DNA from: Granulicoccus phenolivorans DSM 17626 = NBRC 107789 = JCM 15570
GTDB lineage: Bacteria > Actinomycetota > Actinomycetes > Propionibacteriales > Propionibacteriaceae
DNA: 64,000 bases
NCBI RefSeq assembly: GCF_000423085.1
Contig: NZ_AUHH01000008.1
Location: forward strand, 62,001 to 126,000
Direction of reading: 5' to 3'
The translations under genes and the position numbers were made by a program. Below the pieces are notes generated by a model. The model made no database searches, was not told the DNA's origin, and worked only from the letters and a program-made list of their open reading frames with translations. Of the stretch, positions 1 through 64,000 are shown piece by piece (position 1 is the stretch's first letter; each line of letters opens with the position of its first letter).

Positions 1-733
1 GGATCACCTGTCCGCCCACCCCGGGCTGGCGGTCGAGCAGCCCGAAGTCGCGGCCCTCCAGGCGTACATCCGCACCGACCTCGGCGGCCCGGGCCAGCAG
101 CACCGCCGCGGCCTCGGGTTGCTGGCCGGCGAGCACCGCGTGGGAGCCGGGTTTGATGATGCCGGCCTTCTCCTTGGCGATGTCGGCGATGGTCGGACCG
201 AGGATGTGCATGTGATCCAGGTCGATCGGCAACACCACCGCGACGGCGGCGTCGGCCACCGAGGTGGCGTCCCAGGTGCCCCCCAGGCCCACCTCGACGA
301 CGGCGACATCGACCGGGGCATCCGCGAAGGCCGCGTACGCCATCGCCGTGATCACCTCGAAGAACGTCATCGCGATGCCGTCGATGGCCATCTCGTCGAC
401 CATCTTCACGTACGGCTCGATATCGCTCCACAGTTCGGCGAAGCGCTGCTGGGAGATGTCCTGACCGTCGATGCTGATCCGCTCGGTGACATCGATCAGG
501 TGCGGGGAGGAGAGCCGGCCGGTGCGCAGCCCGACCGAGCGGAGCAGGGACTCGATCATCGTCGCGGTCGAGCCCTTGCCGTTGGTGCCGGTGATCTGGA
601 TGACCGGGTAGGCGGTCTGCGGGTCTCCGAGCAGTTGCAGCAGCGCGCGCTCCCGCTCGAGGCCGGGGCCGATCCGGTGTTCGGGCCAGCGGGCAGTGAG
701 GGCGGCGACGAGCTCAGCGTGGGACATTGTCAT
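1..733 (-). CDS. folC: Folylpolyglutamate synthase/dihydrofolate synthase, N-terminal part (3' end outside window)
   Basis: ATP-dependent ligase that makes dihydrofolate and adds glutamates to folates in the cytoplasm. About 244 residues are visible from the start; the C-terminal half lies beyond base 1. Near residue 47 there is a P-loop, ITGTNGKGST, followed by a stretch containing SSPHLIDVTERI, both typical of the Mur-ligase-like FolC family, and later VAVVEVGLGGTWDATSV, also characteristic. Two in-frame ATGs lie at 733 and 727; I take 733. The gene diverges from valS across 83 bases, so the two promoters share that gap; in many actinomycetes valS and folC instead run in the same direction. 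Family assignment is firm; only the exact start is uncertain. Confidence 0.93.
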   Translation of the reverse strand, partial: MTMSHAELVAALTARWPEHRIGPGLERERALLQLLGDPQTAYPVIQITGTNGKGSTATMIESLLRSVGLRTGRLSSPHLIDVTERISIDGQDISQQRFAELWSDIEPYVKMVDEMAIDGIAMTFFEVITAMAYAAFADAPVDVAVVEVGLGGTWDATSVADAAVAVVLPIDLDHMHILGPTIADIAKEKAGIIKPGSHAVLAGQQPEAAAVLLARAAEVGADVRLEGRDFGLLDRQPGVGGQVI

Positions 734-816
734 GGCCGGGCCAGTCTAGTGTGCCGCGGCCGTCCATCCAGTCGGCGGACGTGCTTCGGATTCGTCCGCT
801 TCCGTAAGATGCCGCC

Positions 817-3402
817 ATGACGACTGCGCCTGCTGCCGATTCCCGCGTGCCCGACAAGCCCAAACTCGAGGGCCTGGAGGACAAGTGGGCGACGAATTGG
901 GCCGCCGACCGGACGTACGCGTTCGTCCGGCCGCAGTCGCGCGAGCAGGTCTTCTCGATCGACACTCCCCCGCCGACGGTGTCCGGGTCGTTGCACGTGG
1001 GGCACGTGTTCTCCTACACCCATGCCGACCTGGTCGCTCGCTATCAGCGGATGACCGGCAAGCAGGTGTTCTACCCGATGGGCTGGGACGACAACGGCCT
1101 GCCGACCGAGCGCCGGGTGCAGAACTACTTCGGGGTCCGGTGTGATCCGTCGATCCCCTACGACCCCGATTTCCAGCCGCCGGCCAAGCCGGACCCGAAG
1201 CGGCAGGTGCCGATCAGCCGCCGCAACTTCGTGGCGCTGTGCCTGGAGTTGACCGCGGTCGACGAGCAGGCCTTCGAGGATCTGTGGCGCCATGTCGGCC
1301 TGTCGGTCGACTGGGACCACCTGTACACCACGATCTCCCCGGACACCCAGGCGGTCACCCAGCGCGCATTTCTGCGGAACCGGGCCCGGGGCGAGGCGTA
1401 CCTGTCCGAGGCGCCGACGATGTGGGACGTGACCTTCCAGACCGCGGTCGCCCAGGCCGAGCTGGAGGCTCGGGACTACCCGGGCTTCTACCACAAGCTG
1501 GCCTTCGCGCTGACCGAGCCGGTCGATGCCGGCGGCGCCGACGTGCCGTGGGCCGACGGGAACGTGGTCATCGAGACCACCCGTCCCGAACTGCTGGCCG
1601 CCTGTGGCGCCCTGATCGCGCACCCCGACGATGAGCGCTACCGGGCGCTGATCGGCAAGACCGTCACCACGCCGGTGTTCGGGGTCGAGGTGCCCGTGCT
1701 GGCCCACCCGAACGCCGAGATGGACAAGGGCTCGGGGATCGCCATGTGCTGTACCTTCGGCGACCTCACCGACGTCACCTGGTGGCGCGAGCTGCAGTTG
1801 CCGATGCGGACGATCATCCAGCGCAACGGCCGGATCGTGCAGGACACCCCGGACTGGATTCCGAACGCCGCCGCCTTCACCGAGATCGCCGGCAAGACGA
1901 CCTTCTCCGCCCGGGAGACGATGGTCGAACTGCTCCGCGACGCCGGCGCCCTGCTGGCCGAACCGGAGGCCACCCAGCGCAAGGCGAACTTCTACGAAAA
2001 GGGCGACAAGCCGCTGGAGATCATCTCGACCCGGCAGTGGTACATCGCCAACGGGGGCCGCGACGACGCCCTGAAGCAGAAGCTGCTCGAGCGCGGCGAT
2101 GAGATCGCCTTCGTGCCCGAGCACATGAAGTACCGCTACAAGAACTGGGTCGAGGGCCTCAACGGGGACTGGCTGATCTCGCGCCAGCGCTTCTTCGGCG
2201 TGCCCTTCCCGGTCTGGTACACCCTGGACGCCGACGGGGAGCCGGACTACCAGAATCCGATCTTCGCCGCCGAGGAGTCGCTGCCGGTCGACCCGTCCAG
2301 CGATGTCCCGCCGGGGTACGCCGAGGCGCAGCGCGGGGTGCCCGGCGGCTTCATCGGCGACCCGGACGTGATGGACACCTGGGCGACCTCCTCGCTCACT
2401 CCGGAAATCGTGACCGGCTGGGGCCGTGACGAGGAGCTGTTCAGCCTGACCTTCCCGATGGATCTGGCGCCCCAGGCCCACGACATCATCCGGACCTGGC
2501 TGTTCTCCCGGGTGGTGCGCTCGCACTTCGAGTTCGACCGGGTGCCCTGGAAGCGGGCCACGATCTCCGGCTTCGTGGTCGATCCCGACCGCAAGAAGAT
2601 GTCGAAGTCCAAGGGCAATGTGGTCGTGCCGACCGAGATCCTGGAGAAGTTCGGTGCCGACGCGGTGCGCTGGCGGGCGGCGATGGCCCGGCCGGGCACC
2701 GACTCCCCCTTCGACGAATCCCAGATGAAGGTCGGCCGCCGCCTGGCGATGAAGGTGCTGAACGCCTCGAAGTTCGTCCTCGGCATGGGAGCCCGCCCCG
2801 GCGCGGTGTCCAACCCGGCCGACGTGGCGCTGCTGGAGCGGCTGCACCTGGTCGTCGAGCAGGCCACCACCGCGTTCGAGGCCTACGACTACACCGCCGC
2901 GCTGGAGGCGACCGAGACCTTCTTCTGGTCCTTCTGCGATGACTACCTGGAGTTGGTGAAGGAGCGGGCGTACGGGGCGCAGGGCCCGGACGGGGCCCAG
3001 TCGGCGCAGGCCGCGCTGGCGACCACGCTGGACGTGGTGCTGCGGCTGTTCGCTCCGTTCCTGCCGTTCGTCACCGAGGAGGTGTGGTCGTGGTGGCAGG
3101 AGGGATCGATCCACCGGGCCCCGTGGCCGACCGTGGCCGACCTGCCGCAGGGGCCGGCGCTGCTGCTGGGTGAGGTGTCCCAGGCCCTGATCGGGATCCG
3201 GGGGGCGAAGTCGAATGCGAAGGCGTCGATGAAGACCGAGGTGGCCCGCGCCGAGTTCTCCGGACCGGCCGCGGCGCTGTCCCGGTTGCGCTCGATCGAG
3301 GCCGATCTGCGCGCGGTGGGCCGGATCACCGGTCAGGTCGAGTGGGCCGAATCCGAGAGTGAATCGATCGATGTGGCTGTGGAGTTGGTCACACAGGCTT
3401 AA
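817..3402 (+). CDS. valS: Valyl-tRNA synthetase
   Basis: Class I aminoacyl-tRNA synthetase that charges tRNA-Val. The 861-residue protein carries the HIGH-type motif as HVGH at residues 60-63 and the KMSKS loop near residue 594. The catalytic Rossmann core is interrupted by an editing domain (around residues 230-390) and followed by an anticodon-binding helical domain from about residue 680. The sequence around [18 protein letters not shown] resembles the shorter ValRS lineage seen in actinobacteria rather than the longer E. coli-like form. The ATG at 817 gives the expected N-terminus. A small unknown gene begins eight bases after the stop and may be co-transcribed. Confidence 0.96.
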
Positions 3403-3410
3403 TCTGGAAC

Positions 3411-3758
3411 GTGTCCTCCGACGTCGCCACCGAGAATTCATTGCGCTTCAGCGCGAGCGCTCCGCGCCGTCTCACGCTTGCGGAGCACGATCAGTTGACC
3501 GGGATCGCCGAGCGATTCAACCAGTCCGCCGCCGAGGAGAACCGGTTGGAGTTCGACGGCCCGGATGTGTTGCCACTGGGCGTACGCCTGGCCGGGTCGA
3601 TCCATCTCCCGAACTCCTCCGAACACTGGAGTCAGGTGGTGGATCACTGGCTGGACGCCCTGGCCCAGATGCGGCTGGCCATTCCCGACCTGACCTGGGA
3701 CGTCCAGCTCGGCCGGGTCCCGTATCGCTGGAGCGGGACGCACTGGCACTGGAAATAA
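3411..3758 (+). CDS. Hypothetical protein, 115 residues
   Basis: Not recognised. The frame starts with GTG eight bases after the valS stop, so it is probably translated from the valS message; no strong ribosome-binding site is visible. The protein is soluble-looking, rich in Trp and His near the C-terminus (YRWSGTHWHW), and has no signal peptide, membrane segment or cysteine. Codon use matches its neighbours (third position mostly G/C), which supports coding. Function cannot be inferred from position alone. Confidence 0.7.
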   Translation: MSSDVATENSLRFSASAPRRLTLAEHDQLTGIAERFNQSAAEENRLEFDGPDVLPLGVRLAGSIHLPNSSEHWSQVVDHWLDALAQMRLAIPDLTWDVQLGRVPYRWSGTHWHWK

Positions 3759-4796
<1,038 letters not shown>

Positions 4797-4805
4797 GGCG
4801 TCGGG

Positions 4806-6098
4806 TCAGGCGCTCTTGGAGCGCCGTTCGCGCTTGACCAGCTTGGACCGCGGGATCAGCTCGGGGTCCGCCCCGTCCCGGACGACGGAGCCGGTGACCA
4901 CAACCTGACCGATCTCGTCCTCGCTGGGCACGTCGTACATGACGCTGAGCAGGGACTCCTCCAGGATCGCCCGCAGGCCGCGGGCGCCGGTCCCCCGGGC
5001 CAGGGCCATGTCGGCGACCGCTTCGATCGCGTCGTCGGTGAACTCCAGATCGACCCCGTCGAGTTCGAACAGCTTGCGGAACTGCTTGACCAGCGCGTTG
5101 CGCGGCTCGACCAGGATCCGCATCAGCGCATCGCGATCCAGCGGGGTCACCGTGGAGATCATCGGCAGACGGCCGATGAACTCGGGGATCAGGCCGTACT
5201 TGACCAGGTCCTCGGGCCGGACCAGGGACAGCGGATCGACCGACTCGACCTGGCGCGATTCCAGGTCGTTGTTGAACCCGATCGGACGCTTCCCGACCCG
5301 GGAATCGATGATGTGGTCCAGGCCGGCGAACGCGCCCCCGACGATGAACAGCACATTGGTCGTGTCGATCTGGATGAAGTCCTGATGCGGGTGCTTGCGC
5401 CCGCCCTGCGGCGGAACACTCGCGGTGGTGCCCTCGAGGATCTTCAACAGCGCCTGCTGTACGCCCTCCCCGGACACGTCACGGGTGATCGAGGGGTTCT
5501 CCGACTTGCGGGCCACCTTGTCGATCTCGTCGATGTAGATGATGCCGGTCTCGGCCTTCTTCACGTCGAAATCCGCGGCCTGGATCAGCTTGAGCAGGAT
5601 GTTCTCGACGTCCTCACCGACGTAGCCGGCTTCGGTCAGCGCGGTGGCATCGGCCATGGCGAACGGCACGTTCAGCATCCGCGCGAGGGTCTGGGCCAGG
5701 TAGGTCTTGCCGCAGCCGGTCGGGCCGATCAGCAGGATGTTGGACTTGCCGAGTTCGACGTTGTCCTCGTCGGCGGCCCGACGGGCGGTCGGCTGAGACT
5801 GGGCCTGGACCCGCTTGTAGTGGTTGTAGACCGCCACCGACAGCGCCTTCTTGGCCGAATCCTGCCCGATCACGTACTGATCCAGGAACTCCCGGATCTG
5901 GCGCGGCTTGGGCAGTTCGTCGAGCAGGCCGACATCGGAGGTCTCGGAGAACTCTTCCTCGATGATCTCGTTGCACAGGTCGATGCACTCGTCGCAGATG
6001 TACACGTGCGGGCCGGCGATCAGTTTGCGGACCTGCTTCTGGGATTTACCACAGAACGAGCACTTCAGCAGGTCACCGGTCTCCCCGATGCGTGCCAT
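4806..6098 (-). CDS. clpX: ATP-dependent Clp protease ATP-binding subunit ClpX
   Basis: Hexameric AAA+ unfoldase that recognises tagged substrates and feeds them to ClpP. The 430-residue protein has the N-terminal zinc-binding domain (Cys13, Cys16, Cys35, Cys38), Walker A GPTGCGKT at 125-132, Walker [10 protein letters not shown], and the AAA+ C-terminal small domain. The substrate-binding pore loop region and the GRLP sensor region (EFIGRLP) are visible. The ATG at 6098 yields the canonical MARIGE start. It lies downstream of clpP1-clpP2 on the same strand but is separated by 186 bases containing a hairpin, so it probably has its own promoter. Confidence 0.97.
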
Positions 6099-6249
6099 TG
6101 GTGTTCCCCTTCACTGCTGTAATTCTCGTCTGCCCCGGACCCCGGGGGTCCTGGAGACCATTGTGCGCCCGGCGAAATCTGGGCTGTCCGCCACCCTAAC
6201 CCGGGTCGGGTCAGGATCGGTTGACCCGGGCTGCGGTGGCGACACGATA

Positions 6250-6274
6250 CCTCCCCGACGCGGGGCCGGGGAGG
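6250..6274 (-). terminator. Hairpin downstream of clpP2
   Basis: CCTCCCCG and CGGGGAGG pair perfectly over 8 bases around a 9-base loop, 11 bases past the clpP2 stop. There is no clear U-tract, as is common in high-GC actinobacteria; it may end or attenuate transcription before clpX. Confidence 0.5.
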
Positions 6275-6284
6275 CATCTTCGAT

Positions 6285-6968
6285 TCAGTTCTGCAGTTCC
6301 TTGAGGCTGGTGAGCACGTCGTCGACGATGCCGTACTCCTTCGCCTCGGCCGCAGTGAGGTACTTGTCGCGGTCGACATCCTTGCTGACCTGCTCGATGG
6401 TCTGCCCGGTCGCGTCGGCCAGCATCTGCTCCATCAGGGCCCGGATCCGCATGATCTCCTTGGCCTGGATCTCCAGGTCGGAGGACTGCCCGTAGGAGGG
6501 CTGGCCCATCGACGGCTGGTGGATCAGGATGGTGGAGTTCGGCAGCGCGAGCCGCTTGCCCTTCGCACCGGCGGCCAACAGCACCGCGGCCGCGGAGGCA
6601 GCCATGCCCAGGCAGATGGTCTGCACCTCCGGCTTGATGTAGTTCATCGTGTCGTAGATCGCCGTCATGGCCGAGAACGAACCGCCCGGAGAGTTGATGT
6701 ACATGCTGATCTGACGATCGGAGTCCATCGACTGCAGGCAGAGCAGCTCGGCCATGATCGCGTTGGCCAACTCGTCGGTGACCGGGTCACCGAGGAAGAT
6801 GATGCGATCCTCGAAGAGCTTCGCGTACGGGTCGATCCGGCGCAGGCCGTAGGAGGTGCGCTCCTCCCACTGCGGCAGGTAGTGCGCCGCCCGCGGGGCG
6901 GGCACGCCGGCCCGCATCATCTGCTCAGCGTTGAAGGCAGCCATGCTGTCGAAGTTCATATTCTGCAT
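6285..6968 (-). CDS. clpP2: ATP-dependent Clp protease proteolytic subunit 2
   Basis: Serine peptidase subunit of the Clp protease. The 227-residue protein has the catalytic Ser125 in GMAASAAA, His150 in IHQPS, and the Asp in the DRDKYLTAAEA region. In actinobacteria ClpP1 and ClpP2 form stacked heptameric rings of different subunits. The start at 6968 (MQNMNFDS) leaves two bases after the clpP1 stop; an alternative ATG lies at 6959. The frame stays open upstream through clpP1, but that part is antisense-like reading and not protein. The pair forms one operon with clpP1 first. Confidence 0.96.
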   Translation of the reverse strand: MQNMNFDSMAAFNAEQMMRAGVPAPRAAHYLPQWEERTSYGLRRIDPYAKLFEDRIIFLGDPVTDELANAIMAELLCLQSMDSDRQISMYINSPGGSFSAMTAIYDTMNYIKPEVQTICLGMAASAAAVLLAAGAKGKRLALPNSTILIHQPSMGQPSYGQSSDLEIQAKEIMRIRALMEQMLADATGQTIEQVSKDVDRDKYLTAAEAKEYGIVDDVLTSLKELQN

Positions 6969-6970
6969 CC

Positions 6971-7591
6971 TCACTGATTCGGCGAATCGGTCTTGATCTG
7001 CGACGCCGACGTGTAGACGTGGTCGATGAAGCCGTACTCCAGCGCCTGCTCCGCGGTGAACCAACGGTCCCGATCGGAATCGGCGTTGATCTGCTCCACG
7101 GTCTGGCCGGTGTGCTGCGCGATCAGCCCGGCCATCACCTTCTTGATGTGCAGGGACTGCTCGGCCTGGATCCGGATGTCGGAGGCGGTGCCGCCCAGAC
7201 CGCCGGAAGGCTGGTGCATCATGATCCGGCTGTGCGGCAGCGCGTAGCGCTTGCCCTTGGTGCCGGCGCTGAGCAGGAACTGCCCCATCGAGGCAGCCAG
7301 CCCCATGGCCACGGTCGCGACGTCGTTGGAGATCCACTCCATCGTGTCGAAGATGGCCATGCCCGAGTCGACCGAACCGCCCGGGGAGTTGATGTAGAGG
7401 TAGATGTCGCGCTGCGGGTCTTCGGCATTGAGCAGCAGCATCTGCGCGCAGATGGCGTTCGCGTTCTCGTCGGTGACCTCGGAGCCCAGGAAGATGATCC
7501 GGTTGGCCAGCAGCTGATGGTAGACGTTGTCGTTCAGACCGCCGACGCCCGGAGTCGCCGCGGCCCGGATCTCGGTACCAGGTGTGTTCAC
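6971..7591 (-). CDS. clpP1: ATP-dependent Clp protease proteolytic subunit 1
   Basis: First subunit of the heteromeric Clp protease. The catalytic Ser is in GLAASMGQ (residue 101 from this start), His in MMHQPSGG (126), and Asp in the [13 protein letters not shown] stretch. I use the GTG at 7591, giving 206 residues beginning VNTPGTEI; upstream in-frame GTG (7612) and TTG (7621) codons would add 7 or 10 residues, and the ribosome-binding evidence does not decide between them. It is the first gene of a two-gene operon with clpP2, spaced by two bases. Both subunits keep all three catalytic residues. Confidence 0.94.
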
Positions 7592-7812
7592 GACTCCGAA
7601 CCTACCCGGCACCTCCGACAAAACCTGAGGGTTCCGGGCGTTGTTCGCTCACGGCGCACCCTGGGCCGTCCGCCCCACCCCTGGCCACCGGTCCGGCGTA
7701 CGCTGCTCTAGGCTCCACCGTGACCAGGTGCAGCACACCCGACAGCATGGTCGGACGGATCGGCTTCGGGCCCGGCCGCTCGTGCGCACCCCCAGCAGGA
7801 GGAGCTGACCCC

Positions 7813-8814
7813 ATGATTCGTATTGGCTACAAAGCCTCGGCCGAGCAGTTCGCCCCGCGCGAGCTCGCTGACTTCGCGGTCCGGGCCGAGGAACTCGGCT
7901 TCGACTCCGCGACGATCTCCGACCACTTCCAGCCCTGGCGGCATCAGGGCGGGCATGCGCCGAACTCGTTGATCTGGATGTCCCACGTCGGCGCGCGCAC
8001 CGAACGGCTGATCCTGGGCACCTCGGTGCTCACCCCCACCTTCCGGTACAACCCGGCGGTGATCGCGCAGATGTTCGCCACCATGGGGTGCCTGTACCCG
8101 GGCCGGATCATGCTCGGGGTCGGTACCGGCGAAGCCCTGAACGAGATCGCGGTCGGGCTGACCGACTGGCCGGATTTCAAGGGCCGCTTCGCCCGGCTGC
8201 GGGAGTCGGTCCGGCTGATGCGCCGGCTGTGGACCGAGGATCGGGTCACCTTCGAGGGCGACTACTTCCGGACCGTCGACGCGAGCATCTACGACCGGCC
8301 CGACCAGCCGATCCCGGTCTACATCGCCGCCGGTGGCCCGACCGTGGCCAAGTACGCCGGTCGCCAGGGTGACGGGTTCATCTGCACCTCGGGCAAGGGG
8401 GTCGAGCTCTACCGCGACCAGCTGATGCCCGCCGTCCGCGAGGGCCTGGAGCTGAACGGACGCAGCGAGGACGCCATCGACAAGATGATCGAGATCAAGC
8501 TGTCCTACGACCCCGATCCGCAGCGGGCGCTGGAGAACTGCCGGTTCTGGGCGCCGTTGTCGCTGTCGAAGGAGCAGAAGCACGACATCACCGACCCCGA
8601 GGAGATGGAGGCCGCCGCCGACGCCCTGCCGATCGAGCAGGTCGCCAAGCGTTGGATCGTGGCGTCCACCCCCGAGGCCGCCATCGAGCAGATCAAGTTC
8701 TACACCGATCTGGGCTTCAACCACCTGGTCTTCCACGGCCCCGGCCACGATCAGGAGCGGTTCCTGTCGACCTTTGCCGAGCAGGTCGTCCCCGGAATCC
8801 GCGAACTGGGCTGA
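7813..8814 (+). CDS. fgd: F420-dependent glucose-6-phosphate dehydrogenase
   Basis: Luciferase-like (beta/alpha)8 enzyme that oxidises glucose 6-phosphate to 6-phosphogluconolactone and reduces coenzyme F420. The 333-residue protein matches mycobacterial Fgd1 closely over its length: [14 protein letters not shown] at the start, [15 protein letters not shown] with the proposed catalytic His (residue 38) and Trp, [11 protein letters not shown] with the conserved Glu, and the C-terminal [17 protein letters not shown]. The ATG at 7813 has GGAGG upstream; the frame is open further up but that stretch reads poorly. It implies the host makes F420. No F420 biosynthesis genes are in the window. Confidence 0.93.
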
Positions 8815-8826
8815 CCCCGGGAAGCG

Positions 8827-8864
8827 ACACGGTGGCCGACCCCCTCAGGGATCGGCCACCGTGT
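8827..8864. terminator. Bidirectional terminator between fgd and tig
   Basis: CACGGTGGCCGA pairs perfectly with TCGGCCACCGTG around a 12-base loop, and one more A-T pair extends the stem to 13 bases. It starts 13 bases after the fgd stop and faces the convergent tig gene, so it can serve both. On the plus strand it runs into GTGTGTTC, a weak T-containing tail. Confidence 0.75.
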
Positions 8865-8925
8865 GTGTTCAGTGCCGGGTGGTCAGCGCCGAGTGTTCAG
8901 CGCCCGGTCGGTGCGTCGCCGGGGC

Positions 8926-10386
8926 TCACTTTGCTTCGTCGGTCTCCTCGGCGGCAGCCTCGTCGGTGGTGACCTCGGCGGCAGCAGCCTCCTCGGCGGC
9001 GTCCTCGTCGTCACCCTCGGCCTCGGCGTCGGCGAGTTCGGCCGGGTCGGCGTACGAACCGTCGGACTGCAGCTTCTCCAGGTCGATCTCGTTGCCGTCG
9101 GTGTCGACGACGGTGGCGGTCTCGACCACCAGCGCGAGCGCCTTGCCGCGACGGATCTCGGCCATCCACTCAGCCATGTGGTTGTGTTCCATCATGTGCT
9201 GGGCCTCCTGCTCCGGGCTGGTACCCGACTGCTGGGCCTTGCGCAGCAGGAGCTGGGTCAGGTCGTTCTGGTCGACCCCGACCTCGCGATCGTCGGCGAC
9301 CGAGTCGAGCAGGATCTGCGCCTTCAGGGCGTCCTTGGCGCGGGCGTCGATGTCGGCCCAGAACTCCTCGGCGGTCTGCTCCTCCTCGTCGGACTGCTCG
9401 AGGTACTGGTCCAGGGTCAGCCCGGCCTGAGCCAGTTGCTGGGTGATCTGCTGGTGCCGCATTTCGATCTCGTTGGCCAGCAGCTTCTCCGGCACGTCGA
9501 TGTCGATCTTGGCGATGATCTCCTCCAGGACCTTGTCCCGGGCGGTGGCGGCCTGCTCCAGCCGGGCCTGCCGCAGCAGGTTGTCGGCCAGGTCGGCGCG
9601 CATCTCCTCGACGGTCTCGAACTCCGAGACCATCTGGGCGAACTCGTCGTCCAGCTCGGGCAGGTCCTGCTCCTGGACCTTGGTGACGGTGACCTTGATG
9701 TCGGCACGCTCGCCGCGCAGCGAACCGCCGACCAGCTCGGAGTTGAACTCGGCCGACTCACCGGCGGACAGGCCGGTCACAGCCTCGTCCAGGCCGTCGA
9801 TCATGCCGCCGGCGCCGAGCTTGTAGGAGATGTCCTTGGCGGTGGCCTCCTCCAGTTCCTCACCGTTCATCGACCCGACCAGGTCGACCACGATCACATC
9901 GCCCTCGGCGGCGGGGCGCTCGACCTCGCGGACCGAGGCGAACCGCTCCCGCAGGACCTTGATCTGCTCGTCGACGGCCTCATCGGAGACCTCGAGGGTG
10001 TCGACCTCGACCTTGACGTCGCTGAGGTCGGGCAGTTCGATGTCGGGGCGCACGTCCAGTTCGGCGGTGAACTCGACCAGTTGGTTGTCCTCCAGCTTGG
10101 TGACCTCGATCTCCGGCTCACCCAGCGGGTTGAGCTCGTTCTCGGTCACGGCCTTGCTGTAGAGCTCCGGCAGCGCATCGTTGATCGCCTGCTGCAGCAC
10201 CATCTCGCGACCGAATCGCTGATCGATGACCAGCGGCGGCACCTTGCCGGCGCGGAAGCCGGGGATGTTCACCTGGCTGGCAATTTCCTTGTACGCCTTG
10301 TCGACACTGGGCTTGAGTTCCGCGAACGGCACCTCGATGGTGATCTTGGCCCGCGACGGGCTCAGCTTCTCAACAGTGCTAGGCAA
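8926..10386 (-). CDS. tig: Trigger factor, ribosome-associated chaperone and prolyl isomerase
   Basis: Binds the ribosome exit tunnel and folds nascent chains. The 486-residue protein begins STVEKLSPSRAKI after the initiator, contains the ribosome-docking signature GFRAGKVPP near residues 43-51, a central FKBP-like domain (DVIVVDLVG onward) and a long helical C-terminal domain. I choose the TTG at 10386, preceded by GGGAGAGACC, because it gives the family's usual N-terminus; the frame stays open further upstream to 10443. The last 40 or so residues are an acidic Ala/Glu/Asp tail, common in actinobacterial trigger factors. It lies close to the clp genes, as in many bacteria. Confidence 0.95.
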   Translation of the reverse strand: MPSTVEKLSPSRAKITIEVPFAELKPSVDKAYKEIASQVNIPGFRAGKVPPLVIDQRFGREMVLQQAINDALPELYSKAVTENELNPLGEPEIEVTKLEDNQLVEFTAELDVRPDIELPDLSDVKVEVDTLEVSDEAVDEQIKVLRERFASVREVERPAAEGDVIVVDLVGSMNGEELEEATAKDISYKLGAGGMIDGLDEAVTGLSAGESAEFNSELVGGSLRGERADIKVTVTKVQEQDLPELDDEFAQMVSEFETVEEMRADLADNLLRQARLEQAATARDKVLEEIIAKIDIDVPEKLLANEIEMRHQQITQQLAQAGLTLDQYLEQSDEEEQTAEEFWADIDARAKDALKAQILLDSVADDREVGVDQNDLTQLLLRKAQQSGTSPEQEAQHMMEHNHMAEWMAEIRRGKALALVVETATVVDTDGNEIDLEKLQSDGSYADPAELADAEAEGDDEDAAEEAAAAEVTTDEAAAEETDEAK

Positions 10387-10570
10387 GGTGGTCTCTCCCT
10401 TGGGGATTCTGGCCGACAGTCGGCCTACGGCATGTGGCGCCACGTTGACGCATACCGGCTGATTCTATCCACACCGGTTCACTGCGCATCAAGACCGACA
10501 CCGCTCGGTACGCTGTCCCCGCATTTTTGGCCCGTACGCCTCCGCGCCGGGCCCACGGGAAGGGACTCAG

Positions 10571-11872
10571 ATGCACTGGACACTCCACGGTGACGGCCGC
10601 AGTGCGGGCGCCGGCACCATCGTGCTGCCCGAGGAACGGCTGACCTGGCCGCGCACCATCGGGTTCGGGATGCAGCACGTGGTCGCCATGTTCGGGGCGA
10701 CGTTCCTGGTCCCCATCCTGACCGGGTTCCCGCCGTCGACGACGCTGTTCTTCTCCGGCATCGGCACCATGCTGTTCCTGATCATCACGCAGAACCGGCT
10801 GCCGTCCTACCTGGGCTCCTCCTTCGCGTTCCTGGCTCCGATCGGGGCGGCGACCGCGCAGGGCGGGCCCGGTGCCGCGCTGGCCGGGGTGGTGCTCACC
10901 GGCGCGCTGTTGCTCCTGGTCGGGGTGATCGTTCACCTCACCGGATCGGGCTGGGTGGACAAGCTGATGCCGCCGGTGGTGGCCGGCGCGATCATCGCGC
11001 TGATCGGGTTCAACCTGGCTCCGGCGGCCAAGGCGAACTTCGAGAAGTCCCCGGTCACCGCGTTCGTCACCCTGCTGGCGGTGATCCTGACCGGGGTGAT
11101 CTTCCGCGGCCTGATCGGTCGGCTGTCGATCGCGGTCGGCGTCCTGGTCGGCTACGTCTGTGCGGTGATCCGCGGTGAGGTCGACTTCTCCGCGGTCGGC
11201 GAGGCGGCCTGGATCGGGCTGCCCCAGTTCCATTTCCCCAGCTTCGACTCCGCCCACCTGCCGGTCTACCTGATGTTCCTGCCGGTGGTGCTGGCCCTGG
11301 TCGCGGAGAACGTCGGGCACGTGAAGGGGGTCGGACAGTTGACCGGCCGGGATCTGGGGCCGCTGACCGGGCGCGCGCTGATGGCCGACGGGGCCTCGAC
11401 GATGCTGGCCGGGTCCTTCGGTGGCTCTCCCACCACCACCTATGGCGAGAACATCGGCGTGATGGCCGCCACCCGGGTGTTCTCCACCGCGGCGTACTGG
11501 GTCGCGGCGATCACCGCGGTGCTGCTGGGCCTGTGCCCGAAGATCGGTGCGGTGATCTTCACCATCCCGGCCGGGGTGCTGGGCGGGGTGACCACGGCCC
11601 TGTACGGCCTGATCGGGATCATCGGGGTGCGGATGTGGGTGGAGAACCGGGTCGACTTCGGTCGGCCCAAGAATCAGCTGACCGCGGCGGTCGCGCTGAT
11701 CATGGGCATCGCCGACTTCACCATCCATCTGGGCAATCTCACCTTCGGCGGGATCATTCTCGGCACCGTGGCCGCGATCGCGACCTATCACCTGATGTCG
11801 TTCTGCGGCCGGGTCTTTCGGACCGATGTGACCGAGGAGCCGGTCGTGGCCGCCGGGGCTGAAAGGGACTGA
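10571..11872 (+). CDS. uraA: Uracil permease, NCS2 family
   Basis: Membrane symporter for uracil or a related nucleobase. The 433-residue protein has the GFGMQHVVAMFGATFLVP signature of UraA/NCS2 proteins in its first membrane segment and about 12-14 hydrophobic helices. It also carries the family's TM10 motif region with GGSPTTTYGENIGVMAATRVFS. The ATG at 10571 has AAGGGAC upstream. UraA is often controlled with pyrimidine genes; here the pyr operon lies 37 kb away and no PyrR site is recognisable in the short leader. The substrate is inferred from family likeness and could be another pyrimidine or a purine. Confidence 0.9.
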   Translation: MHWTLHGDGRSAGAGTIVLPEERLTWPRTIGFGMQHVVAMFGATFLVPILTGFPPSTTLFFSGIGTMLFLIITQNRLPSYLGSSFAFLAPIGAATAQGGPGAALAGVVLTGALLLLVGVIVHLTGSGWVDKLMPPVVAGAIIALIGFNLAPAAKANFEKSPVTAFVTLLAVILTGVIFRGLIGRLSIAVGVLVGYVCAVIRGEVDFSAVGEAAWIGLPQFHFPSFDSAHLPVYLMFLPVVLALVAENVGHVKGVGQLTGRDLGPLTGRALMADGASTMLAGSFGGSPTTTYGENIGVMAATRVFSTAAYWVAAITAVLLGLCPKIGAVIFTIPAGVLGGVTTALYGLIGIIGVRMWVENRVDFGRPKNQLTAAVALIMGIADFTIHLGNLTFGGIILGTVAAIATYHLMSFCGRVFRTDVTEEPVVAAGAERD

Positions 11873-12450
11873 GGCCAACGGCCAGTCCCGTCGCGGTGCC
11901 GGGTCAACCCGCGCAGCTTCCGCCAGCCAGCGACAGCTATGCCGACCCGAGCCCGTCCCGCGACAGAAAAATCCCCCAGTACGCTTTCCGCACCCGAACC
12001 GACCACACCGCGACACCAAGGCTCAACCCGCAGGCACTGCAACACCCGCGGGAGCCACCCGCTGTCGCCGAATCGCCCGGGCTATCGCACGAAGCCCCCG
12101 CACTGGCGTTCCTGTCGCGGGACGCTCCGGCGCCGACATCCCCCTGGCGGCCTCCCCCGTACGTGATCTCCGTCTCGGCGAGCCGTGCGCCGACATTCCA
12201 TCGCGGGAACGCAGCGCCCGGGCGTCCTGCGACGGCTCCGAACATCCTGCGGCTGGAACCCTTTCCCGCACCTGCTGCAGCACCCGCGAGGACCCTTCTG
12301 CCGTCGCCGAATCGCTCGGGCTGTCGCACGAAGCCCCCGCGCTGACGTTCCTATCGCGGGAAGCCCCAGCTCCGAATTTCCTATCGCAGCAAGCCCCGAC
12401 CCCGAACTTCCCATCGCGGGAAGCCCCTTGCCCGAGGAGCCGGTCCCACC
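11873..12450. repeat. Non-coding block of 30-base periodic repeats
   Basis: No gene is supported in this 578-base gap. The motif TCGCGGGAAGCCCC or a close variant begins at 12324, 12354, 12384 and 12414, an exact 30-base period; variants with the same period occur at 12085 and 12115, and a further TCGCGGGAA at 12201. A larger copy is also present: 12062-12122 and 12301-12361 match at 55 of 61 bases by my count. Units commonly read TTCCYATCGCGGGAA, a short imperfect inverted repeat. Open frames through it on both strands give Ala/Gly/Arg/Ser decapeptide repeats and look spurious. Confidence 0.75.
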
Positions 12451-13161
12451 TCAGCTGAAGCGCGCCTGCTCGATCCGCTCGATCGAGTCCAGCTTGTGCA
12501 CCCGCTCGTCGTGCCCGATCTGGCGGAACAGGTCGGCCTGGGAGGCGTAGGTGCCGTAGACCGTGGTCAGGTCGGAGTCGTACGGGGTCGTCTCGAGGTG
12601 CGGATTCTCCGCGACGAAGCCCATGTACTCGTGCTCGGCGTGGTCCTCGAAGTCGGCGTTGAGCTTGTAGGACTCCTCGGGCTTGAGCACGAACAGCAAC
12701 CAGGAGACCGCGTAGTAGACCAGCGCGATGGCCTGCGGGATCCAGAAGAAGTAGATCTTGTTCTCCTTCTTCCCCGACTCGGCGATCAGCTCCTCCAGGA
12801 TCAGCAGGTGCCACTGCTCGTTGTCCTGCTGGTGGCGCGATTCGCGGACCCGCTCGGCGATCCGGCGCGCCAGCCCGGTCTTGTCGTACACGTGGGTGAT
12901 CGCGATGTAGGCGACCTGCTCCCAGGCCTGGTACGGCACCCGGGCGACCAGTTCCAGGACCTTGAACTTCGACAGGGTGCGCTTCTTGCCGTAGAGCAGG
13001 TCGAAGGTGGTGAACAGGACCTTGGCCGGGAGCCCGTACGCGCGGCGCGGCGCAGCCAGGGTTTCTTCTTGAGCGGCACGCAGTTCCGCGGGGGCCAGTT
13101 TCGGCGGACCCTCCTGGAGCGCTACCGATGCAGGGGTGTTGTCGTCGTTGTTTCCACGCAC
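12451..13161 (-). CDS. Alternative-oxidase-like di-iron protein
   Basis: Predicted quinol oxidase of the alternative oxidase family, which passes electrons from quinol to oxygen without pumping protons. In the 236-residue protein the four family motifs appear in order: VLELVARVPY (Glu70, matching the LET motif), DNEQWHLL (Glu115, His118), DFEDHAEHEY (Glu172, matching LEEEA) and IGHDERVHKLDS (Glu219, His222). Two hydrophobic stretches flank residues 138-160. I choose the GTG at 13161, with GAGG eight bases upstream; the frame stays open far beyond it. The gene stands alone between a repeat block and a convergently unrelated gene. Di-iron ligands are all present; actual quinol oxidase activity is inferred. 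Confidence 0.82.
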   Translation of the reverse strand: MRGNNDDNTPASVALQEGPPKLAPAELRAAQEETLAAPRRAYGLPAKVLFTTFDLLYGKKRTLSKFKVLELVARVPYQAWEQVAYIAITHVYDKTGLARRIAERVRESRHQQDNEQWHLLILEELIAESGKKENKIYFFWIPQAIALVYYAVSWLLFVLKPEESYKLNADFEDHAEHEYMGFVAENPHLETTPYDSDLTTVYGTYASQADLFRQIGHDERVHKLDSIERIEQARFS

Positions 13162-13226
13162 GGCGGTGACCTCGTTGTGATCGTCGGCTGGGACCTGATT
13201 CAGCTTTGTCGATCGGTACGCCGGTG

Positions 13227-14180
13227 TCAACGGTCGATCGGCCCGGCCGCGATCCGCCGGCCCAACTCGACCAGGTCGGCCCCACCCAGGCCGGGCCACC
13301 CGTGTACTGCGGCGGCCTGCTCGGCAGGGATGGCGGCGACGCCGTAGCAGGCGCCGAGCAGTCCTCCGGCAATCGCGGCGACGGTGTCGGTGTCGTGCCC
13401 AATGGCGACCGCGGTCTGCAGGGCTGCCTCGACGTGCGCGGTTCCGCTCTCGTGGCGGGTGGCATGGATCGCCGACCATGCCGCCTGCAGGGCGTGCACG
13501 GTGAACCCGTTCGGGTTGAAGCTCTCCGGCGGCCGGGACTGGGCCTGGTCCAGCAGGTCGTGCCAGTCGTTGCGCCGATCCGCGGCGAGCAGGTCGAGTC
13601 CGGCGCGGACATCCAGCGTCTCCTCCATCACGGCCAACCGCACCGCCTCCGACCACAACACACTGGATTCCACGCACAGGTGGTGAGCATGGGTGAGCGC
13701 CGCGATCTGCGCGCTTGCCTCGGCGGTGCGCACCCGATCGTCGGGGGCGATGAGCCCGACCACCGCGGTCCGCATCAGCGCACCGTTGCCGGCCTGGTCG
13801 GCGGCCGCCGCCTGGGTCGCGGCCCGGTGCATCGCCGCGAGCAGGTCCCACTGGTGCCGGGCACTGCTCAGCACGCTGCGGGTGAGATTTCCGACATCGG
13901 TGGCGCCGTCGTCCAACCAGCCCAGGAAGGCTTCGGCGATGGCCCGCAGCGTCGGCTCGCCGTGGAATCCGCCGGTCAGTTCGCGGGCGACGCACACGGC
14001 CATCTGGGTGTCGTCGGACCACTCGCCCGGCGCGTACGGGCCCAGGCCGCCACCGATCATCCGGGCCTGGCCAACGGGGATCCGCGGTGCAAATTCGTAC
14101 GGTACGCCCAGCGCATCACCGACGGCCTGCCCCAGCAGGACACCCCCGGCCCGGTCCAGTTGAGCCTGCGACAGCGTCAT
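13227..14180 (-). CDS. ADP-ribosylglycohydrolase family protein
   Basis: Removes ADP-ribose from a protein, nucleic acid or small molecule using two magnesium ions. The 317-residue all-helical protein has GVLLGQAVGDALGVPYE at the N-terminus, the metal-binding EWSDDTQM at residues 53-60, and the C-terminal GHDTDTVAAIAGGLLGACYG motif, all diagnostic of the DraG/ARH family. The start ATG at 14180 is clear. No ADP-ribosyltransferase is adjacent, so the substrate is unknown; it is not obviously part of a DraT/DraG nitrogenase system, and no nif genes are in the window. The divergent hydrolase begins about 100 bases away. Confidence 0.92.
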   Translation of the reverse strand: MTLSQAQLDRAGGVLLGQAVGDALGVPYEFAPRIPVGQARMIGGGLGPYAPGEWSDDTQMAVCVARELTGGFHGEPTLRAIAEAFLGWLDDGATDVGNLTRSVLSSARHQWDLLAAMHRAATQAAAADQAGNGALMRTAVVGLIAPDDRVRTAEASAQIAALTHAHHLCVESSVLWSEAVRLAVMEETLDVRAGLDLLAADRRNDWHDLLDQAQSRPPESFNPNGFTVHALQAAWSAIHATRHESGTAHVEAALQTAVAIGHDTDTVAAIAGGLLGACYGVAAIPAEQAAAVHGWPGLGGADLVELGRRIAAGPIDR

Positions 14181-14281
14181 CGTTGCCTCCCACCTGTTGC
14201 CCCGGCCCCCAGCCTAGGGCCCCCGCGTACCAACGGGGACCCCTCCTAGGCTGGGCGCGGAAGCAACCGAAGGAGAGAACC

Positions 14282-15193
14282 GTGTCCGACCCCCGGCCCG
14301 AACAGCCCACCAGCAAGCGCTTCACCGCCTCCGACGGGGTGGAGATCGAGTACTACGACCTGGGCACGGGCCCGGCGCTGCTCAACCCGCACCCCTACGG
14401 CGGCTCGGCGACCAACCAACTGCCGCTGCTGGCCGGGCTGAGCGATCGCTTCCGCTGTGTCACCTTCAGCCAGCGCGGCTGGGGCGAAACCCCGCTGGCC
14501 GGCGCGATCTCGCTGGACCGGTCGGCGCAGGACGCGCACGAGCTGCTGGAGTTCCTCGGCATCGACGACGCCTACTTCGTCGGCCTGTCGATGGGCGCGT
14601 CGGTGATGTTCGCGTACGTGGCGCGGTACGGGACGCAGTTCATGAACCGGGCCTTCATCATGGACATGACCCCGTCGCTGGTGAACCGGGACGACTTCGT
14701 TGGCGGGCTGTACCAGGGGTGGTACTCCCCCGAGCGGTACGCGGCGGATCTGGCCCTGCAGGAGACCGACCTGCCGACGTTCCTGCGCTACTTCTACGAG
14801 CAGGCGCTGTTCCCGCACACCCGCGACCAGGTGCGCACGTTCGTCGCGGACCCGCAGTTCGACGGCCCGCTCGAGGCGGCCGCGGCCCTGACCGGAGTGA
14901 CGGCCGCGGAGATGTACGCCGGCGCCCCGAATGACCCGGCGACGCTGCGCGCGTACTGGCGGGCGATGGGGGAAGCGGACTTCCGTGCCGATCTGGCCCG
15001 GTTCGATGTGCCGACGTTCCTGTACTACGCCCAGCCCGGATCGATCTATGACCAGCGGACCGCCGAGTTCGTCCGTGACCAGATCCCGGGGTCGGAGTTG
15101 GCGTACTCCCCCGACAGCACGCACATGAGTTTCCTGGCGCAGAACCTGGCCGAGCAGGTCGCGCTGATCCGGGAGTTCGCCGACCCTGCGTGA
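14282..15193 (+). CDS. Alpha/beta hydrolase
   Basis: Serine hydrolase of unknown substrate, 303 residues. The nucleophile elbow GLSMGAS places Ser at 103 and the C-terminal DSTHMSF gives His281; the acid is probably the Asp in SIYDQRT. A cap region of about 90 residues follows the elbow. The GTG at 14282 has AAGGAG at an ideal distance. There is no signal peptide, so it acts in the cytoplasm. It is a single gene between two minus-strand genes; context does not suggest a pathway. Confidence 0.88.
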   Translation: MSDPRPEQPTSKRFTASDGVEIEYYDLGTGPALLNPHPYGGSATNQLPLLAGLSDRFRCVTFSQRGWGETPLAGAISLDRSAQDAHELLEFLGIDDAYFVGLSMGASVMFAYVARYGTQFMNRAFIMDMTPSLVNRDDFVGGLYQGWYSPERYAADLALQETDLPTFLRYFYEQALFPHTRDQVRTFVADPQFDGPLEAAAALTGVTAAEMYAGAPNDPATLRAYWRAMGEADFRADLARFDVPTFLYYAQPGSIYDQRTAEFVRDQIPGSELAYSPDSTHMSFLAQNLAEQVALIREFADPA

Positions 15194-15221
15194 GCCCCGC
15201 CGCCGATCCGTGGTCGGCGAC

Positions 15222-15569
15222 TCAGGCCTGTAGGTTCACGGTGTGGTCGAGCACGCCCCAACCGACCTCGAACTTGGCCAGACCGAGCGTCCGGCTGTCG
15301 GTGCTGCCGGTGTTCCAGCACCAGTCGAAGGCCCGCGAGGGAAGCGGGGTGTAGAACGGTCCGCCCCACGATCGGGTGCGACGTTCGTTCTCGGCGAAGA
15401 AGAAGTACTTCCCGTCGCCGGCCCACCCGGAGAACACCTTCACGGTGCCGTTGGGGCCGATCCGATACCAGCCCTTCTTCGACCACTGCACGGCTCCGCA
15501 GCCGGGGCTGTAATAGGCGTAGGCAACGAAGACGGTGTCGCCCGTGGCGTTGCGAAAATAGAGTCCCAT
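15222..15569 (-). CDS. DUF1036-like small protein, last gene of the M6 protease cassette
   Basis: A 115-residue protein of unknown function. The pattern LYFRNATGDTVFVAYAYY, then GWYRIGPNGTVKVFSG and YFFFAENE, resembles the DUF1036 family, which has a beta-sandwich-like pattern of short strands rich in aromatic residues. The start ATG at 15569 overlaps the TGA of the upstream gene (TGATG), so translation is probably coupled. No signal peptide is visible. It closes a four-gene minus-strand operon with the M6 protease. Family likeness is from pattern memory and should be treated as moderate. Confidence 0.75.
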   Translation of the reverse strand: MGLYFRNATGDTVFVAYAYYSPGCGAVQWSKKGWYRIGPNGTVKVFSGWAGDGKYFFFAENERRTRSWGGPFYTPLPSRAFDWCWNTGSTDSRTLGLAKFEVGWGVLDHTVNLQA

Positions 15570-15931
15570 CACTTGCTCGCATCCGGGAAGGTGGTCGGCG
15601 GGTCGGCCGGCAACTGGGTGGAGGCCTCGCCGACCGGGCGCGCGTCGGCGCGGACGTCGGTCTGAGTGGCCGTGAAATCGGTGGGGAGATCCACCGGCGT
15701 GGCCTCCGGCGCGTCAGCATCGCGGGTAACCGGTGCGGAGGCGTCGTGGGCCAGCAACTGGTCCAGGGGGAGCGGCGACGGAGCATCGTCGGCCGCCGGC
15801 ATCGCCGGGGTCAACGACGGTGCCGCCGGGGCCTCGTCGGCGCCGCCGGACCCCGCCGCTGCGAGTCGGTCGAGGGGCATCGGTGCGGGAGCTTCCGCGG
15901 AGCCGTACGGCGACATGTCTGGAGCGGACAT
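15569..15931 (-). CDS. Ala/Pro-rich 120-residue protein of the M6 protease cassette
   Basis: Not recognised. The protein is low in hydrophobic residues and rich in Ala, Pro and Asp, so it is probably disordered. It has two related segments, PAPMPLDRLAAA near residue 16 and PSPLPLDQLLAH near residue 51, sharing the pattern P-x-P-L-D-[RQ]-L. The ATG at 15931 is preceded by GAAAGG. It starts 11 bases after the 70-residue protein and its stop overlaps the DUF1036-like start. There is no signal peptide. The repeated PLD-L motif may be a docking site for a partner; that is inference. Confidence 0.7.
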   Translation of the reverse strand: MSAPDMSPYGSAEAPAPMPLDRLAAAGSGGADEAPAAPSLTPAMPAADDAPSPLPLDQLLAHDASAPVTRDADAPEATPVDLPTDFTATQTDVRADARPVGEASTQLPADPPTTFPDASK

Positions 15932-15942
15932 GGTGTGACCTT

Positions 15943-16155
15943 TCAGAGGTAGGCCTGGGTGATGTTCTTGGCCGCGTCGAGCACGACGAAGGCCTGTTTC
16001 CCGTTGGCGCGGGCCAACGAGAGCAGCAGATGCACATTGGTGACCCCGTCGGCGGCGTTCGGCAGGATCTTGTGCCAGGCGTTGTCGGAGGCAAGGTGGG
16101 CCCATGCGTTCTGGGCGTGGTGGGTGGTGAAGACCTGGTTGACCTGGGTCCACAT
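15943..16155 (-). CDS. 70-residue protein equal to a free-standing copy of the M6 protease C-terminal module
   Basis: Function unknown. The protein aligns along nearly its full length with the last 62 or so residues of the adjacent protease: about 30 identical positions, including TTHHAQNAW / ATHHAQNGW, NAADGVTN / GAADGVTN and the shared C-terminal QAYL. It has no signal peptide or membrane segment. The ATG at 16155 lies 28 bases after the protease stop. A stand-alone copy next to a protease bearing the same module suggests a shared partner, a decoy or a co-assembly role; none is proven. Confidence 0.78.
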   Translation of the reverse strand: MWTQVNQVFTTHHAQNAWAHLASDNAWHKILPNAADGVTNVHLLLSLARANGKQAFVVLDAAKNITQAYL

Positions 16156-16183
16156 GGGTCGTCCTTCGTCAGTTGGGTGGGGA

Positions 16184-17941
16184 TCAGAGATAGGCCTGGA
16201 ACACCGTGGCCGGATCGGCCCGGACGGTGACCTTGAGGTTTCGCGCCTTCGCCAGAGCGAACGTGGTCAGCATGTTGGTGACGCCATCGGCGGCACCGGT
16301 CTGGATCTTGCGCCAGCCCAGCCCGGACAGGCTGACCCAACCGTTCTGCGCATGGTGGGTGGCGAAGACCATGTCGACACCGAGGTTGGCGTACGTCTGG
16401 GCCCCGGTGGCCCGGGTCCGCACGGTCATGCTCGCGCCGACCGCGGAGATCTGGTCGATGTCGAGGCCGGAGGTACTCGCGTCCCACCAGGCGCTGTTGG
16501 GCGCGGTTCCCGGCCCGAATGCTGCCGCGGCGCCGCCGTACAGGTCCTCGGCGTCACCTCGATTGACGCGGCGTTCGAGGTCGAACCGGTTGTCGGCCTG
16601 CTCCAGCGAGCATTCGTAGTGCTGCGCCGGTGTCATCTGTTCGAAGCTGTTGTTGCCCTTGACATCGCAGTGCCAAATGGCGATGCCGGCGTCCGGTAGC
16701 GATGCGTCGCGACCGGTCTGCTGGCGGTTCTCCAGGATGAAGTACTCCTGGGCATTGCGGGCGTGCAGCGCGAAATCGTTCTTGCCCGACTCCAGCGTGG
16801 CGGTCATCCCGCTGGTGAGCGTCGTCACCCGGGAGGCCCAGCCGGCGGCATGCTTCAGGTACGCCTCGACCTGGGTGGGGTTCTTGTCCGATCCGCCGAA
16901 GCACATCAGCGAGTAGTCTCCGATGCCGTTGCCGACATTGACCGCGTCGTAGTCGTACAGATCGGGGAAGTCACAGATCATGTGACCGTTCTCGTGACAG
17001 AACGTGCGCAACGTCAGTTGGTTGCCGAGGTCGGTGATCTGATAGTCGGAGAATCTGCGCCCGCCGGGCACCGCGTAGGAGGTGGCCAGCGACCAGGAGT
17101 GCGGCCACAACCCCTGGGACCAGGCGTTGGAGCGCACCCCGGCGTAGAAGACGCTCAGCGCCCGGATGAAGCCGGCGTAATCGGCGGTCAGAGCGGAGAA
17201 GTCGAACCCTCCCGCGACCAGTGAATCCAGTGCCTCTCGGATCAGTTCCTGCGCCCGGGTCCCGTAGGCCACCGCTGGATCGGTGTAATAGGTGCGCGGA
17301 TGCTTGGCCCGATAGTACGCCGCCACATGATTCTTGTAGCGCAATTTACCGTCGGAAACGTCGCGGTAATAATCGAAAGCGGAGCCATTGTTCCCGAACC
17401 CGGAATAGCCTGGCTTGTTGCAGAAATCATCCACTTCCTGGCGCGAGATGGTTGCCGGAAAATCGGAAAAATCGACCAGCAGGACCAGGCCCAGATAGTC
17501 GCCGGTGGTGGTGGCCGGCGGCGGTGCGGCCCCGGGCCCCTCGGTCGCTTCGGGGCCTGCCGAGGGCAGTCCCGCGGGCGGTCGGGCGATTCGTCGTTCC
17601 AGGTTCTCGGCGCGCCGCTGCATCCAGCGCGGGACGGGACCGAGGGCGTCCTGGGCCGCTTCGGCGCTGCGCATACTGGCTGCCCGGGTGATTCGAGCGT
17701 GTCTGGGCAGGCCGAGGGTCTGCGGATCTGCCGCCCCGACCCGGACTCCGCTGGGGACCAGGGACTCGCCGTCCTCGGCCAGCCGGGCGTATTCGTAGTA
17801 GCCGTCTGCGGCTTGGGTGACGGTAAAACCATCAAGGGTTTCGAACACCGCCACAAATTGGTTCCCCCATCCCCGGAGCATCAGTTCCGAACTGTCCGGA
17901 TTCAGGATGGTGAATATTTCGCCCTCGAATGGAGTGGGCAC
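16184..17941 (-). CDS. M6-family (immune inhibitor A-like) metalloprotease
   Basis: Zinc endopeptidase, 585 residues. HENGH near residue 317, followed by DFPDLYDYD, is the M6 metal site. The N-terminal 80 residues match the usual M6 lead-in (FTILNPDSSELMLRGWGNQF, then ETLDGFTVTQ). A Pro/Ala-rich linker follows near residues 110-150, then the catalytic domain, and a C-terminal module from about residue 524 to the end that recurs as the next gene's whole product. The GTG at 17941 has GGGAGG five bases upstream. Unlike typical secreted M6 proteases it has no visible signal peptide, so either it acts inside the cell or leaves by another route. It heads a four-gene operon. Confidence 0.9.
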   Translation of the reverse strand: MPTPFEGEIFTILNPDSSELMLRGWGNQFVAVFETLDGFTVTQAADGYYEYARLAEDGESLVPSGVRVGAADPQTLGLPRHARITRAASMRSAEAAQDALGPVPRWMQRRAENLERRIARPPAGLPSAGPEATEGPGAAPPPATTTGDYLGLVLLVDFSDFPATISRQEVDDFCNKPGYSGFGNNGSAFDYYRDVSDGKLRYKNHVAAYYRAKHPRTYYTDPAVAYGTRAQELIREALDSLVAGGFDFSALTADYAGFIRALSVFYAGVRSNAWSQGLWPHSWSLATSYAVPGGRRFSDYQITDLGNQLTLRTFCHENGHMICDFPDLYDYDAVNVGNGIGDYSLMCFGGSDKNPTQVEAYLKHAAGWASRVTTLTSGMTATLESGKNDFALHARNAQEYFILENRQQTGRDASLPDAGIAIWHCDVKGNNSFEQMTPAQHYECSLEQADNRFDLERRVNRGDAEDLYGGAAAAFGPGTAPNSAWWDASTSGLDIDQISAVGASMTVRTRATGAQTYANLGVDMVFATHHAQNGWVSLSGLGWRKIQTGAADGVTNMLTTFALAKARNLKVTVRADPATVFQAYL

Positions 17942-18135
17942 GATGGCCTCCCGGGATGGACTGGATAATTACCAGTATTCGGATCCGGGGAGCCCGATCA
18001 AGTCATCATTTCAAGGGATATTTACCGGGGCTTTCGGGCGTTGGCCGGTGCACCGGTACGCGTGGCACCGGGCAAATACGGAGACAGCACGGGCCCCGCC
18101 CGGGCGTTCATCCGCGGAGGGACAACGAAAAACAG

Positions 18136-18211
18136 TGGTCGGGGCGACAGGACTCGAACCTGCGGTCTCCTGCTCCCAAAGCAGGCGCGCTAGCCACTAC
18201 GCTACGCCCCG
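18136..18211 (-). tRNA. tRNA-Pro (TGG anticodon)
   Basis: On the minus strand the acceptor CGGGGCG pairs with CGCCCCG, the anticodon stem CCTGC/GCAGG encloses the loop TTTGGGA with anticodon TGG, and the T-arm contains GGTTCGAGTCC. The 3' CCA is encoded (18136-18138). It reads proline CCA codons. Confidence 0.95.
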
Positions 18212-18272
18212 GTGACCCGCCCGAGTGTACACGGGACGGGGCACCGGGGCGCCACGGGTGGTCAGTGATGGG

Positions 18273-19016
18273 TTACTTGGTGCCCATCGGCATGTAGTCG
18301 GCGTAGAACACAATCCGGGAGTCCCAGTCGTCCTTGGGCTGGTTGTAGTCCCAGCAGATCAGGATGGCCAGCTGCGGCTTGCCGTTCGGGTTGTGCCACA
18401 CGTCGGAGTTCTCGTCGTAGGAGGCGACCCAGATCTTGGTGTTGCCGGAGTACTTGTAGCAGACCTGCTTGCCGGAATCGTCGGTGATCCGGAAGACGTC
18501 GCCGGACTTGAGCGCGCCGGGGGCGTACATCCGGTTGCCGAGGGCATTCGAACCGTTCTTCGGGGAGAAGGTGTGGATCGTCATCATGACGTTGCCCTGC
18601 TTGGAGCCGACATCGGGGCTGCGGTTGTACCAGCCGGTCTGCTCACCGCCGGTGGGCGCCTTCGGCGTACCGTCCGGCTCCTCCCCCAGGCTCTGGACCT
18701 CGCTCTTCTCCTTCATGGAGTCGATGTACATCGTGGAGGGGTCCGTCAACGGCTGGTCGGTGGTGGTGCAGGTGTCCCCGGGGGTAGCGGTGCTCGCCGC
18801 ACTGGGGTCCTGGGACGCCGGCGCCACGGTCGACTCCCCACCGGAAGATTCCTCGGGCTGGCTGGTCTGTCCATTGACCCGGAGCGGTTCCCCCGCGGAC
18901 GTACCACCTTGCGTACGCGTGGCCGACACCCCGACCACGATCAGCACCACCAGCACGATCACACCCACGGCGATCAGTGCCGCCGGGAGCCAGCGACTCT
19001 TGGTTACCTTCGACAT
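18273..19016 (-). CDS. Class F sortase
   Basis: Membrane-anchored cysteine transpeptidase. The 247-residue protein has one membrane segment at residues 11-31, a Ser/Thr/Pro-rich stalk to about 90, then the catalytic domain with His148 (TIHTFSP), Cys221 (AILICWDY) and Arg234 (DWDSRIVF). The sequence GSNALGNRMYAPGALKSGDVF is typical of class F. Start ATG at 19016. Class F sortases are frequent in actinobacteria but few have known substrates; no LPXTG-type protein is encoded nearby, so the substrate must lie elsewhere. It sits alone between two tRNA genes. Confidence 0.88.
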   Translation of the reverse strand: MSKVTKSRWLPAALIAVGVIVLVVLIVVGVSATRTQGGTSAGEPLRVNGQTSQPEESSGGESTVAPASQDPSAASTATPGDTCTTTDQPLTDPSTMYIDSMKEKSEVQSLGEEPDGTPKAPTGGEQTGWYNRSPDVGSKQGNVMMTIHTFSPKNGSNALGNRMYAPGALKSGDVFRITDDSGKQVCYKYSGNTKIWVASYDENSDVWHNPNGKPQLAILICWDYNQPKDDWDSRIVFYADYMPMGTK

Positions 19017-19140
19017 CTGCCCTCCACGTTCACGGCCGAACCCGTGCGGAGCCTAACCCGCGCCCGGGCCAGTCCCAAACGGGCGCGCGGTGGGACGCAG
19101 ATGCGTCGAAGAGGATTCCCCGCTACCATTGCGGGGCAAC

Positions 19141-19214
19141 GCGGATGTAGCTCAATGGTAGAGCCTCAGTCTTCCAAACTGATTACGCGGGTTCGATTCC
19201 CGTCATCCGCTCCA
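19141..19214 (+). tRNA. tRNA-Gly (TCC anticodon)
   Basis: Acceptor GCGGATG pairs with CATCCGC, the anticodon stem TCAGT/ACTGA holds the loop CTTCCAA with anticodon TCC, and the T-arm has GGGTTCGATTCCC. CCA is encoded at 19212-19214. A lower-GC catabolic block begins just downstream, so this may be an integration target, although I found no second copy of its 3' end. Confidence 0.95.
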
Positions 19215-19478
19215 ATAAAACCCCTGGTCAGGGCCGGGTACGAGCGTATCCACCGGATCCGACAGGATCGGCGCGCGTGCGCGTGGCACCTCACGGTTGC
19301 ACATTGGGACGAAGATCGAGCACGCCTCCATCTCGATGTCTGGCACACGCCGCCCCTCTCGCCACGCAGCCAACTAATCTCCCGCACCGGGTTCTCTCGC
19401 ACCTGGCCGGTCTTCATCGCATGCCGGCAGACCCGGGACAAGCCGTTGAGCGAGCCCGACGCCACCGATGAGGTCTTC

Positions 19479-20246
19479 TTACGCCCGGGTGTAGCCGGCA
19501 CGGATGCCGTCGACCAGAGAACGGCCGGCGCTGCCCAGGAGCGTCGCGTCGTTGCTGACCAGAATGAAGGCGTAGCCCGCGTCGTGGAGTTGCGCCGCCC
19601 TTTCGGGTTCGGCCCCGACTGCGATGCCGCATGGGATTCCGCGCGTTCGACAGTCCGCGACCACAGCGCTGATCCGTGGGGCAACATCGGGGTGATCGAT
19701 GGGCTTGCCCATCGAGATGGACAGATCAGCGGGCCCGATGAACAGCGCATCCAGACCGTCCGGTCCGATCAGGTCGGCTGCGTTCGCCAGGGCCGTTTCG
19801 CTCTCGATCTGCCCGACGACTGCGGGAGGTTGTCGGGGTGTGAAGTAGTCGGACGGGTCGAGGAGGCCCCACCCGCCTGCTCTACTGGTGGATCCGGCGC
19901 CGCGGACACCGCGGGGTTCGAACTGTGCACTGGCCTTCAGCGACTGTGCCTGCGTGGGGGTATCGACGTGTGGGGCGACGATTCCGGCTGCACCGGCGTC
20001 CAGACAGCGACCGACCCAGGCGGGGGTGTGGTCCGGGATACGGACGAGTGCCGGCAGGTCGAGCGCCTTCGCGGCAGCGAGGTGTCCGGCGACTGTCTGG
20101 ATGCTCAGCGGCGAGTGCTCCATGTCGATAACGATGAAGTCGAACCCGGCAAGGTGGAGCAGTTCGATGCTTTCGACCGCAGGCAGTTTGACGAAGGTTC
20201 CGATCGTCGGCCCGGGCCCCTGGGTGACGTCGAGAAAGCTGCTCAT
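19479..20246 (-). CDS. HpcH/HpaI-family aldolase
   Basis: Class II pyruvate-type aldolase that likely splits a 4-hydroxy-2-oxo acid to pyruvate and an aldehyde, the usual last step of a meta-cleavage pathway. The 255-residue protein has DFIVIDMEHSPLSIQ near residue 36, the Arg of LVRIPDH, GIVAPHVDT, the metal ligands in GQIESETALAN, and DALFIGPADLSISMG, all HpaI motifs. The ATG at 20246 has GAGGAG upstream and overlaps the preceding stop by four bases (ATGA), so it is translationally coupled to the bicupin gene. It ends the downstream operon of the aromatic cluster. The exact substrate cannot be told from sequence. Confidence 0.9.
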   Translation of the reverse strand: MSSFLDVTQGPGPTIGTFVKLPAVESIELLHLAGFDFIVIDMEHSPLSIQTVAGHLAAAKALDLPALVRIPDHTPAWVGRCLDAGAAGIVAPHVDTPTQAQSLKASAQFEPRGVRGAGSTSRAGGWGLLDPSDYFTPRQPPAVVGQIESETALANAADLIGPDGLDALFIGPADLSISMGKPIDHPDVAPRISAVVADCRTRGIPCGIAVGAEPERAAQLHDAGYAFILVSNDATLLGSAGRSLVDGIRAGYTRA

Positions 20247-21184
20247 CGGTTGCTCTCCTCGCTCGTGCTTGCGGGGGCCGGGTAGTCCTCGGCATTGAGC
20301 ACCCACCCGGGTTGCTGGGAGAAGTCAACCCGAGGAGGTGAAAAGATGTCGATCAACTGGTTGCGTCCGGGCCCGATCGCCACGCTGGTGTGGATGGTCG
20401 GCGGCGGGATGACCGCCAGAGATGGCGAACCGACCCGGTCGTGCCTGTCTTCGCGCCACTGGCTCTGCCGAGGCGTCCAGCTCGTGCGGACGTGGTGGAT
20501 CCAGTCCCCGGCAAGCGCCAGGGAGCCCTGTTCAAAGTCGTCGTGGTGGTGCGGCGAGAGATTCTCGGTGTCCCGCGGCCCTTCCTGCGGCTCCATGAAA
20601 TTCACCATGAAGGCCGACGTCCGGTAGATGCGGCCGAAGCGTTGGGGGTTCTTCGCCACTCGGTCCACGAGGTAGATCCGCAGCCGGTGACCGTCGACAG
20701 GGTCGGGCCAGGGAACCAACGGAGCCACCCGCGGGTGCGGCGTGGCGTAGGAGGCGGAGTTACTTGCTCGTGCCACCACGTCGGAGGTGCGGACGTCGAA
20801 GAGTCGCACGACCTCGGTGTCGGACTGGGCGGTGACGGTGCTCGCGCCGGGCGGTACGACGATCAGCGCCCGCTCGGTGACGTGCTCGGAGGTGGCGATT
20901 CCGTCTTCCTGGGCCGTGACCAGGACATCTGGTGCGGAGTCGTTCAGGAGGATGACAAATTCCTCGTCCTGGTCCGAACCGCGGGTCAGGCTGTCGCCGG
21001 CCCTCAGCGAGGTCAGGGCGACGATGAAGTTCTGGCCCCGGAAGTACCAGGTCGGGCTCCCGGCAGGGCTGATTTCGTCGGGCTCCTCGGTGCTGAAATC
21101 TCTGACGGCCAGCTCAGCGACCTCGTTTTCCCGTTCGGTTGCATAGGTGTTCATGTTCGAGCGCGGGTCGGTCGGCGGTGTCAT
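20243..21184 (-). CDS. Bicupin-like protein of the aromatic catabolism cluster
   Basis: Function unknown. The 313-residue protein appears to hold two cupin-type barrels: an N-terminal half with short strands around DEEFVILLNDSAPDVLV and a C-terminal half with the possible metal ligands in LSPHHHDDFEQGSLALAG and IPPPTIHTS. Such proteins can be dioxygenases, isomerases or storage folds; the intact HHH-x-E pattern in the second half supports metal binding there only. It lies between the DUF3500 gene and the aldolase, overlapping the latter by four bases. No signal peptide. Cupin assignment is moderate; the role in the pathway is inference. Confidence 0.72.
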   Translation of the reverse strand: MTPPTDPRSNMNTYATERENEVAELAVRDFSTEEPDEISPAGSPTWYFRGQNFIVALTSLRAGDSLTRGSDQDEEFVILLNDSAPDVLVTAQEDGIATSEHVTERALIVVPPGASTVTAQSDTEVVRLFDVRTSDVVARASNSASYATPHPRVAPLVPWPDPVDGHRLRIYLVDRVAKNPQRFGRIYRTSAFMVNFMEPQEGPRDTENLSPHHHDDFEQGSLALAGDWIHHVRTSWTPRQSQWREDRHDRVGSPSLAVIPPPTIHTSVAIGPGRNQLIDIFSPPRVDFSQQPGWVLNAEDYPAPASTSEESNR

Positions 21185-21325
21185 GCGGTGGCTCCTTGGT
21201 GCGCGGACGGAAATGGAGGGGTGTGATCCCGGGGCATGGGGGGATCAGACCTTGCTGGTCGCGGCGATGATCGTCCTGGGTGCGCGACGCATCGGATCGC
21301 CTTTCCGGCGTAGTGTCAGGAGTTG

Positions 21326-22585
21326 TCAGCCGACGTGGCTGCTGCCCTTCTGGTGGTGCTCGGCGTAGTGCTGGGCCAGCAGGTTGCGCCCATAGTCGTT
21401 GCCGTTGGGCTCGCGCACGATGGTGTGGACATGGAAGCGCTCCGGCTCGGTGTTGCCCAGGAAGATGCCGGGGTGGTTGTCGTACTCGATCAGTGCGACT
21501 GGTGAGTGGATGCGGTAGTAGAACGGGCTTGTGTCGCCGTGGCCACCGCGCCAGGCGAAGTAGGTGTCATCGAGATGGTGCTCGAACTGACGCATCCGCC
21601 GTGCGGCCTGCGGTGCCGGCAGTCGTCCCATGTAGACCTCGACAAGGCGGAGGAGTCGCTCTCGCTGTGGTTTGGTGAGTTCTGGTGCGGTGATCCCCTC
21701 GGGGGCCAGGACGAGATTGTCGGAGCCTGCGCCGCCGAGGTGGCGTCCGTTGAATGGTCCGGCCAGCTCGGGCGGGAGGTCCTTGGACAGCATCGATGTT
21801 CCGAGCAGGAAACGGGATTCCTGATCGGTCGTCAGGACGCGACGGAGAGCAAGACCCAGATCGGTCTCGGCGGTCAGGGTTTCTGAGCCGGCGTATGGCC
21901 CGGTGGTCACCTTGGTGGGCTCCGCGCCGATGAAGGTGGGTGCCAGGACGGTGTGGGCACCGACGAACACGCAATGCAGTGCAACGTGGTGGCCCATCAG
22001 CTTCCATCCCCACGCGTCCTCTCCTGGGTGACCGAAGATGGTGAACCAGTAGTTGAATTCGGTGAGGGTGTCGCGGTAGTCATCAATGATGTCGCCGAGC
22101 GCCGCGTTGAGCTTCATTGCTTCGCGGACCGTACGGTATCCCTCGGGGCTGAGGCTGACCTGCATCACCTTCAGCGCACTTTCGCGGACCTCGGCGTCCA
22201 GTCCGCCCAGTCTGGCGCCGGTCGGCACCCAGGACGGGAAGGCGTTGGTCCAGAGGCGCCATTGGGCCGAGTCCATCGGGAGATTGCCCATGTGCCGGTG
22301 CGAGGGCGGGAGGAGCTCGAGATAGGTTCGCGCCGCGGCGATTGCCTCACTCAGGTCCTGTGTTGTCGGGTCGAACTCGTACAGTCCCGGTTTCGGGGTT
22401 CCGTCGGTGGTGACGCCGACGAACGGGTCGGTGTAGTGCCGCAACCCGGCGGTGAGGGCGGCCTCGGCCTCCGGCGGCATGAATGTCGGGTGGAGGTAGC
22501 CCTCCGCGACGGGGTGGATGCCCTTGGCCGGGGGAAGGGGGAAGTCGTAGGTGTGGGGGTGGCTGTGCGGCGGTTGCTCGGTCAC
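21326..22585 (-). CDS. DUF3500 domain protein of the aromatic catabolism cluster
   Basis: A 419-residue protein that resembles the DUF3500 family, which has no firm function. Conserved-looking features are FNYWFTIFGHPGEDAWGWKLMGHHVALHCVF near the middle (split here as FNYWFTIFG and WGWKLMGHHVALH), two His-rich stretches (QFEHHLDDTYFAWRGG) and LIEYDNHPGIF near the end; the His/Asp/Glu content suggests a metal enzyme. The GTG at 22585 overlaps the SnoaL-like gene stop by four bases and is preceded by GAGAGG. No signal peptide is seen. Its place among ring-cleavage genes suggests it modifies an aromatic or a ring-cleavage product. Confidence 0.8.
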   Translation of the reverse strand: MTEQPPHSHPHTYDFPLPPAKGIHPVAEGYLHPTFMPPEAEAALTAGLRHYTDPFVGVTTDGTPKPGLYEFDPTTQDLSEAIAAARTYLELLPPSHRHMGNLPMDSAQWRLWTNAFPSWVPTGARLGGLDAEVRESALKVMQVSLSPEGYRTVREAMKLNAALGDIIDDYRDTLTEFNYWFTIFGHPGEDAWGWKLMGHHVALHCVFVGAHTVLAPTFIGAEPTKVTTGPYAGSETLTAETDLGLALRRVLTTDQESRFLLGTSMLSKDLPPELAGPFNGRHLGGAGSDNLVLAPEGITAPELTKPQRERLLRLVEVYMGRLPAPQAARRMRQFEHHLDDTYFAWRGGHGDTSPFYYRIHSPVALIEYDNHPGIFLGNTEPERFHVHTIVREPNGNDYGRNLLAQHYAEHHQKGSSHVG

Positions 22586-23061
22586 TGGTTGCCCTCTCGT
22601 TGTGGTGGCGTCGCGCTCGTGCTGTAGGGCACGGTGAACTCGGCGTCGGGGGAAACGAAGATGTTGGTGATACGGCGGCGGCTGATCAGCCATCGACCGT
22701 CGACGAACTGGAATTCGTCGCGAACGTCACTGACGGTCAGTGGCGCAGTCAGCGGCATCGGAGGTTGGCCGTCGGCGGCATACAGGATGAAATTCGACAC
22801 CGCGATAGCCTGGTGCGCGTCGGCCTCGACGACGTGCAGGTTCGTGGTGATGTGCCGCGAACATCGGGTGCCGCTGGCAGCCCGACGCGCGTAGACAGCG
22901 TTGATCTCGGCTGTGCCATGAACTTCGGTGGTACCGAAGAACAACGAGCCGTTCGGCACGAAGTAGGACGACACCTGGGAACCGGTCCGATGGTCGATGT
23001 CGAACCAGATCGCGTTGACCGTGGCGAGCAACTCCGCTTCGAGAAGATGGTTGACGGTCAT
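22582..23061 (-). CDS. SnoaL-like (NTF2-fold) protein
   Basis: A 159-residue protein of the NTF2-like fold. The order HLLEAELLATVNAIWFDID, FVPNGSLFFG, HGTAEINAVYARRA, RHITTNLHVVEAD and FQFVDGRWLISRR is typical of SnoaL-like proteins, which often act as small dehydratases, isomerases or dioxygenase partners in aromatic degradation. The ATG at 23061 overlaps the TGA of a 58-residue upstream frame (ATGA), and the gene's own stop overlaps the DUF3500 start. No strong ribosome-binding site lies before it, consistent with coupled translation. It is second in an operon of five. Confidence 0.83.
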   Translation of the reverse strand: MTVNHLLEAELLATVNAIWFDIDHRTGSQVSSYFVPNGSLFFGTTEVHGTAEINAVYARRAASGTRCSRHITTNLHVVEADAHQAIAVSNFILYAADGQPPMPLTAPLTVSDVRDEFQFVDGRWLISRRRITNIFVSPDAEFTVPYSTSATPPQREGNQ

Positions 23062-23234
23062 GGGCGGACGCCCCGGGGCAAGTTCCAGGCCCGCGAATCG
23101 ACACCGACCATACGCGGTTCGTCCTTGTGGATCCGCTGGGCGGCGGTGGTGGTACACGGGGCGACCACGCGGAGGTCGCCCGACCCAACTTGGCGGGCCG
23201 GATGATCCGCCGGCAAACGGTGCAAATCCTCCAT
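23058..23234 (-). CDS. 58-residue leading ORF of the DUF3500 operon
   Basis: Not recognised. Starting at ATG 23234 with AGGAGG four bases upstream, this short frame runs 58 residues (MEDLHRLPADHPARQ at the start) and ends in an ATGA overlap with the SnoaL-like gene. It is the first frame after the palindromic operator at 23254-23267. The sequence is Arg/His/Pro-rich with one Cys and no membrane segment. It could be a true small protein, a leader peptide that sets translation of the next gene, or a decayed gene end. The strong ribosome site and coupling favour translation. Confidence 0.55.
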   Translation of the reverse strand: MEDLHRLPADHPARQVGSGDLRVVAPCTTTAAQRIHKDEPRMVGVDSRAWNLPRGVRP

Positions 23235-23253
23235 GGGACCTCCTAGACTACCC

Positions 23254-23267
23254 AAAGCGATCACTTT
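23254..23267. promoter_or_regulatory. Palindromic operator before the DUF3500 operon
   Basis: AAAGCGATCACTTT is a near-perfect palindrome (AAAGYGATCRCTTT) 20 bases upstream of the first ATG. The same sequence occurs reversed at 28548-28561 before the hydroxylase operon, and both are followed on the plus strand by TTTAG-x-TTTGTGTGA. The likely regulator is the TetR protein at 28910-29566. Confidence 0.65.
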
Positions 23268-23375
23268 AGATTTGTGTGACATAGGTTACGGCTGACCACG
23301 CCGGCGTTGTCAAGCCTTCGCTGCGCGCCGTCGCCGGTGCGCGGGCTGGTTGAGGAAGGCTCGCCAACTGGGTCG

Positions 23376-24953
23376 TCAGGCCGATTCCCATGTCTGACCA
23401 TCGACACCGATCTCGCGGAGCTTCGCCTTCTGAATCCGCAGGGTCGCCTCCGTTTTCGGGAATGAGTCGATGAATCGGATATAGCGGGGCAGCATGTAGC
23501 GAGCGAGCCGGGGCTGCAGGAACTGGTAGACATCCGCCTCGGTGACCGTGTGACCGGGTTCGACACGGATGAAGGCCATGACTTCTTGTTCGCCATCCTC
23601 GGCAGGCACACCGATGACGGCGGATTCGGCCACCGCGGGGTGGGCATTGATCTCGGTTTCCACTTCAATGGAGGAGATGTTTTCCCCGCGGCGACGCAAC
23701 GCGTCCTTGAGCCGGTCGACGTAGAAGTAGTTGCCGTCATCGTCTCGGAAGAATGAGTCTCCGGTGTGAAACCAGAGATTGCGCCATGCCTCGACGGTCT
23801 TCTCGGGTTGGTTCCAATAGCCGGCCATCAGCGTCCACGGTTCGCGGGCCCGGACAATGAGTTCACCCGTCTCGCCGATTGCCACCTCCTGGTCGTCGGA
23901 ATCGACCAGGCGACATTCGAAGCCGTCGCGAACCTTGCCGCAGCTTCCGGCCACGGTCTGGTCCAAACCTTCGGTGAGGATGGGCATCGCGAGCTCGGTC
24001 ATGTTGAATCCGGTCCGGGCGGTGACGCCGAACCGGTTCCGGAATGCGTCGATCTCCGGAAGCAGCGGAACCATCGCCACGTACTTCAGTGGTGTCGAGG
24101 CATCCAGGTCGGAGGGGGGCGCGGCCAACAGGAACTTGGCCATCACCGGCATCATCATGGTGGCGGTGCACCGCGTTTCGGCGATGTCGGACCAGAATCG
24201 ATCAGTCTTGAAGGATGCGCGGTACACACAGCGTCCCTCGAACATGGCTGCGGCAAAGAGGGCTGCCCGGCCGGCTTGATGGAACAGCGGGAGCACCGAG
24301 TAGTAGCCGTCCCCGGGAGACATCTGGTCCAGCGGCGCCATACAGGCCGTGCTTTCACGCACCTGACGCCACGTGCACATCACGCCTTTGGACTGTCCGG
24401 TGGTGCCGGAGGTGTACATGATCCAGGCAATGGCTCGATCTCGAGGTCCCTGCAGTCCGGATGCGTCAGCAGCGGTGGGGGTGGCCGCAAGGACGTCCGA
24501 GGCAGTGCGCCACGAAACTGCGGATTCAGGCCGGTCCGGCAACGCTTCACCAAACACGATCACCGCCCTGACCCCGGTCGCTGCCAGATCGACGAGGTCG
24601 AGAGCGGCGAGCAGCCGCTCATGAATGAAGAGCACCTGTGCGGCCGAGTCGGCGAGGATGTACTGGAGGAGAGCACCCTTGGCAGCGTTGTTGATCGGCA
24701 CCTCGACGCCCGGGCTCCAGGCAATCCCGAGCACCAGGGCGGTGTAGTCGATGCCCGGCGGGAGCATGGTCGCCACCGTGCCACCTGCGGTGACACCGAG
24801 GGCATCGAGGGCCGCAGTCCAGTGCAGCGCCGCTTGATGCGCCTCTGCGTAGGTCATGCTCGGTCCGGCCACATCCTGGAGATAGCAATCGTCAGGGATT
24901 TGGGCGGCACGTTGTGCGACTAGTTGGGGAAGGTTCAGCGTGGTTGTGATCAT
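23376..24953 (-). CDS. Acyl-CoA synthetase (AMP-forming) of the aromatic cluster
   Basis: Activates a carboxylic acid to its CoA thioester through an acyl-adenylate. The 525-residue protein has the AMP-binding P-loop YTSGTTGQSKGV near residue 180, the TGFNMTELAMPI region (A5-type motif), GELIVRARE, the hinge YVDRLKDALRRRGENIS and a C-terminal catalytic Lys within IQKAKLRE. It is most like the crotonobetaine/carnitine-CoA ligase branch. Start ATG 24953. It is the last gene of the upstream operon; the substrate could be an aromatic acid entering the pathway or an acid released by the C-C hydrolase. The gene's GC is visibly below that of the flanking chromosome. Confidence 0.9.
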   Translation of the reverse strand: MITTTLNLPQLVAQRAAQIPDDCYLQDVAGPSMTYAEAHQAALHWTAALDALGVTAGGTVATMLPPGIDYTALVLGIAWSPGVEVPINNAAKGALLQYILADSAAQVLFIHERLLAALDLVDLAATGVRAVIVFGEALPDRPESAVSWRTASDVLAATPTAADASGLQGPRDRAIAWIMYTSGTTGQSKGVMCTWRQVRESTACMAPLDQMSPGDGYYSVLPLFHQAGRAALFAAAMFEGRCVYRASFKTDRFWSDIAETRCTATMMMPVMAKFLLAAPPSDLDASTPLKYVAMVPLLPEIDAFRNRFGVTARTGFNMTELAMPILTEGLDQTVAGSCGKVRDGFECRLVDSDDQEVAIGETGELIVRAREPWTLMAGYWNQPEKTVEAWRNLWFHTGDSFFRDDDGNYFYVDRLKDALRRRGENISSIEVETEINAHPAVAESAVIGVPAEDGEQEVMAFIRVEPGHTVTEADVYQFLQPRLARYMLPRYIRFIDSFPKTEATLRIQKAKLREIGVDGQTWESA

Positions 24954-25086
24954 CGCTTCTCATCGATTCGAGGTCAGGGACGGACGCGGGCCTTCCCACC
25001 GAGCTGAACTGGGGGAAAGCCCGCGTGCGCCGCGGAAGGAAGTACCTGGGTTCGACAGGCCGGCCAGGTACGTCCGGCCGCCAGAC

Positions 25087-25938
25087 CTAGTTGTTCTTCA
25101 CGAAATCCACAACGAGTCGGTTGAACTCATCCGCGTGCTCGATCATCACCCAGTGGCCGCAACGGTTGAGCAGGACGAGGCGGGAGTTCGGAATATGTGC
25201 CACCAGAATGAGTGAGTTCTCGTACGTCACGACCCGGTCGTCCCGGCCGTGAATCAGCAAAGTCGGAACTTTTGACCCGCGCAACCGCTCAAGGTCGGCG
25301 AACGGCGTGCTCCCGTTCGCGAGCGTGTCGAGAAAGTTCGTCAGGTGCTCAGGACGACTGCTCGCCAGCCGCGCGCGCTCGTTACAGATTTCCTCAGTTG
25401 CGTACGACTTGTCGTAGACCATGACCTCGACAAGATTGCGCATGGCCTCGGGGGTTGGCGTGCGATACGCATGGACCAGAGCCTTGAAACCTTCGGTGGG
25501 CCCGTCTCCTGCACTGAAGAGCTTCGGACCGAACCCGGTCGGGGCGCCCATGGTGATCAGGTGGCTGATCCGTTCCGGGTGATCGTCGGCGATGACGAGG
25601 GCGGCACCGCCACCCATCGAGTTGCCCACGATAGCCGCCTTGTCGATACCGAGTGCGTCCATGAACTGCAGAGTGGCGCCCACGGGATCAAACTGATCAC
25701 GGGTACAGGGGTCGGATGCTCCCCACCCCGGCAAATCGATTGCGTACACATGGAAATGCTCGGCGAGGGGGCCGATGTTGGCCGAGAAGTTCACCCATCC
25801 GGCTGCTCCCGGGCCACTACCGTGCAGGAGGATGACCGGATGTCCTTCACCTGCCTCGTGGTAACTGATCGTCCAGTCGCGAGTCCTGACGGTCCGCTGG
25901 GTGCTCTCGTAGGTGAGTTCATGCTGTTCTTGGGACAA
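25087..25938 (-). CDS. Meta-cleavage product C-C hydrolase (MhpC/BphD-like)
   Basis: Alpha/beta hydrolase that cleaves the carbon-carbon bond of a ring-opened vinylogous 1,5-diketone. In the 283-residue protein LLHGSGPGAAGWVNF (oxyanion side), GNSMGGG with Ser107, HGRDDRVV with the catalytic Asp at 233/234, and CGHWVMIE with His262 match MhpC/BphD/HsaD proteins. The start is a TTG at 25938 preceded by AGGAAG; no ATG is better placed. It follows the extradiol dioxygenase at 63 bases and precedes the acyl-CoA ligase, the expected pathway order. The specific side chain accepted cannot be read from sequence. Confidence 0.9.
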   Translation of the reverse strand: MSQEQHELTYESTQRTVRTRDWTISYHEAGEGHPVILLHGSGPGAAGWVNFSANIGPLAEHFHVYAIDLPGWGASDPCTRDQFDPVGATLQFMDALGIDKAAIVGNSMGGGAALVIADDHPERISHLITMGAPTGFGPKLFSAGDGPTEGFKALVHAYRTPTPEAMRNLVEVMVYDKSYATEEICNERARLASSRPEHLTNFLDTLANGSTPFADLERLRGSKVPTLLIHGRDDRVVTYENSLILVAHIPNSRLVLLNRCGHWVMIEHADEFNRLVVDFVKNN

Positions 25939-26001
25939 GGTTCTTCCTCGTGGTCTAGAAGGTGGTCGGGCGATCCGTTCGTGATGCGATCCGTTCGTGA
26001 T

Positions 26002-26889
26002 TCAGTGGGAAGGCGCCTCAGCGGCGGGGGGTCGGTGACCCCACACACTCACATGGTCGTAGTGGGCGATCTCCCAATCGGGCCCGATCTCCACCCCGCC
26101 GTGCCCGTACTCCATGGAGAATCCAGAGGGAGTGGCAGCGTAGAACGAGAACATCCGATCGTTCGGATGCAGACCCAAGGTTCGCGAGATCGGTACGCCG
26201 TTATCGAGGGCACGGTCGTATGCCAGGCCGACATCGGTCGAGTCCCGCACTTCCACCATGAAGTGATCGATTCGCTTGGGGAAGGGGGCTCCGGCAAAAG
26301 CCAACGTGTGGTGCCGACCGTTACAGTGCATGAACGCGAACTCGATCGCCACCCCAGGGGCGACCTCTTGCTTGATGTAGTCGCTGATCTCGAACCCGAG
26401 CAGGGTGTAGAAGTTGACCAGGGCGTCACGATCCGGCCCGACGAGAACCGCGTGGCCGGCCCCCAATCCCTCGGTCACGAAACCGGACTTCGTGACTGGT
26501 GAGACGAAGGGAGCCTCGGCGATCGTGGGACCGACGAAGAGCTCGACCCGGATCCCCAGCGGGTCCTCGACGACCGCAATCCGGTTGACCAGACGGCGGG
26601 CCGCCAACTCCCCGGTGCGGTCCTCCACGGAATGCCCGGCCTGCTGCAGCCGCTGGATGAGAGCGTCCAGGTTTTCGTCGGTCCCGCAATCGAATCCGAG
26701 GAAAGTCACATCATCGGCGGGCCCCTGCTCGAGCACGAGACGGTACGCATGTTCGTCCAGCCGAAGCGAGAGCGTTTTCTCGTCCTTGCGCCCGATGGTC
26801 ATGCCAACGACGTCGACGGCAAACTTCTCCCAGGCCTGCAGGTCGGAAACTTCGAAACCGTAGTACCCGAGTTCCTTCACACTGGTCAT
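26002..26889 (-). CDS. Extradiol catechol dioxygenase, type I (BphC/HsaC-like)
   Basis: Fe(II) vicinal-oxygen-chelate dioxygenase that opens a catechol ring next to the hydroxyls. The 295-residue protein has two VOC repeats; the iron ligands fall at His146 (GAGHAVL), His209 (RIDHFMVEV) and Glu260 (FSMEYGHG), the same spacing as BphC (146/210/260). Catalytic His near 194-195 (GRHHTL) is also present. Start ATG 26889. It sits between the hydroxylase and the C-C hydrolase in one operon, so it probably cleaves the hydroxylase's product. It is a full-length two-domain enzyme with an active second half. Confidence 0.93.
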   Translation of the reverse strand: MTSVKELGYYGFEVSDLQAWEKFAVDVVGMTIGRKDEKTLSLRLDEHAYRLVLEQGPADDVTFLGFDCGTDENLDALIQRLQQAGHSVEDRTGELAARRLVNRIAVVEDPLGIRVELFVGPTIAEAPFVSPVTKSGFVTEGLGAGHAVLVGPDRDALVNFYTLLGFEISDYIKQEVAPGVAIEFAFMHCNGRHHTLAFAGAPFPKRIDHFMVEVRDSTDVGLAYDRALDNGVPISRTLGLHPNDRMFSFYAATPSGFSMEYGHGGVEIGPDWEIAHYDHVSVWGHRPPAAEAPSH

Positions 26890-26940
26890 GATCTTGTTCT
26901 CCTTGTTGATGGCTGAATGGCGAAGTGACGGTTGGGTGCG

Positions 26941-28503
26941 TCACTTGGTGGCGGGGGCGGGTTCCCCAGCGACTGTGCTGGTCGGGACGTCGAGACCGGC
27001 TGAATCACTGGCGGCCACGAACTTGTCGGGCCGGACCGCGATCACCCGGACGCCGTGCCCCCGCATCCACTCCAAGAGTGTGCCTTCGATATCGATCAGT
27101 TCATCGGGCCCCGCAGTTCCCTGGTCCGGCTGACGGACCGCGATATACCTGGCCAGCAGCGAATCCCAGCCTGCCTTCTGCTCGACCGTCAGGACCTCAG
27201 CCGGGTCGATCCCGTCGCCCAGTAGCACGAATCCATTGCCAAGATGGGCGTCCAGCAAGTCGATCACGCCACGAGGATCCCCGACGCGCGGCTGGGGAAT
27301 CATCTTTCCCACCGCCGATTCAGGAGTCGGGGTCGCACTGAACCAGCCGTCCACATAGAAGGGAGGCAGCAGCATCGGAGGAAGCTCCCCGGGCTTGGGG
27401 GCCATTGCGGCCATCTCCTCGGGCGACATCTCCTGCTTGACCAGCCGTCCCATCTGCACCGACAGGTCGGTGTAGAAGCGGACGTTCGGTTCCCGCTCGG
27501 GCTGATAGCTGTCGAGAAGGCCGCTCGGGAGACGGCCCTGGATCACTTCGCGCAGCTTCCAAGCAAGGTTGAAGGAGTCCCGCATTCCCGACTGCATTCC
27601 CGCACCTGCCCACGGCGGCATCAGGTGAGCGGCATCACCGACGAGGAAAACTCGACCGACCCGCCAGTCTTTGGCGAACCTGACGTTGTGGTTGTAGAAC
27701 GCCCACTGGTGCAGGTCGACATCCTCGTGGGTGACCCCGAAGGCTTCCAGCAGTGGCCACACCTTGTCCGCGCTGTCGAAGTCCGCATCGGTCTCGTCGG
27801 CCTTGAGCGGCATCTCCCACCGGTGGTTGCCACGGCTGAGGGCGATGTCCACGACAGGTCGCTCGGTGTCGGACCAGAAGGTGAGGATGTGGCGGTTGGG
27901 CCACCACCGCTTGACCTTTGCGTCGATGATGATCCAACGCACGGGCAGGGTTTCCCCCTCGAGCGGCACGTCGAGGTACTTTCGCGTGAAGCTTGACCCG
28001 CCATCGCACGCCAGGGCGTACTTCGTCCGGATCGTGCTGGTCTCGCCGCTCCCGAGCGACCTCATGGTCACAGTGACGCCCTCAGCGTCCTGATCCACTG
28101 CGGTCACTTCATTCCCATACCGAACACTCACCTGCTCATAGCGCTCAACGCCCTTGCGCAGCGTTTCCTCCAGGAGCGGTTGGTAGATGGCGTAGGCCTG
28201 CTCGTGCCCCAAATTGCCGGGGAGGGAGTTCATCCGCATCAGTTCCTGGCCGTCGTAGGTGATCCATCGCAACGCCCGCGAGACATCGGTGTCCTTCTTC
28301 ACCTCCTCGTCCAGGCCCAGGCTCTGCAAGCAGCGCATCGTCCATTCATGCACGGTGACGGCTCGTGCCCGGGGATAGATGTCAACCTCACGCTCCAACG
28401 CGATGGCCGAGATTCCGTACTGCCCCAACGCGTTCGCCGCGACCACGCCTGATGGCCCGTAGCCGATGATCGCGACATCCGCATCGAATGGGGAATGGGT
28501 CAT
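26941..28503 (-). CDS. FAD-dependent aromatic hydroxylase (MhpA-like)
   Basis: Single-component flavin monooxygenase that adds a hydroxyl ortho to an existing phenol group using NAD(P)H and oxygen. The 520-residue protein has the FAD-binding GYGPSGVVAANALGQYG near residues 14-30, ERE at the end of the second strand, the middle DG-type motif (ALACDGGSS) and the GDAAHLMPPWAGAGMQSG motif near residue 295, with a C-terminal thioredoxin-like extension from about residue 420, as in MhpA. The ATG at 28503 has GGAGG six bases upstream. It heads the operon hydroxylase-dioxygenase-hydrolase-ligase behind a palindromic operator. Confidence 0.92.
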   Translation of the reverse strand: MTHSPFDADVAIIGYGPSGVVAANALGQYGISAIALEREVDIYPRARAVTVHEWTMRCLQSLGLDEEVKKDTDVSRALRWITYDGQELMRMNSLPGNLGHEQAYAIYQPLLEETLRKGVERYEQVSVRYGNEVTAVDQDAEGVTVTMRSLGSGETSTIRTKYALACDGGSSFTRKYLDVPLEGETLPVRWIIIDAKVKRWWPNRHILTFWSDTERPVVDIALSRGNHRWEMPLKADETDADFDSADKVWPLLEAFGVTHEDVDLHQWAFYNHNVRFAKDWRVGRVFLVGDAAHLMPPWAGAGMQSGMRDSFNLAWKLREVIQGRLPSGLLDSYQPEREPNVRFYTDLSVQMGRLVKQEMSPEEMAAMAPKPGELPPMLLPPFYVDGWFSATPTPESAVGKMIPQPRVGDPRGVIDLLDAHLGNGFVLLGDGIDPAEVLTVEQKAGWDSLLARYIAVRQPDQGTAGPDELIDIEGTLLEWMRGHGVRVIAVRPDKFVAASDSAGLDVPTSTVAGEPAPATK

Positions 28504-28909
28504 GTCAACCTCCAAGGCGGAGAAGCCGCCGGTCAAAGAGTCTTCGTAAAGTGATCGCTTTAGGTTTGTGTGAGCTTTATAACAGTCCATCCACGGCCTG
28601 ATGTCAAGAGTGGGTTTTCAAAGGTGCGCAACTGCTCAGCGAACGGATTGGGACGACACGGCGGCCTGACCGATCACCGGACACTTGCCGGCCCATGTGG
28701 CCCTCATCACAGCAGGGCGCCGCACGTCGCCCGTTGGGCACGTCAGAAGATCGGGGTCGACCCCGTGTCGGCGCGTCAGACAGGTCCCGACGCCAGCACC
28801 GCACACATCCAGCGTTCGGCAGAACAACGATGCACTGCCCGCCGGGGGCCACCCCCGTGCGATGCGCTGGTGCAACTCGGACGCGTCGAACTATGGGCGA
28901 CGCGTCGAA
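28504..28909. other. Intergenic region with the hydroxylase promoter
   Basis: This 406-base gap contains the operator at 28548-28561 and, to its right, the AT-rich stretch CACACAAACCTAAAG on the minus strand that likely includes the promoter. From about 28600 to 28880 I see no supported gene; short frames there lack ribosome-binding sites. Two tandem copies of a 19-base unit (ACGCGTCGAACTATGGG core) occupy 28880-28917 and overlap the TetR stop. Confidence 0.5.
28548..28561. promoter_or_regulatory. Palindromic operator before the hydroxylase operon
   Basis: AAAGTGATCGCTTT lies 45 bases upstream of the hydroxylase ATG and is the exact reverse complement of the site at 23254-23267. The shared flank TTTAG-x-TTTGTGTGA makes a conserved block of about 26 bases, so the two operons are probably co-regulated. 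Confidence 0.68.
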
Positions 28910-29566
28910 CTATGGGTTCTGCGATCGGTACCGGTCCACAGCCTGCTCGCTGAGAATAATCTGCGAGTTGACCAAAGCTTCCACCAGCCGGGCGAACTCC
29001 AGGTCGGCGCGGATCTCGCTGGACAGGAACGCACCGTTGATGTGGACAACGGTGAAATCGACGATCTCGTCGGCGATGGCTGCGGCGATCTCCTGCCCGT
29101 ACTCCCCGGAAAGCGCCCAGCGCAGATGGCGGTACACACTCGCGCGCCCCTCGGCCCAGACCCGCTGAACACCCTCGATGGTCGGTTGGTCACGCGAGTG
29201 CAATCCCAGCAGCATAAGCAAGCGCAGGAACTCTCGATGACTGCTAACTACGTCCACGACTTGCGCCATCGCCCACGCAATACGCTCGGACGCGGACGCC
29301 AAGGGAGGCGGCGCGGCCATGGCCCGATCGATTTCGGCAAAGTACCGGACGGCACCACGTTCCATGAGGGCTGCAAGCAGGCCTGCCTTTGACCCGAAGT
29401 GCCAGTAGATCGAACTGACATTCACGCCAACCTCATTGGACAAGGCGGCAACGCTGACCCCGTCGTACCCCTGCTCCGACATCATCCGGCTTGCCGTGTC
29501 GAGGATCTCATCGACGGTGCGCTCCCCCTGGCTAGTACGCCAGTTCACCTTCGCCCGACCAGCCAT
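28910..29566 (-). CDS. TetR-family transcriptional regulator
   Basis: Ligand-responsive DNA-binding repressor, 218 residues. The N-terminal helix-turn-helix is clear: EILDTASRMMSEQGYDGVSV then ALSNEVGVNVSSIYWHFGSKAGLL (read here in two parts). The C-terminal ligand domain is divergent. The ATG at 29566 (MAGRAKVNWR) is preferred over upstream codons because the TetR helix begins about 12 residues later. It is divergent from the crotonase and lies beside the hydroxylase operon; the palindromes at 23254 and 28548 are its likely targets, with a related site at 29726. The inducer is probably a pathway substrate or CoA ester. Confidence 0.9.
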   Translation of the reverse strand: MAGRAKVNWRTSQGERTVDEILDTASRMMSEQGYDGVSVAALSNEVGVNVSSIYWHFGSKAGLLAALMERGAVRYFAEIDRAMAAPPPLASASERIAWAMAQVVDVVSSHREFLRLLMLLGLHSRDQPTIEGVQRVWAEGRASVYRHLRWALSGEYGQEIAAAIADEIVDFTVVHINGAFLSSEIRADLEFARLVEALVNSQIILSEQAVDRYRSQNP

Positions 29567-29725
29567 GCCGCAAACCCTAACCGACCCGGACGCTGGATGG
29601 CTGACGGGACTCACCGGTGGATGCAACAGCGCCAACGAGTGTTGCGACGACCGGTTGATCCGCCGGCCACTCCCGGCCCCTTGACGTCATCGAGTCTGGA
29701 TGACTAGATTGACTCAACTTTCTAC

Positions 29726-29745
29726 AGCGAATGCTTTAGATTATT
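29726..29745. promoter_or_regulatory. Degenerate copy of the cluster operator
   Basis: AGCGAATGCTTTAGATTATT resembles AGCGATCACTTTAGATTTGT at 23256, keeping AGCGA and CTTTAGATT but with a poorer palindrome. It lies between the divergent TetR and crotonase genes and could let the TetR protein control itself and the crotonase. Confidence 0.4.
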
Positions 29746-29805
29746 CTCCTCGGGAGTATCGATGCAGCCTCAGGTTCGAACGACAGCGCGCCAAGGTGAG
29801 CTACC

Positions 29806-30591
29806 GTGAACGCGGACGACGCAGCGGGACCGAGCATCCAGGTGCATGTCGCAGGGAGCGTGATCTCAGTCCGGATCGATGCCCCCAACAAGGTGAACGC
29901 CATCAGCCCCAGCATGTTGCAGGACTTGGAGACTGTGGTCACGAACCCGCCCGCCGCCCCCGAGGGGAGTGTGCTGATCCTGTCCGGGCGTCCGGGCATC
30001 TTCTCCGCGGGAGCCAATCTGCCTGACGTGGCGGCGCTGGGCTCCGAAGAGTGGATGGCCTTTCTCGAGCAAATTCAACGAGTCTGCGACCTGATTGCTG
30101 AACTCCCGTTGCCGACCATCGCCTCCATTGATGGCCCCTGCATCGGCCTGGCCGCTGAGATCGCACTGGCCTGCGACTTCCGAATCGCCAGCGACCGGGC
30201 AACTCTCGCCTGGCCCGAGGTGACTGTGGGCCTGCCGTGCCCGGTTCGCCAACTCACCCAGTACCTCAGCAAGCCGCGAGTGGTCGACCTGGTGCTGACA
30301 GGAAGGATGGTTCCTGCCGATGAAGCCCTCGCGCTCGGGCTGTTGACCCAGGTCACCGAGGGTGAGGGCCTCGAGTCGGCGACCGCCGCGTACGCTCGAA
30401 GCCTCACGGGCAGATCACCCATTGCGGTGGGCGCCACCAAGAAGGGACTGGTGGATCTTGGCGGGGCTCCGGTCTCGCGGAACGGCAGTTTCTTCACCGC
30501 GTCCGCCCGAGCTCGCGACTCGTCACAGTTTCGTGCGGCAGTCAACCGGCTGAAACCCCGCTCGGGTGACCCCGCCACCGCGCCGGAATGA
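29806..30591 (+). CDS. Enoyl-CoA hydratase/isomerase family protein
   Basis: Crotonase-fold enzyme acting on a CoA thioester, 261 residues. The oxyanion-hole segments are ILSGRPGIFSAGANLPD near residue 60 and IDGPCIGLAAEIALACDFRIAS near residue 108. The usual catalytic Glu positions are occupied by Glu117-type and WPEVTVGLP residues. The GTG at 29806 has AGGTGAG upstream. It is divergently placed from the TetR gene and may process the CoA ester produced by the cluster's ligase; that link is inferred from position. Hydration, isomerisation or C-C cleavage cannot be told apart. Confidence 0.85.
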   Translation: MNADDAAGPSIQVHVAGSVISVRIDAPNKVNAISPSMLQDLETVVTNPPAAPEGSVLILSGRPGIFSAGANLPDVAALGSEEWMAFLEQIQRVCDLIAELPLPTIASIDGPCIGLAAEIALACDFRIASDRATLAWPEVTVGLPCPVRQLTQYLSKPRVVDLVLTGRMVPADEALALGLLTQVTEGEGLESATAAYARSLTGRSPIAVGATKKGLVDLGGAPVSRNGSFFTASARARDSSQFRAAVNRLKPRSGDPATAPE

Positions 30592-30651
30592 CCCTGGACG
30601 GCTGGGAGTGAGCTGTGGGCCGAGTCACCGATCCGTCCAGAACCGCGGATT

Positions 30652-31884
30652 CTACGAAGCCAAGTGCCGCAGCACCCCCGCCGCAACAACTGGCGCATCG
30701 TCGGGAGCCCCGCGCAGGAGTGCCGAACTCTGGCTCCGCAGGAACGGGGTGCCGGAGAAGAACAGCCCGGGTACCACACTCGAAGCACCGTCGGTCTGCA
30801 ACGGCAGGCCCATCTCGTCAAACGCGTCCGCAGGCTCGATCCAGGAAGCGTACGCCGGCCGAAAGCCCGTCGTGAGCACGATGGCGCCAACCTCGCCGAG
30901 GTCCAGCGACTCGAGCTCATCAGCCACGAAAGGCTCAGGTCCGGGCAGTGCGGGAGGAGTCACGCCCAGCTCGCCACACCTGCGCTCGATCAGCCCGCAC
31001 AGCATCGCGTAGCGCTGATCCCCCCAAGCCACGCTCTCGCGGAGGTCACCGGCGAACCGCGCCCCACCGTGCTCGACCCCGGTGAGATGGCCCCCGAGCC
31101 GCACCCCCGCCGCCCGGAGGGTGCGTGTGGTCAGATCGTGTCCCCCGTCCCGGCCGGTCATCTGGCCTCCGCCGAACAGGCGCATTCGAGGATCGGGCAG
31201 TTGGTCGGATTTGGTGTCCATGAAACCCACCAGGATGAGCCAGTCAACGAAGTCCTGCCCGCCGACCCGGCGCGGGCTCCAGGTCGACCTGCCGCAGGCG
31301 AGCACCACCGATCGCCCGGCGAGGACAAGGTCCTCGGCGACCTGACAGCCACTCTGGCCGGACCCCACGACCAAGATCGTGCCCTCGGGGAGCGCTCCCG
31401 GGTTGCGATACTCCCCCACCTCCAGCACGCGCACCGCGTCCGGCACATCCGCGACCCACGCCGGGCGGCGCAGTCGTTGGTACGCCCCGGTCGCCACGAC
31501 CACGGCACGCGCGACCATGCTGTCGCCGGCCGCGGTGCGCAATTCCAGCCGTGTGTCGGGGCGCGGCCGCAGGGAGGTCACTTCCACGCCCGTGCGCACC
31601 GGTGCGGCGAACGAGTCGGCGTACTCCCGCAGCAGCGCCACCACGTCGTCCCGGGCGAGGAAACCGTGCGGGTCATCCCCGCCGTAGAGACGTCCGGGGA
31701 GTTGGATGGTGTGATTCGGCAGGACAAGGGTGAAGGAGTCCCACCGACCCGCCCAGGCGCTGGCCACCGCGGCGGCGCGCTCCAGAATGACGTGATCGAC
31801 CCCCGCGACACTCAATTCGTGACTGACCGCCAGGCCGGCGTGCCCGGCCCCGATGACAACCACGTCCCTGTTCTCGGCGGCCAT
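30652..31884 (-). CDS. FAD-dependent oxidoreductase, flavin-containing monooxygenase type
   Basis: The 410-residue protein has two dinucleotide-binding motifs, VVIGAGHAGLAVSHEL at the N-terminus (FAD) and VVGSGQSGCQVAEDL near residue 172 (NAD(P)H), with the ATGAYQR strand between and TTGFRPAY near the end. This is the layout of flavin-containing monooxygenases and related putrescine/arylamine oxidases. Start ATG 31884. It is convergent with the crotonase and has the higher GC of the flanking chromosome, so it may not belong to the aromatic cluster. The substrate is unknown. Confidence 0.87.
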   Translation of the reverse strand: MAAENRDVVVIGAGHAGLAVSHELSVAGVDHVILERAAAVASAWAGRWDSFTLVLPNHTIQLPGRLYGGDDPHGFLARDDVVALLREYADSFAAPVRTGVEVTSLRPRPDTRLELRTAAGDSMVARAVVVATGAYQRLRRPAWVADVPDAVRVLEVGEYRNPGALPEGTILVVGSGQSGCQVAEDLVLAGRSVVLACGRSTWSPRRVGGQDFVDWLILVGFMDTKSDQLPDPRMRLFGGGQMTGRDGGHDLTTRTLRAAGVRLGGHLTGVEHGGARFAGDLRESVAWGDQRYAMLCGLIERRCGELGVTPPALPGPEPFVADELESLDLGEVGAIVLTTGFRPAYASWIEPADAFDEMGLPLQTDGASSVVPGLFFSGTPFLRSQSSALLRGAPDDAPVVAAGVLRHLAS

Positions 31885-31987
31885 GATCCACCTGCGGTTC
31901 TGGGCGTACGCGCGACCCCCTCGCTCACAGTATGGCGCACATCACACACCCGCGGCCGTCCTGCGTTTCGGGGGCTCGCGCACGGAT

Positions 31988-32076
31988 CGTCGTTTGCGGT
32001 GCAGCAGAATCCGACCCGGTCCAGTCAGAGGCACTTTGGCCGAGCTCTGCGCGCATCTGCTGCACCGAAAACGACG
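31988..32076. repeat. 20-base inverted repeat with 49-base spacer
   Basis: CGTCGTTTGCGGTGCAGCAG at 31988-32007 and CTGCTGCACCGAAAACGACG at 32057-32076 are reverse complements except for one base. The 89-base unit contains no frame and lies between the oxidoreductase start and the ribbon-helix-helix gene end. It may be a small mobile-element remnant or a long hairpin. Confidence 0.65.
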
Positions 32077-32094
32077 TTCGCCACCGGTCAGTGC

Positions 32095-32712
32095 TCATTC
32101 CTGGGACTCGGACTCGGGCCCTTCCCAGCTCTCGGGGCCCCGCGGCCCCCGCCGACCACCGCGCCGGTGGCCTCCGCGACCACCACGGCGGAATTCCCCG
32201 GGCCCACCCTCGGGCGGACCCCACGGACCCTGACCCCACGGACCGGGACCCCACGGGCCACGCCCGGGCGGACCCCACGGCCCGGAGCCCCACTGCCCGC
32301 CACCGGGACCACCGCGCATGCCACGGCGCAGCTTGCCGACCACGGCATGGGTGATCCAGGCGTTCACCGACAGGCCGTCTTCCTCGGCCGCGTCATCCAC
32401 GCGCTTCTTCACCGACTCCGGCAGCCGCAGGCTGATCCGCGACGTCGCCTCGTCCTCACCGGTCGGCGCCTCGAACGGCGCCTCCGGGAACTGCGGGACG
32501 AAGTGCGGTTCCCCGTCGACGATCCGGACTTCGATCGGAACCCCCGTCTCGCTCGCCTCGACGGCGGCGTCACTCAACGCCTCCACCAGGGCCAGCCGCA
32601 GCGCGGATTCCAGGGACGCCCCGAGCTTCTGGGCGACTTGTTGGGTGTTCTCATCGGCCAGGGCGGTCGTCGCAACGAGCTGCTCCTGGACTCGGTTCAC
32701 ATACTTTGACAT
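32095..32712 (-). CDS. Ribbon-helix-helix protein with Gly/Pro/Trp-rich tail (HicB-antitoxin-like)
   Basis: Predicted DNA-binding protein of 205 residues. An N-terminal helical region of about 70 residues precedes a ribbon-helix-helix domain around residues 91-129 (SRISLRLPESVKKRVDDAA then SVNAWITHAVV), like HicB/Arc-type repressors. The last 70 or so residues are low complexity, with PWGPPGRGPWGPGPWG-type repeats followed by Arg/Gly-rich sequence. ATGs at 32712 and 32718 are both possible. No HicA toxin is adjacent, so it is probably a lone regulator. Upstream lies an array of GAC-centred repeats with helical spacing, a likely autoregulatory operator. Confidence 0.82.
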   Translation of the reverse strand: MSKYVNRVQEQLVATTALADENTQQVAQKLGASLESALRLALVEALSDAAVEASETGVPIEVRIVDGEPHFVPQFPEAPFEAPTGEDEATSRISLRLPESVKKRVDDAAEEDGLSVNAWITHAVVGKLRRGMRGGPGGGQWGSGPWGPPGRGPWGPGPWGQGPWGPPEGGPGEFRRGGRGGHRRGGRRGPRGPESWEGPESESQE

Positions 32713-32782
32713 CTGCATGACTTCAGAATGACACCATTCTTGACGTCATACAAGACCTTTTTGGACGCTATTTTGACGCCAT
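32706..32782. promoter_or_regulatory. Phased operator array before the ribbon-helix-helix gene
   Basis: On the plus strand GAC trinucleotides within TTGAC/ATGAC/AAGAC/TGGAC contexts begin at 32708, 32719, 32730, 32742, 32754, 32764 and 32775, spaced 11, 11, 12, 12, 10 and 11 bases. The best pair, TTGACGTCAT (32740) and TTGACGCCAT (32773), differs at one base. This one-turn spacing is what tandem ribbon-helix-helix dimers need. The left copies overlap the start codon. Confidence 0.6.
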
Positions 32783-32826
32783 GCTGCACGCCGGCGGTTG
32801 ACCCCGCCGGATGCCTAGGCTGAGCC

Positions 32827-34365
32827 ATGGACATTCGGAAGGTCCGCTTCCTCGAACCCGGAAACCTCCCCTATCGCCGCTCGCTGCGCAATCTGGTCAC
32901 CTACGACAAGTATCTGCGCAACCCCGCACTGGGCCTGACGCTGCTGGCCACGATCGTCCGCGACCGGGTACCGGACACCTACTTCTATTCCGAGTCGATC
33001 GCCCGGATCGATTGGGCCGACGTGCTGGATGCCGACCTCGTCTTCATCGGAGCCTTCACCTTCGCCGCACCCCGGGCCTACGAGTTGGCGGCGCACATTC
33101 GAGCCAACAGTGACGCCATGATCGTGCTCGGCGGGATGCATCCCTCACTCAACTACCCCGAGGCCACCGAGCACGCCGACTACGTCCTGCTCGGCGAAGC
33201 CGACGAGTCGATCCTGGAGTTCCTCGACGCCCTCGCCGCCGACCGGCCGATCGACTTCCGCGGCGTCGCCCACCGGCGCGACGGCCGGCTCGTGCACACC
33301 GGTGAGCGGGTCGCCCCGACCGATATCGAGCGCTCCCCGGACCATTCCCTGGTCCACAACTACGCCGCCATGGTCGGCCACAACGCGCTGTGGCCGCAGG
33401 TGCTCGCCTCCCGCGGCTGTCCGTTCCGCTGTGACTACTGTGCGGTGGTCCGTCACTGGGGCAAGAAGATGCGCGGGCGTACGCCGGAAGCGGTGATCGC
33501 CGACCTGCACCACACCATCGACTTCTACGAGCAGCGCCGACTCCCCCGACTGAACAAGGCCTGCTGGATCGTCGATGACAACTTCTTCGCGCTGCGCCCC
33601 TGGGCGATCTCGGTGCTCGAGGCGATGGCCGAGGAGGACTTCCGCGGCTACCGGTTCACCGCCCAGGCGCGCTGGGAGGTCGGCCTGGACGACGAACTGC
33701 TGGAACTGCTCAAACGCGCCGGCTTCTTCGAACTGGCCCTGGGCATCGAGTTCCTCGAGGACGACTCCTTCGAGGCCTACCACAAGAAATGCACCCACGA
33801 CGACGTCCTGGCCTCGATCCGCAACATCCAGCGCCACGGCCTGAACGCCCGCGGCCTGTTCATCCTCGGTGCCGACACCCACACCGCCGGCGTCGGGGAC
33901 CGGCTGGCCGACTTCGTGATCGACAACGACATCCGCGGCATGCTGGTGCAGTCGATGTACTTCGTCCCCGGCACCCCGGTCTGGCAGACCCACCAGCACC
34001 GGCTGATCCACCGGGACTGGTCGAAGTTCACCGGCAACGTTGTCCATTACCCGACGAACATGACCCCCGCGGAACTGAACCGCGAACTGGTCCACGCCAG
34101 TCGCAAGGTCTACTCGGTACCCCGGCTGCTGCGCAGCCTGGTTCGTGACCGCGGCCTGAACCGGCTGCTGTTCGCCGGCGAATTCTTCTGGCAGCGCAGC
34201 GTCGCCGCGGACCGGGCCCGGGAGGGACGCAAGCTGCGCCATCTGCCCGGTCCGAACAGCTCCGCCGGCTCAGCCCAGGTCGTCCAGCGCAGCCTCGAGC
34301 CGCTCAACCTTCCCGGTCAGCTCCCCGGTGTGCCCGGGCCGGATGTCGGCCTTCAGAACCAATGA
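32827..34365 (+). CDS. B12-binding radical SAM protein
   Basis: Radical S-adenosylmethionine enzyme with an N-terminal cobalamin-binding-like domain, 512 residues. The N-terminal part has [20 protein letters not shown] and [15 protein letters not shown], typical of the Rossmann-like B12 domain; the [4Fe-4S] motif is [11 protein letters not shown] near residues 197-207. The C-terminal part has the YFVPGTPVW region common in this group. Members methylate, cyclise or rearrange varied substrates; none can be named here. The last 32 codons overlap the convergent thiamine-binding gene, so the Pro/Gly-rich tail after HLPGPNSS may be a recent extension. ATG at 32827. Confidence 0.87.
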
Positions 34366-34575
34366 CACACGCGGCCCGTACGCGGCGACCGCCTCGCAGG
34401 CCCGCTTCACCACGGCCATGCACTCGTCCCACTCCCCCTCGATGGTGGTGAACATGGCATCGGTCCGGTTCGGCAGTCCGGAGTCGCGGACCACCTTGAC
34501 CGCCGCGGCCACGGCGTCGTGCACCGAGCCGTCGGCACCGGATGCGGAGGGGCTGACAGAGAAGGCAACCAACAT
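34270..34575 (-). CDS. MTH1187-type thiamine-binding protein
   Basis: A 101-residue ferredoxin-like-fold protein of the MTH1187/YkoF group, members of which bind thiamine or a related pyrimidine. [21 protein letters not shown] at the N-terminus (a 20-residue core) and [20 protein letters not shown] in the middle are typical, as is [11 protein letters not shown]. It starts nine bases after the alpha/beta hydrolase stop and is the third gene of the lysX operon. Its 3' 96 bases overlap the end of the convergent radical SAM gene. No THI-box riboswitch is seen. Confidence 0.85.
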
Positions 34576-34584
34576 GTCTCGACC

Positions 34585-35412
34585 CTACTCCCGCGCCACG
34601 GCGTGGATGGCCCGGGCGACCGCATCGGGCCGATCCACCATCATCAGGTGCCGCGAGCGCGTCACCACCGTCTGCCGCGCGCCGAGCAGGGCGGCCAGCC
34701 GGGCCTGACAGGCGTACCGCGGGTCGGGTCGCTCGGCCGTCAGCACCGTCACCGGCAGCTCCGGCCACGGGTACGCCCGGCGTACCCCGAGCAGGTCCCA
34801 GGCCTGGGCCCGATAGGCGAAGAACTCCGCCACCGCCGCCGCCAGCGAGTCCGGATCGCTGTAGATCTCCTGGATCCGTTCCGGCCAGACATGGGTCATC
34901 TGCAGCCGACTCTGCTGCACCGCACTCACGTGATGCACCCACGCCCCGGCCCGGCGCAGCGGCCACCAGCCGCTCGCCCGACGCACCGCCCGGGCCGGCC
35001 ACAACGGGCCCGGGCCGGGATCGGTCGCCAGAAATTCCGCCGACGGCTCGACCAGCACCAACCCGGCCAGCCGTCCCGGGTACTGCCGCGCGTACGCCTC
35101 GGCATGGAACGCCGCCATCGAATGGGCCACCAGAATCAGCGGGGCTCCGACCTCCTCGACCAGCCCGGCCAGGGTGGCCACCTCCTGGGCCAGGGTCGGA
35201 AGCTCCCCGGGCCACGGCGTACCGAACAGTCCCGGCCGGTCGAAGGTCACCAACTCCTCGCGCCGCAGCCGGTCCAGCACCGGACGCCAGTGCTCGGCCG
35301 ACAGCCCGCAGCCGTTGCTGAACACCACCACCGGGCGCCCCTGGCCCCGCTGCCACCACTGGACCGGGCGTCCGCCGAACTCGGCGACGGCCTCCTTCAC
35401 CGCCACCGTCAT
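34585..35412 (-). CDS. Alpha/beta hydrolase coupled to lysX
   Basis: Serine hydrolase of 275 residues. The nucleophile elbow is ILVAHSMAAF (Ser near residue 108), with VTVLTAERPD carrying the likely acid and SRHLMMVDRP the catalytic His. It has no signal peptide. The ATG overlaps the lysX stop by four bases (ATGA), so it is made together with the lysyl-phosphatidylglycerol synthase. In other bacteria aminoacyl-phosphatidylglycerol synthases are paired with hydrolases that remove the amino acid from the lipid; this gene is a candidate for such a role, but the known ones are usually exported, and this one does not appear to be. Confidence 0.85.
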   Translation of the reverse strand: MTVAVKEAVAEFGGRPVQWWQRGQGRPVVVFSNGCGLSAEHWRPVLDRLRREELVTFDRPGLFGTPWPGELPTLAQEVATLAGLVEEVGAPLILVAHSMAAFHAEAYARQYPGRLAGLVLVEPSAEFLATDPGPGPLWPARAVRRASGWWPLRRAGAWVHHVSAVQQSRLQMTHVWPERIQEIYSDPDSLAAAVAEFFAYRAQAWDLLGVRRAYPWPELPVTVLTAERPDPRYACQARLAALLGARQTVVTRSRHLMMVDRPDAVARAIHAVARE

Positions 35413-38400
35413 CGCACCGGGCCCCGGGGACGTACCAGCGGGAAGGTGATCACATCGCGGATCGAGGTCCCGGTGATCATCATCACGATCCGATCCAGGC
35501 CCAGCCCGAGCCCGCCGGTGGGCGGCATCCCGTACTCCAGCGCCTCCAGGAAGTCCTCGTCCAGATCCATCGCCTCCGGATCACCACCGGCAGCCTTCAG
35601 CGACTGCTCGGTCAACCGCTCCCGCTGGATCACCGGGTCGGCCAGCTCCGAGTACGCCGTGCCCAGCTCCATCCCGAGACAGACCAGGTCCCAGCGCTCG
35701 GCCAGCCGCGGATCCTTGCGGTGCGGCCGGGTCAGCGGGGACACCGTCGCCGGGAAGTCCAGATAGAACGTCGGCGCGACCGTGTTCGCCTCGACCAGTT
35801 CGCCGTACAGCTCCTCCAGGATGGTGTCCCGGTCGTCGTCGGCGTCGACCTCGACCCCGCACCGCCGCGCGATCGCCAACAGCGTCTCCCGATCGGTGTC
35901 GGCCGTCACGGTCTGCCCGACCGCGGCGCTGACCGCATCGTTCACGGTGATCGCCGGCCACTCCCCCGACACGTCGAGGGTGACCTTCGCCCCGTCCGGA
36001 CCGGTCCCGCTGATCTCGCAGCGGCCGGTCGCGGCGACGATCGCGTTCTGGATCATCTGCCGGGTCAGGTGGCGCATGTCGGTGTAGTCGGCGTACGCCC
36101 GGTAGGCCTCGACCACGGTGAACTCCGGATTGTGGGTGGCGTCGGCCCCTTCGTTGCGGAAGTTCCGGCCGATCTCGAAGACCCGATCGACCCCACCGAC
36201 CAACAACCGCTTCAGGTGCAGCTCGGGCGCGATCCGCAGGAACAGGTCGACGTCGTAGGCATTGATGTGCGTCCGGAACGGCCGGGCATTGGCACCCCCG
36301 TGCACCGTCTGCAGGATCGGGGTCTCCACCTCCAGATAACCGTCGGCGCGCAGCGTGTCGCGTACCGCCCCGATCACCGCGGAGCGGGCCTGCAGCCGGT
36401 CCCGGGCGTCGGGGTTGATCGCCAGGTCGAGATAGCGACGGCGCACCCGGGTCTCGGGATCGGTGAGGCCGTGATGCTTGTCCGGCAGCGGCCGGATCGC
36501 CTTGCTGGTCAGCTGCCAGCCGTCGGCGAGCACCGAGACCGTCCCGGTCCGGGACCGCCCCATCGTGCCGTGCACCCCGACCTGGTCGCCGAGGTCGATC
36601 AGGTGCGCGAGCTTGCGCAGATCGGGGATCCGGTCCGCACTCAGCAGCACCTGGACATCCCCGGTCCAGTCCCGCAGATCGAGGAAGGACACCCCGCCGA
36701 AGTGTCGGATGCCGAGCACCCGACCGGCGATCCGCACCGCCGTTCCGGCCGGGGCCGCCACGGCGGCCCGGCAACTGGTGTCGGGCGCGAAATCGGCCGG
36801 GTACGCCTGCTCCCCCGCCGCGAGCACCCGGGCCCGCTTGGCCAGGCGTACCTCCACCTGCTCGGGCCGGTGGACCGTCACCGGCTCCGGGGCCGGGAGC
36901 GCGGCGGCCACCTGCTCCGGCGTCGGCGGCAGCGACTCCAGCGGCTCCCCGACCAGCCACCGCGGCAGGTCGATGAACCCCTCGGCGAACGCCGAGGCGG
37001 CACCGACCCGGGCAATGTCAGTGCCCTCGGGGAAGCACAGGAACCGGGCCACCCACTCCGGCCGGTACTTCACGTTGGAGCGGTACAGCGACTCGATCTG
37101 CCACCAGCGCGAGGCGACCAGCAGCAGCCGGCGCCACAGCCGCAGCAGGGGGCCGGCCCCGATCCGGGCGCCCTCCTCGAACGCGGAGCGGAACATCGCG
37201 AAGTTCAGCGAGACCCGCTGCACCTGGGGCTGCCCGGTCAGCAGTTCGGTGACCATCAGCTCGACCGCGCCGTTGTCGACCTCCGGGCTGCGCCGCATCA
37301 GGTCCAGGGAGAACCCGTCCCGCCCCCAGGGCACCAGCGACAGCAGCGCCGCCACAGCGCCGGTGTCGGGGAACAGTGTTTCCACCAGCAGGCAGTCCCC
37401 GTCCAGCGGGTCGCCGAGGCGGCCCAGCGCCATCGAGAAGCCGCGCTCGTCCTCGGTGTCGCGCCAGCTCTCGGCGAGTCGGCCCACCTCCTCGAGTTCG
37501 GCTGTCGTCAGTTCCCGGTGCCGGCGTACCCGCACGGTGTAGCCCCGTCGCTGCATCCGGTGCACGGCCTGACGGACCGGTTTCAGCTCCGGATGATCCA
37601 GCGAGTACGTGCGGGCCGACAGCACCGCTTCATCGCCCAGCGGCATCACCCGCAGCCCGGCGTGGGCCGCGTACGCCTCCGCCCCGGCCTCGGAGGCGCC
37701 GATCACCGCCGGCACCCAGCCGTAGCGGCCGATCTCGGCCTGCCAGGCCCGGATCGCGGCCGGCCAATGGACCCGCGGACCGATCGGGTCGCCGGAGGCC
37801 AGACAGGTGCCGAGCACGACCCGGTACGCCACCGCGGCCGACCCGTCCTCGGCGAAGCACCAGACCTTGTCCCGGCGGGTCGCGAAGTACGCCAGGGAAT
37901 CGTCCGGGGACTGCGCCACCAGGGCCCGGATCCGGACCTCGTCGGCCGGAGCGTTGACCGTCGCGGCCTGCCGGGAGCGCAGCAGGACCAGAACCGCGGC
38001 CAACACGGTCAGGGTCAGCAGGACGCCCAGGAGGTCGTCCAGCCATCGGGGCGTCCACACCGGCGGCACCGGGTCGCCGGTCATCCGGTGATACAACCAG
38101 ACCAACCGGGTCCGCGGCGGCTGCCCCTGGATCGGCAGCACCAGCACCAGGATCGTCCCGATCGCGGCGGTGATCAGCGCCCCCACCAGGGCGGTCAGGG
38201 CCGCCTTCCACAGATTGGCCGGCGGCACGTGCGCGGTGAACGCCCGCCGGTTCACCAGCAGGAGCACGATCAGGACCAGGTTCGCCGTGACCCCGACCAC
38301 CGCCCGGATCAGGATGCCGAGGTCGCCGTGCCGTTCGGTGGTCACATTCACCACCACGATGGTGACCACGTTCAACACCAGTTGCACGGTGAAGATGGCC

Positions 38401-38636
38401 GTGGCTGCCCACCACGCCAGCCGTTTGGCCCGGCCCAGCGCCACCCCGAGCAGCGCGAGCAGGGCAGCCATCGCCAGGGAGCCGACCCCCACCTCCAGGA
38501 ACAGCACCGAGAACCAGTTGGCCACCCCGCGCACCCAGTGCAGCGACCGGAAGAGCAGGAACACCAACTCCAGCACTGCGGCAAGATAGAACAGCCGGGC
38601 AAACCAGATCGGCGCCGAGCGCCAGCGCTTTCTCAC
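35409..38636 (-). CDS. lysX: Bifunctional lysyl-phosphatidylglycerol synthase/lysyl-tRNA synthetase
   Basis: A 1,075-residue fusion that charges tRNA-Lys and then moves lysine to phosphatidylglycerol, making the membrane less anionic and more resistant to cationic peptides. About six or seven membrane segments occupy residues 10-230; the MprF-type transfer domain follows (LAYFATRRDKVWCF, ERGFSMALGRLGDP, SLNFAMFRSAFEEGA, YRSNVKYRPEWVARF); an OB-fold lies near 620-710; and the class II LysRS core has FEIGRNFRNEGADATHNPEF and GLGLGLDRIVMMITG. This matches mycobacterial LysX throughout. The start is a GTG at 38636. Such hosts usually keep a separate lysS; none is in the window. Confidence 0.95.
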   Translation of the reverse strand: MRKRWRSAPIWFARLFYLAAVLELVFLLFRSLHWVRGVANWFSVLFLEVGVGSLAMAALLALLGVALGRAKRLAWWAATAIFTVQLVLNVVTIVVVNVTTERHGDLGILIRAVVGVTANLVLIVLLLVNRRAFTAHVPPANLWKAALTALVGALITAAIGTILVLVLPIQGQPPRTRLVWLYHRMTGDPVPPVWTPRWLDDLLGVLLTLTVLAAVLVLLRSRQAATVNAPADEVRIRALVAQSPDDSLAYFATRRDKVWCFAEDGSAAVAYRVVLGTCLASGDPIGPRVHWPAAIRAWQAEIGRYGWVPAVIGASEAGAEAYAAHAGLRVMPLGDEAVLSARTYSLDHPELKPVRQAVHRMQRRGYTVRVRRHRELTTAELEEVGRLAESWRDTEDERGFSMALGRLGDPLDGDCLLVETLFPDTGAVAALLSLVPWGRDGFSLDLMRRSPEVDNGAVELMVTELLTGQPQVQRVSLNFAMFRSAFEEGARIGAGPLLRLWRRLLLVASRWWQIESLYRSNVKYRPEWVARFLCFPEGTDIARVGAASAFAEGFIDLPRWLVGEPLESLPPTPEQVAAALPAPEPVTVHRPEQVEVRLAKRARVLAAGEQAYPADFAPDTSCRAAVAAPAGTAVRIAGRVLGIRHFGGVSFLDLRDWTGDVQVLLSADRIPDLRKLAHLIDLGDQVGVHGTMGRSRTGTVSVLADGWQLTSKAIRPLPDKHHGLTDPETRVRRRYLDLAINPDARDRLQARSAVIGAVRDTLRADGYLEVETPILQTVHGGANARPFRTHINAYDVDLFLRIAPELHLKRLLVGGVDRVFEIGRNFRNEGADATHNPEFTVVEAYRAYADYTDMRHLTRQMIQNAIVAATGRCEISGTGPDGAKVTLDVSGEWPAITVNDAVSAAVGQTVTADTDRETLLAIARRCGVEVDADDDRDTILEELYGELVEANTVAPTFYLDFPATVSPLTRPHRKDPRLAERWDLVCLGMELGTAYSELADPVIQRERLTEQSLKAAGGDPEAMDLDEDFLEALEYGMPPTGGLGLGLDRIVMMITGTSIRDVITFPLVRPRGPVR

Positions 38637-38684
38637 CGCCCCATTGTGCTCCCGATCCGGGAACCCGGAGGTCCGGGCGCGCAG

Positions 38685-40211
38685 CTAGTGCTCGCTCAGC
38701 GCCAGCCAGGCAGCGGCCCGGGCGGCGTCCCCGGCAGCGAGTCGGGCCTGCGCCGCCCGCTGGTCGGGGCCGGGATCGAAGCGGGCGGTCAGCTGATCGG
38801 TGGCGACCCGGCAGCGAATGTCGGCCTCGGCGCGGGCCAGTACCTCGGCGGCACCGGCGGGCCAGGTCGCCTCGACCTCGGCCGGCGGCAGTCCGCGCAA
38901 CTGGTAGCCGAAGCTGAGCACCGCGCAGGCGTACGCGCTGCGGGCCGGCGACCACTGCGGCAGGGGCGCCCCGAGCAGGCCGCGTCCCAGGCCCAGTTCC
39001 AGGTACGCCGTGCCCGCCGCGGCGGCGTCCCCACCCCGGATCACCCCCAACTCGGCAGCGAACAGGCGATCCTCGGGCCGGGCCCGGGCGATCCGGGCCA
39101 GGCCCGCGGCCAGTCGGGGATCCTCCCCGAGCCCGGTCAGGTTGGCGGTGGTCCAGATCGAGGTCAGCGCCAGCCCGGCCCCGCGGGTCAGCGGCACCTC
39201 GGCGAAGACGGTCAGGGCCCGGTCCACCAGGTCGGGGTCGCCGGTGCGCTGGTGCTCGGCGATCAGCGCCGGGATGCGCAGCGGGGTGAGCGGTCCGCTC
39301 GGCCGGTCCAGGTACTCCGCCAGCGCGGCCTCGACCGCCGCCGGGTCCCCGGTGCCGGCCCGATGGTGCTGCAGCACGATCGCCTCGGCGTCGGTGCGTA
39401 CGCCGGCCCCGAGCACCCGGCGGGCCTCCTCGGCTCCGATGTCCCAGCCGACCCCCGCCGCGGCGACCCGCAACCGGGTCACTCCGGCGGCGTCGGCGAC
39501 CCGGACGTCGACCGGCCCGACCCCCTCGGCGGCCACCTCCACCACACCGTCGACCGGCTCGGCGGTACGCCCGTTCTCGGTGATCACCGCATCGGGGTGC
39601 CGGATCAGGATCGGCTCCCGGCCGGTCGCGGTCAGCGTCGCCGGGAACCACCCCGGTTGGGTGGCGGCCAGCTCGCGCGGGGTGGCGTACCACTGGCCGG
39701 ACCAGGTGATCAGGTACTGCTGCCCGGGTTCCAGGACGAGGTCGCTGAGCATCAGCCAGTCGTCGTCGCGCCGCACATCGCCGCGGGTGAGCCGCAGCCC
39801 CAGCAGCGGGCCGCCCGGCACCGGGAAGGTCAGCAGCGCCCAGGCCCCGGCGGCGTGCGCCCAGGTCACCGTGTCGTGCGCGCCGCGCGCGTCCAGATGC
39901 ACCCGGGCCACCCGGATCGGCTCCTCGGTCGGATTCTCCAGGACCATCCGCCACGACCAGGTCCGATCGAAACCGTGTCGGGAGCGCCAGCGCAGCGGCC
40001 CGCAGCGACCGGCGTGGCCCACCTCGTCGGGATCGGTGGTGACCTCCTCGACCACCGGCCGGTGCGCGGTACCGGCGATGTCGACGCCGGCCAGGCCCAG
40101 GGTGAGCACCAGCAGCCGACCCTGATGGGTCACGTGCCGCAGCGTCCCGGCCGCATCGAACTCGAAGGTGGCGTCCTGCCAGGTGAGGGTGTGGGTCAGC
40201 GGCGCTGGCAT
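38685..40211 (-). CDS. Hypothetical protein, 508 residues, downstream of nei1
   Basis: Not recognised. From the ATG at 40211 the first 200 or so residues look beta-rich (TLTWQDATFEFDAAGTLRHV, WSWRMVLENPTEEPIRVARV), reminiscent of sugar-binding or galactose-mutarotase-like sandwiches; the last 200 are helical and Ala/Arg-rich, like a tetratricopeptide-style or alpha-solenoid region (AALAEYLDRPSG, ARARPEDRLFAAELG). There is no signal peptide or membrane segment. The gene overlaps the Nei1 stop by 16 bases, so the two are co-transcribed, but a repair function does not follow. Coding is well supported by codon bias. Confidence 0.78.
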   Translation of the reverse strand: MPAPLTHTLTWQDATFEFDAAGTLRHVTHQGRLLVLTLGLAGVDIAGTAHRPVVEEVTTDPDEVGHAGRCGPLRWRSRHGFDRTWSWRMVLENPTEEPIRVARVHLDARGAHDTVTWAHAAGAWALLTFPVPGGPLLGLRLTRGDVRRDDDWLMLSDLVLEPGQQYLITWSGQWYATPRELAATQPGWFPATLTATGREPILIRHPDAVITENGRTAEPVDGVVEVAAEGVGPVDVRVADAAGVTRLRVAAAGVGWDIGAEEARRVLGAGVRTDAEAIVLQHHRAGTGDPAAVEAALAEYLDRPSGPLTPLRIPALIAEHQRTGDPDLVDRALTVFAEVPLTRGAGLALTSIWTTANLTGLGEDPRLAAGLARIARARPEDRLFAAELGVIRGGDAAAAGTAYLELGLGRGLLGAPLPQWSPARSAYACAVLSFGYQLRGLPPAEVEATWPAGAAEVLARAEADIRCRVATDQLTARFDPGPDQRAAQARLAAGDAARAAAWLALSEH

Positions 40212-40999
40212 GTGGGGCACCAGTAGAGATTGCGCCCGACCAGTTCCCGGGTGCTGACCGGCGTACCGCAGACCAGGCAGGGCAGATCGGCGCGCCGGTA
40301 CACGTACACCTCTCCCCCGTGGTCGTCCACTCGGGGTGGGCGGCCCATCGCCTCGGGGGTGTGCTCGGGCGCGACGGTATCGATCCGGCCGATCCGCACC
40401 CCCTCGGTGAGCAGCCCCACCAGGTCGGTCCAGATCGCGTCCCACTGGGCCCGGGGCAGCTTGGCGCCGGGCAGCGCCGGATCGATGCCGTGGCGGAACA
40501 GCACTTCGGCCCGGTAGACGTTCCCGACCCCGGCCAGGACTGCCTGGTTCATCAGCAGTTCGCCGATCGATTTCGTCGAGGCGTGGATCTTCTTCCAGGC
40601 CTGCTCCGGGTCGGCGTCGGCGTGCAGCGGATCGGGCCCGAGTTTGCCGACCTTGGCCCGCAATTCGGCCGGGGTGAGGAGTTGGCACCGTTGCGGGCCG
40701 CGCAGGTCGGCGGCAATCCGGTCGTTGTGGATCCGCAGCCGGATCTGGCCGACCGGCGGGCGCAGCGGCGCGAAGGTGAAAGTGCCGATCAACCCGAGGT
40801 GGATCAGCACGATCCGGTCCTCGGCGAAGCGGGCCCAGACGAGCTTGCCGTGGGCGTCCGCCCCCTCGAACGCGGTCCGGTTGAGCAGCGCGGCCGCATC
40901 CGCGAACCGGCCCTGCGGGCTGGAGACCGTCGGCGCCACCCCGGCGAAGTGGGCATTCAGCTCATTCGCGATCCGGCGCAGGGTGTGACCTTCGGGCAT
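40196..40999 (-). CDS. Fpg/Nei-family DNA glycosylase, Nei1-like
   Basis: Bifunctional DNA glycosylase/AP lyase that removes oxidised bases. The 267-residue protein starts MPEGHTLRRIANEL, where Pro2 and Glu3 are catalytic. It has the H2TH helices near residues 140-180 (LLMNQAVLAGVGNVYRAEV) and a C-terminal zinc finger with CLVCGTPV and YWCPTCQRR. The PEGHTL start and SPQGRFADAA match the mycobacterial Nei1 subgroup rather than Fpg. The ATG at 40999 is fixed by the need for Pro2. It leads a two-gene operon with an unknown protein. Confidence 0.92.
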   Translation of the reverse strand: MPEGHTLRRIANELNAHFAGVAPTVSSPQGRFADAAALLNRTAFEGADAHGKLVWARFAEDRIVLIHLGLIGTFTFAPLRPPVGQIRLRIHNDRIAADLRGPQRCQLLTPAELRAKVGKLGPDPLHADADPEQAWKKIHASTKSIGELLMNQAVLAGVGNVYRAEVLFRHGIDPALPGAKLPRAQWDAIWTDLVGLLTEGVRIGRIDTVAPEHTPEAMGRPPRVDDHGGEVYVYRRADLPCLVCGTPVSTRELVGRNLYWCPTCQRR

Positions 41000-41057
41000 G
41001 CCTGACAGGCTAGGCCCTCGGCCCCCCGAATTCGGCACCGGCGCCTAGGCTGGGCGC

Positions 41058-41279
41058 ATGCCCGCGCACCGCACTCCCTCCCCCGACGTCGAGCCGCACG
41101 AATTCGGCCGCGACGGGGTCTCCGGCATCGTCAGCCTCGACCGGGCCCTGCGTGCCCGCGAGGTTTCCCGGCCGGCCCGCGCGGCGCGACCGACCCCCGG
41201 CCACCGCGACGACCCACTGCCGAACGCCGCCGAAGTGATCGCCGACCTGCAGGCGGCCGCCCGCGGCCGGCGCCGCTGA
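41058..41279 (+). CDS. Small hypothetical protein, 73 residues
   Basis: Not recognised. The frame begins with ATG at 41058, divergent from nei1, and ends eight bases before the next plus-strand gene. The protein is Arg/Ala/Pro-rich with a conserved-looking core GVSGIVSLDRALRAREVSRP and a basic C-terminus (AARGRRR). No signal, membrane segment or cysteine. Codon bias fits the neighbours. It could be a small nucleic-acid-associated protein; that is only a guess from charge. Confidence 0.6.
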   Translation: MPAHRTPSPDVEPHEFGRDGVSGIVSLDRALRAREVSRPARAARPTPGHRDDPLPNAAEVIADLQAAARGRRR

Positions 41280-41286
41280 TCCGGTC

Positions 41287-42090
41287 GTGCCTGTGCTGTC
41301 GCGTCGTACCCCGCTGTCGCGTCGTGCCCTGCTGGGCGCGTCCACCGGACTGGCCGTGCTCGCCCTGGCCGGCTGCACCGTGGACAACCCGCTGACCCGG
41401 GACCGGCCGACCCCGGTCCCCCAGAACTCCCTTCCGGGCTTCACCACCCTGGGCGGTGCGACGCTGCTCTACGAGGAGGATCGCCGGCCCCGCGAGTTCC
41501 ACCTCACCGCGGGCTTCCATGACCAGTTGGAGGCCTGGTACGCCGAGTGGAGCGAGTTGAGCGGACAGTCCGCCGACCGGATCCGCAGTTACGGCGCCTG
41601 GACCGAGGCGGCGACCAAGGGCACCTCGTGGCACAACGCCGGCCGCGCCTTCGATCTGTGTGCCCTGATGGCGAACGGGTCGGTGCTCGCCTCGATGCGG
41701 CGCGATCAGTGGCAGAACCCGGACGATCCGGCGATGCTGCGGCGGTACTGGGGGGTCGCCGCCAGTCTGCATCTGCATTTCGCGTACGTGCTGACCTACC
41801 TGTTCGACGCGAACCACAGCAATCACATCCACATCGACAATGCCGTCTCCGGTGCCGGCATGTCGACGTTCACCGGTCGCTCGAAGGTCCAGAACCAGGC
41901 CGTGCAGGCCCTCAGTACGCACGTGTGGGGCCGCCCCACCCCGATCAACGGGTCCTGGGACAGCCCCACCCAGCGCGAGGTGCGCTTCGTGCTGCGCAGC
42001 CGCAAACTCGGCGACGACCTCACCGCGCAGCCGGTCTGGCAGGCCTACCTGCGCGCGTCCGTACGCCGGGCGTACGGCACCGATCAGTGA
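41287..42090 (+). CDS. Exported extensin-like lipoprotein
   Basis: The 267-residue protein has a twin-arginine-type signal ([20 protein letters not shown]) ending in a lipobox Cys, so it is probably a Tat-exported lipoprotein on the outer face of the membrane. The mature part has [18 protein letters not shown] and [13 protein letters not shown], the two His-rich motifs of the extensin-like/D-Ala-D-Ala peptidase-like fold that bind zinc; cell-wall peptide cleavage is therefore possible. The start is a GTG at 41287. Its stop region overlaps the convergent gene by seven bases. Enzyme activity is inferred. Confidence 0.83.
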
Positions 42091-42746
42091 TCGGCGATGA
42101 CGAAGTTCGGCCCCACCGTCCGGGTGCGCTTCACCTCGAAGAACCCCTCGTACTCGGTCATCAGCTTGAAGCCGTCGAAGAGTCGACCGGCCTTTTCCCC
42201 CGCGGGGGCCGGGGAGATGACCGGGCCGAACAGGGCCATCCCGTTGATGTGCAGCACCGGCGTACCGACGTCATTGCCGACCGGATCCATGCCCTCGTGG
42301 TGGGACTTGCGCAGGGCGTCGTCATTGGCGTCGGTCAGCCCGACCTGGGCCAGTTCGATCGGCAGCTGGGTATCGGCCAGCGCGCGAATGGCGGTCTCCA
42401 GCTCCAGCGGGGATTCGCCCTCGGGATGGATCCGGGTGCCGACGTTGGTGTAGTAGGTGCGCAGCGTGTCCGGCCCGTACTGCTCACCGACCGCCAGGGC
42501 GACGCGGGCACCGGCCCAGGCCTGATCCATCCGGGCCCGGTAGTCGGGAGCCAGGTCGCGGCCCTCGTTGAGCACCGCCAGGCTCATCACGTGGAACACG
42601 GTGTGCACCGGGCGTACCTTCTCCACCTCGAGCATCCAGCGGGAGGTCATCCAGGCCCAGGGGCACATCGGGTCGAACCAGAAGTCGACCCGGGTCTGTT
42701 CATCGGCGGCTGCGGCATCGGGGGTCTGCGTCACGGCGTCAGTCAT
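42084..42746 (-). CDS. DsbA-family protein, mycothiol-dependent oxidoreductase type
   Basis: Cytoplasmic thioredoxin-fold protein of 220 residues like mycobacterial Rv2466c, a mycothiol-dependent nitroreductase. The active-site region is [20 protein letters not shown] (20 residues), followed by [27 protein letters not shown] and [17 protein letters not shown], all family-typical. Here the motif is C-P-W-A with a single cysteine in the whole protein, whereas the M. tuberculosis protein is reported with C-P-W-C, so this one would have to work as a monothiol with mycothiol. Start ATG 42746; there is no signal peptide. Confidence 0.87.
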
Positions 42747-42862
42747 GGCCCCAGCATAGGGGGCGGATTCGGACCCGGGACGGAATGCATTTGCCACCGG
42801 CGGGGCGATACTCTCGCACAACAAGTCAGACGGCTCACAGGGTCGAACAGGGAAGGCCACGG

Positions 42863-45454
42863 ATGTACCCAGCGAACATCACCCGAGCCGAGGCGGCTGC
42901 CCGATCAACACTGATCAGCACCGACTCGTACCGGATCGCCGTCGATCTCACCGGCCGTGATTATCCGTACCAGCCGATCCGGCCCGACGAGCAGTTCGTC
43001 ACCACCTCGCAGATCTCCTTCCGCTCCCGCGCCGGGGTCACCTTCGTCGACTGCATCGCCGACGCGATCCTGGAGGCCGAGCTGGACCAGCGCCCGGTGG
43101 ACCTGGCCCACTTCGACGGCACCCGGTTCGGGCTGGACCTCTCCGAGGGCGAACACGAGCTCCGGGTGGTCGCGATCCATCGCTACTCCCGCTCCGGCGA
43201 GGGCCTGCACCGCTTCGTCGATCCGGTCGACGACCGGGTGTACCTGTACACCCAGTTCGAGTCGGCGCACGCTCGCCGGGTGTACGCGAACTTCGAGCAG
43301 CCCGACCTGAAGGCCCGCTTCACCTGGTCGGTGACCGCCCCGAGCCACTGGCTGGTGGCGGCCAACGGCGCCGAGGTCTCCGCCCGCAGTGGGGACGGCT
43401 TCACCACCCGGACCTTCGCCGAGACCCAGCCGATCTCGACCTACCTGACCGCGCTGGTGGTCGGTGAGTACGCCGAGGTGAAGCGGACCATCCGGTCGGC
43501 GTCCGGGGAACTGCCCGCCTCGGTGATCTGTCGCCAGTCGCTGGTGGAGCACCTGGACACCGACCGGATCATCGCGACCACCCAGGGCGGGTTCGAGGTG
43601 TTCGAGGACATCTTCGGCGTGGCCTACCCGTTCGGGAAGTACGACCAGGCGTTCGTGCCGGAGTACAACATGGGCGCGATGGAGAACGCCGGCCTGGTCA
43701 CCTTCCGCGACGAGTATGTGTTCCGGTCCCGGGCCACCTCGGCGCAGTACGAGTCCCGGGACAACACGATCCTGCACGAGCTGTGCCACATGTGGTTCGG
43801 GGACCTGGTCACCATGCGCTGGTGGGACGACCTGTGGTTGAAGGAGTCCTTCGCCGAGTGGGGGTCGCACTTCGCCCAGTCCCGGCTGGACGCCGACCCC
43901 GAGCATGCCTGGACCGCCTTCTCCAACGCGCGCAAGACCTGGGCCTACCGGGCCGACCAGTTGCCCTCCACCCACCCGATCGCCGCCGACATGGTCGACC
44001 TGGAAGCCGTGGAGCTGAACTACGACGGCATCACCTACGCCAAGGGCGCCTCGGTGCTGCGCCAGCTGGTCGCCTTCGTCGGCGAGGACGCCTTCATCGC
44101 CGGCACGAAGGCGTACTTCGCCAAGCACGCCTACGGCAACACCACCCTGGACGATCTGCTGGCCGCCCTGGCCGAGGCGTCCGGCCGCGACCTGTCCGGC
44201 TGGGCCGAGGAATGGCTGGAGTCCACCGGGGTGAACACGCTGCGCGCCGAGGTGGCCGTCGATGAGCAGAACCGGATCACCGCGTTGTCGGTGCAGCAGA
44301 GCGCGAGCCCCGAGCAGCCGCTGCTGCGGCATCACCGGATCGCGATCGGCTGCTTCAACCGGGTCGGCGACTGCCTGGAACGCACCGCCCAGGTGGAGCT
44401 CGATGTCGCCGGTGCCGCGACCACGGTGCCGGAGCTGATCGGCAGCGCCCGCCCCGACCTGCTGCTGGTCAATGATTCCGACCTGACCTTCGCCAAGATC
44501 CGACTCGATCCGGCCTCGCGGCAGACGATGATCGAGCAGACCGGAGCGGTCGGCTCCGAGCTCTCCCGGGCGCTGCTGTGGGGGGCCGCGTGGGACATGA
44601 CCCGCGACGGCGAACTGCCGGTGGTCGCCTACCTGGACATGATCGAGCGGGCGATCGGGTCCGAGACCGACATCACCGCGGTCGGCCGGGTGCTGGGCCA
44701 GTCCCTCACCGCGATCCACCGGTACGCCCCCGCCGCCCAGCGCCCCGACCTGCTGCGGCGGCGTACGGCCATGACCGCGGAGCTGCTGGCCGGGGCGACC
44801 CCGGGGTCGGATCACCAGCTCGCCTTCGCCCGCGCCCTGATCGCCGGGATCAGCGATGCCGCATCGGCCGAGCCGGTCCGGGCCTGGCTGGCCGGCGACC
44901 GGGTGCCCGAGGGCCTGAGCGTGGACGCCGACCTGCGCTGGTCGATGGTCATCGCGCTCGCCTCGATCGGGGCGATCGGGACTGCCGAGATCGACGCCGA
45001 GGCCGAGCGGGACAAGACGATCGCCGGTTCCGAGCACGCCGCCGGCGCCCGGGCCGCGCTGCCCGATGCCGCGACCAAGGCCGCCGCCTGGGAGTTGGCC
45101 ACCGCCAGCGCGACCATCCCGAACGAGACGCACCGCTCGGTGTGCACGCAGTTCTACCAGCCCGGTCAGCAGGAGCTGCTGGCTCCCTACGAGGCCCGCT
45201 ACTTCGCGCTGGTCGAGCAGATCTGCGCGCAGGAGGGGATCTGGGCGACCCAGTCCACCTCGATGGCGAAGACGGCCATCGCGGGGCTGTTCCCGCGGTA
45301 CCACGAGGAGACCGGGTTCGTGGAACGGCTGGACGCCTGGCTGGGCACCGCGGAGATCAACGAATCCTCCCGTCGAATTCTGCTGGAGGGTCGCGACGAC
45401 GCGTTGCGGGCCCTGCACGCGCAGCAGCACAACGCCGGGGGCGCGGGGGCATGA
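42863..45454 (+). CDS. pepN: Aminopeptidase N, M1 family
   Basis: Zinc aminopeptidase that trims N-terminal residues from peptides in the cytoplasm, 863 residues. The exopeptidase signature is GAMENAGL near residue 271 and the zinc site is [10 protein letters not shown] near residue 305 with the third ligand in WLKESFAEW. The C-terminal half is the large helical ERAP1-like domain. The ATG at 42863 has GGGAAGG upstream; the frame is open 78 bases further but those codons read poorly. Its stop overlaps the next gene's ATG by four bases. Confidence 0.95.
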
Positions 45455-46572
45455 CCACTCTCGCCGACCTCACTCGGTGGCTGGACGGACGCTATCCCCC
45501 GGCGTCCGCGGAGTCCTGGGACCGGGTGGGAGTGGTCTGCGGGGCGCCGGAGGATCCGGTGACCTCGGTCCTGCTCAGCGTGGATGTCACCACCGCGGTC
45601 GTCGCGGAGGCGGCCGACAGCGGTGCCGATCTGCTGATCGCGCATCACCCGCTGCTGCTGCGCGGGGTCCACGGGATCGACGGGCGCCAGCCCAAGGGCC
45701 GGATGCTGCTGGATCTGATCCGCGGCGGGATCGGCTGTCTCGCCGCCCACACCAATGCCGACATCGCCACCGACGGGGTGTGCCGCAGTCTGGCCGAAGG
45801 GATCGGCCTGACCGCGCTGACCCCGCTGGATCCGCGCCCGGCGGCGCTGGACCAGGTCGTGGTGTTCGTTCCGGTGGAGCACACCGCCGCGGTGGTGGCG
45901 GCGCTCGGCGCGGCCGGAGCCGGGACGATCGGCGACTATGACCACTGCCACTGGTCGGTGCCCGGGACGGGGTCGTTCCGGCCGCTGCCGGGCGCGCAGC
46001 CCTTCCTGGGCCGGCCGGGGGTCACCGAGACGGTGGCCGAGGACCGCGTCGAGATGGTGCTCCCCCGCGGTCGCCGGGCCGCCGTGCGGGCCGCGCTGCT
46101 GGCGGCGCATCCCTATGAGGAGCCGGCGTACCACTTCCTCGAGCTCGCCCCCGGACCGACCGACCTGGGCATCGGCCTGCTCGGCGAACTCGCCGAGCCG
46201 CTCAGCGCGGACGCGTTCGCCGCGCAGGTCGCCGCCGCGGTCCCGCCGACCGTGCCGGGCGTACGCCTGGGCGGCGACCCGACCCGGCAGGTACGCACGG
46301 TCGCGGTGCTGGCCGGCGCCGGGGATTCCCACCTGGATGCGGCCCAACGGGCCGGGGTGGACGCGTACGTCACCTCCGACCTGCGGCACCACCCGGCCAC
46401 CGAGGCCCTGGAGTACGCCGATGCGCCGGTGCTGATCGACGTACCGCACTGGGCCGCCGAGGCGTTGTGGCTGCCCCGGTTGCGCGCCCTGCTGGCCGCC
46501 GATTTCCCGGAGCTGCGCATCCGCGTCAGCGAGGTTCGCACCGACGCCTGGACCCGCCGCTACCCCGGCTGA
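45451..46572 (+). CDS. Nif3-like dinuclear metal centre protein
   Basis: A 373-residue toroidal-hexamer family protein (NIF3/YqfO/YbgI group) that binds two metal ions; often proposed as a GTP cyclohydrolase-like or metal-chaperone protein. Metal-binding motifs are LIAHHPLLLRGV and AAHTNADIA near the N-terminus and DVPHWAAEALWL near the C-terminus. A PII-like insert lies between, with HPYEEPAYHFLEL, as in YqfO. The ATG at 45451 overlaps the pepN stop by four bases (ATGA). Biochemical role remains unsettled for the family. Confidence 0.9.
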   Translation: MTTLADLTRWLDGRYPPASAESWDRVGVVCGAPEDPVTSVLLSVDVTTAVVAEAADSGADLLIAHHPLLLRGVHGIDGRQPKGRMLLDLIRGGIGCLAAHTNADIATDGVCRSLAEGIGLTALTPLDPRPAALDQVVVFVPVEHTAAVVAALGAAGAGTIGDYDHCHWSVPGTGSFRPLPGAQPFLGRPGVTETVAEDRVEMVLPRGRRAAVRAALLAAHPYEEPAYHFLELAPGPTDLGIGLLGELAEPLSADAFAAQVAAAVPPTVPGVRLGGDPTRQVRTVAVLAGAGDSHLDAAQRAGVDAYVTSDLRHHPATEALEYADAPVLIDVPHWAAEALWLPRLRALLAADFPELRIRVSEVRTDAWTRRYPG

Positions 46573-46574
46573 GG

Positions 46575-46973
46575 TCAGCCCTCGATCGCCGGATCGTCGG
46601 CGTGCACGACCGGCTGGTGCCGGGCTCCCAACGCCAGCACCTGGATCCCCTGGATCAGGCCGTCGACGAGTTCGCCCTCGCGGAACGCGGCGACCATCGC
46701 GGTCGCGGCGAGCGCGGCCTGCTGGTCGGTGAGCCAGCCGCGGACGCTCCTCCCGAGCACGATCTCCAGTACGCGCCGGTCCGGATCGCAGGCAATGAAG
46801 ATGGTGGAGTCGGGCTCGGCGACCTGCTTGAACAGTTCCAGCGCCGCCGGTCGCGGCTCCCCGGCCAGGGGGCCCAGGTGCAGCGCGAAGGGGAACCCGG
46901 ATTCCTGCTCGGCCACCTGCAGGGCGGTGGTCAGATCGTCGATCTGGTTCGGGGTCAGATCACCACTGGGCAC
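46575..46973 (-). CDS. DUF5130 domain protein
   Basis: A 132-residue protein of the DUF5130 group, related to TPM-domain proteins (a fold found in some phosphatase-like proteins). [40 protein letters not shown] and [21 protein letters not shown] are typical of actinobacterial members. The GTG at 46973 has GGAGG five bases upstream. It overlaps the preceding membrane-protein gene by 14 bases, and its stop lies two bases from the convergent nif3-like stop. Function unknown. Confidence 0.8.
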
Positions 46974-47241
46974 TTGCGCCTCCGGTCTCGCTCGGGGTCG
47001 GGTCGGTGGTCAGCGCCTTGCGCGCCCGCTTCCCCAGCCACACCGGCGCGGTCAACGTCACCTTGCTGCCACGGCCGGCTCGGATCAGCCCGGAGCCGCC
47101 CGCAAAGGCGGCGATGATCAGGCTGATTCCGAGGGGAATCCCCAGGTAGACCGCCAGGAAGTCGGGTACGCCGACCTCGAGGAGCGGCCACGCCGTCACG
47201 GTCGGGGCTGCAGGGATTACGATGCTCAACAGATCGCTCAC
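46960..47241 (-). CDS. Small membrane protein upstream of the DUF5130 gene
   Basis: A 93-residue protein with two hydrophobic stretches, one near residues 10-25 (the weaker) and one near residues 27-47 ([20 protein letters not shown]), followed by a basic segment ([16 protein letters not shown]) probably facing the cytoplasm. The GTG at 47241 gives [15 protein letters not shown]. It overlaps the DUF5130 start by 14 bases, and such pairs are common in actinobacteria. It diverges from pyrR across 63 bases. Function unknown. Confidence 0.72.
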
Positions 47242-47255
47242 ACGCCTACCGTAGT

Positions 47256-47284
47256 CCACCCGACGCGGCCGCGACCCCGGGTGG
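47256..47284 (+). promoter_or_regulatory. Possible leader hairpin before pyrR
   Basis: CCACCC and GGGTGG can pair around a 17-base GC-rich loop, ending about 20 bases before the pyrR ATG. PyrR proteins control their operons by binding leader RNA, but I do not see the full binding consensus, so this is only a candidate. Confidence 0.3.
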
Positions 47285-47304
47285 GCCAGCACAGGGAGGA
47301 TCCG

Positions 47305-47847
47305 ATGACCGAGCCAGCCACCAAGGTGGTGATGGACGCCGAGGAGATTTCCCGGGCGCTCACCCGGATGGCCCACGAGATCCTGGAGGCCAACCGGGGC
47401 CGGGCGGGCCTGATCCTGCTCGGGATCCCGACCCGCGGCGTACCGCTGGCGGAGAAGCTGGCCGCGATCATCGCCGAGGTCGAGGGCGAGGTCCCGGTGG
47501 GCCGCCTGGACATCACCATGTATCGCGACGATCTGCGCCGGCAACCGGTGCGCAAGGTCGGCCGGACCCACATCCCCGCCCCGCTGGACGGCGCCACCGT
47601 CGTCCTGGTCGACGATGTGCTGTTCTCCGGCCGTACGGTGGCCGCCGCCCTGGACGCGCTGAAGGAACTCGGCCGGCCCGCCGCGGTCCGCCTCGCGGTC
47701 CTGGTGGACCGGGGCCACCGCCAACTCCCGATCCGCGCCGACGTGGTCGGCAAGAACCTGCCCACCTCGGCCACCGAACGGGTGGTCGTCCGGCTGGCCC
47801 CGACCGACGACACCACCGAGGTCCGCATTTCCCAGGAGCGCGCATGA
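47305..47847 (+). CDS. pyrR: PyrR: pyr operon regulator/uracil phosphoribosyltransferase
   Basis: RNA-binding regulator of pyrimidine synthesis that responds to uridine nucleotides, with weak uracil phosphoribosyltransferase activity. The 180-residue protein has the PRPP motif [13 protein letters not shown] near residue 98, [12 protein letters not shown] near residue 39, and [11 protein letters not shown] near residue 73, all typical. The ATG at 47305 has GGGAGGA upstream. It leads the pyrR-pyrB-pyrC operon, overlapping pyrB by four bases. Confidence 0.95.
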
Positions 47848-48809
47848 AGCATCTGCTGTCCGCGGCCGACCTGAGCCGCCCCGAGATCGACGCGATCTGG
47901 GAGCTGGCCGAGGAGATGTCGGAGGTCCAGCATCGCGAGATCAAGAAGCTGCCGACCCTGCGCGGTCGCACCGTGGTGAACATGTTCTTCGAGGACTCCA
48001 CCCGGACCCGCTCCTCCTTCGAACTGGCCGGCAAGTGGCTCTCGGCCGATGTGATCAACGTCTCGGCGAAGGGCTCCTCGACCTCCAAGGGTGAGTCCCT
48101 GCGCGACACCGTGGCCACCCTGGACGCAATGGGGGTGGACGCTCTGGTGGTCCGCCACTCCGCCTCCGGCGCCCCGGCCCAGACCGCGCAGTGGGTGCGG
48201 GCCTCGGTGATCAACGCCGGCGACGGCACCCATGAACACCCGACCCAGGCCCTGCTCGACGGGTTTGCCCTGGGCCGACATTTCCGGGCGAGCGACCCGG
48301 ACTTCGACTGGGCCGACAAGAAGATCGCGATCGTGGGCGACCTGACCCATTCCCGGGTGGTGCGCAGCAATGTCCTGCTGCAGCAGACCCTCGGCGCGCA
48401 GGTCACCCTGGTGGCGCCACCGACCCTGTTGCCCAGTGGCGTGGACACCTGGCCGGTCGAGGTCTGCACCGATTTCGACGCGGTGCTGGGCGAGGTCGAT
48501 GCGGTGATGATGCTGCGGGTCCAGCGGGAGCGGATGGCCGGAGGCTTCTTCCCCACCCCGCGGGAGTACACCGTGGGCTACGGCCTGACCCGCGACCGGC
48601 TGGCCCGGCTGCGGCCGGGCACCGCCATCTGTCACCCGGGCCCGATGAACCGGGGCCTGGAGATCTCCGCCGATGCCGCCGATGCGGCCCAGTCATTGGT
48701 GCTCGAGCAGGTCGCCGCCGGGGTCGCGGTGCGGATGAGCGTGCTCTACCACGTGCTGAGCGGGGAGACCGCCGCCACCGGCGGCAGCAAGGAACGCCGC
48801 AGTGAATGA
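47844..48809 (+). CDS. pyrB: Aspartate carbamoyltransferase catalytic subunit
   Basis: Joins carbamoyl phosphate and aspartate in the committed step of pyrimidine synthesis. The 321-residue protein has the carbamoyl-phosphate motif [13 protein letters not shown] near residue 48, HPTQALLD near residue 133, and [13 protein letters not shown] near the end. Start ATG 47844 overlaps the pyrR stop (ATGA). No pyrI regulatory subunit follows, as is usual in actinobacteria. Confidence 0.97.
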
Positions 48810-48828
48810 TCCGAACAAGGGAGCCGAT

Positions 48829-50091
48829 GTGACCGACCTGCTGATCGCCGGGGTGCAATTGCCGAACGGGACCCGGACCGACCTGGGTGTCTCCGGCGGC
48901 CGACTGGTCGAGCCGGCCCAGCTGTCGCGCCCCGAGCGGATCGATGCGGCCGGTCTGCTGGCCCTGCCCGGGCTGGTCGACCCGCACACCCATCTGCGCG
49001 AACCCGGCCGGGAGGATGCCGAGACCATCGAGTCCGGTACCCGGGCGGCGGCCCGCGGCGGCTTCACCGCGGTGTGCGCGATGGCGAACACCTCCCCGGT
49101 GACCGATACCGCCGAGATCGCGAATCTGGTCCGGGGGCTGGGCGAGGCGGCGGGGCATGCGTACGTGGCCCCGGTCGGCGCGGTGACCAAGGGCCTGCGC
49201 GGGGAGGAACTGGCCGAACTGGGCCTGATGGCGCGCACCGGGGTGCGGATGTTCTCCGATGACGGCAAATGCGTCCATGACCCGCTGCTGATGCGCCGGG
49301 CGCTGGAGTATGTGCGGGCCTTCGACGGGGTGATCGCCCAGCACGCCCAGGATCCGCGGCTGGCCGGTCCGGGTGCCTGCTGCGATGAGGGCGAATACTC
49401 CGGCCGGCTCGGGCTGGGTGGCTGGCCGGCCCAGGCGGAATCGGTGATCGTGGCCCGCGATGCCCAACTGGCCGAGTTGACCGGTTCCCGGGTGCACGTG
49501 TGCCACGCCTCCACCGCGGAGACCGTCGACGTGCTGCGCTGGGCCAAGGCCCGCGGGATCAACATCACCGCCGAGGCCACGCCGCACCACCTGATGCTGA
49601 GTGTGGCCGAGGTCGCGAGCTACGACCCGACCTACAAGGTGAACCCGCCGCTGCGCAGCGAGGAGGACATCACCGCGATCCGGGATGCGCTGGCCGACGG
49701 CACGATCGACGCGGTCGGCACCGACCATGCCCCGCATGCCCGGCAGGACAAGGAGCACGCCTTCACCGACGCCGCGTTCGGGATGCTCGGGCTGGAGACC
49801 GCGCTGGGGGTGGTGATCGAGGCGATGGTGAATCCGGGGCTGCTCGACTGGGCCGGGGTCGCCGACCGGATGGCGTACGCCCCGGCCCGGATCGCCGGGC
49901 TCACCGACCAGGGACAGCCGCTGCAGCCGGGCAGCCCGGCGCATCTGTGCCTGATCGATCCGACCCGGCGGACCCGGGTGGACCGGGAGGACTCGTTGTC
50001 GCTGTCACGGAACAACCCCTGGCACGGGCGGGACCTGCCCGATCCGGTCGAGCTGACCATCTATCGCGGGCGGGTCAGCTACCGACGCTGA
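48829..50091 (+). CDS. pyrC: Dihydroorotase
   Basis: Zinc amidohydrolase that closes carbamoyl aspartate to dihydroorotate. The 420-residue protein has the metal motif DPHTHLREPG near residue 49, VCHASTAET, and GTDHAPHARQDKE near residue 301, the class I dihydroorotase pattern. I choose GTG 48829 (VTDLLIAGV), which has AAGGGAG upstream; an in-frame GTG at 48802 with its own AAGGA would overlap pyrB by eight bases and add nine residues. carA, carB, pyrD and pyrF, which often follow, are not here. Confidence 0.95.
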   Translation: MTDLLIAGVQLPNGTRTDLGVSGGRLVEPAQLSRPERIDAAGLLALPGLVDPHTHLREPGREDAETIESGTRAAARGGFTAVCAMANTSPVTDTAEIANLVRGLGEAAGHAYVAPVGAVTKGLRGEELAELGLMARTGVRMFSDDGKCVHDPLLMRRALEYVRAFDGVIAQHAQDPRLAGPGACCDEGEYSGRLGLGGWPAQAESVIVARDAQLAELTGSRVHVCHASTAETVDVLRWAKARGINITAEATPHHLMLSVAEVASYDPTYKVNPPLRSEEDITAIRDALADGTIDAVGTDHAPHARQDKEHAFTDAAFGMLGLETALGVVIEAMVNPGLLDWAGVADRMAYAPARIAGLTDQGQPLQPGSPAHLCLIDPTRRTRVDREDSLSLSRNNPWHGRDLPDPVELTIYRGRVSYRR

Positions 50092-50113
50092 CCGCGTGTG
50101 CAAAAGTACGGCC

Positions 50114-50536
50114 ATGCCACGTGTGAAACTCGACTATCCCGACCAGGTCTTCACCTTCTCCACCGAGACCGATATCCGCTTCTCCGATGTGAACCTCGGC
50201 GCCCACCTGGGCAACGATGCGGTGGTCTCCCTGTTCGGGGACGCCCGCTCGCGCTACTTCGCCGAGCTGGACCGCGTCGAGGCCGGCCCCGAGGGGATCG
50301 TGGTGGCCGATCTGATGGTCTCCTACCGGGCCGAGGGCTTTCTGCGTGACCCGATCCGGATCGATGTCGGCGTCGCCGAGCGGGCCCGGGCGAGCGTCGA
50401 CCTGGCGTACCGGATGGTGCGCACCAGTGATGACACCGTGATCGCGGTCGGCAAGACCGGGCTGGTCTTCTTCGACTACACCACCCGCACCGTGATCCCG
50501 GTGCCGGCCGAGTTCCCCCACCCGCCGGCCGGCTGA
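50114..50536 (+). CDS. Hotdog-fold thioesterase family protein
   Basis: A 140-residue acyl-CoA thioesterase-like protein. The order FSTETDIRFSDVNLGAHLGN (a hotdog helix lead-in), SRYFAELDR and VVADLMVSYRAEGFLRDPI is typical of the 4-hydroxybenzoyl-CoA thioesterase-like group. The ATG at 50114 is used; a GTG at 50096 is also in frame. It lies 22 bases after pyrC and could be read through from the pyr operon, although no functional link is evident. The substrate is unknown. Confidence 0.82.
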   Translation: MPRVKLDYPDQVFTFSTETDIRFSDVNLGAHLGNDAVVSLFGDARSRYFAELDRVEAGPEGIVVADLMVSYRAEGFLRDPIRIDVGVAERARASVDLAYRMVRTSDDTVIAVGKTGLVFFDYTTRTVIPVPAEFPHPPAG

Positions 50537-50549
50537 CCGCCCGCACCAC

Positions 50550-50583
50550 TTGTTTAGCCAAAGTAATGAACTATGCTAAATAA
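50550..50583 (+). promoter_or_regulatory. Promoter and inverted repeat for a likely leaderless marR transcript
   Basis: TTGTTT (50550) and TATGCT (50572) are spaced 16 bases and the GTG start lies only seven bases after the -10, so the message probably begins at or next to the start codon. TTTAGC and GCTAAA form an inverted repeat across the promoter, a likely binding site for the MarR protein itself. The AT-rich stretch stands out sharply in this GC-rich DNA. Confidence 0.6.
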
Positions 50584-51054
50584 GTGACCTCCCAGACCTC
50601 TGCCCACCCGACCGCCGCTGTGACCGACCCGCCCGACGGGGATGCCGACCTGAGCGCGCTCGCCAACGAGGTCCGGCTGGCCTGCCAGCGCATCGCCCGG
50701 CGGGTCCGCTACGAGAGCACGGACCTGCCGCCGCACCAGATCGGCGTCCTGATCCGGCTGCGCAAGCGGCCCTGGACCCCGGGCGAACTGGCGGTCGAGG
50801 AACGGGTGAGCGCCCCCTCGATGACCCGGACGGTGAACTGCCTGGTCGAGGAGGGCCTGGTGGAGAAGTACGACAATCCCGAGGACGGCCGACAGCGCCT
50901 GCTGCGGCTGACCGAGACCGGCCGGGACCGGGCCGAGCGCGCGGTCACCGAGCGCGACACCTGGATGATGCGTCGCCTGACCACCCTGTCCCCCGAGCAG
51001 CGCCGCACCCTGCACGAGGCCGTCGCCGTGCTCCAGGAGGTGTTGCACCAGTGA
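50584..51054 (+). CDS. MarR-family regulator
   Basis: Winged-helix regulator of 156 residues. LPPHQIGVLIRLRKRP, GELAVEERVSAPSMTRTVNCL (recognition helix) and VEKYDNPEDGRQRLLRLTETG (wing) are the MarR core. The GTG at 50584 sits directly behind its promoter. Its stop overlaps the start of an MFS transporter by four bases, the classic arrangement of a repressor with the efflux pump it controls. The inducer is unknown. Confidence 0.9.
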   Translation: MTSQTSAHPTAAVTDPPDGDADLSALANEVRLACQRIARRVRYESTDLPPHQIGVLIRLRKRPWTPGELAVEERVSAPSMTRTVNCLVEEGLVEKYDNPEDGRQRLLRLTETGRDRAERAVTERDTWMMRRLTTLSPEQRRTLHEAVAVLQEVLHQ

Positions 51055-52349
51055 CTCCCGCACGTCAGTACACCGGGATCTTCGCCTCCCTGCACCTGCC
51101 GAACTACCGGCTGTTCTTCTTCGGGATGATGATCTCCAACGTCGGCCTGTGGATGTTCCGGGTCGCGCAGGACTGGCTGGTCCTCACCGAACTGACCAAC
51201 AACTCCGCCGGCGCGCTGGGGCTGGTGACCGGGCTGCAGTTCCTGCCGATCCTGCTGCTCTCGCCGTGGGCCGGGGCGGTGGCCGATCGGTTCGCCAAGC
51301 GCCGGCTGCTGCAGGTCACCAACATCGCCCTCGGGCTGATCGCACTGCTCCAGGCGATCCTGGTGCTCACCGGCACGGTGGCGCTGTGGCACGTGTTCCT
51401 GATCGCCGCGCTGACCGGCGTCGTGTCGGCCTTCGACGGCCCGGCCCGGCAGGCCTTCGTCTCCGAGATGGTGCCCGAGTCCTACCTGACCAACGCCGTC
51501 GGGCTGAACTCCACCACGTTCAACGCCTCCCGGCTGATCGGGCCGGGCCTGGCCGGTCTGCTGATCGCGGCCTGGGGCGTGGGCCCGGCGATCGCGATCA
51601 ATGCGGTCAGCTACCTGGCCCCGCTGATCGCGCTGACCCTGATGGATCCGGCGAAGTTGCATCCGGCTCCGCCGCGGCGCGGTCGCGGATCGGCTCGCGA
51701 GGGCCTGAGCTACGTCCGCCGCCGCCCCGACATCCTGCTGGTGATGTTCATGGTGTTCATGCTCGGCACCTTCGGGATGAACTTCCAGGTGACCAATGCC
51801 CTGATGGCCACCGAGACCTTCCGGGTCGGCCCGGAGCAGTACGGCCTGATGGGCACCGTGATGGGCATCGGTACGCTCGCGGCGGCCCTGATCGCCGCCT
51901 CCCGGTCGCGGCCGCGGATGAGTGTGCTGGTGGGCGCGCTGGCCGGCTTCACCCTCGGCATGTTCGCGCTGACCTTCGCGCCCTCGTACTGGTTCTATCT
52001 GGTGGTCCTGGTCCTGGTCGGGCTGTGCTCGCTGACGGTGATGACCAGCGCGAACGTCACCGTCCAGTTGTCCACCGAACCGCAGATGCGCGGCCGGGTG
52101 ATGGCGCTGTACATGGCGGTCTTCATGGGCGGGACGCCGCTGGGTGCCCCGATCGTCGGCGCCATCGGTGACCTCTTCGGCGCCCGCGCGACGCTGCTGG
52201 TCGGCGCCCTGGGCACCGGGATCGCCGTGGTCGTCGCGCTGATCGTGTTGGCCCGCCAGGGCGTACGCCTGCGCCCGAGGCTGCCGCGCCGGCCGGCCGA
52301 GACCGCGGTCGGCACCGAGGCTCAGGAGGCCGGGACCGCCCGGGCATAA
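51051..52349 (+). CDS. MFS transporter
   Basis: Twelve-helix-type major facilitator, 432 residues, probably a drug or metabolite exporter. WAGAVADRFAKRRLLQVTN is the loop 2-3 motif; FDGPARQAFVSEMVP and SRLIGPGLAGLL are typical of the enterobactin-exporter-like MFS group (EntS-like). Start GTG 51051 overlaps the MarR stop; its TAA overlaps the globin ATG (TAATG). Substrate unknown; control by the upstream MarR is likely. Confidence 0.9.
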   Translation: MTPARQYTGIFASLHLPNYRLFFFGMMISNVGLWMFRVAQDWLVLTELTNNSAGALGLVTGLQFLPILLLSPWAGAVADRFAKRRLLQVTNIALGLIALLQAILVLTGTVALWHVFLIAALTGVVSAFDGPARQAFVSEMVPESYLTNAVGLNSTTFNASRLIGPGLAGLLIAAWGVGPAIAINAVSYLAPLIALTLMDPAKLHPAPPRRGRGSAREGLSYVRRRPDILLVMFMVFMLGTFGMNFQVTNALMATETFRVGPEQYGLMGTVMGIGTLAAALIAASRSRPRMSVLVGALAGFTLGMFALTFAPSYWFYLVVLVLVGLCSLTVMTSANVTVQLSTEPQMRGRVMALYMAVFMGGTPLGAPIVGAIGDLFGARATLLVGALGTGIAVVVALIVLARQGVRLRPRLPRRPAETAVGTEAQEAGTARA

Positions 52350-52786
52350 TGGGCCGGGTGAACCGACCGATCCCTCCTGAGACCTTTTACGACGCGGTTG
52401 GCGGGCATGCCTTCTTCGCCCAGCTGACCCATGAGTTCTATCGCCGGGTAGCCGCGGACGCGGATTTCCGGGCCATGTACCCCGAGGAGGACCTGGGCCC
52501 GGCCGAGGATCGGTTGCGGATGTTCCTGGAGCAGTACTGGGGCGGCCCGAGCACCTATCAGGAGCAGCGCGGGCACCCCCGGCTGCGGATGCGGCACATG
52601 CCGTTCCGGATCACCACCGTGCAACGCGATATCTGGCTGGGTCACATGCGGGCCGCGCTGGCGACCACCGCGATCTCCCCCGAACTCGAGGAGATCTTGC
52701 TGGACTACCTGACCCGGGCCGCCGACGCGATGCGCAACACCCCCGACGACGCCCCGGCCGAGCCCCGGAAAGGACTCCAGCTGTGA
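52349..52786 (+). CDS. glbO: Group II truncated haemoglobin
   Basis: Small haem protein binding oxygen or nitric oxide, 145 residues. FYDAVGGHAFFAQLTHEFY, YPEEDLGPAEDRLRMFLEQYWGGP (in two parts) and RGHPRLRMRHMPF closely match mycobacterial GlbO. The proximal His is in the F-helix region RMRHMPF, and the Trp at G8 is in DIWLGHMRAA. The ATG at 52349 overlaps the MFS stop; a GTG nine bases on is also possible. It overlaps the next gene by four bases. Confidence 0.94.
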   Translation: MGRVNRPIPPETFYDAVGGHAFFAQLTHEFYRRVAADADFRAMYPEEDLGPAEDRLRMFLEQYWGGPSTYQEQRGHPRLRMRHMPFRITTVQRDIWLGHMRAALATTAISPELEEILLDYLTRAADAMRNTPDDAPAEPRKGLQL

Positions 52787-54456
52787 GCGCGTACGCCTCG
52801 AACTCCCTGGACTGGTGGCGCAGCGCGGTGGTCTACCAGATCTATCCGCGCTCGTTCGCCGACGGAAACGGTGACGGCATCGGTGACCTGCGGGGCATCA
52901 TCGACCATCTCGCCCACATCGCGGGCCTGGGCGCGGATGCGATCTGGATCAGCCCCTGGTACCCGTCGCCGCAGGCCGACGGTGGCTACGACGTCGCCGA
53001 CTACCGCGCCATCAACCCCGACTACGGCACCCTCGCCGAGGCCGACGAGCTGGTCGCCGCCGCCCACCGCCGGGGCCTGCGGGTGTTGATCGACCTGGTC
53101 CCCAACCACAGTTCCGACGAACACCGGTGGTTCCGCGACGCGCTCGCCGCCGCCCCCGGTTCCCCGGAGCGATCCCGCTACATCTTCCGCGACGGGCGTG
53201 GGGAACACGGCGAGCTCCCACCGAACAACTGGCAGGGCCAGTTCGGCGGCCCCGCCTGGACCCGGGTCCCCGACGGGCAGTGGTACCTGCACCTGTTCGA
53301 TGTCCGCCAGCCCGACTGGAACTGGGAGAACCCCGAGGTCGCCGCCGAGTTCGACGACGTGCTGCGGTTCTGGTTCGACCGGGGCATCGACGGGTTCCGG
53401 GTCGATGTCGCCGATTCGATGGCCAAGGATCAGACCCTGCCCGATCTGCCGACCGACCGGGCCGGCGCGGTCCGGATGGACAAGTATGTCGGTCACCCGT
53501 CCTGGGACCGCCCCGAACTGGAGCGGATCCATCGCCGCTGGCGGGCGATCGCCGACGAGTACACCGACAGCCCGCAGGGCCCGCGGGTCTTCGTGTCCGA
53601 GGCGTACCTGACCCCGGCGGCCCGGCTGGCCCGCTACGTGGAGCCGGGGCGGCTGCACACCACCTTCAACTTCGACTATCTGCTGGCCGAGTGGAGCGCG
53701 CAGTCGCTGCGGCACGTGATCGATCAGGCCCGGGCGGCGCACGCCGGACTGGGCGCCCCGTGCACCTGGGTACTCGGCAACCACGACCAGGAGCGGATCG
53801 CGACCCGGCTGGGCCGCAGCCGGACCGGGCGTCGCTTCACCGCCGACGGCGTGGCCACCGAGGAGATCGGGGTGCACGACGACTGGTTCAAGCAGTTCCC
53901 GCTGGATCCCGAGCTCGGTCAGCGCCGGGCCCGGGCGGCCGCTCTGCTCGAGCTGGCGCTGCCGGGTGGGGCGTACGTGTATCAGGGCGAGGAACTCGGC
54001 CTGCCCGAGGTGCTGGACCTGCCCGAGGACGCGCTGCGCGATCCGACCTGGGAACGGTCGGGGCACCGGATGCGCGGCCGGGACGGCTGCCGGGTCCCGA
54101 TTCCGTGGACCGCCGAGCCGGGGTACGGCTGGGGGCAGCCGACGTGGCTGCCGCAGCCGGCGGACTGGGCCGGGTTCAGCGTCGAAGAGCAGGACGGGGA
54201 CATCTCGGGGTTCCTCGAGCTGTACCGGGCCGCACTCTCCTATCGCCGCGGCCTGGCGGCGCTGGGGGACGGCGATCTGACCTGGCTGGATGCCGGGGAG
54301 AACGTGCTGGCCTTCACCCGCGAACCCGGCTTCACCTGCATCGTGAACTTCGGCGAGCAGCCGGTCCGCCTGCCCGCCGGTGAGGTGCTGCTGGCCTCGG
54401 CCCATCTGCGGGGCGGGACGCTGGGACCGGACGAGGCTGCCTGGATCGAACGCTGA
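52783..54456 (+). CDS. GH13 alpha-glucosidase
   Basis: Retaining alpha-glycosidase of family GH13, 557 residues, probably hydrolysing maltose, isomaltose or sucrose-type sugars in the cytoplasm. Conserved regions: DLVPNHSSDEH near residue 105, GFRVDVAD with the nucleophile Asp near residue 208, FVSEAYL with the acid Glu near residue 272, and LGNHDQER near residue 328. The N-terminus WWRSAVVYQIYPRSFADGNG is typical of the oligo-1,6-glucosidase/alpha-glucosidase group. The GTG at 52783 overlaps glbO by four bases, ending a run of four overlapping genes. Confidence 0.94.
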   Translation: MSAYASNSLDWWRSAVVYQIYPRSFADGNGDGIGDLRGIIDHLAHIAGLGADAIWISPWYPSPQADGGYDVADYRAINPDYGTLAEADELVAAAHRRGLRVLIDLVPNHSSDEHRWFRDALAAAPGSPERSRYIFRDGRGEHGELPPNNWQGQFGGPAWTRVPDGQWYLHLFDVRQPDWNWENPEVAAEFDDVLRFWFDRGIDGFRVDVADSMAKDQTLPDLPTDRAGAVRMDKYVGHPSWDRPELERIHRRWRAIADEYTDSPQGPRVFVSEAYLTPAARLARYVEPGRLHTTFNFDYLLAEWSAQSLRHVIDQARAAHAGLGAPCTWVLGNHDQERIATRLGRSRTGRRFTADGVATEEIGVHDDWFKQFPLDPELGQRRARAAALLELALPGGAYVYQGEELGLPEVLDLPEDALRDPTWERSGHRMRGRDGCRVPIPWTAEPGYGWGQPTWLPQPADWAGFSVEEQDGDISGFLELYRAALSYRRGLAALGDGDLTWLDAGENVLAFTREPGFTCIVNFGEQPVRLPAGEVLLASAHLRGGTLGPDEAAWIER

Positions 54457-54489
54457 CCGGATCGAAACTGCGTGTTCGGCCGGCCGGGC

Positions 54490-55374
54490 TCACTCGGCCG
54501 GCAGCATCCAGGACTGCGCCGCCGCGCGCAGGAGGGTCGGCATCCGGACCGGTACCCCGTCGCGGGTGAGCACCTGAACCGTACGCCCGCTCGCTTTCAC
54601 CGTGCCGGTCTCGACATCGCGCATCTCCTGGGCCACCACCGAGGAGGTGACTCCGAGCGACTGGACCGCGGAGACCACCTCGAACGGGCGCCGGCGCGGC
54701 TCGGTCTGGCTGTGGTACTCCACGTCCTGGCGGGCGACCATGATGCGCAGTCCCGGCATGTCCATCCCGGTGTCGAGCAGGGCCTGGATCCGCCCCTCCT
54801 GGAAGTACTCCAGGTAGGTGGTGTTGTTGACGTGGCCGTACCGGTCGACATCGGACCAGCGCACCTGCAGCGGGTGCCGGTGCGCGGCGGCCGCCCCGAT
54901 GGCCCGGTGCCGGATCCGGCCCAGCGGGAACCCCGGGCGGCCGTCGGCCAGGGCGCGCGCGGCGAACCAGGACCGCTCCTGCTCGGTGAACCGGCGTACC
55001 GTGCCGTCGTCGAAGTTGAGCGGGCACAGCGTCGTGGTCGCGCGGTGCACCAGGGTCTCCCCCTGCAGGATCTCGTACGCCAGCACCAGCCGGGCCGCAC
55101 CGACCGAGGCGGTCCAGATCCGGGTCCGCAGCGGTTGTCCCGGCACGTAGTGGATCTCCTGGAGATACTCCAGTTGGTGGGCGGTGACCACGATGCCCTC
55201 GTCGAGCAGGGTCCGGCAGGGCCCGGCCAACAGGAAGTCGGTCCGGGCCTCCTGCAGGTAGCCGGCGATCTGGACATTGTTCACGTGCCCGGCACGGTCC
55301 TGGTCCGACCAACGGGTCAGGGTGTCGAACTCCAGCGGACTCACCACGCCCAGCGTGGCGCCGCCTGTGGTCAT
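54490..55374 (-). CDS. Double-hotdog acyl-CoA thioesterase-like protein
   Basis: A 294-residue protein with two hotdog domains, each with the D-x-x-GHVNN motif: RWSDQDRAGHVNNVQIAGYL in the first half and RWSDVDRYGHVNNTTYLEYF in the second. These are 4-hydroxybenzoyl-CoA thioesterase-type active sites, so it probably releases acids from CoA esters. The ATG at 55374 overlaps the stop of the acyl-CoA ligase by four bases, so a synthetase and a thioesterase are made together. The fold duplication is visible directly. Confidence 0.9.
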   Translation of the reverse strand: MTTGGATLGVVSPLEFDTLTRWSDQDRAGHVNNVQIAGYLQEARTDFLLAGPCRTLLDEGIVVTAHQLEYLQEIHYVPGQPLRTRIWTASVGAARLVLAYEILQGETLVHRATTTLCPLNFDDGTVRRFTEQERSWFAARALADGRPGFPLGRIRHRAIGAAAAHRHPLQVRWSDVDRYGHVNNTTYLEYFQEGRIQALLDTGMDMPGLRIMVARQDVEYHSQTEPRRRPFEVVSAVQSLGVTSSVVAQEMRDVETGTVKASGRTVQVLTRDGVPVRMPTLLRAAAQSWMLPAE

Positions 55375-57209
55375 TCCGGCTCCGCCTCGTACATGCTGTC
55401 GAGTTCCTTGGCGTACAGGTTGGTGATCCGGCTGCGGCGGATCTTCATGTTCGCGGTCACCTCACCGGCGTCGAGGTTGAACTCCTCGGGCAGGATGGTG
55501 AACTTCTTGACCGTCTCCCAGCGCTCGAGCCGCTCGTTGCCGCGGTCGATCCAGCGCTGGATCATTGCCCGGGTCTCCGGGTGCTCGGTGAGCTCGCGGT
55601 AGGTGAGGTCCTTGAGCTTGCCCTGATCGTGGGTCTCGGCCCAGCCCTTCATCGCGTCCGGATCGAGGGTGACCAGCGCCGAGATGTACTTGCGCCCCTC
55701 GCCGTACGCCACGACCTGGGAGATGTAGGGGCAGTTGGCCACGATGGCGCCCTCGACCTTCTGCGGAGCGACGAACTTGCCGCCGGAGGTCTTGATCAGA
55801 TCCTTCTTGCGATCGGTGATCCGCAGGTAGCCGTCGGCGTCGACCTCGCCGATGTCGCCGGTGTGGAACCAGCCGTCCTCGGTGAACGCCTCCGCGGTCC
55901 GCTCGGGCAGGTTGTGGTAGCTGCGCATCACCCCGGGGCCCTTGAGCAGGATCTCGCCGTCCTCGGCGATCCGGCATTCGGTCCCCGGCACCGGCGGACC
56001 GACCGTTCCCGGCCGCGGCGTCCGCGGGTGGTTGACGAAGCTGATCGCGGAGGTTTCGGTCAGACCGTAGCCCTCCAGGACGGGGATCCCGGCGGCGAAG
56101 AACCATTCCTGGACCTGCTGGGAGAGTTTGGCCGATCCCGAGATCAGAAACTCCAGCTTGCCGCCGAGGCGGGCCTTGAGCTTGGAGAAGACGAGTTTGT
56201 CGGCGACGGCGTACTGGGCGGCCAACGTCCTGGGCACCGGCTTGTGCTGCTGCAGCAGGGCGAAGCGGCGCTTGCCGACCGAGAAGGCCCAGCGCGAGAT
56301 CCGGGCCTTCAGCCCCGAGGCGGTGCTGCGCATCACCGTCGCGCGGACCTTCTCGAAGATCCGCGGCGCGCCGCACATGAAGGTCGGGCTGAGCTTGCCG
56401 AGGTTGTCCACGATCCGGTCCAGCCGGCCGTCGACCGCGGCCCGGAAGCCGATCTGCAGCTGGGCGGCCAACAGCACGCGCCCGAACACGTGCGACAGCG
56501 GCAGCCACAGCAGGTGCTCGGCGTTCTGGTCGATGATGTCCATGACCTCGACCGCGCGGGCCTCGTAGGCCCACACATCATGGTGCAGGCGGACTCCCTT
56601 GGGCCGACCCGTGGTGCCGGAGGTGTAGATCAGGGTGGCCAGCATGTCCGGAGTGGTCCGGGCGATCGCTTCGTCGACCGCGTTCGGGTGCTCGGCCAGA
56701 TAGGCTTTGCCCCGCGCGTGGAGCTGGTCCCAGGTGACGATGAGGTCGTCGTCATGAGTGCCGTCGATCAGCACGATCGCCAGCAACTGCTCGCGCAGTT
56801 CGGGATGCTTGAGAACCTTGTCCACCTGGGCGACGTTCTCGGCCACCACGATCCGGGCGCCGGAGTCGGTGATGATGTAGGCGACGTCCTCGTCATGGGT
56901 CGACGGGTAGATCGTCGTGGTCGCCCCACCGGCACAGGAAACCGCCAGGTCGGCAAGGATCCAGTCGATCCGGGTGGAGCCGGCGATCGCGACCCGATCC
57001 TCGAACTGCAGCCCCAGGTCGAGCAGGCCGGCCGCCAATTCGAACACGGTGTGCTTGGTCTGCCGCCAGGTCATCGCGACCCAGTTCTCGTTCGCGTCCG
57101 GATAGCGGAAGGCGACCAGATCGGGGGTGGCCGCCACCCGGCGGACCAGCATCGCGCTGTAGGACGGGGCCCGATCTGCCAGACGTGCTTCCAGTGTGGT
57201 GTCGGTCAT
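55371..57209 (-). CDS. Long-chain fatty-acid-CoA ligase (FadD15-like)
   Basis: AMP-forming ligase that activates long-chain fatty acids, 612 residues. The P-loop is IYTSGTTGRPKGVRLHH near residue 193, followed by FISGSAKLSQQVQEWFFAAG, GYGLTETSAISFVNHP and GWFHTGDIGEVDADGYLRIT with DRKKDLIKTSGGKFVAP, the long-chain ligase pattern. Start ATG 57209, divergent from marR. A paired thioesterase follows. Confidence 0.93.
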   Translation of the reverse strand: MTDTTLEARLADRAPSYSAMLVRRVAATPDLVAFRYPDANENWVAMTWRQTKHTVFELAAGLLDLGLQFEDRVAIAGSTRIDWILADLAVSCAGGATTTIYPSTHDEDVAYIITDSGARIVVAENVAQVDKVLKHPELREQLLAIVLIDGTHDDDLIVTWDQLHARGKAYLAEHPNAVDEAIARTTPDMLATLIYTSGTTGRPKGVRLHHDVWAYEARAVEVMDIIDQNAEHLLWLPLSHVFGRVLLAAQLQIGFRAAVDGRLDRIVDNLGKLSPTFMCGAPRIFEKVRATVMRSTASGLKARISRWAFSVGKRRFALLQQHKPVPRTLAAQYAVADKLVFSKLKARLGGKLEFLISGSAKLSQQVQEWFFAAGIPVLEGYGLTETSAISFVNHPRTPRPGTVGPPVPGTECRIAEDGEILLKGPGVMRSYHNLPERTAEAFTEDGWFHTGDIGEVDADGYLRITDRKKDLIKTSGGKFVAPQKVEGAIVANCPYISQVVAYGEGRKYISALVTLDPDAMKGWAETHDQGKLKDLTYRELTEHPETRAMIQRWIDRGNERLERWETVKKFTILPEEFNLDAGEVTANMKIRRSRITNLYAKELDSMYEAEPE

Positions 57210-57318
57210 CGACTTCCCTCCGAGATGGTCAGCTGCGGCGTCGTCCGAGCCTATCGCGGCGCCTCCGCGCGGCCGCGCCGGGTCGACATTCTTGGGTTCT
57301 CCCCAGCCCGCAAATATG

Positions 57319-57330
57319 TTGAATCATCAA
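57319..57330. promoter_or_regulatory. Inverted repeat in the fadD-marR intergenic region
   Basis: TTGAATCATCAA pairs as TTGA/TCAA around four bases and lies 20 bases before the marR ATG, in an AT-rich stretch between two divergent genes. It fits a MarR-type operator that could control both genes. Confidence 0.45.
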
Positions 57331-57350
57331 TCACTTGCTAGACTGGGGTC

Positions 57351-57806
57351 ATGAATGATACCGAGAGCATCGCGTGGTTGGACCAGGAGCAGCAGCAGAT
57401 CTGGCGTACCTACCTGCTCGGTGTCGCCCGGATCAATCAGCGCCTGGACGACGACCTGCGTGAGTTCGGGATCGATCTGGCCGAGTACGAGATCCTGGTC
57501 TGCCTCGAGGAGGTCCCCGAGCATCGGCTGCGGATGTCGGAGCTCGCCGATGCGGTGCACCAGTCGCGGTCCCGGCTCACCCATACCATCGCGCGGATGG
57601 AGCGCGCCGGGTTGGTGGAGCGGGTCAACTGCCCCACCGATCGGCGTGGGGTGTGGGCGCAGATCACCGACAGCGGGCTGGAGTTGTTGCGCCGGGCCGC
57701 ACCGGTCCATGTCGCCGGAGTGCGGCGCAACTTCGTCGAGGTGGCCGATCCGGAGGACTTCCGGGCGATCGGGCGGACGTTCGCGAAGGTGCTCGAGGTC
57801 GAGTGA
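57351..57806 (+). CDS. MarR-family regulator
   Basis: Winged-helix regulator, 151 residues. GIDLAEYEILVCLEEVPEH, MSELADAVHQSRSRLTHTI (recognition helix) and ERVNCPTDRRGVWAQITDSG (wing) are the MarR core. The ATG at 57351 follows an inverted repeat. It is divergent from the fadD-thioesterase pair and lies 30 bases before the large dehydrogenase gene, so either could be its target. A fatty acid or hydroxy acid inducer would fit; that is inference. Confidence 0.92.
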   Translation: MNDTESIAWLDQEQQQIWRTYLLGVARINQRLDDDLREFGIDLAEYEILVCLEEVPEHRLRMSELADAVHQSRSRLTHTIARMERAGLVERVNCPTDRRGVWAQITDSGLELLRRAAPVHVAGVRRNFVEVADPEDFRAIGRTFAKVLEVE

Positions 57807-57836
57807 CCCCCGCGGTCCGGCTCTAGACTGGCCGCC

Positions 57837-60650
57837 ATGACCGATCTCCGCGAAGCTCCCGAGGCGCTGGATACCGCGCTGACCCGTTTTCTGGCCGCCG
57901 CCGAGCGCCGGGGACTCACCGAGATCATCGACGATTCGTCCCTGGCCCGCGCGCTGTACGCCTCCGACGCCTCGCTGTATCGCGTCGTCCCCCAGGCGAT
58001 CGCGACCCCGCGTACCACCGATGAACTGGTCGCGTTGCTGGACCTGGCCCGCGATGCCGGGCTGCCGCTGACCGCCCGCGGTTCGGGTACCTCCTGTGCG
58101 GGCAACGCGGTGGGTCCGGGCCTGGTGGTGGACCTGCGCCGACATCTGCACGAGATCATCGAGATCGATCCGGCGGCGATGACCGCCCGGGTCCAGCCCG
58201 GGGTGGTGCAGCAGACCCTGAATCGGGAGACCCTGGCGCACGGGATGAAGTTCGGCCCCGATCCCTCGACCAGTACGCGATGCACCATCGGCGGGATGAT
58301 CGGCAACAACGCCTGCGGCCCGCGGGGCCTGGGGTACGGGCGTACGGCCGACAATGTGATCGCCCTGGAGGTGGTGCTCGGCACCGGCGAGCGACTCACT
58401 GTCGGCTCGGGCCAGGACACCGACTCTCCCGCGCTGACCGCGCTGCAGCGGCTGGTGCAGGAGAACCTGGCCACCATCCGGACCCAGTTCGGCCTGTTCG
58501 GACGGCAGGTGTCCGGCTATTCGATGGAGCATCTGCTGCCGGAGAACGGTTTCGATGTCGCCAAGTTCCTGGTCGGGACCGAGGGCACCCTGGCCACCAT
58601 CGTGTCGGCGCAGGTGAAGCTGGTCGCCGATCTGCCGCACAAGGCGATGATCGCGCTGGGCTATCCGACGATGCCGGATGCCGGGGACGATGCGGCACTG
58701 CTGCTGCCCCATCACCCGACCGCCGCGGAGGGCCTGGACCGGCGGATCGTGAACGTGGTCGCGCACAAGCACGGGCTCGACTCGATCCCGAAGCTGCCCA
58801 ACGGGGACGGCTGGATCTTCGTCGAACTGGCCGACACCGATCCGGACCGACTGGCCGAACGGACCGCTGCCCTGATGGCCGACACCCGCCACATCGACGG
58901 CTGGGTGGTGCAGGATCCCGCCGAGGCCGCCGCGCTGTGGAAGATCCGCGCCGACGGGGCCGGGCTGGCCGGGGTCAGCCTGGCCAAGCCGGCGTACGCC
59001 GGGTGGGAGGATGCCGCGGTCCGCCCGGAGAATCTGGGCGCCTACCTGCGCGACTTCGATGCCCTGCTGACCAAGTACGGGCTGCACGGGCTGCCGTACG
59101 GGCATTTCGGGGACGGCTGTGTGCACTGCCGCATCGACTTCCCGCTCGATGAACCCGATGGCGAACTGCGCTACCGGGACTTCGTCACCGAGGCGGCCGA
59201 GCTGGTTGCCGGGTACGGCGGGTCGATGAGCGGGGAGCACGGCGACGGCCGGGCCCGCTCGGCGCTGCTGCCGATCATGTACTCCCCCGAGGCGCTGACC
59301 CTGATGCAGCAGGTCAAGCAGATCTTCGATCCGCGCAATCTGCTGAATCCGGGGGTGCTGGTCGACCCGGATCCGGTGGTGCAGAACCTGCGGGTGCCGC
59401 AGATGCGCAATGCGCCCCTGCGGCGTACCGATGACAAGCTGGTGTGGCAGATCCACGCCTGCACCGGGGTCGGCAAATGTGTCTCGGACACCCTCGGGTC
59501 GGGGTCGGTGATGTGCCCCTCGTACCAGGCCACGCGCGAGGAGAAGGACTCCACCCGCGGCCGGGCGCGGGTGCTGCAGGAGATGATCAACGGCGGGGTG
59601 GTCTCCGGCTGGGACGCCCCCGAGCTGAACCAGGCGCTGGACCTGTGCCTGTCCTGCAAGGGTTGTTATCGCGAGTGTCCGACCGGGATCGACATGGCGC
59701 ACTACAAGTCGGTCGCGCTGGACCGCAAGTACGAGGGCCGGGTACGCCCGCGCAGCCACTACCTGATGGGCTGGTTGCCGCGCTGGGGCCGGCTGATCTC
59801 GAAGCTGCGCATCGGGGCCCTGGTGAATGCCGCGGCCAGCGCGCCGGGCCTGCGTCGGCTGGTGAAGTGGACCGCGCAGGTCGATCAGCGGCGCAGCATT
59901 CCGCGTTTCGCCAGTGGGTCGAACAAGGCGCGGACGTCGATCCCGGCCACCTCGGGCAAGCCGGTCGCGATCTGGGTGGATTCGTTCTCCGAGTCGTTCG
60001 CCTTCGACGGGCTGCCGGCCCTGGTCGACGTGCTGATCGCCGCCGGGTACGCCCCGCGGTTCATCGAGGACCGGGCCTGCTGCGGGTTGACCTGGATCAG
60101 CACCGGGCAGCGGGACGGGGCGAAGGCGCAGTTGGCGCACGCCCTGGATGTGCTGCACCCGATCGTGGCCGCCGGGACGCCGATCATCGGGGTCGAGCCG
60201 TCGTGTCTGGCGGTGTGGCGCTCGGATGCCGCCGAACTGCTGGATGATCCGCGGGTGGCCGAGGTGGCCGCCGGGATCCACACCCTGGCCGAGTTGCTGG
60301 CGCAGACCCCGGATTGGCAGGCGCCCGACCTGACCGGCGTACGCGTGGTGGCGCAGCCGCACTGTCACCACGCCTCGGTGCTGGGCTGGCAGACCGACGA
60401 GTCGCTGCTGGCCGGGGCCGGCGCGGAGGTGACCACCGTGTCGGGCTGCTGTGGGCTGGCGGGCAACTTCGGGGTCGAGCAGGGGCATTACGAGGTCTCG
60501 GTCGCGGTCGCGGAGGATCATTTCCTGCCGGCGGTGCGCGCGGCCGGGGAGGATGCGGTGGTGCTGGCCGATGGGTTCTCCTGCCGGCTGCAGCTGGAGC
60601 AGTTGGAGCAGCGTCGGGCGATCACCCTGGCGCAGTTGCTGGCGCGCTGA
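57837..60650 (+). CDS. FAD-linked oxidase/Fe-S oxidoreductase fusion (D-2-hydroxyacid dehydrogenase type)
   Basis: A 937-residue fusion that oxidises a D-2-hydroxy acid and passes electrons through an iron-sulphur cluster, probably to quinone. The FAD-binding PCMH domain has LTARGSGTSCAGNAVGPG and IGGMIGNNACGPRGLGYG; the FAD-oxidase C-terminal domain has YGHFGDGCVHCRI and GEHGDGRARSALLPIMY. A ferredoxin-like part follows with HACTGVGKCV and CLSCKGCYRECPTGID, then two CCG domains (ACCGLTW, SGCCGLAGNFG). Start ATG 57837. It abuts the convergent gene with no gap at 60650/60651. Lactate, 2-hydroxyglutarate or another acid is possible. Confidence 0.92.
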   Translation: MTDLREAPEALDTALTRFLAAAERRGLTEIIDDSSLARALYASDASLYRVVPQAIATPRTTDELVALLDLARDAGLPLTARGSGTSCAGNAVGPGLVVDLRRHLHEIIEIDPAAMTARVQPGVVQQTLNRETLAHGMKFGPDPSTSTRCTIGGMIGNNACGPRGLGYGRTADNVIALEVVLGTGERLTVGSGQDTDSPALTALQRLVQENLATIRTQFGLFGRQVSGYSMEHLLPENGFDVAKFLVGTEGTLATIVSAQVKLVADLPHKAMIALGYPTMPDAGDDAALLLPHHPTAAEGLDRRIVNVVAHKHGLDSIPKLPNGDGWIFVELADTDPDRLAERTAALMADTRHIDGWVVQDPAEAAALWKIRADGAGLAGVSLAKPAYAGWEDAAVRPENLGAYLRDFDALLTKYGLHGLPYGHFGDGCVHCRIDFPLDEPDGELRYRDFVTEAAELVAGYGGSMSGEHGDGRARSALLPIMYSPEALTLMQQVKQIFDPRNLLNPGVLVDPDPVVQNLRVPQMRNAPLRRTDDKLVWQIHACTGVGKCVSDTLGSGSVMCPSYQATREEKDSTRGRARVLQEMINGGVVSGWDAPELNQALDLCLSCKGCYRECPTGIDMAHYKSVALDRKYEGRVRPRSHYLMGWLPRWGRLISKLRIGALVNAAASAPGLRRLVKWTAQVDQRRSIPRFASGSNKARTSIPATSGKPVAIWVDSFSESFAFDGLPALVDVLIAAGYAPRFIEDRACCGLTWISTGQRDGAKAQLAHALDVLHPIVAAGTPIIGVEPSCLAVWRSDAAELLDDPRVAEVAAGIHTLAELLAQTPDWQAPDLTGVRVVAQPHCHHASVLGWQTDESLLAGAGAEVTTVSGCCGLAGNFGVEQGHYEVSVAVAEDHFLPAVRAAGEDAVVLADGFSCRLQLEQLEQRRAITLAQLLAR

Positions 60651-61133
60651 TCAGCGCAGCGTCGGGGTGCTCAGGGCCCGGGCCGCGGCGTCGAGCTGCG
60701 GCAGGTTGTGGGTCAGGTACTGCGTGACCCAGCTGGTTCTCCCGGCCGGGCCACCGACGGTGATCGCCGGCAGCCGACCGAGGGTGGTGGGGGTGATGCT
60801 GACCTGTGCCCACGGAATCTGCACGGGGCCGGACGCGGTGTTCACGATGACTCCGTCGCGGCGCAGCACCCACGCCACGCCATTCGGGGCCTCGGCCTTG
60901 GCGTACGCGGGAGTGAACGCGCCCACCATGATCAGCACGGCGTAGCCGAGGAGGAACACGGCCAGCACGCCGAACAGGAGCGCGATGGCCCACCCCACGG
61001 TGACCAGTTGCAGGATCGCCAGCCCCCCGAACAGCAGTGCGGGGATCAGTTGGATCGCACCGAGCAGCATTTCCTTGCGGCGGACCCGCCGGAGGAGTTC
61101 GCCGTTGCGATAGCCCACCACCAGTTCGTTCAT
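60651..61133 (-). CDS. Membrane protein, first of two tandem paralogues
   Basis: A 160-residue protein with two hydrophobic segments (around residues 23-43 and 46-72) followed by a soluble domain containing EAPNGVAWVLRRDGVIVNT and VTQYLTHNLPQLDAAARAL. The N-terminus ELVVGYRNGELLRRVRRKEM resembles that of its neighbour at 61175-61663 and both share EAPNGVAWVLRRDG near-identically. Start ATG 61133. Function unknown; a PH-like or bacterial PH domain is possible in the soluble part but not confirmed. Confidence 0.78.
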   Translation of the reverse strand: MNELVVGYRNGELLRRVRRKEMLLGAIQLIPALLFGGLAILQLVTVGWAIALLFGVLAVFLLGYAVLIMVGAFTPAYAKAEAPNGVAWVLRRDGVIVNTASGPVQIPWAQVSITPTTLGRLPAITVGGPAGRTSWVTQYLTHNLPQLDAAARALSTPTLR

Positions 61134-61174
61134 GCCGGGCAGTCTAGGAGCCGGGCAGTCCAGAAGCCGCGCGG

Positions 61175-61663
61175 TCAACTCCAGATCGGCTGGCTCAGCT
61201 GGCGTGCGGCGGCGTCCAGTTGCTGCTGGTTGTGGGTGAGGTACTCCGCGGCGTAGGTGGTCGTGGCCTGCGGGCCACCGACGCTGACCGCGGGCTGTCC
61301 GGCGACGGTGGCAGCACTGATCCGCACCTGGGACCACGGGGTGTGCACCGGCCCGCGCGGGGTGTTGACCATGACCCCGTCGCGGCGCAGCACCCAGGCA
61401 ACGCCGTTGGGGGCTTCGGCCCTGGCCGTACCCGGGATGAACAGGCCGGCCATCATCAGTACGCCGAGCACCGCGAGCAGACCGACGACGATCCCGATCG
61501 CCAGCAGCACCGCCGGCGGGAAGATCGAGTTCAGGAAGAGCACGAAGTAGGCAACCACAAAAAGCAATCCGGGGAGGAGGCACAAAGCACCCAGCATCGC
61601 GTGCTTGACGCGCAGCTTTTTGCGTAGTTCCCCGTTGCGGTAGCCGACGACCAGTTCATCCAT
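61175..61663 (-). CDS. Membrane protein, second of two tandem paralogues
   Basis: A 162-residue protein clearly related to the gene downstream: DELVVGYRNGELRKKLR at the start, two hydrophobic segments near residues 23-72, then AEAPNGVAWVLRRDGVMVNT and AEYLTHNQQQLDAAARQLSQ. Both are on the minus strand with 41 bases between, so they arose by tandem duplication. The ATG at 61663 is chosen by alignment with the paralogue; the frame extends upstream to 61762. Function unknown. Confidence 0.76.
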   Translation of the reverse strand: MDELVVGYRNGELRKKLRVKHAMLGALCLLPGLLFVVAYFVLFLNSIFPPAVLLAIGIVVGLLAVLGVLMMAGLFIPGTARAEAPNGVAWVLRRDGVMVNTPRGPVHTPWSQVRISAATVAGQPAVSVGGPQATTTYAAEYLTHNQQQLDAAARQLSQPIWS

Positions 61664-61715
61664 GCGCAGCACTGTACGACCGCGTCGGCCCGAACCGAGA
61701 GTCCGGAGTCCGGGC

Positions 61716-61994
61716 TCAGCCGCGGGCTCGCGCTCCATACCGCTGCCGAGCAGCCTCCCCACTGGTTCCGATCGCGTCGCCTACTTGGCGCCAAGAGATG
61801 TGCTGGTGCCGAGCGGCCCTCACTGCCTCGGCAAGCTCACTTTCCGCTGCATCCCGCCGCCAGGCCGCGAGCCGAACCGCCATCAGGGGCGGCAGCGGAG
61901 CATCCTGATCACCGGGCGCAGGTGAATACCCCTCAAAGGCATCGGCGAATTCATCCGCACGAGCCGCAAGTTCCTCGATCGAGCGTCGGGTCAT
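61716..61994 (-). CDS. Small helix-turn-helix protein, possible antitoxin
   Basis: A 92-residue acidic protein with a C-terminal helix-turn-helix-like segment (HISWRQVGDAIGTSGEAARQ) and a helical N-terminal part (SIEELAARADEFADAFEGY). It follows a gene of 84 residues by six bases on the same strand. This size and arrangement resemble type II toxin-antitoxin pairs with a DNA-binding antitoxin. Start ATG 61994. Family not identified with confidence. Confidence 0.65.
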   Translation of the reverse strand: MTRRSIEELAARADEFADAFEGYSPAPGDQDAPLPPLMAVRLAAWRRDAAESELAEAVRAARHQHISWRQVGDAIGTSGEAARQRYGARARG

Positions 61995-62000
61995 GCCAGT

Positions 62001-62255
62001 TCACCTCAAGTACTTCTCACGAGCGGGTCGCATGGCATGAACGATCGCGAGATCGCCATACCACTCCACCACGCCAACTTCCACCAGCGTTCCAGACTCA
62101 TCCGGGCCGACGAACATGACCATAAAATCCTCTTGCACGAAGTGGCGCACCGGAAACCGCAGAGCATGGAGCATGGCTCCGTCCGGCACACCATGCCGAT
62201 GAGCACTCTCAAGGATGATCGGCTCACCGCCATCCCACAAGGTTACTTGTCGCAC
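62001..62255 (-). CDS. Small protein, possible toxin partner
   Basis: An 84-residue protein: IILESAHRHGVPDGAMLHAL, FVQEDFMVMFVGPDESGTLV, then LVEVGVVEWYGDLAIVHAMR ending PAREKYLR. A short alpha/beta layout ending in a conserved basic tail recalls small actinobacterial toxins, some of which are RelE/BrnT-like RNases, but I cannot place it. The GTG at 62255 is the best start. It precedes a helix-turn-helix gene by six bases, so the pair is probably one operon. Toxin activity is inferred from context only. Confidence 0.6.
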   Translation of the reverse strand: MRQVTLWDGGEPIILESAHRHGVPDGAMLHALRFPVRHFVQEDFMVMFVGPDESGTLVEVGVVEWYGDLAIVHAMRPAREKYLR

Positions 62256-62291
62256 CGTGTTCTCCCAAGGGGCTGTGCGACCAGAACCAAA

Positions 62292-62321
62292 CGCGCCCCC
62301 TTCCCAGGGGAAGGGGGCGCG
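62292..62321 (-). terminator. Strong hairpin downstream of ettA
   Basis: CGCGCCCCCTTCCC and GGGAAGGGGGCGCG are perfect reverse complements over 14 bases with only AG between (in practice 13 pairs and a 4-base loop). It lies nine bases after the ettA stop and before the small gene pair, with no U-tract. Confidence 0.75.
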
Positions 62322-62329
62322 GCGCAGGA

Positions 62330-64000
62330 TCAGCCGCGGGTGAGGCGACGGTGGGTGGTGGCGTGCGGACGCGCCGCCTCCGGTCCGAGCCGTTCCACCT
62401 TGTTCTTCTCGTAGTCGGCGAAGTTGCCTTCGAACCAGTACCAGGAGGCCGGGTTCTCCTCGGTGCCCTCCCAGGCCATGATGTGGGTCGCCACGCGGTC
62501 GAGGAACCAGCGATCGTGGGAGATCACCACGGCACAGCCCGGGAACTCCAGCAGCGCGTCTTCCAGCGACTGGAGGGTCTCCACGTCCAGGTCGTTGGTC
62601 GGTTCGTCGAGGAGCAGCAGGTTGCCGCCCATCTTCAGCGTCAGCGCCAGGTTGAGCCGGTTCCGCTCACCGCCGGAGAGCACACCGGTCGGCTTCTGCT
62701 GGTCCGGACCCTTGAACCCGAACGAGGCGACATAGGCCCGCGAGGACATCTCGAAGTTGGCGACCTTGATGTAGTCCAACCCGTCGGAGACGACCTCCCA
62801 GACGTTCTTCTTCGGATCCAGGCCGCCTCGGCCCTGGTCGACATAGGAGATCGACACGGTCTTGCCGAGGGTCAGCTCGCCGGAGTCGGGCTGCTCCTCC
62901 CCCACGATCATCTTGAACAGCGTCGACTTGCCGACACCGTTGGGGCCGATGATGCCGACGATGCCCGAGCGCGGCAGGGTGAAGGACAGGTCGTCGATCA
63001 GCAGCCGGTCGCCGAAGCCCTTGCTGAGGTGGCTGACGTCCAGCACATCGGTGCCCAGCCGGGGGCCCGGCGGGATGTTGATCTCGGACGGGTCGATCTT
63101 GCGGTTGCGCTCGGCCTCGGCGGCCATCTCCTCATAGCGGGCCAGGCGGGCCTTGTTCTTGGCCTGCCGCGCCTTCGGGCTGGAGCGGACCCAGTCGAGC
63201 TCCTTCTCCAGAATCTTGGCGCGCTTGGCGTCCTTCTGACCCTCGACCTTGAGCCGCTCCCGCTTGGTCTCCAGGTAGGTGGAGTAGTTGCCCTCATAGG
63301 GGTGCAGCCGACCGCGGTCGATCTCACAGATCCACTCCGCGACATTGTCCAGGAAGTAGCGATCGTGGGTCACGGCCAGTACGGCACCCGGATAGGACTT
63401 GAGGTGGCCCTCCAACCAGTTCACCGATTCGGCGTCCAGGTGGTTGGTGGGCTCGTCGAGCAGGAGCAGGTCGGGCTGCTCGAGCAGCAGCTTGCACAGC
63501 GCGACCCGGCGCCGCTCGCCGCCGGAGAGGTGATCGACCAGTTCATCGGCCGGCGGGCAGCGCAGGGCGTCCATCGCCTGCTCGAGCTGGGAATCGATGT
63601 CCCAGGCGTTGCTCGCATCGAGCTCGGTCTGCAGGTTGCCCATCTCTTCCATCAGGGCATCGAAGTCGGCGTCCGGCTCGCCCATCAGCTCGCCGATCTC
63701 GTTGAACCGATCCAGTTTCGCCTTGATCGGCCCGACGCCCTCCTGGACGTTCTCCAGAACGGTCTTGCCCTCGGTCAGCGGCGGCTCCTGCAACAGGATG
63801 CCGACCGTCTTGCCCTTGCCGAGCATGGCCTCACCGTTGTTGGGTTTCTCCAGCCCGGCCATCACCTTGAGCATGGTGGACTTGCCGGCGCCGTTGGGAC
63901 CGACGACACCGATCTTGGCGCCCTCGTAGAAGGAGAGCGTGACATTGTCGAGAATCACCTTCTCGCCGGCGGTCTTCCGGACATTGTGCATGGTGTAGAC
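62330..64000 (-). CDS. ettA: Energy-dependent translational throttle protein EttA (ABC-F), 5' end outside window
   Basis: Cytoplasmic ABC-F ATPase that binds the ribosomal E site and gates elongation by energy state. At least 556 residues are visible; the first few lie beyond base 64000 (VYTMHNVRK here matches the usual start). Two ABC domains: Walker A GPNGAGKST with signature LSGGERRRVALCKLL and LLLLDEPTNHLD, then GPNGVGKST with LSGGERNRLNLALTL and LLLLDEPTNDLD. The linker between holds the charged arm (RSSPKARQAKNKARLARYEE). The gene ends at a strong hairpin. Full length is expected to be about 560 residues. Confidence 0.95.
   Translation of the reverse strand, partial: VYTMHNVRKTAGEKVILDNVTLSFYEGAKIGVVGPNGAGKSTMLKVMAGLEKPNNGEAMLGKGKTVGILLQEPPLTEGKTVLENVQEGVGPIKAKLDRFNEIGELMGEPDADFDALMEEMGNLQTELDASNAWDIDSQLEQAMDALRCPPADELVDHLSGGERRRVALCKLLLEQPDLLLLDEPTNHLDAESVNWLEGHLKSYPGAVLAVTHDRYFLDNVAEWICEIDRGRLHPYEGNYSTYLETKRERLKVEGQKDAKRAKILEKELDWVRSSPKARQAKNKARLARYEEMAAEAERNRKIDPSEINIPPGPRLGTDVLDVSHLSKGFGDRLLIDDLSFTLPRSGIVGIIGPNGVGKSTLFKMIVGEEQPDSGELTLGKTVSISYVDQGRGGLDPKKNVWEVVSDGLDYIKVANFEMSSRAYVASFGFKGPDQQKPTGVLSGGERNRLNLALTLKMGGNLLLLDEPTNDLDVETLQSLEDALLEFPGCAVVISHDRWFLDRVATHIMAWEGTEENPASWYWFEGNFADYEKNKVERLGPEAARPHATTHRRLTRG

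What the first reader, a model, noticed from the sequence alone, without database searches (positions are those of the whole stretch)
15222..17941. M6 metalloprotease cassette with no export signals and three unknown partners
Four minus-strand genes are tightly packed: an M6 protease with an intact HENGH site, a 70-residue protein, an Ala/Pro-rich 120-residue protein and a DUF1036-like protein, with gaps of 28 and 11 bases and one overlap. None shows a signal peptide, although M6 proteases are normally secreted. Tight linkage and lack of export suggest an intracellular or specially released proteolytic system. I know of no description of this gene set; that is memory, not a search.
Basis: partly seen in the sequence, partly recalled or inferred. 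Interest (0 to 1): 0.72.

Follow-up and report, generated by a model that had tools for sequence, protein, structure and literature searches.

The report
Leaderless protease with matching OB-fold partner
In some bacteria and archaea, unrelated proteases that carry no export signal all bear the same small tail domain and sit beside a gene for a free copy of that tail, which suggests a previously undescribed way of building protease complexes inside the cell.

Summary
The four packed genes are real, and the M6 protease has no signal peptide: an in-frame stop lies nine codons upstream of its start. The '70-residue unknown' is a free copy of the protease's own C-terminal domain (48% identity). The domain has no Pfam family and is predicted as an OB fold (pLDDT 93). 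The same pairing, protease with OB tail plus free OB protein, occurs at all ten other loci found that could be checked: Arthrobacter, Glutamicibacter, Pseudonocardia, Ornithinimicrobium, an alphaproteobacterium, three archaeal genomes and a Deinococcus plasmid. The protease is M6, astacin or papain. In most, a third, disordered protein follows. In the window and four actinobacteria it carries the motif P-x-P-(L/M)-x-L-(D/E)-x-L; in two papain loci a disordered region is fused to the free OB domain. DUF1036 is not a conserved partner; some papain versions carry an I42 inhibitor instead. My best guess is a cytosolic complex in which the free OB protein forms an assembly that holds the protease through its OB tail, with the disordered protein as linker. 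Assembly is inferred, not shown. The module is rare and patchy, and no description was found in the open-access papers searched.

The parts
16184..17941 (-). Leaderless M6 metalloprotease (585 aa): N-terminal domain 1-70, M6 catalytic domain about 154-424 with HENGH 316-320, C-terminal OB-like domain about 520-585
16187..16396 (-). C-terminal OB-like domain of the protease (residues 516-585), 48% identical to the free 70-aa protein
15943..16155 (-). Free 70-aa OB-like domain protein (b-b-b-a-b-b, pLDDT 93.4)
15569..15931 (-). 120-aa Ala/Pro-rich, probably disordered protein with two PxP(L/M)xLDxL motifs (PAPMPLDRL, PSPLPLDQL)
   Evidence: disorder judged from composition
15222..15569 (-). DUF1036 protein (115 aa), accessory; not part of the conserved core in other OB loci

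Best explanation
The cassette encodes a self-assembling cytosolic protease complex. SHOWN: the protease ends in a small OB-like domain, and the next gene makes the same domain alone. This pairing recurs with three protease families (M6, astacin M12A, papain C1A), none with an export signal. A third gene makes a low-complexity protein, in several species with repeats of one short proline/leucine motif; in two papain versions such a region is fused to the free OB domain. INFERRED: the free OB protein forms an oligomer or lattice, as the structurally similar inclusion protein CipA does. The protease joins it through its OB tail, and the disordered motif protein binds several OB units and links or caps the assembly. 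The cytosol is protected by keeping the protease held or inhibited; the I42 inhibitor gene beside the Deinococcus papain version fits this. The protease acts after a trigger, or after the cell bursts. Whether the target is the cell's own proteins (a suicide or conflict role, as nearby caspase-family genes hint) or outside prey is not determined.
For: Paralogy of tail and free protein: BLASTP 2e-14, alignment A5 of 21 domains. Pairing in 11 of 11 checkable loci including the window: L012-L017, L035, L048 and L049, L056. Families: M6, astacin and C1 by Pfam/NCBIfam. Actinobacterial free OB proteins form one clade (support 0.99) whether the protease is M6 or astacin, so one scaffold type serves two protease families. 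OB topology, with CipA Z 8.8 over 69 of 70 residues. CipA is an OB-fold protein that tetramerises and packs into crystals using an N-terminal arm (PMC9530169). Motif: 2 strict copies against 0.003 expected in shuffles for the window, 3 in Glutamicibacter, 3 in Pseudonocardia. Disordered region fused to OB in L049 and L056. I42 next to C1A in L056 and L057. No signal peptides.
Against: No oligomerisation, binding or inhibition was tested, and complexes could not be modelled. Foldseek gave no confident match (best E 0.32); Z near 8-9 is common for small OB barrels, so likeness to CipA may be only a shared common fold. The full-length M6 model failed (pLDDT 42). The strict motif was defined partly on the window and is absent or degenerate in the alphaproteobacterial and archaeal third genes. 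One locus (L048) has no recognisable third gene.
Confidence: 0.4

Rival explanations
1. The OB domain is a regulatory or inhibitory domain: the tail, or the free copy acting in trans, covers the active site or chaperones folding, and the free copy sets the activity threshold.
For: The propeptide of protein-glutaminase, itself an inhibitory pro-region, is among the best structural matches (3a54/3a56, Z 8.6, 66 aligned). A free copy next to a fused copy fits competition in trans. Leaderless proteases need a safety mechanism.
Against: The same domain serves metallo- and cysteine proteases with unlike active sites, so direct active-site blocking by one conserved surface is awkward. The Deinococcus papain version already carries a dedicated I42 inhibitor. 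The tail is at the C-terminus, not the usual pro-peptide position.
Confidence: 0.2
2. The OB tail, free OB protein and disordered protein form a packaging or export route for leaderless enzymes (vesicle, lysis or an unknown exporter).
For: M6 and astacin families are usually extracellular. Pseudoalteromonas relatives of the window M6 have signal peptides. The module has the look of a delivery tag reused on three families.
Against: No exporter, lysis gene or secretion component recurs in the loci. eCIS sheath genes are absent from 8 of 9 host genomes. No phage link: no OB relative in phage records or viral contigs; the papain gave only weak hits that do not reach the OB tail, or just graze it.
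Confidence: 0.18
3. Cell-suicide or anti-phage effector: the held protease is released on infection or stress and destroys the host cell's own proteins.
For: Caspase-family genes next to the papain version (L056) and a caspase-like and a phospholipase D-like gene next to a related leaderless astacin on a Pararhizobium plasmid. Patchy, mobile-looking distribution.
Against: No match to any PADLOC defence family at a meaningful E-value. No sensor or switch domain recurs. Caspase linkage in only one OB locus.
Confidence: 0.2
4. Chance clustering of unrelated small genes beside an M6 gene.
For: The DUF1036 gene indeed does not travel with the other OB loci.
Against: The OB pairing repeats across two domains of life with purifying selection.
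Confidence: 0.02

Closest known systems
CipA/CipB crystalline inclusion proteins of Photorhabdus
   Same: Small cytosolic OB-fold protein without export signal; CipA model match Z 8.8, 69 of 70 residues; CipA packs using an N-terminal arm, as two papain-type free OB proteins have a disordered N-terminal arm
   Different: No sequence similarity (7% identity over the alignment); CipA is not known to be paired with a protease carrying the same domain; assembly untested here
AB5-type toxin B subunits (OB-fold ring subunits)
   Same: Fold class of the small subunit (Z 6.4-8.2); an enzyme plus a small OB subunit
   Different: Here the enzyme itself carries the OB domain, nothing has a signal peptide, there is no sequence relation, and no ring or receptor binding is known; the fold is common
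Bacillus intracellular subtilisin Isp1 with its inhibitor IPI/BsuPI
   Same: Cytosolic protease kept in check by a small beta-sandwich partner (PMC3901451), as I42 beside the papain version
   Different: Unrelated families; no OB tail or free OB subunit
Immune inhibitor A type M6 proteases
   Same: Catalytic domain (TIGR03296)
   Different: Those are secreted; this one is leaderless and has the OB tail

Membership tests
Peptidase family M6 | M6 catalytic domain with HExxH zinc motif | tested here: met
   TIGR03296 173 bits over cut-off 110.8; HENGH 316-320; PF05547 21.6 bits just under its cut-off of 22
Peptidase family M6 | Secretion signal (typical of members, not required for family membership) | tested here: not met
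   In-frame stop nine codons upstream, no hydrophobic N-terminus; signal-bearing relatives used as controls
DUF1036 (PF06282) | Match over the curated cut-off | tested here: met
   27.3 bits against 23
OB fold | Five-stranded barrel with helix between strands 3 and 4 | tested here: met
   b-b-b-a-b-b, pLDDT 93.4; aligned to OB proteins at Z up to 9.2. Predicted, not solved
Cip crystalline inclusion proteins | Sequence relation and in-cell crystal formation | tested here: inconclusive
   Fold similarity only; no sequence match to solved chains by profile; assembly not testable here
AB5 toxins | Secreted A subunit plus homologous B subunit forming a receptor-binding ring | tested here: not met
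   No signal peptide on either part; no sequence match; only a common fold is shared
Extracellular contractile injection system cargo | Sheath genes in the same genome | tested here: not met
   PF04984 absent from 8 of 9 carrier genomes, including the window's; 3 of 14 control genomes ring
Known anti-phage defence systems (PADLOC) | Match to a defence protein model | tested here: not met
   Only HEC-04 at E 0.039 and 10.6 bits for the 70-aa protein

The most novel reading that the evidence does not exclude
A general protease-scaffolding system shared by bacteria and archaea: one OB domain, free and as a tail, recruits interchangeable proteases of metallo- and cysteine type into a cytosolic particle, cross-linked by a short-linear-motif protein and kept safe by a protease-matched inhibitor.
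Probability: 0.25. Interest if true: 0.85.

Novelty: categorically new. Interest (0 to 1): 0.64.

Why it matters
If true, cells build protease machines by attaching unrelated enzymes to one common small scaffold domain, a principle not known to me for leaderless M6, astacin and papain enzymes. It would explain why members of normally secreted protease families are sometimes made without an export signal, and give a small, testable, possibly engineerable enzyme-assembly system. The 70-aa domain appears to be a new protein family in its own right.

Tried and rejected
Missed signal peptide: rejected (stop nine codons upstream). Phage or prophage origin: no match to the M6 or astacin protein in phage records and no OB-domain relative in viral contigs; the papain gave three weak phage-record hits, mostly over its catalytic part, and one viral contig with a papain relative that does not reach the OB tail. 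eCIS cargo: rejected as a general route. DUF1036 as obligate M6 partner: rejected; it is rare (2 of 198 actinobacterial genomes) and in the other genome lies after a small acidic ORF without a protease in the 3 kb read. Full-length M6 fold: model too poor to use. The broad alignment A4 had no stretch conserved enough for a viral-contig scan. Sampling 396 Actinomycetota and 398 genomes of the alphaproteobacterial locus's phylum found only the known carriers. Sequence match of the OB domain to solved structures: none. I did not find a paper on the gene set in the open-access library; subscription papers were not searchable. Foldseek's failure to find a close fold is not evidence that the fold is new.

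Full report
WHAT IS THERE. The first gene is an M6-type metalloprotease: TIGR03296 at 173 bits, far over its cut-off, and PF05547 at 21.6 bits, just under. It has no signal peptide and cannot have a missed one, since an in-frame stop lies nine codons before the GTG start. Its first residue lines up with the mature start of Pseudoalteromonas relatives that do carry a signal peptide. Those signal-bearing relatives serve as the positive control for the hydrophobicity check.

THE OVERLOOKED FEATURE. The 70-residue protein is a free copy of the last 66 residues of the protease itself: 32 of 66 identical, BLASTP 2e-14. Neither copy matches Pfam, NCBIfam, PHROGs, PADLOC or a solved structure at a meaningful level. 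In its own genome the domain occurs only in these two places.

THE MODULE ELSEWHERE. A scan of about 85,000 species with the two copies found six loci, each with the same pair: Arthrobacter sp. Leaf141 and Glutamicibacter protophormiae (M6), Pseudonocardia nigra and Ornithinimicrobium cerasi (astacin), an alphaproteobacterial MAG (astacin), and a Methanosarcinales MAG (M6). The last genome has a second locus with a papain-type protease bearing the domain, two free copies, and a small protein with four copies of a different repeat. Profile searches added two more genomes from the phylum of that archaeon, one M6 and one papain, and a tblastn search added a Deinococcus aetherius plasmid (papain, 52% identical over 99% of the query). 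In all eleven checkable loci, the window included, the protease with the tail is next to a free domain. The searches were made with the domain, so carriers were selected, but the pairing itself was not. A second Pseudonocardia protease (M6 with tail, L031/L051) begins a contig that overlaps the end of the first locus by about 89 bases with about 3 mismatches (read from the sequences). It is probably the same operon, with astacin and M6 sharing one free OB protein, but paralogous copies cannot be excluded.

THIRD PROTEIN. After the free OB gene most loci have a low-complexity Ala/Pro/Gly/acidic protein. In the actinobacteria it carries P-x-P-(L/M/I)-x-(L/M)-(D/E/G)-x-(L/M): two strict copies in the window against 0.003 per shuffle, three in Glutamicibacter, three strict (five loose) in Pseudonocardia, one each in Arthrobacter and Ornithinimicrobium. 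The motif was read off these same proteins, so the shuffle test shows only that it is not a product of composition. It is absent or degenerate in the alphaproteobacterial and archaeal versions. In two papain loci a disordered region and the free OB domain are one protein. L048 has no clear third gene.

ACCESSORY GENES VARY WITH THE PROTEASE. The Deinococcus papain version has a chagasin-type I42 inhibitor gene beside it (L056), and so does a related papain without the OB tail in Streptomyces canus (L057); PF09394 at 77 and 35 bits. Astacin versions have a YscW/YbaY-like protein nearby (L014 clear, L015 and L016 under the cut-off). The window has DUF1036. I42 is an established inhibitor of papain-type enzymes; that the other two are inhibitors is a guess by position only.

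STRUCTURE. AlphaFold2 on 14 natural sequences gives a confident small barrel, b-b-b-a-b-b, pLDDT 93.4, pTM 0.80. Foldseek finds nothing convincing (best E 0.32). The second look by VIA-align places it among OB folds: SilF Z 9.2, CipA Z 8.8 over 69 of 70 residues, the propeptide of protein-glutaminase Z 8.6, toxin B subunits Z 6.4-8.2. Such Z values are not exceptional, and a shared fold shows no function. CipA is of interest because it is a leaderless cytosolic OB protein that tetramerises and crystallises with an N-terminal arm (PMC9530169).

EVOLUTION. M6 and OB genes are under purifying selection (window against Arthrobacter: M6 dN 0.16, dS 1.19; OB dN 0.12, dS 0.67; dS near 1 is near saturation, so the ratios are rough). 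On a small tree (FastTree, 23 short sequences) the actinobacterial free OB proteins form one clade (0.99) across M6 and astacin loci, while the M6 tails group separately (0.92). The pair is therefore not a recent duplication in each genome, and one type of free subunit accompanies two protease families. The module is rare: 1 of 396 Actinomycetota, 1 of 398 genomes in the alphaproteobacterial locus's phylum, and 4 of 295 in the archaeal locus's phylum, one of them a weak partial hit in an exported protein that is probably spurious. Each count includes the known carrier.

MECHANISM. Best-supported reading, 0.4: a cytosolic protease assembly held together by homotypic OB contacts. Shown steps: shared domain, pairing, lack of export signal, exchange of protease family. 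Inferred steps: oligomerisation, binding of the motif protein, inhibition until release. Rivals are an inhibitory or chaperone role of the OB domain (0.2), a cell-suicide or defence effector (0.2; this is about purpose and could be true together with the scaffold), and a packaging or export route (0.18).

MEMBERSHIP AND NOVELTY. The catalytic domain belongs to M6; the module as a whole belongs to no family I could find. I rate it categorically new on the architecture, with the caution that subscription literature was not searchable and the function is untested.

Noticed in passing
L002 (same family as the window, G051), M6 gene 925-2886 minus: Another leaderless M6 protease with a long Lys/Asp coiled-coil-like C-terminal tail instead of the OB domain, ending near PFIGADLRPDLIG.
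   Followed up: no
L036 (Pararhizobium gei plasmid) 4423-10759: YbaY-like protein, leaderless astacin, caspase-like protein and a phospholipase D-like protein in a row; no OB domain; looks like a related effector island.
   Followed up: partly
L056 (Deinococcus aetherius plasmid) 6013-13116: Papain with OB tail, disordered-OB fusion, I42 inhibitor, then two caspase-family genes (the first with likely membrane spans).
   Followed up: partly
L059 1161-1824: DUF1036 gene in another actinobacterial genome directly after a small acidic ORF (LYRTLDADEVEALGP) that resembles the repeat of the archaeal third protein, with no protease in the 3 kb read.
   Followed up: partly
L011 (Phyllobacterium plasmid) 3101-6101: Leaderless heme-peroxidase-like gene (named from memory, not searched) followed by a leaderless M6 protease without the OB tail.
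   Followed up: no
L012 8514-13436: Arthrobacter cassette is followed by a leaderless papain/hydrolase fusion and a leaderless subtilisin.
   Followed up: partly
L013 9515-10345 and L015 8652-9566: BTAD/SARP-like transcription factor genes near two of the OB cassettes.
   Followed up: no
window 18136-18211: tRNA-Pro gene about 200 bases upstream of the M6 start, same strand; no repeat of 14 bases or more of the tRNA elsewhere in the window, so no sign of integration there.
   Followed up: yes
L054 (Priestia megaterium plasmid) 4955-9836: DUF1036-like gene near an M28 peptidase and another zinc metalloprotease, apparently leaderless.
   Followed up: no
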